Under the pieces are notes generated by a model, which worked only from the letters and a program-made list of their open reading frames with translations, searched no databases and was not told where the DNA came from. 44,626 nucleotides of DNA from Bacteroidaceae bacterium (lineage in GTDB: Bacteria; Bacteroidota; Bacteroidia; Bacteroidales; Bacteroidaceae): NCBI GenBank assembly GCA_017617575.1, contig JAFZVY010000029.1, positions 1 through 44,626 of the forward strand. The letters run 5' to 3'. This document shows, one piece after another, positions 1 through 44,626 of the stretch. The position numbers were made by a program, and so were the translations under genes. Position 1 is the first letter of the stretch. Every line of letters begins with the position of its first letter.

Positions 1-1
1 A

Positions 2-889
2 TTAGACAATATTTCTTTTTCCGTTCCAGATGGATCAATTTGTGCAATTGTTGGTCCTAATGGTGCGGGTAAGAGTACTTTGCTGAAAATTCTGACGAGA
101 ATTCTAAAATGTGATTCTGGTACAATTGCTTATAATCCTACGTTACCAACTAATTTATATAATCAAAAAATTGCGTATTTGCCAGAACAGAGAGGACTAT
201 ATACTGGTGTTGATATTGAGACTCAACTTGTTTTTTTTGCGGAGATAAGAGGACTAAATAAAAAACAGGCTCGTGAAAATGTAAATTATTGGCTTAAAAG
301 ATTTGGCATTGATAGCTGGAGATTTCGCCATGTTTCTGAGTTGTCAAAGGGAATGCAACAAAAGGTACAGTTTATTAGTTGTTTGGTAAGCAACCCTTCA
401 TTGATGTTTATGGACGAGCCTTTCTCAGGTGTTGATCCTGTTAATTTTAAGTTGTTTGCAGAAATACTTCTAGAATACCAGAAAGAACATGAAGCAACAG
501 TTGTTCTATCAACTCATAATATGAAGTCTGTAGAAGAATTATGTTCGGATGTTGTTATTATAAAAGACGGTAAAATTGAAATATCTGGAAATGTTAATGA
601 AGTGAAGCAAGCATATTCGAAGGGAAATTCATTGTTGTTGGACGTGAACATTGGAGACAATTTTGATTGTGTTAATGGTATATGCTCAAAGTTGAATAAT
701 AAGTTCCATATTATTACCTCAAATGTTGACCAAGGACATTTGTTCGTCGAAATTGTAGATTCTAGTTTGTCAAATTATTCAAAAAGTATGCAAAACGCTT
801 TGCAAACTTTAGAGGAATATGACGTGTATCAATGTTCTCGTAGAGTAATGTCTATGGAAGAAATTTTTATTGAATTAAACAAAAGATAA
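2..889 (+). CDS. ABC transporter ATP-binding protein, 5' partial
   Basis: The open frame enters from the left edge, so the true start lies outside; the first in-frame codons already read into the Walker A loop GPNGAGKST (about residues 18-26 of the visible part). The signature LSKGMQQK, Walker B LMFMDEPFSGVDP and the H-loop STHN follow in order, so the ATPase should be active. After the ATPase core there is a tail of about 110 residues like those of ABC-2 (NatA/CcmA/multidrug type) ATPases. It ends 11 bases before the permease gene and almost certainly pairs with it as an exporter. Codons are strongly A/T-ending, as in the next four genes. The substrate cannot be told from sequence; a peptide, lipid or drug export or self-immunity role is inferred from neighbours only. 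Confidence 0.93.
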   Translation, partial: LDNISFSVPDGSICAIVGPNGAGKSTLLKILTRILKCDSGTIAYNPTLPTNLYNQKIAYLPEQRGLYTGVDIETQLVFFAEIRGLNKKQARENVNYWLKRFGIDSWRFRHVSELSKGMQQKVQFISCLVSNPSLMFMDEPFSGVDPVNFKLFAEILLEYQKEHEATVVLSTHNMKSVEELCSDVVIIKDGKIEISGNVNEVKQAYSKGNSLLLDVNIGDNFDCVNGICSKLNNKFHIITSNVDQGHLFVEIVDSSLSNYSKSMQNALQTLEEYDVYQCSRRVMSMEEIFIELNKR

Positions 890-900
890 TATTTTCAATC

Positions 901-2106
901 ATGTTTAACAAAAGTTTATTTACCAGTGTTTTGAAATTTGAGCTTATGACTCAAATAAGAACAAAGTCTTTTTGGCTAATATCGCTTATTCCACCATTGG
1001 CCATGATTGTTATGTTTGTTGTCAATTACAATAGCGGGCACGTAGATTCAGTTTTGGTTGATAACAAAACAGATCTGTTTGAACCAATAGAGACAACTAA
1101 TAGTATGACTGTTTCGTATGGTTCAGATAATGATTGGCGTACTAATGGATATGATGCATGTGTGTTTTTGACTGATAGCAAAGATGGTAACATTAAGTGC
1201 AATATTATTTCCAAAAATATTTTATTGCCTGTTAACCAATTATCAATAAAAGATAACTTGGAGGTAAAGATGGCGGAATACAAATTGGGTGTAAACTTGG
1301 AAGAACTTAAAAAAAATGAAAGCAGAAAACTCTATATAGAATTACATAATGAGAATTCTAGATACAAACTTATGGGATTATCCCTGTCTGCGGTTTTTTT
1401 ATTGTATTTAATTGTCCTACAATTTGCAAGCTCAATTTTGAGAATGATAGGGAAAGAAAAGAAAAATAAGATTTGTGAAATACTTTTGTCTGCAATGTCA
1501 AGCAAAATGATAATGTCAGGAAAGCTGGTTGCATGTTTAATTGCTGCATTGTTACAGATGACATTGTGGTGTATAATTGCAGTTTCTGTTGTTTTTCTTT
1601 CTAAAGAAATGTCTATAATGTCATTTAACAATAATGCAATAGAAACATTACGCCTTATGATAACATCTGTTCCTTTTACACAATTAGTTGAGTTTGTTGT
1701 TTTGTATGTAATGTATCTTGTTGGAGGTTTTATGCTCTATTCAATATTATTTTCTATTATTGGTGCCATATCAAATGAGAATACAAACACACAACAATTC
1801 TCTTTGATTGTTACAATGCCGTTGTTACTATCATTCGTATATGTAATTAAGGATTTTGGAGCAGAAAGTAATATTTTAACTTCTCTATCTTATATTCCTT
1901 TATCAAGCCCTATAGCATCAATTCCTATATTTGCGAAACAAGGTGTCACAATGAATATTATATTATCATTGTTGATATTGTATTTGACAATTTACTTTGC
2001 ATTTAGATGTGCATGTGTTCTTTATGATAACGGGGCATTGGCAACGAAAAATAGAGTGACTCTAAAAACAATGAAAAGATGGATTTCTAAAGATCTGTTT
2101 AATTAA
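901..2106 (+). CDS. ABC-2 type transporter permease
   Basis: 401 residues. One membrane segment near the N-terminus (about residues 24-42) is followed by a polar extracytoplasmic domain (about 45-155) and then a cluster of about five hydrophobic segments from residue 158 onward. This is the NatB/ABC-2 permease layout. The stretch GKEKKNKICEILLSAMSS after the second helix matches the coupling region typical of ABC-2 permeases (E-x-L-L-S). It starts 11 bases after the ATPase stop and is followed 15 bases later by the beta-barrel gene, so one transcript is likely. The pair should form an inner-membrane exporter; what it exports is unknown. Confidence 0.88.
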   Translation: MFNKSLFTSVLKFELMTQIRTKSFWLISLIPPLAMIVMFVVNYNSGHVDSVLVDNKTDLFEPIETTNSMTVSYGSDNDWRTNGYDACVFLTDSKDGNIKCNIISKNILLPVNQLSIKDNLEVKMAEYKLGVNLEELKKNESRKLYIELHNENSRYKLMGLSLSAVFLLYLIVLQFASSILRMIGKEKKNKICEILLSAMSSKMIMSGKLVACLIAALLQMTLWCIIAVSVVFLSKEMSIMSFNNNAIETLRLMITSVPFTQLVEFVVLYVMYLVGGFMLYSILFSIIGAISNENTNTQQFSLIVTMPLLLSFVYVIKDFGAESNILTSLSYIPLSSPIASIPIFAKQGVTMNIILSLLILYLTIYFAFRCACVLYDNGALATKNRVTLKTMKRWISKDLFN

Positions 2107-2121
2107 ATTATCCATAAAAAT

Positions 2122-4743
2122 ATGAGAATATTATTCACATTAATATTCGTCTTGTGTTCGTATATTTTAGCGAGTGGACAAGGACATGTGAGTGGTAAAG
2201 TGTTTGATAACGACTCATGTGTTCTTGCCACGGCTAAAGTTATATTGCTCCATCAAAAAGACACAAGTATTGCTCAGATGACATATACGGATGATGATGG
2301 AAAGTTTGTCTTTGATGGAGTGGTTAAAGGAAGCTACTATGTTAAGGCTACTTATCTTAGTAGTAGTACGGCTCTGAAAAAAATAATAATCTGGAACCAA
2401 TCAAAAATCAATATTGAGTTATTTATTGATGATGCTCAACAGTTACAAGAGGTAAAAGTCGTTTCTACTGGCATTAATGTTAGTGGTGATACTACAACAT
2501 ATATTGTAAATCATTTCGTGTCAGGAAGCGAAAGGAATCTTAAAGATGTTCTTAATCAATTGCCAAATGTCAGGGTTGATGAAAATTCTAAGAGTATAAC
2601 GGCTAATGGCAAGCATGTAAGTCGTATCTTATTGGAAGGCCAGGATTTATTTCAGGGTAACACATCTATTCCTATGGATAATATTTCTGCCAATTCGGTA
2701 AGAAAGGTTGATGTTATTGACAATTACTCTGAATACAATATCTTTGATGGCTTTAAGACATCAAATGAAACTGTGGTAAATGTAGGCTTTGACGAAAAAT
2801 CACGTAACAGGATAAAAGGTGAAATAGAAGGGTATGGAGGGGTTGTAAATAAATATAAGATGCGTAATTCCTCAATTTATATTGGAAGCAAAAAAATGTT
2901 ATCAACAATTGTGTCTTCAAATAATGTTGGTGAACGCTTACTTTCATTCCAGGATATTATCCAGTTCAATGGTGGATATAAAAATCTATTGAGCGGAGAG
3001 AGTCCGACGGAAGAACTCTCTAAACAACTTGAGGATTATTCTGCATTTACAAATAATAAAAAGGATATTACTCAACGAAATAACAGCATGGCTGCGCTGA
3101 ATTATATCAATATCCCAAACGACAAAATCAAGATATCTTTTAGTGGAGTATATGGATATGATTTCTATCGTTCTCATAAGGAGATCGACTATGAGTATAT
3201 GTCAGGATTTAATTATCATGAAAGTTTAACAGAAAAGTCAGGACAGCATAATGGCTTGATGAATCTTAAAATGAGTTATATCCCGAATAAGAATTTTAGT
3301 ATTATATATACAGGAAACATGATAAATGCTTCACAAGATAAAAGCGGTAATAATGAATTAGGGTATAATCCTGTATCATACAACTCATTGTCACATATTT
3401 TATCTATTAATAATGCTGTTGTTTTAGCACAACGCTTGGGTAAAAATCTTTTGAGTTTCTCAATCAATCAGACTTTAAAAAATAATAATGAAAGGTATGA
3501 TTTCAAAAGTTCGGATTTATCATTTCTTAAAGGATTGAATCTTGACGACAAACGTGATTTTTATTATGAAAATGACAATAAGGCGATATCCATGCAATTG
3601 TTCTATATGTATAGAATAAATGATGCTTATTATTTGCGTCTGGCTGTTAATGGGGATTTAGAGAAACAAAACTTGTGCGCTTTTGATTGTGAACAGTATT
3701 CTATAAAAGATGAAAATGAGAACTCGGAATTAAATTACTCAAGTTTGTTTTCTGATGTACAAATAGGGCGAGACAGGGGCAAATTTGTTTATTCTGTAAG
3801 ATTGCGTTATATTCACAATAATGTGTGTACAAATATAAAAAAAGATTTTAATGACAATAAATCGAATGTTTTCTCTCCATTCATCCAGGCAAAGTACCAG
3901 TTTACGCCATTCCATTATATTATGACAAATTACAAATATGGAACAAACAGAAATTCAATTATGAATCTTTTTGACGGTCAATGGCTAAAGAGCTATAATC
4001 AACTGTATAAAAGTTCGGCTAATCGTTTCTTCAGTTCGTCACATAAGATATCATGTTCTCATTTGTTGTCATTACAATATAGTGGTTGGAATTTTCTTAA
4101 CACTTTGTCGTATGAATTCATAAATAATCCTATTTGCAATAATAACATACAGGAAGGAGTACTAAATATTACGGAGAAAAAAATAGGAGCCAAAGAGACA
4201 TCATTATCATTTATGTCGTCAGTTGAATATAAATTTGTTGATTTACCATTAAATATCAGGTATAATGTAAATTATAATCAGACACATTCTCCTATGCTTA
4301 ATGCTGGCACTCTTTATAATACGACCTCGAATAATGTTCAAATGATGTTGCAATTGAGAACATTTTTCAAGAAAGGGTTTAATTGTAAAATGGAATGGTC
4401 GGCTTTGAATATGAAATATTCAGGAACACCAACTGAAAATAAATATATGACAAATGATATTCTTGCATTAGTATCATGGCAAAACAAGGATATTTATGCG
4501 GATTTTAATGCTAAACTAAAGACATTCAATCTTAATCAGACAAAGACAAATAATGTATATTATGGCTTTGATTTCAGGTATAACATGTCAAAAAAACTCG
4601 TTTTAGAAGTATCTGGAACGGATATACTACACATAAACGAACGAAGACAATTGGTAGGAAATATATCATCTTATTATCTGTCTAAAAGTCTTACTTGGCA
4701 TTTGCCTGGTCATATTATTGCTGGAATAACAATGAAATATTAA
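2122..4743 (+). CDS. outer membrane beta-barrel protein with carboxypeptidase-regulatory-like domain
   Basis: 873 residues with a signal peptide ending near ILASGQ. Next comes a CarboxypepD_reg-like beta domain (about 22-110, GKVFDNDS...DDDGKFVFDGVVKGSYYVKA) and a plug-like region (about 115-230, containing LKDVLNQLPNVRVDE and the GFKTSNETVVNV stretch). The rest is a long barrel rich in aromatic/polar alternation, ending in a strand closing with MKY. This is the OMP_b-brl family of Bacteroidota, related to TonB-dependent receptors. No clear TonB box is visible. It sits directly between the ABC permease and a GLPGLI gene, an arrangement that suggests a trans-envelope export or uptake unit. The substrate is unknown. 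Confidence 0.85.
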   Translation: MRILFTLIFVLCSYILASGQGHVSGKVFDNDSCVLATAKVILLHQKDTSIAQMTYTDDDGKFVFDGVVKGSYYVKATYLSSSTALKKIIIWNQSKINIELFIDDAQQLQEVKVVSTGINVSGDTTTYIVNHFVSGSERNLKDVLNQLPNVRVDENSKSITANGKHVSRILLEGQDLFQGNTSIPMDNISANSVRKVDVIDNYSEYNIFDGFKTSNETVVNVGFDEKSRNRIKGEIEGYGGVVNKYKMRNSSIYIGSKKMLSTIVSSNNVGERLLSFQDIIQFNGGYKNLLSGESPTEELSKQLEDYSAFTNNKKDITQRNNSMAALNYINIPNDKIKISFSGVYGYDFYRSHKEIDYEYMSGFNYHESLTEKSGQHNGLMNLKMSYIPNKNFSIIYTGNMINASQDKSGNNELGYNPVSYNSLSHILSINNAVVLAQRLGKNLLSFSINQTLKNNNERYDFKSSDLSFLKGLNLDDKRDFYYENDNKAISMQLFYMYRINDAYYLRLAVNGDLEKQNLCAFDCEQYSIKDENENSELNYSSLFSDVQIGRDRGKFVYSVRLRYIHNNVCTNIKKDFNDNKSNVFSPFIQAKYQFTPFHYIMTNYKYGTNRNSIMNLFDGQWLKSYNQLYKSSANRFFSSSHKISCSHLLSLQYSGWNFLNTLSYEFINNPICNNNIQEGVLNITEKKIGAKETSLSFMSSVEYKFVDLPLNIRYNVNYNQTHSPMLNAGTLYNTTSNNVQMMLQLRTFFKKGFNCKMEWSALNMKYSGTPTENKYMTNDILALVSWQNKDIYADFNAKLKTFNLNQTKTNNVYYGFDFRYNMSKKLVLEVSGTDILHINERRQLVGNISSYYLSKSLTWHLPGHIIAGITMKY

Positions 4744-4769
4744 ATAAACATTTTATAAGATAAGTTAAC

Positions 4770-5477
4770 ATGAAAAAATTATTCTCTCTACTTGCCATAA
4801 CTCTTCAGATGGTTATGGCTCATGCACAGGAATTAACTGTGACATATCAGGCTGTATATAACAGCGATTCTCCAGACTTGTTTGCAACTGCTGGATTAAA
4901 TGAACAAATGAGAAGCAGTCTTGCTAATGCATACAAGGATGTAGTAATGAATTATAGACTTAAATTCAAGGACAATGAGAGTGAGTATCGTTTGATTCCT
5001 GGTGAAGGAAAACAGGAAATCACTTTTATGGGCCAAACAATAGATGTAAATGCTGCAGCATTGGCACAAGCGCAGAATTATACATATAAGAATCATAATG
5101 AGGGCGTCATTCTAGATAAAACTTCTGTCTTTGGAAAGGAATATATTGTCGTAGATAGTATTCGTTCTTCAGACTTCACTGAGGTTAAAGGTGAAAAGAA
5201 AATCATCCTTGGGTTTGAATGTATTAAGGCTGTTTCTTCAGATAAAAAAACAACCATTTGGTACACTCCACATATTCCGCTTAAAGATGAACCAATTGCA
5301 TGTGGTCTAAACGGGTTGGTATTACAATTTGACAATGGACAACAAACATATACTGCAACTGAGATAAACGATGTGGTAGAAGGTGATATTATAAAGCCAA
5401 CAGAAGGAAAGGTTATAAATAAAGCCGACTTTACAGAAATGGTTAATAAGAGAGTCGAAATGATGAAGCGTAACTGA
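4770..5477 (+). CDS. GLPGLI family protein
   Basis: 235 residues with an N-terminal signal peptide (about 1-19, ending VMAHAQ). The family is named after a motif near the C-terminal third that here reads GLNGLVLQF, preceded by the usual KIILGFECIKA and TIWYTPHIPL segments. GLPGLI proteins are secreted or periplasmic proteins of Bacteroidota with no proven function; they commonly follow an outer-membrane barrel gene, as here (26-base gap). The gene is AT-rich like its upstream neighbours and is followed by a strong hairpin. Confidence 0.9.
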   Translation: MKKLFSLLAITLQMVMAHAQELTVTYQAVYNSDSPDLFATAGLNEQMRSSLANAYKDVVMNYRLKFKDNESEYRLIPGEGKQEITFMGQTIDVNAAALAQAQNYTYKNHNEGVILDKTSVFGKEYIVVDSIRSSDFTEVKGEKKIILGFECIKAVSSDKKTTIWYTPHIPLKDEPIACGLNGLVLQFDNGQQTYTATEINDVVEGDIIKPTEGKVINKADFTEMVNKRVEMMKRN

Positions 5478-5533
5478 TATGTTTTGATAAAATCGTCTGA
5501 TTTACTAAAAAGACACATAAATCTTTTTTAGAG

Positions 5534-5562
5534 GGCTGTGGTAAAAACCTTTTACCACAGCC
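5534..5562 (+). terminator. perfect hairpin between GLPGLI gene and membrane-protein gene
   Basis: GGCTGTGGTAAAA pairs with TTTTACCACAGCC across a 3-base loop, a perfect 13-bp stem. It is not followed by a long T run on the plus strand, so it may be a weak terminator or attenuator. It ends 16 bases before the next start codon and so occupies the place where a ribosome would load. Confidence 0.6.
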
Positions 5563-5578
5563 TATAAATGTTATTGTT

Positions 5579-6253
5579 ATGATATACAGATTAAATGATT
5601 CGGATATTGTATTATGGACAACTGTTTGTTCCATATTGTTTTTGACGTTTTCTTTTGTTACCCTTAATCAAAAGAAAATGGCTGTTTTTATGAATTACTA
5701 TACTTTTGATTTGGATTGTTTGGGATATGTTTTCCTGATTCAAACGATGGGTGTTCTTCTTCTATATATTCCGATAAAAACAATTTTTGAGATAGATGGA
5801 TTCAATTATAATTCGCCATTACAATTTCTGAATTATTGCATCTTGTTCCCTATGATAATAGAATTTATTGTATGTGGTTTGTTCCTAAGATTCGTATCAC
5901 TATATATGAACAAGTTAGTTGCAATAGTCGGAAGCGCATTGTTAATATCCATGTTGCAAGAACAGGGTATGCTGATAATAGTATTTTGGGTAATATCTTT
6001 GTCCACTTGCATGGTATTCTATAAGAACCACAGCTTGATTTTCGTCATGTTTATGCATTCTATGACTAATCTTGTAATATTCTTGTTAAATAATCTCTCA
6101 TTATTAGGTGCTACCATACCGCTAAATAATGAAATACTTTTTGTAATATTTACAATAGGAATGTTGCTATATATTTATTCTGTATATCTTATAGGAAAGA
6201 GAAATGTTCATTCCATATTTCGCATTATCCAAAGGTTGAGGAAACGGTCATAG
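5579..6253 (+). CDS. CPBP-like (Abi) multipass membrane protein, degenerate
   Basis: 224 residues with about seven hydrophobic segments. Two pieces recall the CPBP intramembrane protease family: PMIIEFIVCGLFLRF where active members have EE...R, and FVMFMHSMTNLVIFLL where they have a conserved H and N. Of motif 1 only one E is present and the arginine position is C, so proteolytic activity is doubtful. CPBP proteins often serve as bacteriocin immunity or peptide-maturation proteins, which would suit the block; that is inference. The last 15 codons (6208-6253) are antisense to the end of a decayed ATPase gene, so the present C-terminus (IQRLRKRS) was probably gained when the block joined that sequence. 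Confidence 0.6.
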   Translation: MIYRLNDSDIVLWTTVCSILFLTFSFVTLNQKKMAVFMNYYTFDLDCLGYVFLIQTMGVLLLYIPIKTIFEIDGFNYNSPLQFLNYCILFPMIIEFIVCGLFLRFVSLYMNKLVAIVGSALLISMLQEQGMLIIVFWVISLSTCMVFYKNHSLIFVMFMHSMTNLVIFLLNNLSLLGATIPLNNEILFVIFTIGMLLYIYSVYLIGKRNVHSIFRIIQRLRKRS

Positions 6254-6333
6254 ACGATGTATGAGCCATCTTCCTCACGTGTGACGAAATCGTGCTCAAG
6301 GTGTATGGCTGTCGCAGAAGTATTCTGGCGAAA
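6208..6333 (-). pseudogene. C-terminal fossil of an AAA (archaeal-type) ATPase
   Basis: Read on the minus strand, 41 codons before a TGA at 6208-6210 encode a protein-like run containing HLEHDFVTREEDGSY followed by IVYDRFLNLWIMR. This resembles the winged-helix and final segment of archaeal-type ATPases (pfam01637-like), where a line such as 'L-x-x-x-x-L-V-x-R-...-D-G-x-Y-x-V-Y-D-R-F-x-x-x-W' is common. No start codon or ATPase core is present, and an in-frame stop lies a few codons upstream. The remnant overlaps the 3' end of the membrane-protein gene and marks a junction. The family assignment rests on a short segment. Confidence 0.5.
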
Positions 6334-6445
6334 TAGGGTCTTCTATGATAAATGGATTGTCTTGATATATAATAGTTTATTTTATTATGGTTTTTACGTT
6401 ACGTAAATTTCATAATGCAAAGGTTGAGAGATGAAGGCGATAAAA

Positions 6446-6483
6446 CAAAGGCTGCAAAGGGTTTGTTTCCATTGCAGCCTTTG
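6446..6483. terminator. inverted repeat CAAAGGCTGCAA / TTGCAGCCTTTG
   Basis: A perfect 12-bp inverted repeat (arms 6446-6457 and 6472-6483) with a 14-base loop. The same GGCTG/CAGCC core recurs in the hairpins at 5534 and 7466, so it looks like a local terminator style. No long T run follows on either strand. Confidence 0.45.
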
Positions 6484-6520
6484 ACATGACAGGTGTTCTT
6501 CTGTCTGCCCATCTAAGGTT

Positions 6521-6725
6521 ATGACTCTTATGTGACTCCGATGTAAGTCCGTTGTTCCTCTGCTATTTTGCAGACAAGTAGCAGATTTTCAACGAATGTA
6601 TAAGAGACCGATAAGAGAAATCGATAAAGATGGTGGATTTTTACTCCTCCCAAATTGTCCTAAAGTTCATAGTCAGTACTTCGTCTATAGTTAGTCAGTA
6701 CTTTGACGGTACTTCGGCAGTACCC
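6521..6725. repeat. two 11-bp phased motif arrays in a long gap
   Basis: The gap 6254-6903 has no intact gene. Within it, TGACTC starts at 6522 and 6533 with TAAGTCC at 6544, GCAGA at 6570 and 6581, and TAAGAG at 6601 and 6612. A second array has AGTTCAT 6664, AGTACTT 6675, a decayed unit 6686, AGTACTT 6697, GGTACTT 6708 and AGTACCC 6719. The step is 11 bp throughout each run. The remainder of the gap holds the ATPase fossil, an inverted repeat and a promoter. Confidence 0.65.
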
Positions 6726-6865
6726 GATTTATAGCAAGAAGCGAAATAAGGTTGTCTTTTTCATATTTTCTTCATCAGAGACATTTCCACATCAAATTTG
6801 CCGCCAAGCGGCCTGTTAGAAAAACATGGGGAAAACCAAAGAAAACAAAAGAAAACCTATTCTTT

Positions 6866-6889
6866 ATTGGTAAAATATTCATAATTTTG
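6866..6889 (+). promoter_or_regulatory. Bacteroidota-type promoter for the DUF3791-like gene
   Basis: A -7 element TAATTTTG (TAnnTTTG form), followed by CAGC, lies about 15 bases upstream of the start at 6904. A TTGG sequence roughly 18 bases further upstream can serve as the -33 element. The short leader agrees with the first ATG as the start. Confidence 0.6.
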
Positions 6890-6903
6890 CAGCAACAACA
6901 AAA

Positions 6904-7185
6904 ATGCATGGAATTATGATGAATCTTGCAGACTTAAAATACACATACAATCTTTCATTGGAAGAATGTAAAGCCATATTTGTCGCATCGTGCATAGAGA
7001 CCGCAGCCAAGGCTACAGGCATGACCTCCGATGCGATGTACAGACGTATGGTACGAATAGGGCTAATCAAAGACTACATATTGCCATGCTATAATGTGCT
7101 GCACTCAGAGAGTCGTCAGAACATAACAGAAGATATTCTAAAGACCATAGAAATATGGGAAAAGAAGAAAGGAGTGCAAGCATGA
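6904..7185 (+). CDS. small DUF3791-like protein
   Basis: 93 residues, no signal peptide, predicted mostly helical. The pattern (KAIFVASCIETAAKATG, then an I-x-x-Y-I-L-P-C-Y-x-V-L-H-S run and an acidic C-terminal helix) resembles DUF3791 proteins, which usually show 'YL...YDVLHTQ' followed by an acidic helix. DUF3791 genes are often paired with DUF3990 genes in toxin-antitoxin-like modules; no DUF3990 gene is here. Its stop overlaps an ATG (ATGA at 7182-7185) that opens a frame of only 14 codons. An alternative start is the ATG at 6919. Confidence 0.6.
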   Translation: MHGIMMNLADLKYTYNLSLEECKAIFVASCIETAAKATGMTSDAMYRRMVRIGLIKDYILPCYNVLHSESRQNITEDILKTIEIWEKKKGVQA

Positions 7186-7226
7186 AACAATCAGATATGC
7201 ATACTCAACCAAGATATAATAGATAA
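7182..7226 (+). pseudogene. 14-codon coupled ORF, possible stub of a lost gene
   Basis: The ATG overlaps the upstream stop (ATGA), the usual sign of translational coupling in this window (also seen at 14167, 23264, 34825 and 35280). The frame closes after 14 codons at TAA 7224-7226. It may be the remaining 5' end of a deleted partner gene, or a short coupled peptide. The sequence is too short to assign. Confidence 0.3.
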
Positions 7227-7255
7227 ACATTTGACATTCACACAAACCGTACAAC

Positions 7256-7465
7256 ATGCTTAACGACTTGAATATGTGGAATAAGATTGGACGAATTGTT
7301 TCCCAACTGGCCACAACACTCAATATAGACATAGAAAAGGCTCTGGATATGTTTTATACTTCGGACACTTGCCGCAAACTACATGACAAGGAAACTGGAT
7401 TGTATCTTCTTGCCGATGCTTGTATTGTGGATGACATAATAAAAGAGTTAAACAAATCAAAATAA
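7256..7465 (+). CDS. small helical protein, DUF3791-neighbour type
   Basis: 69 residues, no signal peptide. It has a helix-rich pattern with ALDMFYTSDTCRKLHDKETGLYL, similar to small proteins found beside DUF3791/DUF3990 genes in gut Bacteroidota and Firmicutes ('F..S.....L.d..tGLy'). It lies 70 bases after the DUF3791-like gene and ends just before a terminator hairpin, so the two probably share a transcript. Function unknown; a regulator or antitoxin-like role is only a guess from company. Confidence 0.5.
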   Translation: MLNDLNMWNKIGRIVSQLATTLNIDIEKALDMFYTSDTCRKLHDKETGLYLLADACIVDDIIKELNKSK

Positions 7466-7496
7466 AAAGGCTGCGGGGAGATTCCTCACAGCCTTT
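7466..7496 (+). terminator. terminator after the small-gene pair
   Basis: AAAGGCTG pairs with CAGCCTTT, extended inside by GGGGA/CCTC-type pairing, immediately after the stop at 7465. TAATATTTTG follows the stem. It shares the GGCTG core with the hairpins at 5534 and 6446. Confidence 0.7.
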
Positions 7497-7526
7497 AATA
7501 TTTTGTGTGTTACATTAAATTGAGTA

Positions 7527-7715
7527 GTTAACTGGAGTTAACAGGTAGTTAACAAGGAGTTAACGGACGATACTCAGAGTGAATCTCAAATTTCCAAATT
7601 TATAATTTATGCCTTTGGTTCATATAGGAACGCATAAATTTGAAATGATAAATTTGATATGGACGATGGTCATTTGTCCGTTAACTCCCCATAACTCCCG
7701 TTAACTTCGGTTAAC
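7527..7715. repeat. mirrored GTTAAC arrays flanking an AT-rich inverted repeat
   Basis: GTTAAC starts at 7527, 7537, 7548 and 7559. After an AT-rich inverted repeat (7584-7658), the other arm has GTTAAC at 7680, 7700 and 7710 with a degenerate copy (ATAAC) at about 7690. Spacing is 10-11 bp on both sides, about one helical turn. The arms lie between the terminator at 7496 and the 3' end of pyrG, so they are in the trailer of pyrG and of the small-gene pair. The central part is related to the repeat at 21029-21193. Confidence 0.75.
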
Positions 7716-7730
7716 TCCAAGAATAATGAG

Positions 7731-9317
7731 TTAGTCCTTAGCAATTTCCTTTACGAAGTCCATGAAGAGTGGGTGTGGCTTGAGGACTGTGCTTGAGTAT
7801 TCTGGGTGGAATTGCGTACCGATGTACCATTTCTTTTCTGGTATCTCGACAATCTCCACGAGGTCGCTCTCTGGGTTGAAGCCTACGCACTTCATGCCCT
7901 TATTCTCGTACTCTTCCTTGTATGTGTTGTTGAACTCGTATCTGTGGCGGTGACGCTCGCTTATCTCCGTCTCACCGTATATTGTGGCTACACGGCTGTC
8001 TTTGCGGAGGGTACAGCCGTATGCACCAAGTCGCATGGTACCTCCCATCTTTGTGATGGACTTCTGCTCTTCCATGATGTCGATGACGTTGTGTGGAGTC
8101 TTCTCGTCCATCTCGCGTGAGTTGGCGTCCTTGTAACCGAGTACGTTACGTGCAAACTCGATGACCATCATCTGCATACCGAGACAGATACCGAACGTTG
8201 GGATGTCGTGCTCACGTGTGTAGTGGGCTGCGATAATCTTGCCCTCTATGCCTCGCTGGCCGAAGCCTGGGCATACGAGGATTCCCTTGACGCCTGAGAG
8301 CTTCTCTGCCACGTTGTCCTCTGTTATCTCCTCGCTGTTGATGAAGTCCATCTTTACCTTCACACCATTGTAGATACCTGCAAGGTTGAGGCTCTCGCGG
8401 ATACTCTTGTACGCATCCTGAAGGTCGTACTTGCCAACGAGGCCAACGCGTACCTCACGCTCTGCTGAACGCTGGAGGTTGAGGAAGCGGTTCCAAGGAA
8501 TCATGGCTGGTGTCTCGCCTACAGGAATGCCGAACTTGCGGAGGATGGCTGCGTCGAGTCCCTGGTTCTGCATGCTTACTGGTACTTCGTAGATGCTTGG
8601 CATGTCTTCACTCTGTACGACACATTCGAGGTCAACATTACAGAATGAAGCCACCTTCTGACGCATACCGTCGGACAGGTGCTTCTCTGTACGGAGTACG
8701 AGTACGTCTGGCTGGATACCCATGCCTTGCATCTCCTTGACAGAGTGCTGTGTTGGCTTTGTCTTGAGCTCGTCGGCAGCCTTGAGGTATGGCACGTAGG
8801 TGAGGTGAACGCTGATGGCGTTCTTGCCCAATTCCCAGCGCAACTGACGTATTGCCTCAAGGAATGGGGCTGACTCGATGTCACCGATAGTACCGCCAAT
8901 CTCCGTGATGACGAAGTCGAACGAACCGTCGAAAGACCTGATGTTGTTCTTTATCTCGTCTGTGATGTGAGGCACTACCTGAATGGTCTTGCCGAGGTAG
9001 TCGCCACGACGCTCCTTCTCGATGACGCTCTGGTAGATACGTCCAGTGGTCATGGAGTTGTTGCGAGTGGTACGGATGCCTGTGAAACGCTCGTAGTGAC
9101 CGAGGTCGAGGTCTGTCTCCATACCGTCAACTGTGACGTAGCACTCTCCGTGTTCGTAAGGATTGAGAGTACCCGGGTCGATGTTGATGTATGGGTCAAA
9201 CTTCTGGATGGTGATGCTATAGCCTCTTGCCTGTAGCAACTTACCTATACTTGATGAAATAATTCCTTTACCGAGTGAGGAAACAACTCCTCCTGTAACA
9301 AATATATAACGAGTCAT
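7731..9317 (-). CDS. pyrG: CTP synthase
   Basis: 528 residues. It makes CTP from UTP, ATP and glutamine in the cytoplasm, the last step of pyrimidine nucleotide synthesis. The synthase domain (about 1-265) opens with TRYIFVTGGVVSSLGKGI including the P-loop. The class I glutamine amidotransferase domain (about 290-528) has the oxyanion region GFGQRG (351-356), the nucleophile Cys378 in FGICLG, and His504/Glu506 in HPEYSS. The length is close to the family's usual 535. The gene lies 90 bases downstream of the purF-type gene on the same strand; no TAnnTTTG promoter is obvious in that gap, so co-transcription is possible. Codons are GC-richer than in the accessory blocks. Confidence 0.98.
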   Translation of the reverse strand: MTRYIFVTGGVVSSLGKGIISSSIGKLLQARGYSITIQKFDPYINIDPGTLNPYEHGECYVTVDGMETDLDLGHYERFTGIRTTRNNSMTTGRIYQSVIEKERRGDYLGKTIQVVPHITDEIKNNIRSFDGSFDFVITEIGGTIGDIESAPFLEAIRQLRWELGKNAISVHLTYVPYLKAADELKTKPTQHSVKEMQGMGIQPDVLVLRTEKHLSDGMRQKVASFCNVDLECVVQSEDMPSIYEVPVSMQNQGLDAAILRKFGIPVGETPAMIPWNRFLNLQRSAEREVRVGLVGKYDLQDAYKSIRESLNLAGIYNGVKVKMDFINSEEITEDNVAEKLSGVKGILVCPGFGQRGIEGKIIAAHYTREHDIPTFGICLGMQMMVIEFARNVLGYKDANSREMDEKTPHNVIDIMEEQKSITKMGGTMRLGAYGCTLRKDSRVATIYGETEISERHRHRYEFNNTYKEEYENKGMKCVGFNPESDLVEIVEIPEKKWYIGTQFHPEYSSTVLKPHPLFMDFVKEIAKD

Positions 9318-9407
9318 GTGGATGTGTGAGTTTTTGAGTTTCTAAGTTTTTGAGTTCTAAAGCCACTATTAAAAAAAAAGCTCATGTTTACGTTTGTATT
9401 GTGGCTA

Positions 9408-11177
9408 TCATTTCTTACAATTCTTCTCGTACCAGTCAACGTAGCTCTTGGCTGCAAGACGGGCACCTCCTTGTGTTGGGTAGTGGCCTGTGAAGTACCA
9501 GTCGCCCGGATGGTTTGGTATTGCAGAATGGAGTCCCTCTATTGTCTGGAACACGAGTTCGATAGGAGTGGTTACGCCTTCTGGACGGAGCAGCTTGACC
9601 ATTCTCTCGTTCAACTCGTCTGCCGTGAATGGCTCGTAGATGGAACGTATTGCCTCAAGGTCTCCTGCCTTGCACTTGGCGTAGGTATCGTCGAGTACGG
9701 ATGCCATGTTGCGCTCACGTAGTAATGATACGCATGCCTGGAATGCTATGAACTCTCCTATGCGACTCATGTCGATGCCGTAATAGTCAGGATAGCGAAT
9801 CTGTGGTGCGGAACTTACTATGACAATCTTCTTTGGGTGGAGACGGTCAAGAATCTTTATGATGCTTTCACGCAGGGTGGTACCGCGGACGATACTGTCG
9901 TCGATGACAACAAGGTTATCCACATAAGGCACAACGGAACCGAATGTAATGTCATAGACGTGTGCGGCAAGGTCGTTGCGTGTGCTTCCTTCCGTGATGA
10001 ATGTGCGCAGCTTGATGTCCTTCCATACCACCTTCTCCGTACGCACGTTAGGGGAGATGCTTCGCATACCGTCAAGCATACCGTAGTAGGCAACCTCTGC
10101 CGTATTAGGTATGTAGGAGAATACTGCATGCTCTATGTCGCCGTCAATCGCCTTGAGAATCTGGTCGCGCAACTGATAACCGAGTTGCTTGCGCTCCTTG
10201 TGGATGTCGTAGTCGTTGCCACGGCTGAAATAGATGCGCTCAAATGAGCAAGCCTTGTTCTCGGCAGCAGGCAGAATCTGTTCGAGGCGCATCTCGCCTG
10301 CACGATTGATGATGAGAGCCTGTCCGCGTTGCAACTCCTTAACGTCCTCAAGGTTGAGGTCGAATGTGGTCTGAAGAACTGGACGCTCACTTGCTATTGC
10401 CACAATCTCGTCGTCGGCATAGTAGAATGCAGGACGAATACCTGAAGGGTCACGCATGGAGAACATCTCTCCGCTACCAGTCATACCGCACATCACGTAG
10501 CCACCGTCAAAGTGAGGTAGGGTAGTCTTGAGGACGTTGCTCATGTCCACGTGTGAGTCTATATATTCGGTTATTGCCGTTGACTCCAGTCCGCGCTCCT
10601 TTGCCTCGACGAAGAGACGCTCCACTTCACGGTCAAGGCGATGACCCATAAGTTCGAGCATGATGTAAGAGTCGCTGTAGATACGTGGGCTTTGTCCCTG
10701 TTCCGTGAGGAAGGCAAACACCTCGTCGATGTTTGTCATGTTGAAGTTACCGCACAGACAGAGGTTCTTAGCCCTCCAGTTGTTGCGCCTCAGGAATGGG
10801 TGCACGTACTTGAGACCTCCCTTACCAGTAGTAGAATAACGAAGATGACCCATGTACAGTTCGCCAAGAAAGGCGGGTCCTGCAGATGGGTCATCTTCGT
10901 CGATGGATAATGCTTGCTGATAAATGGAGCCGAAGACCTTGGTGATGGCGTCTTTGCCCTCAGCCTTCTCTCTGTACATATATTCGTGTCCCGATGGTTG
11001 GTGGAGTTTGACACTGGCGACACCAGCTCCCTCCTGGCCTCTGTTATGCTGCTTTTCCATCATAAGGTAGAGCTTGCCAAGAGCGTAGTGCTTGTCGCCA
11101 TACTTCTTCTCGTAATAATCAAGCGGTTTGAGCAATCTAATCATTGCTATACCACATTCATGCTTTAATGATTCCAT
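9408..11177 (-). CDS. purF: amidophosphoribosyltransferase (PurF-type)
   Basis: 589 residues. PurF transfers the glutamine amide to PRPP in the first committed step of purine synthesis. The N-terminal nucleophile hydrolase domain has the catalytic Cys8 in HECGIAM after a short propeptide-like MESLKHE, then RGQEGAGV (46-53), GHLRYSTTG (110-118), CGNFNMTN (142-149) and DPSGIRP (243-249). The phosphoribosyltransferase part has the PRPP loop VVIDDSIVRGTT (423-434). The protein is longer than the roughly 500-residue E. coli PurF and carries an insertion early in the glutaminase domain; this is the long form seen in Bacteroidota, which often also have a second, shorter purF. Whether this paralogue is the main PurF cannot be decided here. 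Confidence 0.88.
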   Translation of the reverse strand: MESLKHECGIAMIRLLKPLDYYEKKYGDKHYALGKLYLMMEKQHNRGQEGAGVASVKLHQPSGHEYMYREKAEGKDAITKVFGSIYQQALSIDEDDPSAGPAFLGELYMGHLRYSTTGKGGLKYVHPFLRRNNWRAKNLCLCGNFNMTNIDEVFAFLTEQGQSPRIYSDSYIMLELMGHRLDREVERLFVEAKERGLESTAITEYIDSHVDMSNVLKTTLPHFDGGYVMCGMTGSGEMFSMRDPSGIRPAFYYADDEIVAIASERPVLQTTFDLNLEDVKELQRGQALIINRAGEMRLEQILPAAENKACSFERIYFSRGNDYDIHKERKQLGYQLRDQILKAIDGDIEHAVFSYIPNTAEVAYYGMLDGMRSISPNVRTEKVVWKDIKLRTFITEGSTRNDLAAHVYDITFGSVVPYVDNLVVIDDSIVRGTTLRESIIKILDRLHPKKIVIVSSAPQIRYPDYYGIDMSRIGEFIAFQACVSLLRERNMASVLDDTYAKCKAGDLEAIRSIYEPFTADELNERMVKLLRPEGVTTPIELVFQTIEGLHSAIPNHPGDWYFTGHYPTQGGARLAAKSYVDWYEKNCKK

Positions 11178-11205
11178 TTGTACGTGTTTGTATGAAAACC
11201 GCTTG

Positions 11206-11236
11206 CAAATGTACGGAGTTTCCGTAATATGACAAA
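11206..11236 (-). promoter_or_regulatory. promoter of the purF-type gene
   Basis: On the minus strand TTTG (11233-11236) is followed after 19 bases by TACATTTG (11206-11213), the Bacteroidota consensus. The start codon at 11177 is about 29 bases downstream. No PurR-type box was recognised. Confidence 0.8.
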
Positions 11237-11341
11237 CATTAAGCGATAAAAAATTGTGTTTCGCTGATAAAAAGATTTTTTTTGAGCTCGATCTTTGCTT
11301 TTGCTTAAAATAAATTATTAACTAGACGATAAATTTGATAT

Positions 11342-13507
11342 TTAGTTAATGATAAAGTCTGATATCTGATTTTTACAAAGTTGATAAAATTCTCCTTTTC
11401 GCTTTATTAATTCTTCAAAATTGCCATTTTCGATAATTTTTCCCTTTTTGACAACAATAATTGAGTCCACATCTTTGATCGTGCTTAATCTGTGTGCTAT
11501 TATGATTACTGTTTTACCAGAAATAGCTAATGCGTCTATTGTATTTCTTACAAATAATTCTGAATTAGAATCTAGAGATGATGTTGCTTCGTCGAATATT
11601 ATAATTTCTGGATTTCTATACAAAGCTCTTGCAATGGAAATCTTTTGACGTTCTCCACCTGATAATGTAATACCATTTTCTCCTATTTGAGTGTCTATAC
11701 CATATGGTAAATCTTTTATAAAATCTGACATACCAAGATTATTAATTGTTTCCAATACTTTATTTATATTTGGCTTATCGTCTCCAAATGCAATATTAGA
11801 AAGTATAGTGCCAGAAAAAAGTTGAACTTTTTGAGGAATAATTCCTATTATGTCTTTTAGACATTCGTCAGAAATTGTAGTTACGTCATAATTCCCGATG
11901 TAAATATGACCGTCTTGTATATTATAAATGTTCTGAATTAATGACACAAGTGTAGTTTTTCCGCTACCACTTTCGCCCACTATTGCAGTTTTTCTCCCTT
12001 TCGTTATTCTAAGATTGATGTTGTTAAATAATAATTTATTTGCCCCATATCTAAAAGATACATTATCAAAGATTATATCTCCTATTTCGTCTTTTGTTAA
12101 TACATTTTCCTTTCTTTTGTTTTCGTTAGTTTCTAACTCCATTATTTGAAAAAGTCTATTTGATGCAATTATAGCTTCTTGTATTGATTTGTTTGAATTT
12201 ATAATGGTCTCTAATGGTGAAAGTATAATTTCTGTTAATGAAAAGAAAACAATTAATGTACCAATACTTATTTTTTCTTTAATAACGAAACTGCTTCCTA
12301 TATATAATATTGCGATAATGACAAAACTGGATAGAAAATTCGTGGCGCTGGTCGTGTGAATAGAATACTTTGAACTTTTGTAGATGTTATCTAAAACTTG
12401 TTGAAGTTTATTTTCGGTTAACTTCGTGGTATATTTTTCTGCATTAAATTCTTTTATTAGTAAAATAGATGATATGGATTCTACCATTTGAGATTCTAAT
12501 TCCGCGTTTGTCTCCATTATTTTTTTTTGAAATGTTTTATTAATATTATTATATTTCCAAAATATATAAACAAACACTGGGATAGAAATTAAAGTAATTA
12601 ATGATAATTCATATGAATACATGAACATGATTCCTATAGAAAATGATAGAACAAGACTACTTACAATTATATTTATAAATACATTATTTATAAATGTACG
12701 TATTTTGATTGCATCATTTATTCTCGACATTATTTCTCCAATGCGCATTGTATCAAAAAATATTTGAGGTAATTTTAGCAAATGGTTATAATACCCTAGT
12801 ATTAAAGCTTTATCAATAATTTTACTGGTCTTTAAAACTAGATGGCACTTGAATTCAGAAATAAAAATTCTAGCAATCATCATTATTACCATAATAATAC
12901 TCATGGTAATAATGAAACTGATGTTTTGATTTGTTGAAATTTCATCAATGATTCTACCTGCATAAATTGATGTCGACAGACTCAAAATACTACAAACAAT
13001 CGCTGATAATAAAATTTTTGTTAAAGCCCATTTATGTGTGTTTATAATGGAATAAAGTATGTGCTCTTTACGAACATCCCCCTTTTTAAAAGATTTACTT
13101 TTTTCTATAATAATTAATACACCTGTCCACATTTTACAAAAGTCAGACATACTTATTTTGTGCATCTTGCCATCTGCAGGATCCATGGTTTCTACAAAGT
13201 TATCATTTACTTTGTATATTACAACAAAATGTAATAATTTGTTGTTAACAATTATATGAGCGATTATCGGTAATGGAAGAATTCTCAAAGTGTTTTCATT
13301 GGCTTTTACGCCTTTAGCTGATAACCCTACTTTTTCTGCAGCATTTATTATCCCCCAGATATTAGTTCCTTTAATATTTGTAAAAGCGTGTTGGCGTATT
13401 TTAGCAATTGGATATTTTAATCCATAATATGCACATATAGATGATAAACACGCTGCTCCACAGTCTGTAATATCTTGCTGTTTTATTTTGATGCCTTTGT
13501 CGAACAT
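11342..13507 (-). CDS. peptide-cleaving ABC exporter with C39 peptidase domain
   Basis: About 721 residues from the ATG at 13507. An in-frame ATG at 13567 exists, but it lies at the -33 element, and the family normally begins just before the QQDITDCG motif. The C39 peptidase (about 1-130) has the triad Cys16 (DITDCGAAC), His93 (LHFVVIYK) and Asp109 (DPADG). The transmembrane domain (about 155-450) has six segments. The ATPase carries Walker A GESGSGKTT (511-519), LSGGERQK and IIIFDEATSSLD. Such exporters cut peptides after a Gly-Gly leader while pumping them out. The divergent peptide gene 150 bases away has exactly such a leader. No HlyD-like adaptor or TolC gene is next to it. The gene is very AT-rich. 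Confidence 0.95.
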   Translation of the reverse strand: MFDKGIKIKQQDITDCGAACLSSICAYYGLKYPIAKIRQHAFTNIKGTNIWGIINAAEKVGLSAKGVKANENTLRILPLPIIAHIIVNNKLLHFVVIYKVNDNFVETMDPADGKMHKISMSDFCKMWTGVLIIIEKSKSFKKGDVRKEHILYSIINTHKWALTKILLSAIVCSILSLSTSIYAGRIIDEISTNQNISFIITMSIIMVIMMIARIFISEFKCHLVLKTSKIIDKALILGYYNHLLKLPQIFFDTMRIGEIMSRINDAIKIRTFINNVFINIIVSSLVLSFSIGIMFMYSYELSLITLISIPVFVYIFWKYNNINKTFQKKIMETNAELESQMVESISSILLIKEFNAEKYTTKLTENKLQQVLDNIYKSSKYSIHTTSATNFLSSFVIIAILYIGSSFVIKEKISIGTLIVFFSLTEIILSPLETIINSNKSIQEAIIASNRLFQIMELETNENKRKENVLTKDEIGDIIFDNVSFRYGANKLLFNNINLRITKGRKTAIVGESGSGKTTLVSLIQNIYNIQDGHIYIGNYDVTTISDECLKDIIGIIPQKVQLFSGTILSNIAFGDDKPNINKVLETINNLGMSDFIKDLPYGIDTQIGENGITLSGGERQKISIARALYRNPEIIIFDEATSSLDSNSELFVRNTIDALAISGKTVIIIAHRLSTIKDVDSIIVVKKGKIIENGNFEELIKRKGEFYQLCKNQISDFIIN

Positions 13508-13536
13508 ATTTGTAGCAAATGATATGAAAATGTATT

Positions 13537-13567
13537 CAAAAATAATAATTTTTAATTTGTTGTACAA
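13537..13567 (-). promoter_or_regulatory. promoter of the C39 exporter
   Basis: Minus-strand TTG (13565-13567), 20 bases, then TATTTTTG (13537-13544). The start at 13507 is about 30 bases downstream, which decides against the in-frame ATG at 13567. Confidence 0.65.
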
Positions 13568-13585
13568 AAAAGATCGTTTTTTTTG

Positions 13586-13615
13586 TTGCTGTTTTTGTTT
13601 TTTTTCTTATGTTTG
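13586..13615 (+). promoter_or_regulatory. promoter of the double-glycine peptide operon
   Basis: TTG (13586-13588), 19 bases, then TATGTTTG (13608-13615); the start at 13658 is 43 bases downstream. It is back to back with the exporter promoter. The two -33 elements are separated only by the near-palindrome AAAAAAGATCGTTTTTT, a possible shared operator. Confidence 0.6.
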
Positions 13616-13657
13616 CATTGTTTTTTTATAAAATTAACTAATAATTATAAATGTTTT

Positions 13658-13855
13658 ATGGAAACAGAATATTTTATGCGTTCTTTAACAGAAGAAGAAC
13701 TACATTCAATTTATGGTGGTAGTATTTTTAGTAGCATTTTAGCTTGGTTTAAGCGCCATTTCTTTAAGGAAAAGGTTGATGAGCATAGCTTTGAGTCAAT
13801 GAGTACCCATGGATATGACGGTACTACTATGTATGGATTTGGTTTTGATATCTAA
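13658..13855 (+). CDS. double-glycine leader peptide precursor (bacteriocin/pheromone-like)
   Basis: 65 residues from the ATG at 13658. A longer in-frame reading from 13583 would start within its own promoter and adds only low-complexity hydrophobic codons. The leader (21 residues) ends with SLTEEELHSIYGG, the classical L..I.GG cleavage signature for C39 exporters. The predicted mature peptide is 44 residues: an amphipathic, aromatic and basic first half (SIFSSILAWFKRHFFKEK) and a His/Gly/Tyr/Asp-rich tail ending GFGFDI. It contains no cysteine, so it is neither disulphide-linked nor a lanthipeptide, and no radical-SAM or cyclase gene lies nearby. The next gene starts 3 bases after its stop. 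Confidence 0.85.
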   Translation: METEYFMRSLTEEELHSIYGGSIFSSILAWFKRHFFKEKVDEHSFESMSTHGYDGTTMYGFGFDI

Positions 13856-13858
13856 TTT

Positions 13859-14170
13859 ATGTCTGCAGGTCTTCTACTCTTTTTAGCGTTAAATCTTTTG
13901 TCGTGTAAAATTTATGCACAAAATGACAAGGATACTGCGTTTGTAAAGGTTGATTCGTTGTGTCAAAGAAATGCAAAGCAATATCTTGACACAACGAATT
14001 ATGTTTTACGTTATTATTCTTTTTGTAGGTTGAATGATAGTGTAGCAAAAAATAAAAAAACAAAAGATATTAACCCTTTTTTTTATAAATACAAAAAAAC
14101 GGATTTTTACAAAAAAAAATTTGAAAAAATGGAATTTATAAATATAATAAGATCAATTGTTTCAAAATGA
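13859..14170 (+). CDS. small exported protein of the peptide operon
   Basis: 103 residues; family not recognised. The N-terminus is a hydrophobic export signal containing LNLLSC (a possible lipobox, Cys16), with IYAQ as an alternative signal-peptidase I site. The remainder is polar, rich in Lys, Asp, Tyr and Phe, with a basic C-terminal half. It is packed between the peptide gene (3-base gap) and the protease gene (ATGA overlap), so it is co-translated with both. An immunity or chaperone role would suit that position; this is inference. Confidence 0.65.
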   Translation: MSAGLLLFLALNLLSCKIYAQNDKDTAFVKVDSLCQRNAKQYLDTTNYVLRYYSFCRLNDSVAKNKKTKDINPFFYKYKKTDFYKKKFEKMEFINIIRSIVSK

Positions 14171-15000
14171 AATTATTATTTTTTTTACTTTTTTTCATTT
14201 GTTATTCTGTTGCTTCGGTTGGGCAATCTAGTTTAATTGAAAAAGATGGTTTTTTGTATACAAATACAATTTTGTATTCAGAGAAAGATATCCCTGTGTT
14301 GTCTCTTATTGACACAGGATGTAGTTTGTGTGTTATAGATTCTACATTTGTAAGTAAAAATATTGTTATAAATAGTTTAGATAGTAATTATGTGTTGATT
14401 AATTCCAATAATTATAAAGTATCCTTTTGTGTAATTGACTCGTTATTTTTTTGTGGAAAAAAATATCAAAATGTTAAATGTTTTGTTGCAGATCTTAAAG
14501 GGAAATATAGACGTTATGCTCCAGAATTCATAATAGGTGCAGAAATTTTAAAAGACAGAATTTTGAAATTTGATCGCTATACAAAAAAAATAGAACCATT
14601 AAATGTAAAGTGTAAAGAAAAAGGGGACGTTTATAAATGGAAGGATTGGAAATCTTTTGGTGACATTCCATACGAGTCAATAGTTTTTGAATGTGAAATA
14701 GATAAAGAAAAATATAATTTTATTTTTGATTCTGGAAGTAAAAAAAATAAATTGCCAAGAGGAATACAATTCGCAGATTATGAGTTGGTAAAAGTTGAAT
14801 CTGCTAATTTGCTGCACTCTCTTTCGATTCAGGAACAAAGGGTTTACAAAAATACATGTGTGAAAATTGCTGGCAGATCGAATTGTTTGGATTTTTATGA
14901 AGGACAAAATAAGTATGGTCAACTAAATTTGGATTTGTTAAATGGACATTCTTTTGTCCTAAATTATAGTGAAAAAAAACTAATCGTACTTCCATACTAA
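14167..15000 (+). CDS. secreted two-domain retropepsin-like aspartic protease
   Basis: 277 residues with a signal peptide (about 1-19, ending SVGQ). It has two retropepsin-like halves in one chain. The first has LSLIDTGCSLCVID with Asp49-Thr-Gly and the hydrophobic-Gly motif FIIGAEIL (about 121-128). The second has FIFDSGSKKNKLP with Asp188-Ser-Gly and a closing LNLDLLNGHSFVLNY stretch. Both catalytic aspartates are present, so it could form an active pepsin-like pseudodimer in the periplasm. It overlaps the upstream gene by ATGA. It might trim the exported peptide, protect the producer by destroying it, or act on the neighbour protein. Bacteroidota have other aspartyl proteases of this type, but the pairing with a Gly-Gly peptide is notable. 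Confidence 0.8.
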   Translation: MKLLFFLLFFICYSVASVGQSSLIEKDGFLYTNTILYSEKDIPVLSLIDTGCSLCVIDSTFVSKNIVINSLDSNYVLINSNNYKVSFCVIDSLFFCGKKYQNVKCFVADLKGKYRRYAPEFIIGAEILKDRILKFDRYTKKIEPLNVKCKEKGDVYKWKDWKSFGDIPYESIVFECEIDKEKYNFIFDSGSKKNKLPRGIQFADYELVKVESANLLHSLSIQEQRVYKNTCVKIAGRSNCLDFYEGQNKYGQLNLDLLNGHSFVLNYSEKKLIVLPY

Positions 15001-15467
15001 TGTTTGAAATTACTCAAGTTATGCTAGTGCTTAACTTGTCGTGTCTTTATGCTCCTTTTTTTGTTTTATCTACAATCATAAAATCTTATGGCATATGACT
15101 GAACTATCAGAGCAACCTTTTGTATAGAACAAACGAAAATTGAAAAAATGTTCTAAATTGCTTTATTATTGCTTCGTCGAAAAAAATACTGTTTTTTCGG
15201 AAGGAGATATTAAATGTACTTGTGGGAAAATAACGTTCGATAGTTAATGTAAATATCTGTAATTTATGTTGATATTGTTAGCGTATATTGTAAATCATTG
15301 CTATTTAAATCATATTGATAGTTTATCTTTAACTTGTGAAAGTGTGTGCTCTAATTTTATATACTCTTATTTTGGTGATAAATATTTAATGTGTATAATT
15401 AAAATACAGACTGTTGTGTTTTGTTTCGTAAAGTTTTTATAATTCATATGCATTTAGCACGAAACAC
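15001..15467. other. long AT-rich gap before thrA
   Basis: No gene that I can support lies here. A weak hairpin (CGAAAAAA 15178-15185 with TTTTTTCG 15192-15199) may end the peptide operon transcript. A 25-codon frame from 15020 has no supporting features. No riboswitch or attenuator of threonine type was recognised. Confidence 0.5.
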
Positions 15468-15498
15468 TTTGTAAATTCATCAAAAAGGAGTAAATTTG
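15468..15498 (+). promoter_or_regulatory. promoter of the threonine operon
   Basis: TTTG (15468-15471), 19 bases, then TAAATTTG (15491-15498) followed by CG. This is a textbook Bacteroidota promoter with a 32-base leader before the thrA ATG at 15531. Confidence 0.88.
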
Positions 15499-15530
15499 CG
15501 CCTAAATTCAAATACAGTTTAAAACAACAA

Positions 15531-18011
15531 ATGAAAGTACTGAAATTTGGCGGAACATCCGTAGGTTCCGTAGAAAGCATTCTTAATCTCAAGAAAATCG
15601 TAGAGGCATGCGACGAGCCTGTAGTTGTAGTCGTGTCAGCTCTTGGTGGAATAACCGATAAACTCATCGGAACATCCAAACTTGCTGTCACCGGTGACAC
15701 CGCATACCTTACCTCATATAACGAGATGGTGGAGCGCCATCACGCCATGATTGAAGCCATTATAACTGATGCCGACAAGAAAGCAAAACTCCTTGCAACA
15801 GTTGATGAACTCCTTGACCAACTCCTCGGAATATACAAGGGCGTGTTCCTTCTTGGCGACCTTAGCGAGAAGACGAGCGCAACAATCGTTTCATTTGGCG
15901 AACGCATCTCAAGCAACATCGTTGCAGCACTTGTCAACAATGCCAAGTGGTACAACTCACTCGAATACATCAAGACAAAGAAAAGACACGGCAAGAACTA
16001 TTACAGCAACAGCATCTCTGCTCCCCTTATCAAGCAGGCTTATGCCGACTTCATGAGCGGCAAGGCTGACCATAAGGTTTGCCTTGCAGGAGGATTCATC
16101 TCCACGGATGCTGCAACTGGCGAGATAACTAACCTTGGCCGCGGTGGTTCCGACTATACTGCTGCCATCCTTGCGGCAACGCTTGATGCCAAGGTTCTTG
16201 AGATATGGACGGACGTGAGCGGATTCATGACAGCTGACCCACGCGTCATCAACACAGCATATCCTATCGACCAGCTCTCGTACGTGGAGGCTACAGAGCT
16301 TTGTAACTTCGGTGCCAAGGTGGTTTACCCTCCTACAATCTATCCAGTATGTGTTAAGAACATTCCTATCCTCATCAAGAACACTTTCCGTCCAGAGGAT
16401 AAGGGAACAATCATAACTGCCGACTGTGACAAATCTGCTCGTGCAATTAAGGGTATCTCAAGTATCAACAACACGAGCCTCATTACCGTCAGCGGTCTCT
16501 CAATGGTAGGTGTCATCGGTGTGAACCAGCGCATCTTCTCTACACTTGCTGCCAACGGAATAAGCGTGTTCATGGTGAGTCAGGCTTCTTCAGAGAACTC
16601 TACATCCATTGGTGTGCGCAACGAAGATGCCGATGCTGCCTGTGAGGTTCTCAACAATGAGTTTGCCAAGGAGATTGAACTTGGCTCTATGTTCAAGATG
16701 AAGCTTGAGCGTGATCTTGCAACAGTTGCCATCGTGGGAGAGAACATGAAGCATACTCCTGGTATTGCAGGTAAGCTCTTCGGAACACTCGGACGCAACG
16801 GTATCAGCGTTATTGCCTGTGCCCAGGGTGCGAGTGAGACAAACATCTCGTTTGTTGTGGAAAGTAAGTCACTCCGTAAGAGTCTCAACGTAATCCACGA
16901 CTCCTTTTTTCTGTCAGAGTACCAAGTCCTGAACGTGTTTCTCTGCGGAATCGGAACAGTAGGAGGCAGCCTTCTTGAACAGATTGCCGGTCAGCAGCAG
17001 AAGCTCATGAAGGAACGTAATCTCAAGATAAATGTAGTAGGTATTGCAAGCGGTCATAATGCTATCTTTGACCGTAACGGCATAGACCTCAACCAGTATA
17101 ACGAGAACGGCAGCTTCTCAATCGACAAGCTTCGTTCTTCGCTCAAGAGTGCAGAGCCAAGTGACCTTACACGTCTCAAGAACGAGGTGATTGGCATGAA
17201 CATCTTCAACAGCGTGTTTGTTGACTGTACTGCAAGTTCGGATGTTCCAAGCCTCTATCACGATTTCCTCAGCCACAATATTTCTGTTACGGCTGCAAAC
17301 AAGGTGGCAGCATCAGGCGACTTCGAGAACTACGCCAAGCTCAAGGCTACTGCTCGCAAGAGAGGTGTCAAGTTCCTCTTCGAGACAAATGTGGGAGCAG
17401 GTCTGCCAATCATCAACACAATAAATGACCTTCGCAACTCTGGTGACAAGATATTGAAGATTGAGGCTGTGCTCTCAGGTACGCTTAACTTCATCTTCAA
17501 CACTATCTCAGAGAAGATTCCTTTCTCAGAGACTGTCCGTCTTGCAAAGGAAGAGGGTTATGCAGAACCTGATCCACGTGTTGATTTGAGTGGACAGGAC
17601 GTTATCCGCAAACTTGTTATCCTCTCTCGTGAGGCAGGTTACAAGTTGAGTCAGGAAGACGTGACAAAGGAACTCTTCATTCCTCAGTCATTCTTTGACG
17701 GCACGCTTGAAGAGTTCTGGAAGAACCTCCCAAGTCTTGATGCCCAGTTTGAGGCTGATCGTAAGGTACTCGAGTCAGAACACCAGCGTTGGCGTTTTGT
17801 GGCTAAACTTGAGAACGGCAAAGGTAGCGTAAGTCTCCAGAAGGTAGGCGAGCGTCATCCATTCTACGGACTTGAGGGCAGCAACAACATCATCCTCATT
17901 ACCACGGAGCGTTACAACCAGTATCCAATGCTCATCCAGGGTTATGGAGCTGGTGCAAGCGTGACGGCAGCCGGAGTATTTGCGGATATCATGTCGATTG
18001 CAAATATTTAG
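15531..18011 (+). CDS. thrA: bifunctional aspartate kinase / homoserine dehydrogenase
   Basis: 826 residues. It catalyses the first and third steps from aspartate to threonine and methionine. The aspartokinase domain (about 1-300) opens with VLKFGGTSVGSVES. The regulatory ACT pair (about 315-465) includes SMVGVIGVNQRIFSTLAANGI and a second copy with GIAGKLFGTLGRNGISV. The homoserine dehydrogenase domain (about 465-826) has the NAD(P)-binding GIGTVGGSLLEQ and the catalytic region with EAVLSGTLNFIFN and DPRVDLSGQDV. It is the first gene of thrA, apgM-type, thrC, with a clear promoter. Two ACT domains imply feedback control by threonine, as in E. coli ThrA. Confidence 0.97.
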   Translation: MKVLKFGGTSVGSVESILNLKKIVEACDEPVVVVVSALGGITDKLIGTSKLAVTGDTAYLTSYNEMVERHHAMIEAIITDADKKAKLLATVDELLDQLLGIYKGVFLLGDLSEKTSATIVSFGERISSNIVAALVNNAKWYNSLEYIKTKKRHGKNYYSNSISAPLIKQAYADFMSGKADHKVCLAGGFISTDAATGEITNLGRGGSDYTAAILAATLDAKVLEIWTDVSGFMTADPRVINTAYPIDQLSYVEATELCNFGAKVVYPPTIYPVCVKNIPILIKNTFRPEDKGTIITADCDKSARAIKGISSINNTSLITVSGLSMVGVIGVNQRIFSTLAANGISVFMVSQASSENSTSIGVRNEDADAACEVLNNEFAKEIELGSMFKMKLERDLATVAIVGENMKHTPGIAGKLFGTLGRNGISVIACAQGASETNISFVVESKSLRKSLNVIHDSFFLSEYQVLNVFLCGIGTVGGSLLEQIAGQQQKLMKERNLKINVVGIASGHNAIFDRNGIDLNQYNENGSFSIDKLRSSLKSAEPSDLTRLKNEVIGMNIFNSVFVDCTASSDVPSLYHDFLSHNISVTAANKVAASGDFENYAKLKATARKRGVKFLFETNVGAGLPIINTINDLRNSGDKILKIEAVLSGTLNFIFNTISEKIPFSETVRLAKEEGYAEPDPRVDLSGQDVIRKLVILSREAGYKLSQEDVTKELFIPQSFFDGTLEEFWKNLPSLDAQFEADRKVLESEHQRWRFVAKLENGKGSVSLQKVGERHPFYGLEGSNNIILITTERYNQYPMLIQGYGAGASVTAAGVFADIMSIANI

Positions 18012-18200
18012 CCCCCCGACCCCCGAAGGGGGCGGCCATCCGGAAGAGGTGGAAGCGGATGTTTTTCCAGTCTTCCCTATAAGGATGGAACGGCTTAAAG
18101 ATGCTTGACGACAAGAAAATGTAAACAAACAAATAATAATAATATTCGGTCATCTTCCCCCTTGAATCCGGATGGCCGCCCCCTTTGGGGGCTGGGGGGC
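18011..18200. repeat. GC-rich paired inverted repeat filling the thrA-apgM gap (copy 1)
   Basis: A left arm (18011-18043) of GCCCCCCGACCCCCGAAGG type and a right arm (18168-18200) that is its near-perfect complement, about 33 bp each, are separated by 124 bases. The arm begins on the last base of the thrA stop codon and ends 6 bases before the next start. A second copy lies at 27338-27470 and a partial relative at 34439-34465. Confidence 0.85.
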
Positions 18201-18206
18201 CTTATA

Positions 18207-19493
18207 GTGAAACACATAATAATTCTCGGTGACGGAATGGCTGACTGGCCAGTTGAGTCACTCGGTAACATGACATTGCTTCAGTACGCCAAGACACCTT
18301 ACATGGATTTGCTTGCAAGTAAAGGTAAGACTGGTATGCTGAAAACCGTACAAGACGGATTCCATCCTGGAAGCGAGGTCGCTAACTCAAGCATCCTCGG
18401 CTATGACCAGGAAAAAGTATATGAGGGTCGTGGCCCTCTCGAAGCAGCAAGCATAGGAGTGGAACTTGCTCCTGATGATATGGCTATCCGCTGTAACATC
18501 ATCTGCATAGAGGGCGACTTAATCAAGAACCACTCTTGTGGACGACTCGAGACAGAGGAGGGAGACATCCTCATCAAGTACCTTCAGGAGAAACTTGCAA
18601 ACGATCCTGAGATTGTGGCTAAGTATGGCAACATCGTCCATTTCTATACGGGCGTCCAGTATCGCCATCTTCTCGTAATCAACGGAGGAAACAAGTATAT
18701 CAAGTGTACTCCTCCTCACGATGTTCCTCTCCATCCTTGGAGACCTGAACTCGTGAAGCCTGACACGGAGGCAGAGGCAAAGGCTATCGCCAATGGTGCA
18801 AAGCCAACAAAGCTTTCGGCTACTGAGACGGCTGAGCTTATCAATACGCTTATCGTTAAGTCGCAGGAACTTCTCGGCAAGCATCCTTTCAACGCACAGA
18901 GGATTGCTGAGGGCAAAGACCCGGCAAACAGCATCTGGCCTTGGGCAGGCGGTTACCGTCCTCACATGGCTACGTTGCAGGAGACGTTCCCACAGATAAA
19001 GAAGGGCGCGGTAATCACAGCCGTTGACCTCATTCGCGGAATAGGTCACTATGCAGGTCTTCGTTGCATCGACGTGGAAGGAGCGACAGGTCTCTACGAT
19101 ACCAACTATGAGGGCAAGGCAGCTGCAGCCATTGAGGCACTCAAAACAGACGACTTTGTCTATCTTCATGTGGAGGCAAGTGATGAGGCTGGCCATGACG
19201 GAGACCTTGAGCTGAAGCTTCAGACGATAGAGAACCTTGACAAACGTGCCATCGGTCCTATCTACGAGGAAGTGAAGAACTGGGACGAGCCAGTGGCAAT
19301 AGCCGTTCTTCCTGACCACCCAACACCTGTGGCACACAGGACTCACACCAACGAGCCGATTCCTTTCCTCATCTATGCTCCGGGCATAGAGCCAGACGGA
19401 GTACAGACATTCGACGAGGTGGCTTGTAAGGAAGGTGCGTACGGAACACTCGAAAAGGATGGCTTCATCAAGGCATTCATGGCAATAAATTAA
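18207..19493 (+). CDS. ApgM-type phosphoglycerate mutase family protein, proposed homoserine kinase
   Basis: 428 residues from the GTG at 18207; reading further upstream would run into the GC-rich repeat, while family members begin (M/V)KHIIILGDGMADWP as here. It belongs to the alkaline-phosphatase superfamily. The nucleophile serine lies in GSEVANSSILGYD, and metal-binding motifs include ASDEAGHDGD and LPDHPTPVAHRTHT. By chemistry it resembles cofactor-independent phosphoglycerate mutase, but members located between thrA and thrC have long been proposed to replace homoserine kinase ThrB; no GHMP-type ThrB is in this operon. The location supports the latter role, and the sequence alone does not settle it. 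Confidence 0.85.
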   Translation: MKHIIILGDGMADWPVESLGNMTLLQYAKTPYMDLLASKGKTGMLKTVQDGFHPGSEVANSSILGYDQEKVYEGRGPLEAASIGVELAPDDMAIRCNIICIEGDLIKNHSCGRLETEEGDILIKYLQEKLANDPEIVAKYGNIVHFYTGVQYRHLLVINGGNKYIKCTPPHDVPLHPWRPELVKPDTEAEAKAIANGAKPTKLSATETAELINTLIVKSQELLGKHPFNAQRIAEGKDPANSIWPWAGGYRPHMATLQETFPQIKKGAVITAVDLIRGIGHYAGLRCIDVEGATGLYDTNYEGKAAAAIEALKTDDFVYLHVEASDEAGHDGDLELKLQTIENLDKRAIGPIYEEVKNWDEPVAIAVLPDHPTPVAHRTHTNEPIPFLIYAPGIEPDGVQTFDEVACKEGAYGTLEKDGFIKAFMAIN

Positions 19494-19573
19494 AAGTTAA
19501 AGATAAAAGACGTCCTTGCCATTTTGTCACAAAATCCTTGGTAAACGTATTCCTTTTGTCAAGCAAAAGATTC

Positions 19574-19622
19574 ACGAAAGGTTCACGAACCATTAACGAA
19601 CCATTAGCGAAGGATTAGGGAA
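19574..19622. repeat. 11-bp phased ACGAA array upstream of thrC
   Basis: ACGAA starts at 19574, 19585 and 19596, GCGAA at 19607, and GGGAA at 19618: five units at exactly 11 bp, with linkers of the CCATTA/GGATTA type. The array sits in the 228-base gap between the ApgM-type gene and thrC, inside the operon. Confidence 0.75.
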
Positions 19623-19721
19623 ATATAGGACAATGGCAAAAAGAAAGAACATTCGGCATATTTGCTGACAAATTGTTCATAGGTGAGGGCGAATATATAG
19701 TTAAAAAGAAATATCGAAATT

Positions 19722-21023
19722 ATGAATTATTATAGCACAAATGGCAAAGCGCCAATAGCAACACTTGAGAAGGCAGTGGTTAAGGGACTTGCAGAGGACA
19801 AGGGTCTCTATATGCCTGAGAACATCAAGCCACTTCCACAGTCTTTCTTCGACAACATTGAAAACCTCTCTTTCCAAGAGATAGCATATACTGTAGCCGA
19901 CGCATTCTTTGGTGAGGATGTGGACGCAGAGAGCCTGAAGAAGATTGTCTATGACACTCTTGCCTTTGACGTTCCTGCAGTTAAGGTTACGGACACAATC
20001 TATAGCCTTGAACTCTTCCACGGTCCAACACTTGCATTCAAGGATGTGGGTGCACGTTTCATGGCTCGTCTCCTCCAGTATTTCCTCAAGAAGGAAGGCA
20101 AGGGACAGGTCAATGTGCTTGTGGCAACATCTGGTGACACAGGTTCAGCCGTGGCAAACGGATTCCTCGGAGTGGATGGCATCCATGTCTATGTACTTTA
20201 TCCAAAGGGTAAGGTAAGCCCAATTCAGGAGTGCCAGTTCACAACACTCGGTCAGAACATCACAGCTATTGAGGTGGATGGTGTGTTTGACGACTGTCAG
20301 GCTCTCGTTAAGTCAGCCTTTATGGATGCCGACCTTAATGCACACATGAAGCTTACTTCAGCCAACTCAATCAACGTGGCACGTTTCCTTCCACAGTCAT
20401 TCTACTACTTCTATGCTTATGCACAGATGAAGAAGATTGGCAAGGCTGACCAGCTCGTTGCTTGTGTTCCTTCTGGTAACTTCGGTAACATCTGTTCAGC
20501 ACTTTTCGGTAAGAAGATGGGACTTCCAATCAAGCGTTTCATTGCTGCTAATAATGCAAACGACATCTTCTACAAGTATCTCCAGACTGGTGAGTATAAT
20601 CCAAAGCCATCTGTTCAGACAATAGCAAACGCCATGGATGTGGGCGACCCATCTAACTTCGCTCGTATCTACGACCTCTACAAGAAGGATCACAAGGCTA
20701 TCTGTGCTGACATCTCTGGTGCAACATATACGGATGCTCAGATTGCAGAGACAATAAAGCAGGTAAAGGCAGAGACTGGTTATGTATGCGACCCACACGG
20801 AGCATGTGGTTATCGTGCCCTTGCCGAAGGATTGAAGGCAGGCGAGGTAGGATTCTTCCTTGAGACCGCACATCCAGCAAAGTTCAAGGATACTGTAGAT
20901 AGGATTCTCGGTGAGGATATAGATATTCCTGCTAAGCTTCAGGCATTCATGAAGGGAACAAAGCAGTCAATTCCTATGAGCAAGGCATTTGCCGACTTCA
21001 AGGCATTCCTTCTCGCAGAATAA
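19722..21023 (+). CDS. thrC: threonine synthase
   Basis: 433 residues. It is a PLP enzyme converting O-phosphohomoserine to threonine. The PLP lysine is Lys107 in HGPTLAFKDVGARF; the phosphate-binding loop SGDTGSAVANGF follows. The N-terminus YYSTNGKAP and the length match the Bacteroidota/E. coli class. It is the last gene of the thr operon; its product's substrate is made by whichever enzyme phosphorylates homoserine, presumably the upstream ApgM-type protein. Confidence 0.97.
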   Translation: MNYYSTNGKAPIATLEKAVVKGLAEDKGLYMPENIKPLPQSFFDNIENLSFQEIAYTVADAFFGEDVDAESLKKIVYDTLAFDVPAVKVTDTIYSLELFHGPTLAFKDVGARFMARLLQYFLKKEGKGQVNVLVATSGDTGSAVANGFLGVDGIHVYVLYPKGKVSPIQECQFTTLGQNITAIEVDGVFDDCQALVKSAFMDADLNAHMKLTSANSINVARFLPQSFYYFYAYAQMKKIGKADQLVACVPSGNFGNICSALFGKKMGLPIKRFIAANNANDIFYKYLQTGEYNPKPSVQTIANAMDVGDPSNFARIYDLYKKDHKAICADISGATYTDAQIAETIKQVKAETGYVCDPHGACGYRALAEGLKAGEVGFFLETAHPAKFKDTVDRILGEDIDIPAKLQAFMKGTKQSIPMSKAFADFKAFLLAE

Positions 21024-21028
21024 AAGGA

Positions 21029-21193
21029 TTTCAAATCTATCATTTCAAGTTTATGCCTTCGGAACGTAGTGTAATCTCAAATCTATGAATTCAAGTTTAT
21101 GCCTTCGGAACAATTGTTCGGGACGCATAAATTATAAATTTGAGATTTGACATCATTTCTATCGGACGCATAGATTATAGATTTGAAATTTGA
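21029..21193. repeat. nested AT-rich inverted repeat between thrC and the HD gene
   Basis: Two left half-units (21031-21065 and 21077-21111), each ending TTTATGCCTTCGGAAC, are followed by two right half-units (about 21117-21150 and 21162-21192) with the complementary GGACGCATARATTATAR core, giving order A1 A2 A2' A1'. A single-pair version is at 7584-7658. It overlaps the upstream TTG start candidate of the HD gene. Confidence 0.75.
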
Positions 21194-21206
21194 CATTATA
21201 AAAGTT

Positions 21207-23267
21207 ATGGTAAAGAATTTCAAGTTGAAGCGCAAGGAGCATGGCAAGCAGATTTATCAAGGTCTGCTTGTTCTGCTTTCCACACTCATCATCGTGTACT
21301 TCATGCCACGTAGTGAGACCGTTGACTATGTCTATGAGATAAACAAGCCATGGTTCTCCAAGCAGGTCATTGCGCCATTCAGTTTTCCTATATATAAGAG
21401 CGACTCTGTCATGCGTCAGGAGCAAGACAGCGTTAGGCGTTCCATCATCCCTTACTATAAGATGGATGGTGGCGTGAAGCTCAAGATGCAGAAACGACTT
21501 GCCAATCGCAAGCAACATGAATGGTCAGGACCTAACTCATCGCTCTACATTCGATATATCAGCGCAAAGATTGATTCCATCTACAGCCAAGGTGTGATAT
21601 CCACGGAGGAGTATGACGCTCTGACGCTTGACGGTAAACGTGTCATACGTATTGTGGAGGGCAGGAATGCACGAACTGTCCCAATTCCGGCGGTGTTCAC
21701 TCCACGTACTGCTTACGAGTATCTGATGGAAGTTGATACTGTAAGGTTCTCACGATTGGTGATGCAGCACTTCAACCTGTACGATATCATCCAGCCAAAT
21801 GTTATCCCAGATGTCGAAAAGACGAATGCCGAACTTGCCGACCGTATGCGTGATGTGTCAGGTGCAATAGGCATGGTGGAGAGTGGTCAGAAGATTATTG
21901 ACCGAGGAGAGATTGTGGATAAATATAAGGCAGCGATTATTGAGTCGTTGAAACGTGAGGCAAACAAACAGCATAAGGACACGTCTTCGCTCCTTAGCTT
22001 CAGTTTCTTCGGACAGGTGACGCTCGTGTTCTTCATGATGCTTACGCTTATCAGCTTCCTTAACCTCTTCCGTGAAGATTACTTTGCGAAGATAGGTCCG
22101 GGAATACTCCTCTTCGGAACGCTGACACTCTTCTGTAGTATTGCAGGATGGATGGTTTCGCATAGTTTCTACCATATCATGATTCTGCCATGCTGTATGG
22201 TGCCAATCATTATTCGTGTGTTCATGGATAGCCGTACAGCCTTTATGTTCCATTGTGTGATGATTATCATCATATCATCATTCCTGAAGGAACAGTATGA
22301 CTTCGTGATTATGCAGCTTACGTCAGGTATGGTAGCCATACAGACACTTCGTGAGCTTTCCCAGCGTTCACAGATTATCCGTTCGGCTGTGGTAATCACA
22401 CTTACGTATCTTGTGGTTTACACATCAATCACATTTATTCAGAACGACAGTCCTGAGGTAAGCAGAAGTCATCTTATATATATGGTGGTTAATGGAGTTC
22501 TCCTCCTCTTCTCTTACCCATTGCTCTACATCTTGGAGAAAGCGTTTGGATTTATCTCGGATGTGACACTTGTGGAACTTTCCAATATCAACAATGAGCT
22601 TCTGCAGAAGATGTCGGAGATTGCGCCGGGTACGTTCCAGCACTCCATGCAGGTGGCTAACCTGTCGAGTGAGGTGGCTAAGAAGATTGGGGCACGTTCA
22701 CAACTTGTGCGTACCGCTGCCCTCTATCACGATATTGGTAAGCTTGAACGTCCAGTGTTCTTCACGGAGAACCAGCGAGGAGCTAACCCACATAGTCATC
22801 TTATAGCTGAGCGAAGTGCTGAGGTCATAATTGACCATGTTCGCAATGGTTTGGCTCTTGCCGACAAGTATAATCTTCCAGCGATAATAAAGAGCTTCAT
22901 CACTACCCATCATGGTATAAGTAAGACGAAGTACTTCTATATCACATGGAAGAATGAGCATCCGGGCGAAGAACCAGACGCATCATTGTTCACTTATCCT
23001 GGACCTAACCCAAGCACGAAGGAGCAGGCCATACTTATGATGGCTGATGCGGTAGAGGCTGCTTCACGTAGCTTGACGGAATATACAGAAGAAAGTATCA
23101 GTAACCTCGTGGACAAGATTATTGACGGTCAGAAGAACGAAGGTTACTTTAACGAATGTGCGATAACCTTTAAGGATATTGCCACAGCAAAAGAAGTTTT
23201 CAAGGAGAAACTAAAGATAGTATATCACACACGTATATCCTATCCAGAACTTAACGAAAAGAAATGA
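21207..23267 (+). CDS. PgpH-like 7TM HD-domain phosphohydrolase
   Basis: 686 residues from the ATG at 21207; an upstream TTG at 21183 lies within the repeat and is rejected. The order is one N-terminal membrane helix (about 13-32), an extracytoplasmic 7TMR-HDED-type domain (about 45-260), seven membrane segments (about 265-460), and a cytosolic HD domain with QHSMQVANLSSEVA, LYHDIGKLERP and TTHHGISKT. This is the architecture of PgpH, which hydrolyses cyclic di-AMP in Gram-positives; the Bacteroidota homologue is expected to do the same. The stop overlaps the next start by ATGA, tying it to the SGNH/MBOAT genes. Confidence 0.9.
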   Translation: MVKNFKLKRKEHGKQIYQGLLVLLSTLIIVYFMPRSETVDYVYEINKPWFSKQVIAPFSFPIYKSDSVMRQEQDSVRRSIIPYYKMDGGVKLKMQKRLANRKQHEWSGPNSSLYIRYISAKIDSIYSQGVISTEEYDALTLDGKRVIRIVEGRNARTVPIPAVFTPRTAYEYLMEVDTVRFSRLVMQHFNLYDIIQPNVIPDVEKTNAELADRMRDVSGAIGMVESGQKIIDRGEIVDKYKAAIIESLKREANKQHKDTSSLLSFSFFGQVTLVFFMMLTLISFLNLFREDYFAKIGPGILLFGTLTLFCSIAGWMVSHSFYHIMILPCCMVPIIIRVFMDSRTAFMFHCVMIIIISSFLKEQYDFVIMQLTSGMVAIQTLRELSQRSQIIRSAVVITLTYLVVYTSITFIQNDSPEVSRSHLIYMVVNGVLLLFSYPLLYILEKAFGFISDVTLVELSNINNELLQKMSEIAPGTFQHSMQVANLSSEVAKKIGARSQLVRTAALYHDIGKLERPVFFTENQRGANPHSHLIAERSAEVIIDHVRNGLALADKYNLPAIIKSFITTHHGISKTKYFYITWKNEHPGEEPDASLFTYPGPNPSTKEQAILMMADAVEAASRSLTEYTEESISNLVDKIIDGQKNEGYFNECAITFKDIATAKEVFKEKLKIVYHTRISYPELNEKK

Positions 23268-24802
23268 ATAAAAACATCTGGAAACCTTTTATCACTACGG
23301 CGTTAGTGATTGTGGTTCTCTTGGCTATGTTCTTCTTGCCTCACATTAAGGTAGGTGACAAGGAACTGCGCCGAATAAACATCCTGAGCGACATTGAGCG
23401 CAGGGACAGCGAGGGCAATATCCTTGCTGAGGTAAAAGTTGACGAGGCACAAGGCATAGAGGTGGATAAGTTTGACTCCACAGCCGTGAAGGTAAATAAG
23501 CCTGTGTATGTTGACTCCATTCCGGAGGGAATGACGGGTATTGAGGACTTTGCCGACAACGATGACGGAAGCAGGGAGATGGATAAGTTCTATGCAGCCC
23601 TGTCCGAGGTGAAGGAACGTCCTGTACGTATCGCTTACTATGGTGACTCATATATAGAAGGTGACATCCTCACGGAAGACCTTCGTGATATGCTCCAGAC
23701 AAGGTTTGGCGGAAGCGGAGTCGGTTTTGTGGATATCTACACAGTCACTTCTGGTTTCCGTAAGACTGTATGGACAAAGGCAAAGGGTTGGAACGACCAT
23801 AATGCCAACGACCCAAAGGGTAAGAAGTTCAACAAGGCTTTGCAAGGTATAAGCGGACGATACTTCATTCCTCAGTCAACGGCATCGCTTGAGATGAAGG
23901 GAAGCAAGTACGGCACTCATCTTGATACGGTAAGTACGGCTACGGTCTTCTTCACTCCGGGCAACGGACTTAACCTTGCCACATCAATCAACGGTGAGGA
24001 GTTGAAGACGGTTTATGCCAATGGCGGACTTCTCGAGACACACGATGAGGTAAGCTATGTTACAGAGACAATAATAAAAGGTGGAGGAACAGATTCGCTT
24101 GGCAACGCCATTCCTTGTGACACGGTCAAGTTGACTCATGAGGTACATAATAATGTGGCAGAGCAGTCGTCAGGTGGACTTGCCAGCAAGACCATCCACG
24201 GACGCATAGGTAGGTTCAGCCTTCAGGCAAAGAATGGAAATGCCTCTCGCTTCTATGGCGTGGCACTTGAAGGAAAGCATGGTATAGTGCTTGACAACTT
24301 CAGTATGCGTGCCAGCAATGGATGGTTCATAGGCGACATTCCTCAGAAGACTCTTGCCGACTTTGCCAAGAAGCGTCCTTACGACCTTATCATCGTACAC
24401 TTCGGACTCAACGTGGCAAGTAGCAAGCAGAAGGACTATAGCTACTATACGGATAGGATGGCTAACAGTATTGCTCACTTGAAGGAGCAATTCCCTAATG
24501 CAAGTATTCTCGTGGTGGGCGTAGGCGACCGTGAGGAAAAGGATATTGACGGCAATCTTCACACTATGCCTGGAGTGCGTGAGCTTATATCATACCAGCG
24601 CAAGATGGCTGCCGACAAGAAGGTGGCATTCTGGAACCTCTACGAGGCAATGGGTGGCGACGGTAGTATCTCACTTATGGTCACTCACAAGCAGGCAAAC
24701 CTCGACTATACGCACATCAACTTTGCGGGAGGTAAGAAGCTTGCACGAATACTTTATGATGTATTAATGAACGGAAAGGAAAACTATGATAAGAGGAAAT
24801 AA
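23264..24802 (+). CDS. SGNH/GDSL-type envelope protein (acyl transferase or esterase), first of two
   Basis: 512 residues. An N-terminal membrane anchor (about 10-27) is followed by an extracytoplasmic region. Block I is YYGDSYIEGD with Ser129, a later strand reads IIVHFGLNVAS, and block V is LDYTHINFAGG with Asp481 and His484, so the Ser-Asp-His set is complete. A beta-rich insertion of about 200 residues lies between the blocks. It overlaps both neighbours. With the downstream MBOAT gene it resembles systems in which an AlgI/PatA-like membrane protein hands acyl groups to SGNH partners that modify a cell-surface glycan. Confidence 0.85.
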   Translation: MNKNIWKPFITTALVIVVLLAMFFLPHIKVGDKELRRINILSDIERRDSEGNILAEVKVDEAQGIEVDKFDSTAVKVNKPVYVDSIPEGMTGIEDFADNDDGSREMDKFYAALSEVKERPVRIAYYGDSYIEGDILTEDLRDMLQTRFGGSGVGFVDIYTVTSGFRKTVWTKAKGWNDHNANDPKGKKFNKALQGISGRYFIPQSTASLEMKGSKYGTHLDTVSTATVFFTPGNGLNLATSINGEELKTVYANGGLLETHDEVSYVTETIIKGGGTDSLGNAIPCDTVKLTHEVHNNVAEQSSGGLASKTIHGRIGRFSLQAKNGNASRFYGVALEGKHGIVLDNFSMRASNGWFIGDIPQKTLADFAKKRPYDLIIVHFGLNVASSKQKDYSYYTDRMANSIAHLKEQFPNASILVVGVGDREEKDIDGNLHTMPGVRELISYQRKMAADKKVAFWNLYEAMGGDGSISLMVTHKQANLDYTHINFAGGKKLARILYDVLMNGKENYDKRK

Positions 24803-25589
24803 GATATTTACAATAGCTATGCTTGCGATGCTTGTAAGCGTATGCACCTTTGCTCAGAGTCGCTGGACACAGCTGCCTGAATCATTCAAGCACACCCAAA
24901 AGAACCAACTCTTGGGTGCGCAGTATCTTGATTCCGCTCTTATCAAGGCTGCTGACTCTACGGGGATAAGGATAGTCCTCATAGGCGACTCGCACGTTAA
25001 GGGCAAGTCCTTCCCACAGTCACTTGAGGCTACGCTTCTCGGCACACTTCCACGCCTCACTATGTCGTACTATGGCATCAATGGTGCATGGGTAGGCAAG
25101 TTTGAGGAGTCAAACTTGATGCAGAAAGTCTATGACGATCGTCCAGATATCGTAATCATCAGTTTTGGTACTAATGAGAGCCATGCTCCCAACTATGATG
25201 AGGATAGCCACTCCAAGGAGATGCTTTCGCTCATAAGCCGTATTGAGACGCGTTGCCCAAATGTGAAGTTTATCATCACAACGCCTCCTGGCTCATATTT
25301 CCACAAGAGGGTGGGCGGAACAAGACGCCGTCCAAGGTACTCGTTCAGTCGTAATGAGACTACTCCAAAGGTGGCAAGGAACATAGTGAAATTTGCTGCA
25401 GACAATCATGTAGCTTGCTGGGACATCTTCACCATGGCAGGCGGCGAACTCTATGCTTGTACCAACTGGCGTGACAACGGATACATGCAGTCCGACAATA
25501 CTCATTACACTGTTCCGGGCTACAGCCTCATGGGCAAGCTCCTTGGCGAGGCAATCATAAAGACGTACTACGAGAGGGTTGCCCACTGA
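24786..25589 (+). CDS. SGNH/GDSL hydrolase, second of two
   Basis: 267 residues with a signal peptide (about 1-23, ending TFAQ). The compact SGNH core has GDSHVKGKSF (Ser69), SYYGINGAWVGKF, the Asn in ISFGTNESH, and SDNTHYTVPGY with Asp237 and His240. It overlaps the preceding gene by 17 bases and is followed after 171 bases by the MBOAT gene. Two SGNH proteins beside one MBOAT parallels AlgJ/AlgX with AlgI: one may relay the acyl group and the other transfer or remove it. The target glycan is unknown. Confidence 0.88.
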   Translation: MIRGNKIFTIAMLAMLVSVCTFAQSRWTQLPESFKHTQKNQLLGAQYLDSALIKAADSTGIRIVLIGDSHVKGKSFPQSLEATLLGTLPRLTMSYYGINGAWVGKFEESNLMQKVYDDRPDIVIISFGTNESHAPNYDEDSHSKEMLSLISRIETRCPNVKFIITTPPGSYFHKRVGGTRRRPRYSFSRNETTPKVARNIVKFAADNHVACWDIFTMAGGELYACTNWRDNGYMQSDNTHYTVPGYSLMGKLLGEAIIKTYYERVAH

Positions 25590-25760
25590 AGAGGAAAGAG
25601 TTATCGTGTCGCATGGTACGATGACTTAATAGACAAACAGCCTTTCGCCACACATAGGAGATAGGCTTCTTCACATTTAACTACTTACAACGGATAATTT
25701 TGGCTCTTCATTATGACGCTTCCCGACGAGAGGCTGGGAGAGGAGCTACTTGTTTATTTC

Positions 25761-27338
25761 ATGTTCGACATAGATTCTTCTCGTATAATCGAGATATTGA
25801 CATACAATCCGAAGAGTCCGATGATATTCTCATCTGGTCTTTTCCTCTTCCTCTTTCTTGGAGTGACATTCGTGTATGCCCTCCTCCAAAGAGCTACAAC
25901 CGCACGCATACTCTTCGTGACGGTATTCTCATACTATTTCTATTACAAGAGTAGCGGACTCTACTTCGCACTCCTTGCACTTGTTACCGTCACGGACTTC
26001 TGCATAGGCTATTACATAAGCCATGTTAAGGGACTTGAACTGAATGCCACGAAGGATAACGAAAAGCATTATTATGCTAACATGGCTAAGTGCTTGGTTG
26101 CCCTCTCGCTCGTCATAGACCTTGGATTGCTTGGCTACTTCAAATACACCAACTTCTTCGGTTCACTCTTCTGTGAGGCATCATCATGGATTCCTAACGT
26201 GTCACTGGTATGGAAGGACCTCGACATCTTCCTGCCTGTTGGTGTCAGCTTCTTCACGTTCCAGTCCTTGTCATATACTATCGACATCTACCGAGGAAGG
26301 ATAAAGCCACTTGGCAATCTCTTGGACTATGCTTTCTACGTGAGCTTCTTCCCTCAGCTCGTGGCAGGACCTATCGTGCGCGCCTCTGACTTCATACCTC
26401 AGATTCGTCGCAAGCTCGTTGTCACTAACGAGATGCTTGGCTCTGGTATGTTCTTCATCATAGCAGGTCTCTTCAAGAAGGCTGTCATATCAGACTACAT
26501 AAGCGTGAACTTCGTGGAGCGTGTGTTCGACCTCCCAACTCTCTATAGTGGTATGGAGAACCTCCTTGCCGTATATGGCTACACGCTTCAGATATACTGC
26601 GACTTCTCTGGCTACTCAGACATGGCGATAGGTATTGCCCTCTTGCTCGGATTTGAGTTCCCTATGAACTTTAACGCTCCTTACAAGAGCAAGTCCATTA
26701 CGGAGTTTTGGCGCAGATGGCACATAAGCCTTTCTTCTTGGTTGAAGGACTACCTCTACATATCTCTTGGCGGTAATCGCAAGGGTAAGTTCCGTCAGTA
26801 TGTGAACCTTATGCTCACCATGCTCCTCGGAGGATTGTGGCATGGCGCATCACTCACGTTCATCCTTTGGGGTGGAATACACGGTTTGTTCCTTTGCCTC
26901 GACAAGATATGGCACACGCTCGTTCCTGCACTCTCGCCTCTCACTTACCTTGGCAAGAATGCGAAGCAGCCTAACTGGGCGGTACGTTACTTGCTCTTCC
27001 CACTTACGGGACTTATCACGTTCCACGTGGCAAGTGCATGCTGGGTGCTCTTCCGTGCCTCAAGCATGAAGACGGCAGGCGAGATGTTCGGTCAGATATT
27101 CACGTCACTCGACTTCTATATCCTCGTCCAGTGGATGGGCTCATATTGCGGAGTGGCTACGCTCATGATACTGGGATATGTCCTGCATTTTTCACCTAAG
27201 GAATGGTCTGACAGTACGCGCAAGGCCATGGGTTACCTCCCTCTGCCTGTACAGGCACTCGTCTTCATCATCGTGATATGGATTGTCATTCAGGTGAAGA
27301 GTAGCGAGGTGCAGCCATTCATATATTTCCAGTTTTAG
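25761..27338 (+). CDS. MBOAT family O-acyltransferase (AlgI/PatA/DltB-like)
   Basis: About 525 residues from the ATG at 25761; an earlier ATG (25713) adds 16 unsupported residues. Around ten membrane segments are present. Hallmarks include LPVGVSFFTFQSLSYTID, FFPQLVAGPIVRA, the ITEFWRRWHISLSSWLKDYLY stretch, and GGLWHGASLTFILWG with the conserved His near 26841. It moves acyl groups, usually acetyl, from the cytoplasm across the inner membrane. Together with the two SGNH proteins upstream it forms a surface O-acylation module. Its stop codon forms the edge of the second GC-rich paired repeat. Confidence 0.93.
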   Translation: MFDIDSSRIIEILTYNPKSPMIFSSGLFLFLFLGVTFVYALLQRATTARILFVTVFSYYFYYKSSGLYFALLALVTVTDFCIGYYISHVKGLELNATKDNEKHYYANMAKCLVALSLVIDLGLLGYFKYTNFFGSLFCEASSWIPNVSLVWKDLDIFLPVGVSFFTFQSLSYTIDIYRGRIKPLGNLLDYAFYVSFFPQLVAGPIVRASDFIPQIRRKLVVTNEMLGSGMFFIIAGLFKKAVISDYISVNFVERVFDLPTLYSGMENLLAVYGYTLQIYCDFSGYSDMAIGIALLLGFEFPMNFNAPYKSKSITEFWRRWHISLSSWLKDYLYISLGGNRKGKFRQYVNLMLTMLLGGLWHGASLTFILWGGIHGLFLCLDKIWHTLVPALSPLTYLGKNAKQPNWAVRYLLFPLTGLITFHVASACWVLFRASSMKTAGEMFGQIFTSLDFYILVQWMGSYCGVATLMILGYVLHFSPKEWSDSTRKAMGYLPLPVQALVFIIVIWIVIQVKSSEVQPFIYFQF

Positions 27339-27470
27339 CCCCCCAACCCCCGAAGGGAGCGGCTGTTCAGAGCAATAGCATATAGTAGTAATTATGAATT
27401 TTGCGTTTTGAATTATTAATATCAATATACCCTCTGTCCGGATGGACGCCCCCTTTGGGGGATGGGGGGC
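27338..27470. repeat. GC-rich paired inverted repeat (copy 2)
   Basis: The left arm (27338-27363) and right arm (27437-27470) are the same element as at 18011-18200. The left arm again starts on the G of a TAG stop, and the right arm again ends GGGGGGCCTT a few bases before the next gene. The enclosed sequence differs from copy 1 and is shorter. Confidence 0.85.
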
Positions 27471-27481
27471 CTTGTTTGATT

Positions 27482-28876
27482 ATGAAACATCATCTTATTT
27501 CTTTATGTGCGTTCCTGTCATTTGCGCTTGGCGCATCGGCACAGGACCTTAGCGGTACGAAGATGGATGACCGTATAGGTCACGGACAGGATAGTCTTGA
27601 GGTGCGACAGAACATGAGTCTGTATATGGAATACTTCAAGCAACAGGACTATGCGGATGCCCTTGAGCCTTGGGAGGTCGTGTTCCAGAAGGCACCTCTC
27701 TCGCTCATACGTGTCTATACGGATGGTGCGTGGATGTACGAGCAGCTTATTGCGAAGGAGACTGACCTCGAAAAGAAGAATGCCTACTTCGACAAGCTGA
27801 TGCTCATCTACAACAAGCGTCTTGAGAACCTTGACGCCCTCAACTCGTTTGCCACGCCTAAGACTACCTCTACGAAGGGTAACATCCTTTGCCGTCAGGG
27901 ATGGGATTATTACTACTACTGTCCTGAGATGGACATAGAGAAGGCATACAGCATGTTCCGCTCAGGCATAGACGATATGGGACCTAACACGGAGGCTTTC
28001 GTGCTCTACGGTTTCATAGAGTGCTCGTACAACAGATATATTAACGACAAGGATAATGCCGACAAGCGTACAGAGTTTATCCGCGACTTCCTTGAGTGCA
28101 ACGATATATGCGACAACCTTCTCGACCAAGCCAAGGAGTTTGCCGAGACGGACTCTCTCAAGGCCATGCAGATTGTAAATGCCTACCTACCAACGAAGGA
28201 CAAGTGCAACGACCTCTTCATCAAGTCGGAGGCTGCTGACTGCGAGATACTCGAACGTATCTACTCGGCAGGCATAGAGGAACACAAGGATGACCTCGAA
28301 TATCTTGATGCCGTGCTCAAGGTGCTTGAGTGGTTCGGTTGCAAGGGAAGCGACACGTACTTCAAGACTTCGGACTATGTGTATGCCATCCGTCCTACTT
28401 CACGTGCAGCCATCGCAAAGGCTAACCGCCTCATAGAGCAGAAGGACGAGAAGGGTGCGCTCAAGTATATGGAGGAAGCTATCGAACTGGAGAAGAGCGA
28501 CAAGATGAAGGCACGCTATGCACACTCCATCGCCAAGCTCTACTTTGAGAAGAAGCAGTACCTCAAGGCTCACCAGTGGTGTAAGAAGTCGTATGGCTTC
28601 GACCCTACCTACGGCTGGGCTTACCTCTACGATGCAAGTTGCATTTCACGTGTTCCTACTACCAACCAGCTCGACCGAAGCAAGCAGTTCAACCTTGCCT
28701 ACGACAAGATTATGCGTGCCAAGGCTGTTGACCCAGCATGTACAGAGGCTGTCAACAAGGTGGCTTGGGGCTATCGCGAGAATTGGTACCCACGTTCCGA
28801 AGCATTCTTCAAGAACCTCAAGGAAGGCGTAACCATCACAGTCCTTGGCGAACAAACAGTTCTTAGGTTCAAGTAA
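27482..28876 (+). CDS. secreted tetratricopeptide-repeat protein
   Basis: 464 residues from the ATG at 27482, which gives a clean signal peptide (about 1-21, ALGASAQ). A longer reading would begin inside the GC-rich repeat. Helical repeats are visible, clearest at about 340-430 (ALKYMEEAIELEKSD, IAKLYFEKKQYLKAHQWCKKSYGFDPTYGWAYL). It is a periplasmic scaffold type with no catalytic motif. It follows the MBOAT gene on the same strand and may serve the same envelope machinery, or be independent. Confidence 0.82.
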   Translation: MKHHLISLCAFLSFALGASAQDLSGTKMDDRIGHGQDSLEVRQNMSLYMEYFKQQDYADALEPWEVVFQKAPLSLIRVYTDGAWMYEQLIAKETDLEKKNAYFDKLMLIYNKRLENLDALNSFATPKTTSTKGNILCRQGWDYYYYCPEMDIEKAYSMFRSGIDDMGPNTEAFVLYGFIECSYNRYINDKDNADKRTEFIRDFLECNDICDNLLDQAKEFAETDSLKAMQIVNAYLPTKDKCNDLFIKSEAADCEILERIYSAGIEEHKDDLEYLDAVLKVLEWFGCKGSDTYFKTSDYVYAIRPTSRAAIAKANRLIEQKDEKGALKYMEEAIELEKSDKMKARYAHSIAKLYFEKKQYLKAHQWCKKSYGFDPTYGWAYLYDASCISRVPTTNQLDRSKQFNLAYDKIMRAKAVDPACTEAVNKVAWGYRENWYPRSEAFFKNLKEGVTITVLGEQTVLRFK

Positions 28877-28888
28877 ACACATACTTTT

Positions 28889-28924
28889 AACGGCCGTTTA
28901 ACAAGGGTTAAACGACCGTTTTTG
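28889..28924 (+). terminator. terminator of the TPR gene
   Basis: AACGGCCGTTTAAC pairs with GTTAAACGACCGTT with one mismatch around a 4-base loop, and TTTTTG follows. It lies 13 bases after the stop codon. Confidence 0.85.
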
Positions 28925-28961
28925 TTTATGGTAAACGCTACTATCAGATGCAGTCGAACGG

Positions 28962-29065
28962 ACTAGCGCTAGTCTGTTCGCAAACTAGCGCTAGTCTGCA
29001 ATACAAACTAGCATTAGTCTGTAATACAAACTAGCGCTAGTCTGAGACACTACTTCTAATAGTCT
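28962..29065. repeat. tandem array of palindromic ACTAGCGCTAGT units
   Basis: Units start at 28962, 28984, 29007 and 29030. Each is ACTAGCGCTAGTCTG (third copy ACTAGCATTAGTCTG) plus a linker such as CAATACAA, giving periods of 22, 23 and 23 bases. A decayed fifth unit (CTAATAGTCTG) follows near 29055. The core is a 12-bp perfect palindrome. It lies between convergent genes, so it is not an obvious promoter operator. Confidence 0.85.
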
Positions 29066-29099
29066 GTTTTACAGTATTCGGAGAGAGCGCAAAAATCGT

Positions 29100-29263
29100 T
29101 AGTAATTGATGTGCCAAATCAATTACTAGCGAATTGCCAATTCGATACTTATTGAATTACCACATCGATAGTAAACGATGTTGCATATCGAACGAGGTAC
29201 GATTTTACATATGTGTTATAGACAAAAAAACTTGGAACGTAGAGCTTCGTTCCAAGTTTTTTT
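29100..29263 (+). repeat. 165-bp structured dispersed repeat, copy 1
   Basis: It begins with a perfect hairpin (TAGTAATTGAT 29100-29110 with ATCAATTACTA 29118-29128), continues with GAATTG/CAATTC and CGATGTTGCATATCGAACGA, and ends with TTATAGACAAAAAAACTTGG leading into a terminator stem. The same ordered landmarks, same length and same terminal hairpin occur on the minus strand at 44321-44485. Confidence 0.8.
29224..29263. terminator. bidirectional terminator between convergent genes
   Basis: AAAAAAACTTGGAACG and CGTTCCAAGTTTTTTT form a perfect 16-bp stem with an 8-base loop and T tracts on both strands. It ends 18 bases from the stop of the minus-strand lipoprotein gene (29282). It is the terminal part of the 165-bp repeat. 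Confidence 0.9.
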
Positions 29264-29281
29264 GCGTATTGCTTGATAGCA

Positions 29282-29857
29282 TCAGAATATGCTTTTGCTG
29301 GTTTCTGGTTTTATGAAAATCTCATGAGTATGAATGTTTTCTTCTGCGTATTCAGTTCCTTCTGTTGATGAATTGTATGTGTATGAGAAGAACATATACT
29401 CTTTGTTGAAGGTTACATTTGCTTTCTTGATGAGTCCGCTTTTGTTACAAACTTCTTCTCCGTCATCGTTTAGTATGTAAATACTTTCCTCTGAAAGAAT
29501 GATTTCCTTGTTCTCCAACATCCAATGTCCTGTTGTTTTTTTATTCCAACCTTTCTTTTCAAGTAATTCGTCTGTATTGTCATAATAAGTGCTATAGTCA
29601 TAGCCATAACCATAATTATTTTCTGCATAGGCGTATGTCTCATATGTTCCGTTACCATTAAGGAAAAGGACATAAGATATATTTTGGGTATATGACGTGG
29701 TAGGAACTACATCGTTTGCCGATACGTCAAATCTAACCCATGCGCCTTGGACTTTCTTGCGGTAAGCATCATCTTCGCTTCCATCCCAGCATGATGTCAC
29801 GGCAAAGAGTGTTGCTACGAGTAATGACAAGTAGATAGGAGACAACTTCTTTCTCAT
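29282..29857 (-). CDS. lipoprotein, lipocalin-like fold suspected
   Basis: 191 residues with a lipoprotein signal ending AVTSC (Cys23), followed by acidic residues that favour surface or outer-membrane placement in Bacteroidota. The body (VQGAWVRFDVS..., YVLFLNGNGTYETYAY, TTGHWMLENKEIILSE) has the 'G-x-W ... F..dG.Y ... G.W....' pattern of small beta-barrel lipocalin-like lipoproteins. It has a Tyr/Asn/Gly-rich loop (about 78-95). No partner gene suggests a function; no promoter was recognised. Confidence 0.75.
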   Translation of the reverse strand: MRKKLSPIYLSLLVATLFAVTSCWDGSEDDAYRKKVQGAWVRFDVSANDVVPTTSYTQNISYVLFLNGNGTYETYAYAENNYGYGYDYSTYYDNTDELLEKKGWNKKTTGHWMLENKEIILSEESIYILNDDGEEVCNKSGLIKKANVTFNKEYMFFSYTYNSSTEGTEYAEENIHTHEIFIKPETSKSIF

Positions 29858-29963
29858 TTGTTTTTAGGATTAGTTATTAATTATATGATTGTTTAATTGT
29901 TTTTGTCAAATTAGGGGATGAGGTGAGTTGTTGCTCATTTAATTCCTAAATTCTCATTCCTCA

Positions 29964-31664
29964 TTAACGCTTCGTTTTCACGTCAATTGCCTTGCCGATG
30001 CAGCCACTTGGTTGCTGGATGTTGAGGAGGGCGCATATTGTGGCAGCAATATCGTTGACGGTATGAGTGTCGTCGTCCCAAGCGTGACGAACGCCCTTGC
30101 CTACCACGATGAATGGGATGTGAGTGTCGTAAGGGCTCCATACTGCATGGTTCGTGCCGAGAGGAATACCGTTGTAGTCCTTCTTGTAGCCGTCGTCATA
30201 GTCCTCTGTCACGTTGGCTTCGAGGATGACCTGAATGTCGCCACTACGCTTTGGGTTGTAGCCGTTGATGGACATGGTGCGAACAGGCTCTGGTACATAG
30301 TCAGGTATCTTTCTTGGCTCGTATGCGTATGCCACGATGTCCTTCTTGACGAGGATGTCGATGCAATGGTCAATCATCTTCTGGCGCATATCAGCTGAAT
30401 AGTTTGCGTGTGATGTGAGCACCTTGTTGTCAAAGTAGATGTTGTGGCACTCGAGGCTGTGTATTGGGTTCTGCTCAAAGCCAAACTCTGACTTGAGAAC
30501 GTCGTTGAGCTCCTTCATGATGCGGTAGTATGGCCATGTGCTTGCTGGGATGCCATGCTCCTGACGGAACACCACGTTGTGGCTACCAGCGTGGTCGGCT
30601 GTGAGGAATGCCACCCATTCGCCCTTGCCCACCTGAGCGTCGAGAGCGTCGAAGATGCGCCTGAACTCCTTGTCGAGACGGAGGTATGTGTCCTCTATCC
30701 AAGGAGCGTTAGGACCGAGCTTGTGTCCAATCATGTCCGTACAAGAGAAGCTGATGGCAAGGAAGTCGGTAACGCCATCTGGGTTGAGACCGAGCTTCTC
30801 GTTCTTGAGTGCGGCAAGAGCCATGTCTGCTGTATATGTGTTGCCGTAAGGAAGATACTTGAGGATGGTACCCGTGCGCTGGTCGTAGTACTTCTCGTGT
30901 AGGCCAGCTGACTGAGTGTAGGTGTTTGCATCGTACATGAGTTCCCAGAAGTCAGCCACGTATTCGCCATTCTTATCCTTCTTGCGTCCGTACTCGTTGA
31001 GGTACTTAACTCCAAGCTTCTGCTTGTTGAAGTCCTTGACCCACTTAGGCAACTCCTTCATGTAGTAAGTGGAAGAGATGAAGTCCATTGACTCGCTGTC
31101 CATCCAGTAAGAGGCGTTGGCACAATGTCCTCCAGGGAAGATGGAGCCGCGGTCCTTGATGCTCACGCTTATCACCTTGCTACGGAAGTTTGTGGCAAGT
31201 CGAAGCTCGTCAGTCATGGTAGTTGTGAGCATACGATGAGGAGATGCCTTGCCCTCTTTTGTCTTTGTGCCGAGTCCCTCCACTTTGAGGTCGCGAACAG
31301 GAGAGTCCCACTTACCGTCGAAGAACATGCTGTTTCCCACGATACCTGTGAAGGCAGGAACAGAACCTGTGTATATGGCTGTGTGTCCAACGGCTGTGAC
31401 GGCAGGGACATAGTTGATGAGCAGGCGGTTACAGTTGTATCCGTCAGCCATCATGCGTCTGAAACCACCATCCGTGAAGCGGTCGTAATAGCGTGAGAGG
31501 TAGTCCCATCGCATCTGGTCCACAACTATTCCTACTACTATCTTTGGCTTGTTCTCCAACTCGCTCACCTTCTGAGCATTTGAATGAAGAGTAAAGAATG
31601 AAGAATGAAGAATGGCAAATAATGCCAATATTCTGAATAATCTGTTACTTGATGTCTGTTTCAT
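29964..31664 (-). CDS. pafA: PafA-like alkaline phosphatase
   Basis: 566 residues from the ATG at 31664. A longer frame to 31718 would start within the promoter. The signal peptide ends TLHSNAQ. It is an alkaline-phosphatase superfamily enzyme with metal ligand Asp49 in VVDQMRWDYL, the nucleophile Thr90 in VPAVTAVGHTAIYTGS, CTDMIGHKLGPNA, and FLTADHAGSHN. Bacteroidota PafA enzymes are periplasmic, phosphate-insensitive monoesterases. The part of the signal peptide reading ILHSSFFTLHS is encoded by a GAATGAAGA-type repeat also found outside genes at 40304-40340. Confidence 0.88.
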   Translation of the reverse strand: MKQTSSNRLFRILALFAILHSSFFTLHSNAQKVSELENKPKIVVGIVVDQMRWDYLSRYYDRFTDGGFRRMMADGYNCNRLLINYVPAVTAVGHTAIYTGSVPAFTGIVGNSMFFDGKWDSPVRDLKVEGLGTKTKEGKASPHRMLTTTMTDELRLATNFRSKVISVSIKDRGSIFPGGHCANASYWMDSESMDFISSTYYMKELPKWVKDFNKQKLGVKYLNEYGRKKDKNGEYVADFWELMYDANTYTQSAGLHEKYYDQRTGTILKYLPYGNTYTADMALAALKNEKLGLNPDGVTDFLAISFSCTDMIGHKLGPNAPWIEDTYLRLDKEFRRIFDALDAQVGKGEWVAFLTADHAGSHNVVFRQEHGIPASTWPYYRIMKELNDVLKSEFGFEQNPIHSLECHNIYFDNKVLTSHANYSADMRQKMIDHCIDILVKKDIVAYAYEPRKIPDYVPEPVRTMSINGYNPKRSGDIQVILEANVTEDYDDGYKKDYNGIPLGTNHAVWSPYDTHIPFIVVGKGVRHAWDDDTHTVNDIAATICALLNIQQPSGCIGKAIDVKTKR

Positions 31665-31687
31665 AATTCTTTGAGTTTTACTTTTTG

Positions 31688-31719
31688 CAAAGATACTTAC
31701 TTTTGTGATATCAGACAAA
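31688..31719 (-). promoter_or_regulatory. promoter of the pafA-like gene
   Basis: Minus-strand TTTG (31716-31719), 20 bases, TATCTTTG (31688-31695), then C. The ATG at 31664 lies 24 bases downstream, which fixes the start. The element would be overlapped by the longer reading frame. No Pho box was recognised. Confidence 0.85.
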
Positions 31720-31875
31720 CATTCCTCCCTTTCATTTGCTGTTTAGCTTTTTCCTCAAAGCCGTAAAAAATGTTTGTATAGGGTAATTGTACGATGTCGT
31801 ATTCTATATTGGTTGTACGAATTTACTCCTGTCTGAATTATTTAAGGTGATTTTGTACAATAGAAACGATAATTG

Positions 31876-31907
31876 TTGCCAAGGAAATATGAAAAGCCCT
31901 AACTTTG
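31876..31907 (+). promoter_or_regulatory. promoter of the small outer-membrane barrel gene
   Basis: TTG (31876-31878), 21 bases, TAACTTTG (31900-31907), then CG. The leader to the ATG at 31964 is 56 bases long and A-rich. The gap 31720-31875 towards the divergent pafA-like promoter shows nothing else I can name. Confidence 0.75.
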
Positions 31908-31963
31908 CGTTGAATAAACAAAACTTAATTGTATAAATTTTCAATAATCAAAACAAAAACCTT

Positions 31964-32599
31964 ATGAAACGAATTTTTATCGCTCTTCTTATGTCTGCTT
32001 TGTTCGTAAATGCAGATGCTCAGAGGAAAAATGAACTTTACGGTACTATTTCTCCTACTTCATTAAATGTTACTGCAAATGGTTTTGCTAAGTCAGAATC
32101 AAACAATTATATTGGTATGAATTTTGGCTACAATCGTTTCTTTAATTTTAATGAGACATCAAAATTCAAGCTTGTCTTGGGTGGAAGAATATTTATTTGC
32201 GCCTGTGATGTTAAGGATGATTATAAGAGACAGAATTCAGATGTAGATCTTGCCACTGAATCGTTTGTTAAATTACAGGTTCCTGTTGCTTTGAAGTATG
32301 TAATCGATATTAATGAAAAATTCTCAATTGAACCTTATGCTGGTTTTTATATGAGTTATTGTGTTTCTGCTACAGATGACGTGAAATATTCTTCAAGCAC
32401 TGTTTCTTATGATTTGTATGATGATAAAGAACTTGATTTTAATCGTTCTGAAATAGGTGGCCATCTCGGATGTGATTTGAGAATCAAGCGCTTTGTTCTT
32501 GGAGTAAGCTACAATGCTGCATTTACAGACTTCACTTCTTTAAGTGGAGTTGATATGAAATGGTCAGGTTTGGATTTCAAATGCGGATTCCGTTTCTAA
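31964..32599 (+). CDS. outer membrane beta-barrel (porin-like) protein
   Basis: 211 residues with a signal peptide (about 1-19, VNADAQ). Alternating strands run to a C-terminal phenylalanine (KCGFRF), the outer-membrane insertion signal. The pattern fits OMP_b-brl_2 proteins: about eight strands, with YIGMNFGYNRFF, KFKLVLGGRIFI and SIEPYAGFYMSY. The gene is AT-rich and has its own promoter and terminator, so it stands alone. Function unknown. Confidence 0.8.
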   Translation: MKRIFIALLMSALFVNADAQRKNELYGTISPTSLNVTANGFAKSESNNYIGMNFGYNRFFNFNETSKFKLVLGGRIFICACDVKDDYKRQNSDVDLATESFVKLQVPVALKYVIDINEKFSIEPYAGFYMSYCVSATDDVKYSSSTVSYDLYDDKELDFNRSEIGGHLGCDLRIKRFVLGVSYNAAFTDFTSLSGVDMKWSGLDFKCGFRF

Positions 32600-32621
32600 A
32601 ATGTTTTCAAGCATAAATTAT

Positions 32622-32656
32622 AACGCTCATACGACTTTTGCCGTATGGGCGTTTTT
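32622..32656 (+). terminator. terminator of the outer-membrane barrel gene
   Basis: AACGCTCATACG (32622-32633) pairs with CGTATGGGCGTT (32642-32653), with one G-T pair, followed by TTT-rich sequence. It lies 22 bases after the stop. Confidence 0.85.
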
Positions 32657-32665
32657 GTATTTTGT

Positions 32666-32753
32666 TAAGTACTGACTAAGTATTGACTTACATGAGACTA
32701 AGATGAGACTCTTTTAGTAGCAATCCGGGTGCAAGTATGATGTAAGTATTACC
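32666..32753. repeat. 11-bp phased array upstream of cysS
   Basis: Consecutive 11-mers are TAAGTACTGAC (32666), TAAGTATTGAC (32677), TTACATGAGAC (32688) and TAAGATGAGAC (32699). Three weaker units follow, and then TAAGTATTACC at 32743 is still in the same phase. The remainder of the 332-base gap holds the terminator before it and a TACCTTTG element (32906-32913) serving cysS. Confidence 0.75.
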
Positions 32754-32905
32754 CTGCGTTTCCCTTAGTTTTCTGTACAATTCTCTGAGGATTTGTAGAG
32801 GATGGTAAGAGAAACACAAGGGACAAGCAAGAGAGAACCGTGAAAAATTGAGGATGATAATTGTTTTTTTGGACTTATATTGTAGATAGATAATTGTTTT
32901 TTAAC

Positions 32906-32913
32906 TACCTTTG
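32906..32913 (+). promoter_or_regulatory. -7 element of the cysS promoter
   Basis: TACCTTTG followed by TGC, 19 bases before the ATG at 32932. No clear TTTG is found at the usual distance upstream, so only the -7 half is supported. The candidate TTG start at 32911 overlaps this element and is therefore rejected. Confidence 0.6.
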
Positions 32914-32931
32914 TGCAAAATTTATTTGAAA

Positions 32932-34437
32932 ATGGAACAAGTATTTTATATTTACAACACTTTAACACGTAGAAAAGAAGTATTCAAGCCACTCCATGCA
33001 CCTCACGTAGGTATGTATGTGTGTGGTCCTACAGTATATGGCGACGCGCATCTCGGTCATGCTCGTCCAGCAATCACATTCGATATTCTCTTCCGTTATC
33101 TCAAGCACCTTGGTTACAAGGTTCGCTATGTCCGTAACATCACTGACGTAGGTCACCTTGAGCATGATGCCGACGAGGGTGAGGACAAGATTGCCAAGAA
33201 GGCACGTCTTGAGCAGCTCGAACCTATGGAGGTGGCTCAGTATTACACTAACCGCTTCCATGAGGCTATGGACGCTCTCGGCTGTCTTCCTCCAAGCATC
33301 GAGCCACACGCTACTGGTCACATCATCGAGCAGCAGCAACTCGTTCAGCAGATTATGGACAACGGATATGCTTACGAGTCAAATGGCTCTATCTACTTCG
33401 ATGTAGAGAAGTACAACAAGGACCATAAGTACGGCATCCTCTCTGGCCGCAGCCTTGAGAACATCAAGGACGCAAGCCGCGAGCTTGCAGGAGTGGGCGA
33501 GAAGAAGAACCAGGCAGACTTCGCGCTCTGGAAGGCAGCTCAGCCAGAGCACATCATGCGCTGGCCTTCACCATGGAGCGACGGATTCCCAGGATGGCAT
33601 TGTGAGTGTACAGCCATGGGACGCAAGTACCTCGGCTCACACTTCGATATCCACGGAGGAGGACTCGACCTCGTGTTCCCACACCATGAGTGTGAGATTG
33701 CACAGTCGGTTGCAAGTCAGGGCGACCAGATGGTTAAGTACTGGATGCACAACAATATGATTACCATCGACGGAAAGAAGATGGGTAAGTCATACAACAA
33801 CTTCATCACTCTTCCACAGTTCTTCGCAGGAGAGCATGAGCGTCTTGAGCGTGGATATGCCCCAATGGTTATCCGCTTCTTCATTCTTCAGGCTCACTAC
33901 CGCTCAACTGTTGACTTCTCAAACGAGGCTCTTCAGGCAGCAGAGAAGGGACTAGAGCGTCTCCTCGACGCATGGAAGACTCTCAACAACCTCTCAGCAT
34001 CTGAGAAGGCTACAGTCACAATGGACTTCGTTGACAGCTTGAAGGATAAGTGCTATGAGGCTATGAATGATGACCTCAACACTCCAATCGTTATTTCAAA
34101 CCTCTTTGAGGCAACTAAGACTATCAATAGTATTGCCGACAAGAAGGAGACAATATCTGCAGACGCGCTTGAGGCTCTCAAGTCACTCTTCAGCACATTC
34201 GTGTTCGACATCCTCGGTATCAAGGCTGGTGCTACGGCTTCAGTAGGTAATGCTGGCATGAGCGATGCTCGTGAAGAGGCATTCGGCAAGGTGGTTGACA
34301 TGCTCCTCGAACAGCGTAGTAAGGCTAAGGCTAACAAGGACTGGGCAACAAGCGACCTTATCCGCGACAACCTCGCAGCCCTCGGCTTTGAGGTTAAGGA
34401 CACAAAGGACGGCTATTCTTGGAAGCTGAACAAGTAA
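32932..34437 (+). CDS. cysS: cysteine-tRNA ligase
   Basis: 501 residues from the ATG at 32932. It charges tRNA-Cys. Zinc-site residues are in YVCGPTVY (Cys31), WHCECTAM and HHECEIAQ. The class I signature is HLGH (40-43). The KMSKS loop reads KKMGKS (around residue 283), a serine-to-glycine variant seen in related enzymes. The C-terminal anticodon-binding helical region is complete. The stop is followed at once by a GC-rich partial repeat (GCCCCCGTCCCTCC). Confidence 0.97.
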
Positions 34438-34438
34438 A

Positions 34439-34571
34439 AGCCCCCGTCCCTCCACGAGGGGAGGAGGAATTTTGAATGTTTTTAACCACATTTCCCTTTT
34501 AACTTAAAATGTTAAAATGGGCGATGAGGAGGCATTAGGGAGGCATTGAGGACAAATGCAGAAGGACAGGT
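34439..34571. repeat. partial GC-rich repeat and 11-bp phased GGAGGCATT array
   Basis: Just after the cysS stop, GCCCCCGTCCCTCCACGAGG resembles the left arm of the paired repeats at 18011 and 27338, but no right arm is present. Further on, GGAGGCATTAG (34528), GGAGGCATTGA (34539) and GGACAAATGCA (34550) step by 11 bp. Confidence 0.55.
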
Positions 34572-34627
34572 TACGTACATTTACAACTTTAACTTGTCAA
34601 AATATTAACTAAAGAAATCGAATAGCA

Positions 34628-34828
34628 ATGGAAATATTAAAGAAGATAATGATGATGGCATCATGCTTGTTTTCGATAATTTGTTTTGTCGCAAGTGCAT
34701 GGATGGCTTATTCATTACCAAATGGCGACCCAAACGTGAAGATTTTCGTCATTTTTGCGGTAATATTCTTTGCCGCAACAATATGGTTTGGTTTCAATGT
34801 GCGTAACTTAAACAAGGAGGACAAATGA
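34628..34828 (+). CDS. small two-helix membrane protein
   Basis: 66 residues with two hydrophobic segments (about 8-28 and 38-57) and a charged tail ending NLNKEDK. Family not recognised. Its stop overlaps the next start (ATGA at 34825-34828), so it is translated together with the sorting-domain protein and the metalloprotease. It may assist or anchor those exported products; this is inference. Confidence 0.7.
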   Translation: MEILKKIMMMASCLFSIICFVASAWMAYSLPNGDPNVKIFVIFAVIFFAATIWFGFNVRNLNKEDK

Positions 34829-35283
34829 GAAAGTTTCTACTTACATTAGTTCTGATGACAGCTGGCGTGTTCTCTGCCTCTGCCAAGAGTCTTGTGCTCA
34901 CGCTCAAGGACGGAACTAAGGTGTATTTCCTTATCACAGACAGCTCTTATCCTATGATGAAAATCAAGGATGGAGAGATAACGCTGGGCGACGAGCATAA
35001 GTACACGTTCCCAGAGCTTGCAACATTCGTGGTATCAAACACGGACGACCCAAATGGCGTGGAAGACGTGGAGGTGGCACAAGCTCATACGTATAAGTCA
35101 AATACACTTGTCTTTGCCGGTGATGCAAACAAGGTGAAGGTTTATAACGTTTCAGGTGCTCAGGTAGATGCCCTCATCTCTGAGAATAACGGTAGCGTGG
35201 CTGTGAACCTCAATAATTTACCTAATGGTGCTTACGTAATCAGTACGGGCAGCACCTCATTCAAGGTTGTAAAGAAGTCATGA
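34825..35283 (+). CDS. small secreted protein with type IX (type A) sorting domain
   Basis: 152 residues with a signal peptide (about 1-20, FSASAK). The N-terminal half (LVLTLKDGTKVYFLITD...) is a short beta-rich module. The C-terminal 65-70 residues match a type A T9SS sorting domain: KVKVYNVSGAQVDALIS, then VNLNNLPNGAYVISTG and FKVVKKS at the very end. It should therefore cross the outer membrane through the T9SS encoded downstream. It is almost all sorting domain, with little cargo. It overlaps both neighbours by ATGA. Confidence 0.8.
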   Translation: MRKFLLTLVLMTAGVFSASAKSLVLTLKDGTKVYFLITDSSYPMMKIKDGEITLGDEHKYTFPELATFVVSNTDDPNGVEDVEVAQAHTYKSNTLVFAGDANKVKVYNVSGAQVDALISENNGSVAVNLNNLPNGAYVISTGSTSFKVVKKS

Positions 35284-37427
35284 ATATGAAGAAGATTGTA
35301 TGTTCCTTTGTATCAGCACTTCTTCTTAGTGCTGTCCCATCAAGCCTCAAGGCAGAGGTGGGAGACACTTTGTGGTTTGACTATAGCGAGCGCTCCACTC
35401 TTGACCGCGTCATCCCGATGAAGGGAGTGGACTCCATACAGTTCAAGCTCAACCAGATGTACGTCTATAACCAGTCAGCTGCACTCCAGAAGAGAAGCTA
35501 CTCATACGATAGCGAGTCACTTGGCTCATATACGTTCCACAAGCCTGGACGTCTCATCGTGAGACCAAGCACTTACTCCACCAACGACTATACAAAGACC
35601 ACTTCCCAGTTCTGTTTCCAGCGTTCAGTTGAGTCAGAGCATTTCATCATCTTCTGGGAGAACGGTTTGACAAAAATGCCTAATGGCAATATCTCATACG
35701 ACGGCTACACTTGTAACGTGAACACGCTCATCAAGGATGCCGAGAAGATATGGAAGGTAAATGTTGACGAGCTTGGTTTCGTCGAACCGGGCAACTCCAC
35801 AACGGATAATGCCAAGATACACATGTATATTGTCAAGAAAGGTTGGGGAGGAAACAACGGCGACTGGCGTGCGGACGGTAGTGGCGTTGACGGAGCTGTT
35901 TACAGCTATAGCTCTGGTTCAAGAAAGAGCCAGTCATACAAGGTGGGTGTGTTCCATTGTACTCCACGTGCCGCAACAGCTCGTAGCGGACATACAGTGG
36001 CACACGAGATAGGTCACACGTTCCAGTACCTCGTATCAGCCGACCTTGGCTCTACTCATGGCTTTGGCTATGGCATAGGTCAGGGAAGTGACAACGAATG
36101 GTGGGAAGATTGTGCTAACTGGCAGGGCTACAAGGTCTATCCAAACTTGCAATATTCCGATGGCGAGTATTATGAGGCTTACCTCAAGACTCACCACCTC
36201 AATATCCATCATGAGGACATCCGTTACAACAACTGCTTCTATCAAGATTACTGGTGTCAGCTTCATGGCAAGAACACTATAGCACGCATCTGGCGTGAGA
36301 CAAAGAAGCCAGAAGACCCAACTCAGACATATATGCGCCTCTTTGGGCTTGACGAGGAATCATTTGGTAATGAGATGTACGAGACATTTGCACACCTCGT
36401 GACAATAGATATTGATGGCGTACGTGACTATGGCAAGGCAAAGATTGGTGCAGAGCCACAGCGATTGATTGAACCATCAGCATCCATTCTCTCAACATAT
36501 CTTGATAATGACAATAGCTGGTGGGTAGTTGACCCACAATATTGCCCAGAGAACTATGGCTACAACGCCAATCCTCTCAAAGTGCCAGCAGTAGGAACAG
36601 TCGTAACTGCCACATTCAAGGGAATAGCTGGCTGTGCAGGGTATGGCAAGACATACGTAGAGCGTGCAGGATGGCGTTACGGACTTGTAGCATATTCATC
36701 AGATGGAACACGCACATATTCTGACGTATGTTCAGCCAAGGATGGCGAAGTGAGCATTACCGTTCCTGAGAAGTGTACTCACCTTTGGTTCGTTGTGATG
36801 GGTGCTCCTACCAAGTACTGGTCACACTCATGGACAAGTGGAGTGGCTTCCTCAAGCTTTGCAGGTAATGGCGAGCAATGGCCATACGCTGTTAAGTTCA
36901 GCAATACGGACCCTTACGGAGCTGTCAAGACATACGGAGACTATCCTGAGGATTATGTCCGCAAGGATACTACAGTTGTGATTAACGCAAGTCTTGCATA
37001 TAGCGGTAGTAGCTATACAAGCGTACGTGTACAGTATGACCTTGATGCCGTTTCACAGGCACTTGGCGTGTCAAGTCAGCAGATGAAGGCTGTTGTTGTC
37101 GGCAAGACAAGCGGTAAGAAGAACTATCTCCGCTTTGCAGGATTAAACGCGGACGGCAAGACTGAGACAAATAGACACACAACATCCACTTCTAGTAGCA
37201 CTTGTTATGGACATTGGTTCAATTCTGTAGGTAATGTGTGCGACTATGGTGGCTCATCTTATATCTTCGCAGAGATGTATCCAGACAGTTATGGCTGTTA
37301 TGTGGGTCAATATCCTGGAAGGCTTACGAAGAATAAGACTTACGTAATCCGTCAGGCTTACATCTATACAGATGCAGAGGGCAAGGAATACAAGGCGACT
37401 ATGGAGGTACATCTTACCGTTTTGTAA
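35280..37427 (+). CDS. secreted zinc metalloprotease-like protein (DUF6055/DUF4859-like)
   Basis: 715 residues with a signal peptide (about 1-25). The catalytic-looking motif is VAHEIGHTFQYL (His242, Glu243, His246), with NEWWEDCANW about 28 residues later supplying a likely third ligand (Glu273 or Glu276), a gluzincin-like arrangement. The middle domain resembles DUF6055 proteins. A C-terminal beta domain (about 565-715, TTVVINASLAYSG... to LTVL) resembles DUF4859. No type A sorting domain is visible at its own C-terminus, unlike the small protein before it. It overlaps that gene by ATGA, so the two may act as a pair. Substrate unknown. Confidence 0.75.
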   Translation: MNMKKIVCSFVSALLLSAVPSSLKAEVGDTLWFDYSERSTLDRVIPMKGVDSIQFKLNQMYVYNQSAALQKRSYSYDSESLGSYTFHKPGRLIVRPSTYSTNDYTKTTSQFCFQRSVESEHFIIFWENGLTKMPNGNISYDGYTCNVNTLIKDAEKIWKVNVDELGFVEPGNSTTDNAKIHMYIVKKGWGGNNGDWRADGSGVDGAVYSYSSGSRKSQSYKVGVFHCTPRAATARSGHTVAHEIGHTFQYLVSADLGSTHGFGYGIGQGSDNEWWEDCANWQGYKVYPNLQYSDGEYYEAYLKTHHLNIHHEDIRYNNCFYQDYWCQLHGKNTIARIWRETKKPEDPTQTYMRLFGLDEESFGNEMYETFAHLVTIDIDGVRDYGKAKIGAEPQRLIEPSASILSTYLDNDNSWWVVDPQYCPENYGYNANPLKVPAVGTVVTATFKGIAGCAGYGKTYVERAGWRYGLVAYSSDGTRTYSDVCSAKDGEVSITVPEKCTHLWFVVMGAPTKYWSHSWTSGVASSSFAGNGEQWPYAVKFSNTDPYGAVKTYGDYPEDYVRKDTTVVINASLAYSGSSYTSVRVQYDLDAVSQALGVSSQQMKAVVVGKTSGKKNYLRFAGLNADGKTETNRHTTSTSSSTCYGHWFNSVGNVCDYGGSSYIFAEMYPDSYGCYVGQYPGRLTKNKTYVIRQAYIYTDAEGKEYKATMEVHLTVL

Positions 37428-37498
37428 GAAAAAGAAAAATATTTTTAAAAAAGTTTAATTTTCTTTAAACCATTTAGAATTATAATTGTCAAAGCTAT

Positions 37499-37558
37499 GA
37501 ACATTCCAATAATACGGGACAAATTTAAGGGTTAGGTATTTGTTCTGTAGGAATGTTC
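37499..37558. other. spaced inverted repeat GAACATTCC ... GGAATGTTC
   Basis: A perfect 9-bp inverted repeat whose arms (37499-37507, 37550-37558) are 42 bases apart. It lies in the 409-base gap 37428-37836 after the metalloprotease gene. It may be an RNA stem or an operator. Confidence 0.35.
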
Positions 37559-37635
37559 CTCTAAAATAGCAGGGACAATGCAAAAAATATGAATAGGTAA
37601 AGATTAAATGCGATGATTAACTATTAAGTTAACGA

Positions 37636-37671
37636 AAATAGACGACGTTGTGAAACGACGTCTATTTTTTT
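37636..37671 (+). terminator. terminator upstream of the T9SS operon
   Basis: AAATAGACG-A-CGTT pairs with AACG-A-CGTCTATTT around a short loop, followed by TTTT. It probably ends transcription from the metalloprotease operon 208 bases upstream, or of a short unannotated transcript. Confidence 0.8.
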
Positions 37672-37686
37672 ATTTAAACATATTTC

Positions 37687-37740
37687 AAGCGTATAATAAA
37701 TATATGGCAAGCATATAAGAAGCATATAGTAAGCATAATT
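37687..37740. repeat. 11-bp phased AAGC array upstream of porP
   Basis: AAGC(A/G)TATA-type units start at 37687, 37709, 37720 and 37731. The first gap is 22 bp, as if one unit had decayed, then 11 and 11. It lies between a terminator and the porP promoter at 37791. Confidence 0.7.
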
Positions 37741-37790
37741 CGCGTTCTTTAGTTATTCTGCTCATTTACTTTGCTCTTCTTTTAAAAAAG

Positions 37791-37822
37791 TTTGGTAAAA
37801 CGACAATAAAAATGTAACTTTG
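37791..37822 (+). promoter_or_regulatory. promoter of the T9SS operon
   Basis: TTTG (37791-37794), 20 bases, TAACTTTG (37815-37822), then CA. The porP start is 14 bases downstream. The same strand is then free of strong terminators through gldN, so a single porP-gldKLMN transcript is plausible. Confidence 0.85.
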
Positions 37823-37836
37823 CAGTTGATTATAAT

Positions 37837-38778
37837 ATGAGAAAAAGGTTTATCATCATTATTGCGCTTTTCTCCTCTATCGTAAAGACGGCAAAGGCGC
37901 AGATGGATGTGCAGTTCGCCGACTACACATCCCTTAAATCATATTACAATCCAGCGGTATCGGGTACTGAAGGAAAACTTAACGTAGCGGGTGCATACTC
38001 CATGCAGATGGCAGGATATCAGGGTGCTCCGGCTACTATGTTCCTGAGTGCTGATATGCCAATATACTTCCTAAGTCCGCGACATGGTGGAGGCTTAAGT
38101 TTCATGAGTGACGTTATAGGTATGTTCACAACCTCGAAGATTAGTCTTCAGTATGCCTACAACCTCAAGCTAGGACAGAAAAGCCGTATTGCCCTCGGAG
38201 CTAACATAGGAATGATAACTGAGAAAATGGATGGCTCAAAAGTAGAACTTGAAGACACAACCGACCCTGCTTTCCCGACATCTTCCGTTGATGGTAACTC
38301 GCTCGACTTTAACTTTGGTATCTACTACACCATGCCTCAGTTGTGGGCAGGACTTTCTGTTATGCATGCCATGGGACCAACCATTACCGCTGGTGAAAAA
38401 TACGAATTGGAGTTTCCTCGCTCATATTATTTTATGGCTGGAGGCAATATAAAGCTTAAAAATTCGTTAATAACATTACAACCATCTTGTATGGTCATGT
38501 CCGACTTGCAAACTTGGAGGGAGGATGTACAATGCAAATTGGTGTACGAATATGAAGGTAGAAAGTTCTATGGAGGACTTGGATATAGTCCCGGAATATC
38601 AACTACCTTTATGTTAGGAGGAGATTTCCATGGAGCCACATTAGGCTATTCCTACCAGATGTTCACAAACGGCATAGGTATGGTGAACGGTTCGCACGAA
38701 CTGGTGGTGGGATATCTTACTGACCTTGACCTCTTCAAGAAGGGACGCAACAAGCACAAGTCTGTAAGATGGCTGTAG
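37837..38778 (+). CDS. porP: PorP/SprF family type IX secretion outer-membrane protein
   Basis: 313 residues with a signal peptide (about 1-21, AKAQ). The family hallmark at the start of the mature chain, FADYTSLKSYYNPAVSG, is present, followed by beta-barrel strands including QMAGYQGAPATMFLSADMP and HGGGLSFMSDVIGMF. PorP/SprF proteins work with the T9SS in surface exposure of substrates and lie before gldK/porK in many genomes, as here. Several paralogues often exist per genome; this one is the operon-borne copy. Confidence 0.92.
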   Translation: MRKRFIIIIALFSSIVKTAKAQMDVQFADYTSLKSYYNPAVSGTEGKLNVAGAYSMQMAGYQGAPATMFLSADMPIYFLSPRHGGGLSFMSDVIGMFTTSKISLQYAYNLKLGQKSRIALGANIGMITEKMDGSKVELEDTTDPAFPTSSVDGNSLDFNFGIYYTMPQLWAGLSVMHAMGPTITAGEKYELEFPRSYYFMAGGNIKLKNSLITLQPSCMVMSDLQTWREDVQCKLVYEYEGRKFYGGLGYSPGISTTFMLGGDFHGATLGYSYQMFTNGIGMVNGSHELVVGYLTDLDLFKKGRNKHKSVRWL

Positions 38779-38853
38779 GAAATTAATAATTAATAATTCA
38801 AGATTATTTGCGACCGTCTTTGGTCACCCCATATACAGAAACTAAATCATAAA

Positions 38854-40305
38854 ATGAAAAATAAGAGTTTAATAATAACAGTTCTTTTCACAGTAAGTGT
38901 GATGACTTTGTCTCTCTCGCTTCATTCATGTTTCTCCATGCAAGGTAACGTGAATGCCACAGGAGGCGAGGTTACAGGTGTCGGAGGTTTGGCTATTACT
39001 GAACCTGCTCCATACGGAATGGTACTTGTTAAGCGTGGTTCACTCAAGATGGGTTCTGAGACAACGGACACATTATGGGGCAAGGACATGCCATCAAGGG
39101 AGATTTCCGTTGATGCCTTCTGGATGGATGAGAAGGAAGTGACAAACGCCATGTACCGTCAGTTCGTATATTGGGTACGTGACTCCATCATCCGTACTCG
39201 TCTTGCTGATCCTAACTACGGAGGCGACGAGACATACATGATTGACACGGACAAGAATGGCGACCCTGTCAAGCCACACATCAACTGGAATAAGGCTATT
39301 CCGCGTAATCCTGATGAGGAGCAGCAGAGAGCCATTGAGAGTGTCTATACCACTCATCCATTCACGGGAGAGAAGATGCTTGACGCAAAGCAGTTGAACT
39401 ACCGCTACGAGGTTTATGACTATGTGATGGCAGCTAAGCGTAAGTATCGTCTTGACCCAGCAGAACGCAATCTCAACACAGATGTCAACGTTGACCCAAA
39501 CGAGGTTGTCATGATAAGCAAGGATACAACTTACGTGGATGAAGCAGGTATCATACATCGTGAGACAATCACACGTCCTCTTTCAAGCCATTGGGACTTC
39601 GTGAATACATACATCGTAAACGTATATCCTGATACTACTTGCTGGATTAATGACTTCCAGAATGCGGAGAACGAAATATACATGCGACTCTACTTTACTC
39701 ATGCTAACTTCAACGACTATCCTGTAGTGGGAGTTAACTGGGAACAGGCAAATGCATTCTGTAACTGGCGTACAGACTTCCTCGTCAAGGGACTTGGAGA
39801 TGCTGCTAAGTTCATCCAACGTTACCGCCTCCCAACTGAAGCAGAATGGGAGTATGCAGCACGAGGCAAGGGTGGCAACGAACTTCCTTGGGAGCAGGAC
39901 GGAGTGGCAAGCGACAAGGGTTGCTTCTATGCTAACTTCAAACCAGACAGAGGTAACTACACAAAGGATGGAAACCTCATCACTTCAAAGGTAGGTATCT
40001 ATAGTGCCAATAGCAACGGCCTCTACGACATGGCAGGTAACGTGGCAGAGTGGACAAGCACGGTATTTACAGAGGCGGGTGTCCTTTCTATGAGCGATAT
40101 GAACCCAACACTTACATATAATGCAGCAAAGGAAGACCCTTATGCATTAAAGAAGAAGAGTGTTCGAGGTGGTTCATGGAAAGACCCAGAGAGTTACATC
40201 AAGTCAGCTTGGCGTGCAAGTGAATACCAGAATGTGGGACGTTCATACATCGGCTTCCGTTGTGTAAGAAGTCAGGTCGGAACTGCTACAAGAGCGAGAA
40301 GATAA
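38854..40305 (+). CDS. gldK: GldK/PorK type IX secretion lipoprotein
   Basis: 483 residues with a lipoprotein signal ending SLHSC (Cys26). The body is a formylglycine-generating-enzyme/sulfatase-modifying fold without a proven enzyme role: VKRGSLKMGSE, EVTNAMYRQFVYW, RLPTEAEWEYAARG, GLYDMAGNVAEW, SVRGGSWKDP, IGFRCVRS. GldK and GldN form the large periplasmic ring under the outer membrane. It is followed by gldL after a 166-base gap that contains a repeat. Confidence 0.95.
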   Translation: MKNKSLIITVLFTVSVMTLSLSLHSCFSMQGNVNATGGEVTGVGGLAITEPAPYGMVLVKRGSLKMGSETTDTLWGKDMPSREISVDAFWMDEKEVTNAMYRQFVYWVRDSIIRTRLADPNYGGDETYMIDTDKNGDPVKPHINWNKAIPRNPDEEQQRAIESVYTTHPFTGEKMLDAKQLNYRYEVYDYVMAAKRKYRLDPAERNLNTDVNVDPNEVVMISKDTTYVDEAGIIHRETITRPLSSHWDFVNTYIVNVYPDTTCWINDFQNAENEIYMRLYFTHANFNDYPVVGVNWEQANAFCNWRTDFLVKGLGDAAKFIQRYRLPTEAEWEYAARGKGGNELPWEQDGVASDKGCFYANFKPDRGNYTKDGNLITSKVGIYSANSNGLYDMAGNVAEWTSTVFTEAGVLSMSDMNPTLTYNAAKEDPYALKKKSVRGGSWKDPESYIKSAWRASEYQNVGRSYIGFRCVRSQVGTATRARR

Positions 40306-40465
40306 TTAAGAATGAAGAATAAAGAATTAAGAATGAGAAATGGCATTTGCAAATATTCAGTCTTTAGTCGAAATTCTTCTAAACATAGTAAACCATGAAT
40401 GAATAGTGAATGGCATGAAGATGTTTTGATATTCTTCATTCCTCATTCTTCATTCTTCATTTAAT
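40304..40465. repeat. GAATGAAGAATAAAGAAT-type inverted repeat between gldK and gldL
   Basis: The left arm (40304-40340) is made of AAGAATGA and AAAGAATTAAG units. The right arm (40431-40465) is its complement, ATTCTTCATTCCTCATTCTTC-like. The repeat starts at the gldK stop. A closely similar sequence lies inside the pafA-like coding region at 31581-31615. Confidence 0.65.
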
Positions 40466-40471
40466 AAAGCG

Positions 40472-41395
40472 ATGGCAAAGAGATATAAGTTATCAGGTAT
40501 CCAGAAATGGATGGACAGTCAGAAGGGTCAGACATTCCTGAACTTCGCATATAGTTGGGGTGCATCAGTCGTAATCCTTGGTGCATTGTTCAAGCTTACC
40601 CACATCAGTGGTGCAGATATCATGCTGTTCCTCGGAATGGGTACGGAGGTTATTGTGTTCTTCCTTGCAGGTTTTGAACATCAGACGGCTATTGGTGAAG
40701 ATGTGGATAATGCCGCAGAAGATGCACGCAACGCAATCTTTACTGATGATACGGCAGAAGCACTCGCAAAGGCTGCAGCCAATATGGGTAATATACCTGC
40801 TGGTGGTACTGTATATGTTGGTGGTGGTGCTCCTTACTCAGGTGAAGGCGCTCCTGCTGCTGGTGGTACGGTTGTCGTAGGCGGCGGTGCTGGTATCTCT
40901 GAGGAAACAGCCGCTGCTCTTGCCAATGCTGCCGCTAACCTTGGTAACGCTGCCGCTGCTGGTGCAGGTTCTGCTCCAAGCAATGCTCCTGTATCTCCAA
41001 CACCTGTTACTATTGTCAATGCTGCCGAGCTTGCAGAGAACATCTCTACTGCTTCAGCTCCAGTCATTCAGGCTGCACAGTTCCAGGGCATGACTCCAGA
41101 TATGCAAAAGGCTACTACAGCATACGTTCAGCAGCTCACAGACCTCACTGAGACACTCAAGAAGGTGGCAGAGCAGAGCGCACGTCTCACTCGCGACTCA
41201 GAGGAGATGGAGAACATGAACCGTACACTCACAGGTATCAACCGCTTCTACGAGCTTCAGCTTAAGAGCGTAGGCTCACAGTCCGCAACTATTGATGATG
41301 TGAACGAACAGACAAAGCGTCTTGCTTCTCAGCTTCAGGAGTTGAATGAGGTATATGCCAAGATGGTTGAGGCACTCAAGATGAAGATTTCATAA
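40472..41395 (+). CDS. gldL: GldL/PorL type IX secretion motor protein
   Basis: 307 residues. Two membrane helices (about 22-42 and 48-66) carry Lys41 in GALFKLTH and Glu59 in GMGTEV, equivalent to the functionally essential Lys27/Glu49 pair of Flavobacterium GldL. GldL5-GldM2 is the proton-driven motor of the T9SS. A cytoplasmic coiled-coil tail is at about 205-307. Between them lies an Ala/Gly-rich linker (about 85-185) with imperfect repeats (GGTVYVGGGAP, GGTVVVGGGAG; LAKAAANMGN, LANAAANLGN). Confidence 0.95.
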   Translation: MAKRYKLSGIQKWMDSQKGQTFLNFAYSWGASVVILGALFKLTHISGADIMLFLGMGTEVIVFFLAGFEHQTAIGEDVDNAAEDARNAIFTDDTAEALAKAAANMGNIPAGGTVYVGGGAPYSGEGAPAAGGTVVVGGGAGISEETAAALANAAANLGNAAAAGAGSAPSNAPVSPTPVTIVNAAELAENISTASAPVIQAAQFQGMTPDMQKATTAYVQQLTDLTETLKKVAEQSARLTRDSEEMENMNRTLTGINRFYELQLKSVGSQSATIDDVNEQTKRLASQLQELNEVYAKMVEALKMKIS

Positions 41396-41469
41396 AGCTT
41401 ATTATTTAACAATAAAACAAAATACCTCTGAATCCGAAGGACACAACCTTCGGTTGATGGGAGCTCGAT

Positions 41470-43029
41470 ATGGCAAAGAAGAAGATAACACCGCGTCAGA
41501 AGATGATCAATCTGATGTATGTCGTTCTTATGGCAATGCTTGCCATGAACGTCAGCTCAGATGTGCTCAAGGGCTTCACGCTTGTGGATGAAAGTCTCAA
41601 CCGTTCAAAGGATAATTCCAACATTCAGAACGAGGCCATCTACAAGGCACTGGATGATGCCATGAAGCAGAATCCAGAGAAGACTCGTGAGTGGTACAAC
41701 AAGGCACAGAAGGTACGTGCCCTCTCTGACTCGCTATATAATTTCTCCGAGAACCTTAAGATACGAATCGTCAAGGAGGCTGATGGTGACGATGGCGACA
41801 TCCACAATATCAGTAGCCGTGACAATCTTGAGGCTGCAACCCACGTTATGCTTGCTCCTGGAAGCGGACAGGGTGAGGCACTCAAGAAGTCTATTGATAA
41901 CTTTCGCGAGAGTATCTTGAAGATGATAAACGACACCGTTCAGCGTCGTATCATTAGTGACAACCTCACTACAAATGTCCCTTCATCTGTACGTAACCTT
42001 GGCAAGAACTGGCAGGAGTATATGTTTGAGAACACACCTGTTGTTGCTGCCGTTACGCTTCTCACAAAGTTACAGACGGATGTCAAGCATGCCGAGAGTC
42101 AGGTACTCCATCAGCTTATATCCAACATCGACGTTAAGGATGTGCGTGTGAATGAGATTAGCGCATTCGTCATTCCAGAGTCAAAGACTGTTGTTCGTGG
42201 TGGTAAGTTCTCCGCACAGATAGTCATGGCTGCCGTGGATACGACACAGCGTCCAGATATCTTCGTTGGTAATACTCTCCTCAAGGAGTCAAACGGACAC
42301 TATGAGACAGTATGTGGCTCAATAGGTGACTTCACTCTCAAGGGATACATCACCATGAAGAATGGTAACGGAGAGTTGATTAAGCGTGAGTTTGAACAAC
42401 CATATACCGTTGTTGAGCCATCTGCCACGGTATCTGCCACACTCATGAACATGCTCTATGCTGGTTATCAGAATCCAATAAGCGTCAGCGTACCAGGCAT
42501 TCCTGCCAACAAGATAAGCGTTTCAATGACTAACGGTACTCTTACCAAGAAGGGTAATGGTCAGTACATAGCCGTACCTTCAAAGGTTGGAACGGATGCT
42601 GTGTTCACGGTAATGGCAGAAAACGAGGGACGCCAGCAGCAGATGGGTAAGTTTGAGTTCCATGTGCGTAAGCTGCCAGATCCAAGCGGTTATATTGAGG
42701 TGCCTGATGCTTCTGGTAACAAGGACAGATTTAGGGGTGGACGCATCTCCAAGCAGGCACTTCTCTCTGCACAAGGCATTGGAGCAGCCATCGACGATGG
42801 ACTTCTCAACATCGCTTTCCGTGTCGTAGGATTTGAAACTAAGTTTTTTGATAGAATGGGTAATGCCATGCCAGAGATAAGTAACTCTGAAAACTTCACG
42901 CCAAACCAGATTGCTCGAATGCGTTCTCTCAGTAAGGGCAAGACATTTAACATTTCAAGTATCAAGGTTATTGGTCCTGATGGAATACAACGTACATTGG
43001 ATTACTCTATCGAAGTTACTATAAAATGA
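41470..43029 (+). CDS. gldM: GldM/PorM type IX secretion motor protein
   Basis: 519 residues. An N-terminal cytoplasmic stub and a single membrane helix (TPRQKMINLMYVVLMAMLAM, to about residue 26) are followed by NVSSDVLKGF, the conserved start of the periplasmic part. Then come a helical D1 domain and successive beta domains D2-D4, ending STLDYSIEVTIK-like. It couples the GldL motor to the GldK/GldN ring. Length and order are normal. Confidence 0.95.
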   Translation: MAKKKITPRQKMINLMYVVLMAMLAMNVSSDVLKGFTLVDESLNRSKDNSNIQNEAIYKALDDAMKQNPEKTREWYNKAQKVRALSDSLYNFSENLKIRIVKEADGDDGDIHNISSRDNLEAATHVMLAPGSGQGEALKKSIDNFRESILKMINDTVQRRIISDNLTTNVPSSVRNLGKNWQEYMFENTPVVAAVTLLTKLQTDVKHAESQVLHQLISNIDVKDVRVNEISAFVIPESKTVVRGGKFSAQIVMAAVDTTQRPDIFVGNTLLKESNGHYETVCGSIGDFTLKGYITMKNGNGELIKREFEQPYTVVEPSATVSATLMNMLYAGYQNPISVSVPGIPANKISVSMTNGTLTKKGNGQYIAVPSKVGTDAVFTVMAENEGRQQQMGKFEFHVRKLPDPSGYIEVPDASGNKDRFRGGRISKQALLSAQGIGAAIDDGLLNIAFRVVGFETKFFDRMGNAMPEISNSENFTPNQIARMRSLSKGKTFNISSIKVIGPDGIQRTLDYSIEVTIK

Positions 43030-43044
43030 TAATAAGATTCGTTT

Positions 43045-44220
43045 ATGAAAAAGATATTATTTGTACTGACACTTGTTGTTGAAGCATCGCTGTGCTCTCT
43101 TTGCGCACAGCCAGCACAGAGTCGTGTTCAGAACAATAGAAATGCCAATTCTGCTACGAACAGAAGGACTACGACGAACAATAATCGTCGTACCACTACT
43201 AATCGTAACGCAAACAAGTCAGCGGATGCTCCTGCGGTCAGTCGTGCAGAACTGATGTTCCCAACAGCCGTGGACGTACCTGTTGAGGTGGATTGGCGTC
43301 GTGACCTCTATCGTGAGCTTGACCTCACGAAGGATGCAAATGCCGCTCTCTACTATCCTGTTCAGCAGCAAGGCAAACAGTTGAACCTTTTCACGCTTCT
43401 TTTCAAGCTCTTCCGCGATGACAAGATTCCTGTATATGAATACTACAGCGAGCGAGAGGATTTCTCTGCGGCACGTCGCATGAAGTTCAAGGATTTTCTT
43501 AGTAAGTTTGATATTGCCAGTGAGACGCAAGGCAATGCTATAAAGGTTGACGACAGTGATATTCCTTCCGCTTATGTGTTGAGCTACTATGTGAAGGAAA
43601 GTAGCTACTACGACCAGAATACAGCCACTTATCATAGTCGTGTCACTGCACTCTGTCCTGTCATGCACGAAGACTATGGCTTTGGCTCAGACCTCCCAAC
43701 ATTCGGAGACGAGGAAAACGAGGAAGGTGCAGAGGAGGAAGAACCAGCACCTACAGCCACAAAGAAGCCAATGTTCTGGGTAAAGTATGACGATATTGAG
43801 AAATACCTGAGCAGCCACACCATTATGACTTCCAATGTCAATAATGCAGCAACAATGTCAATGGCAGATTTCTTTGCTACCAACAAGTACAAGGGAACAA
43901 TCTACATGACAAACAACATGCAAGGCAAGCTCTTGGCAGAGAAAGCTAAGCCATCAGAGGTAAAGAAGGAGCAGGCACGCATCGAGAAGGAGATGAAGGA
44001 CTTTGAGCAGCATATATGGGCAACTCCTGTTGACTCAGCTGAGCTTGCTCGTCGTGACAGCATAGCCAAGTTTCAGATAAAGAAGAAGGCTGTCGTTACA
44101 AACACACGTCGTGGACAGACATCCACAGGCAACGCAACCGTCCAAAGCTCTGCAAAGAAGGAGAAAGCTCCAAAGGCATCATCAGGTCCACGTGTGTCTG
44201 CTCGTCGTCAGAGACACTAA
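43045..44220 (+). CDS. gldN: GldN/PorN type IX secretion periplasmic ring protein
   Basis: 391 residues with a signal peptide (about 1-21, SLCAQ). A low-complexity Asn/Arg/Thr stretch (about 27-55) precedes the conserved GldN core (DVPVEVDWRRDLYRELDLTK..., YPVQQQGKQLNLFTLLFKLF). An acidic Glu-rich loop is at about 222-236 and a basic Lys/Ser tail ends RRQRH. It partners with GldK in the outer ring. It starts 15 bases after gldM and ends the operon before a terminator. Confidence 0.93.
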   Translation: MKKILFVLTLVVEASLCSLCAQPAQSRVQNNRNANSATNRRTTTNNNRRTTTNRNANKSADAPAVSRAELMFPTAVDVPVEVDWRRDLYRELDLTKDANAALYYPVQQQGKQLNLFTLLFKLFRDDKIPVYEYYSEREDFSAARRMKFKDFLSKFDIASETQGNAIKVDDSDIPSAYVLSYYVKESSYYDQNTATYHSRVTALCPVMHEDYGFGSDLPTFGDEENEEGAEEEEPAPTATKKPMFWVKYDDIEKYLSSHTIMTSNVNNAATMSMADFFATNKYKGTIYMTNNMQGKLLAEKAKPSEVKKEQARIEKEMKDFEQHIWATPVDSAELARRDSIAKFQIKKKAVVTNTRRGQTSTGNATVQSSAKKEKAPKASSGPRVSARRQRH

Positions 44221-44320
44221 TAAATTCAAATACCATATAATACGGTATTTATACCAGATGAATTGACAGAAATATAAAACTGGATTTCAGTAAAGAAATA
44301 ACACATAAAACAATAAAAAG

Positions 44321-44358
44321 CAACTTGGAACGAGGCTCTTCGTTCCAAGTTGTTTTTT
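44321..44358 (+). terminator. terminator of the T9SS operon
   Basis: CAACTTGGAACGA (44321-44333) pairs perfectly with TCGTTCCAAGTTG (44340-44352), followed by TTTTTT. The stem is nearly the same as that at 29224-29263. Confidence 0.9.
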
Positions 44359-44485
44359 GTCTATAATCCATGTCTAAATTCAATCCTCGATTGATATGCA
44401 ACATCGAACATCGTTCGATGTTATAAATCAATCCTCATACGATGTTATATATCGAACGAGAATTGGATTTGCACATCAATAACTA
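44321..44485 (-). repeat. 165-bp structured dispersed repeat, copy 2 (inverted)
   Basis: Read on the minus strand from 44485, it starts TAGTTATTGATGTGC, passes CGATGTTGCATATC and TTATAGACAAAAAACAACTT, and ends in the terminator stem: the order and length of copy 1 at 29100-29263. Internally it has its own perfect hairpin AACATCGAAC / GTTCGATGTT (44400-44422). The rest of the 331-base gap 44221-44551 shows only the promoter below. Confidence 0.8.
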
Positions 44486-44539
44486 TGGGTCAGCGGATTT
44501 ACCCTGTTGGTGAAGCCTCAAGAAATCCGAATAAAGTGT

Positions 44540-44547
44540 TATCTTTG
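44540..44547 (+). promoter_or_regulatory. -7 element before the right-edge gene
   Basis: TATCTTTG followed by CAGC, 4 bases before the ATG at 44552. Such a very short leader is seen in insertion-sequence genes. No -33 partner was found at the usual distance. Confidence 0.5.
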
Positions 44548-44551
44548 CAGC

Positions 44552-44626
44552 ATGAATTCAGACAAATTATTACGTGCTATACTTCCGGAAGTGTTGATAG
44601 ACAATTTTGATGTGGTAAATTTCGAA
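44552..44626 (+). CDS. start of a probable ISAon1-type transposase N-terminal protein, 3' partial
   Basis: 25 codons are visible before the window ends, including LLRAILPEVLIDNFDVVNFE. This resembles the beginning of the short protein encoded upstream of ISAon1-family transposases (pattern L-L-x-x-x-L-P-E-x-L-x-x-x-F-x-x-V). The fragment is short, so the assignment is tentative. If right, an insertion sequence lies immediately beyond the 165-bp repeat. Confidence 0.5.
   Translation, partial: MNSDKLLRAILPEVLIDNFDVVNFE

What the first reader, a model, noticed from the sequence alone, without database searches (positions are those of the whole stretch)
11342..15000. Compact Gly-Gly peptide locus with its own aspartic protease
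A C39 ABC exporter diverges from an operon of leader peptide (ELHSIYGG), small exported protein and secreted two-domain aspartic protease, with 3-base and ATGA junctions. There are no modification enzymes and no HlyD or TolC partner. Known C39 systems (established) cut leaders with the exporter alone; a dedicated periplasmic aspartic protease in the same operon is unusual and suggests a second processing step or self-protection. The block is AT-rich and looks acquired.
Basis: partly seen in the sequence, partly recalled or inferred. Interest (0 to 1): 0.85.

Follow-up and report, generated by a model that had tools for sequence, protein, structure and literature searches.

The report
Mobile peptide cassette with aspartic protease
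A small gene block, absent from a close relative, encodes an exported peptide, its exporter and, in the peptide's operon, a secreted aspartic protease that may protect the producer from the peptide or trim it; this is read from DNA only and is untested.

Summary
A 4.2-kb AT-rich block (11230-15450) holds a C39 exporter (start probably ATG 13507) and, divergently, an operon of Gly-Gly leader peptide, small exported protein (SML) and two-domain secreted aspartic protease (ASP). A sister genome has the same two neighbour genes without the block. The peptide is real: a homologue with the same leader type and mature N-terminus lies 22 bases from an ASP homologue in Bacteroides pyogenes, arranged differently; no other strong homologue was found in 399 family and 393 order genomes (overlapping sets). 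But only 1 of 19 ASP loci has such a peptide, none of 27 outside loci has a C39 exporter within the DNA held, B. pyogenes has no detected C39 domain, and a near-identical ASP sits without the peptide beside two integrase genes in Segatella baroniae. This leans to a self-protection or resistance protease rather than a dedicated maturation enzyme, but an unrelated role is not excluded and nothing here tests function. The missing HlyD is odd for this exporter branch (14 of 14 relatives have one), though bacteroidetocin loci also lack it. New variant of a known kind.

The parts
11230..15450 (.). block (4,221 bp) between a purF-like gene and thrA; holds the four genes below
   Evidence: In sister genome G065 (L130) flanks align up to 11229 and from 15451, with 158 bp between
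11342..13507 (-). C39 peptidase ABC exporter, 721 aa from ATG 13507 (ORF opens at TTG 13567)
   Evidence: Pfam and NCBIfam; start by comparison with relatives; only C39 match in this assembly, rated 86% complete
13094..13486 (-). Peptidase_C39 domain of the exporter
13508..13657 (.). divergent spacer with TAnnTTTG at 13608-13615 (+) and 13537-13544 (-), recalled as the Bacteroidales -7 element; consensus match only
   Evidence: 55 matches in the window against 38 (sd 7) in shuffles, so single matches say little
13658..13855 (+). precursor peptide, 65 aa
   Evidence: homologue in B. pyogenes
13676..13720 (+). 15-residue leader ending Gly-Gly (from the second ATG, 13676)
   Evidence: leader scoring
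13721..13852 (+). predicted 44-residue mature peptide with an N-terminal amphipathic segment
   Evidence: hydrophobic moment, no control run; similarity of mature parts
13859..14170 (+). SML, 103-aa small exported protein
   Evidence: signal-like N-terminus by eye; similar small proteins just upstream of ASP in L060 and L062
14167..15000 (+). ASP, secreted two-motif aspartic protease of clan AA (PF13650)
14311..14319 (+). first motif Asp-Thr-Gly (D49)
14728..14736 (+). second motif Asp-Ser-Gly (D188)

Best explanation
The block is a compact, horizontally mobile cassette for an unmodified (class II-like) bacteriocin-type peptide. Shown by sequence: a C39 exporter with its conserved C39 residues, one precursor with a 15-residue Gly-Gly leader, a small exported protein, a secreted two-motif aspartic protease, and a neighbouring genome without the block. 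Inferred: the exporter cuts after Gly-Gly and delivers the 44-residue peptide across the inner membrane; with no HlyD/TolC partner in the block it reaches the periplasm first and leaves by a route not encoded here. ASP, sent to the same place by its signal sequence, most likely protects the producer by cutting (or holding) peptide that accumulates there or comes back, that is, it is a proteolytic immunity protein; SML probably works with it. Copies of the protease without the peptide in other species would then be resistance genes.
For: Unit: the sister genome lacks this stretch and no more. Peptide-ASP link: of 399 genomes of the family 2 have a peptide match below E 1e-6, the window's own and B. 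pyogenes; next best E 0.003. Of 393 genomes of the order (a set that also holds both of these) 3 match at E 0.001 or better, the third a weak 4.6e-4 with a stop inside. In B. pyogenes the peptide lies 22 bases from an ASP homologue, convergent rather than co-directional; its ASP falls in a starred subgroup that leaves out the window ASP, so the link holds with rather different ASPs. Protection rather than maturation: B. pyogenes keeps an ASP reading frame with both motifs but has no C39 match; 18 of 19 ASP loci show no leader peptide in the DNA held; a 968-bp stretch holding the ASP gene is 96% identical in B. pyogenes and S. baroniae with different flanks, in the latter beside two integrase genes; three ASP pairs look constrained (dN/dS 0.015/0.066, 0.026/0.184, 0.034/0.157). 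SML: L060-L062 0 of 5000 shuffles, window-L062 16 of 5000.
Against: No call shows that ASP touches the peptide or that the peptide kills anything. The window is the only ASP locus seen with a C39 exporter: 0 of 27 outside ASP loci have one in the DNA held. ASP is mostly found without the peptide, so it may have an unrelated role. Of 9 genomes with ASP or ASP fragments, 6 do have a C39 domain somewhere, so carriage without an exporter is not general. Absence of peptides and exporters is limited by search methods, short contigs and completeness. The window ASP sits on a long branch whose place is unsure. Window SML versus L060 SML is only weakly above shuffles (121 of 5000). Two-step maturation has precedent. 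Bacteroidetocin producers were reported to lack self-protection, so a producer need not carry immunity. The mature window peptide has net charge -2 (first 18 residues +3), the B. pyogenes one +2 (first 18 residues 0), so an antimicrobial character is not obvious.
Confidence: 0.45

Rival explanations
1. Second processing step: after the exporter removes the leader, ASP trims the 44-residue peptide in the periplasm (for instance its long tail) to the active form.
For: Same operon, ASP overlapping SML by ATGA; two-step removal by an exporter and then a second protease is known for cytolysin and lichenicidin (PMC10885120, passages); window and B. pyogenes peptides share a 17-residue start of the mature part but differ in tail length and sequence, as a removable tail would allow.
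Against: B. pyogenes has peptide and ASP but no C39 match; ASP is mostly without a peptide and has moved without it; the second proteases in the passages read are serine proteases, and 'aspart' occurs in that review only in a reference title.
Confidence: 0.2
2. ASP (with SML) has an unrelated envelope role and came with the peptide genes by chance or as general cargo.
For: 18 of 19 ASP loci show no leader peptide and 27 of 27 no C39 exporter; secreted retropepsin-like proteases of Pseudomonas aeruginosa serve osmotic stress tolerance (PMC12239564, passages); a related branch (L038-L040) lacks both motifs (read by eye).
Against: The only two strong peptide loci found are both beside an ASP, in different arrangements; the block that the sister genome lacks holds only these four genes.
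Confidence: 0.25
3. The peptide is a signal rather than a toxin, and ASP ends the signal by degrading it.
For: Gly-Gly leaders also occur on pheromones (recalled); weak NCBIfam similarity, below the curated cut-offs, to pheromone_VP1 and ComC models as well as lactococcin G models.
Against: Only four genes in the block and none looks like a sensor or regulator; the leader similarity only reflects the Gly-Gly motif.
Confidence: 0.1

Closest known systems
Bacteroidetocins (class IIa-like peptides of Bacteroidales; Coyne et al. 2019, PMC6671954)
   Same: Small peptide and double-glycine peptidase ABC exporter in one compact locus; no HlyD or TolC among the four genes that sufficed (section 7 read)
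   Different: Their loci carry a five-TM protein and a thiol oxidoreductase and no immunity protein; this block has neither, its mature peptide has no Cys, and it has an aspartic protease
HlyD-C39 exporter loci of related genomes (L044-L057), several with Gly-Gly peptides
   Same: Exporter 42-53% identical
   Different: 14 of 14 have HlyD nearby (in L047 in two pieces), 9 of 14 a TolC-like gene in the DNA held, some CPBP proteins; the window has no HlyD or TolC relative
Cytolysin CylB/CylA and lichenicidin LicT/LicP (lanthipeptides)
   Same: C39 exporter plus a second secreted protease in the pathway (passages of PMC10885120)
   Different: Second protease is a serine protease and the peptides are modified
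Retropepsin-like secreted proteases such as RloA of Pseudomonas (PMC12239564)
   Same: Secreted bacterial clan AA protease with a DTG motif
   Different: Classed as retropepsin-like in the passages read; ASP has two motifs in one chain and sits with a peptide gene
Nisin resistance protein NSR (mechanism recalled; named in a title in the listing, paper not read)
   Same: A protease that protects against a bacteriocin is the mechanism proposed here
   Different: Another enzyme class and a modified peptide (recalled)

Membership tests
C39 peptidase-containing ABC exporter (PCAT) | C39, transmembrane and ATPase domains in one chain with conserved C39 Cys, His and Asp | tested here: met
Class II-like double-glycine peptide | Short precursor with leader ending Gly-Gly next to a C39 exporter and no modification enzymes | tested here: met
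Class II-like double-glycine peptide | Antibacterial activity | not testable with these tools
   needs the peptide
Bacteroidetocin | Five-TM protein and thiol oxidoreductase in the locus | tested here: not met
   four genes in the block, none of these
Type I secretion (HlyD and TolC partners) | HlyD and TolC relatives at the locus | tested here: not met
   none among window ORFs; in the assembly only weak HlyD-like matches, best E 1.9e-7 at 25% identity; TolC was not sought in the rest of the assembly
Clan AA aspartic protease (PF13650) | Profile match over the curated cut-off and the D-T/S-G motif | tested here: met
   26.3 bits against a cut-off of 24.3; 15 of 15 members match at E 0.01 or better
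Clan AA aspartic protease (PF13650) | Two lobes forming one active site | tested here: inconclusive
Bacteriocin immunity protein | Confers protection on a sensitive strain | not testable with these tools
   genetic linkage only

The most novel reading that the evidence does not exclude
ASP is the first of a family of mobile aspartic proteases that give peptide-specific immunity to Gly-Gly peptides of Bacteroidales: beside the peptide in producers and passed alone between species as resistance genes, with SML as a partner and with one branch without catalytic motifs that protects by binding.
Probability: 0.25. Interest if true: 0.75.

Novelty: new variant of a known kind. Interest (0 to 1): 0.5.

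Why it matters
[quoted passage not shown] A protease tied to one peptide and moving between species would give a directly testable answer and a marker for finding such peptides. In the papers listed or read here (searches; open-licence library only) I saw no aspartic protease used in this way.

Tried and rejected
A single-protein ASP scan of genome contigs found none; the alignment scan, which needs an exact match to one of two short patterns, found 19 loci. ASP on plasmids: no match; peptide on plasmids: none; peptide in viral contigs: none; ASP in viral contigs: one, L128, practically identical to the S. baroniae region L073. A second family of two-motif aspartic proteases (L051, fragment in L047) looked like parallel support: 7 of 61 genomes carry it, 2 of these 7 loci have a C39 exporter (L051, L047) and 5 of 7 do not in the DNA held (L118-L122); its profile similarity to ASP is modest (83% probability, E 8.7e-6), so it was set aside. 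Other regex Gly-Gly hits in the ASP loci L061, L071, L072, L077 and L078 lie within ORFs of 128-159 residues that look like parts of long unrelated proteins and were dropped. Low-scoring leader hits in L061 (7.0) and L071 (6.6), both over 7 kb from ASP, were dropped; the window and B. pyogenes leaders, which are in that matrix, score 28.4 and 28.6. Weak peptide matches were not counted: 100 of 399 genomes have a best match between E 0.003 and 1, and one has 4.6e-4. Repeats and sigma-70-type promoter and terminator scans gave nothing that I could use.

Results against the reading: the leader motif alone is exceeded in at least 1 of 100 shuffles; SML similarity window-L060 is weak, and phmmer with window SML found no SML relative at E 0.01 or better in the 19 loci; no ASP locus outside the window has a C39 exporter near; the window ASP is on a long branch.
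Full report
What is there. Between a purF-like gene (11177..9408, -; name recalled, Pfam shows only glutamine amidotransferase domains) and a bifunctional aspartokinase-homoserine dehydrogenase gene, here called thrA (15531, +), lies an AT-rich stretch with four genes: a C39 exporter on the minus strand and, divergently, a leader peptide, a small exported protein (SML) and a secreted aspartic protease (ASP).

The block is present or absent as a whole. The thrA fragment was found in 43 of 45 genomes of the genus; the 30 loci given were examined, one of them the window. In one, G065 (fragment 96% identical), the purF-like gene is the neighbour of thrA; flanking DNA aligns up to window 11229 and again from 15451, with 158 bp between in G065. 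In the other 28 no purF-like gene lies in the 1.5 kb or less held on either side. Neither ASP nor exporter was seen in any of the 29 other loci. The comparison of boundaries thus rests on one genome, and it fits gain better than loss, since the exporter at E 1e-100 was found in 1 of 45 genomes of the genus; that is inference.

The peptide is real. Its leader is typical, but motif scoring alone would not prove it (13.8 against a best of 15.2 in 100 shuffles). The proof is a homologue in B. pyogenes DSM 19673 (L037 = L076): the same leader type and the same start of the mature part (0 of 5000 shuffles). It is the only other strong match in 399 family genomes and in 393 order genomes; the two sets overlap.

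Peptide and protease go together in both places. In B. pyogenes the peptide gene ends 22 bases from the end of an ASP homologue, on the opposite strand. The two ASPs are 30% identical and the B. pyogenes one is in a starred subgroup that leaves out the window's (with a long-branch warning), while the peptides are 52% identical. So the pairing has survived, or been made twice, with rather different proteases.

But the protease also lives without the peptide. Of 19 loci from a scan of genome contigs (84,980 species by its description), 1 has a leader peptide by regex in the DNA held, up to 8 kb on each side. A score-based scan of 23 loci, overlapping the first set, found the same one and two low hits over 7 kb away. 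None of 27 outside ASP loci has a C39 exporter in the DNA held. ASP matches at E 1e-6 or better occur in 10 of 399 family genomes. B. pyogenes has no C39 match in a genome rated 99% complete; of the 9 genomes asked, 6 have one. In Segatella baroniae a 968-bp stretch with the ASP gene is 96% identical to B. pyogenes, with different flanks; two integrase genes lie beside it and no leader peptide was found. Fragments of ASP occur in the window's own genome and in two relatives. One branch (L038-L040) lacks both motifs (by eye). A gene that is kept where no exporter is found, moves without the peptide and in one branch has lost the catalytic motifs behaves more like an immunity or resistance gene than like a maturation enzyme; this is inference, and an unrelated role would also fit.

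SML. Small proteins with a signal-like start and a similar C-terminal part lie immediately upstream of ASP in B. cellulosilyticus (L060) and an uncultured Prevotella (L062); a model built from the three found no further one in the loci then held. L060 and L062 are clearly related (0 of 5000 shuffles), the window protein to L062 less (16 of 5000) and to L060 weakly (121 of 5000). SML and ASP may form a pair.

Exporter. Relatives at 42-53% identity have an HlyD gene nearby in 14 of 14 loci, in one of them in two pieces, and a TolC-like gene in 9 of 14. The window has neither. Of the three more distant relatives (30-34%), L033 has an HlyD-like gene beside it, L058 one further off, L059 none. Bacteroidetocin loci show that such an exporter can serve without these partners in the locus (section 7 of PMC6671954).

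Known or new. I found no paper that joins an aspartic protease to a double-glycine peptide (searches: listings seen; section 7 and passages of PMC6671954; passages of PMC10352776, PMC12239564, PMC10885120 and PMC13289728). The block is a variant of the known Gly-Gly peptide cassette; the aspartic protease is the new element. Its role rests on linkage alone until tested.

Noticed in passing
window 80-6253: A second AT-rich stretch with an ABC-2 transporter pair, an 873-aa protein with carboxypeptidase-regulatory-like domains, a GLPGLI protein and an Rce1-like (CPBP) protein. The regex scan showed only a 14-residue ORF with a leader-like motif there.
   Followed up: partly
L043 79-606 (own genome contig C134): Remnant of a second ASP, N-terminal part only, near the end of a contig.
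   Followed up: partly
L038, L039, L040: ASP relatives, in L040 two in a row, that lack both catalytic motifs.
   Followed up: partly
L073 and L128: ASP beside two genes of the phage-integrase family, almost identical in S. baroniae and a contig of the viral collection.
   Followed up: partly
L051 379-1209; L118-L122: Another family of two-motif aspartic proteases in 7 of 61 genomes of one genus, near a C39 exporter in 2 of 7 loci.
   Followed up: partly
L037 7224-8063: Match of the B. pyogenes ASP to a PADLOC phage-defence candidate model, PDC-M08B, E 7e-9; for the window ASP only 0.009.
   Followed up: no
L059 9512-11424: Four similar Gly-Gly peptides with cysteines near a distant C39 exporter, bacteroidetocin-like in look.
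   Followed up: no
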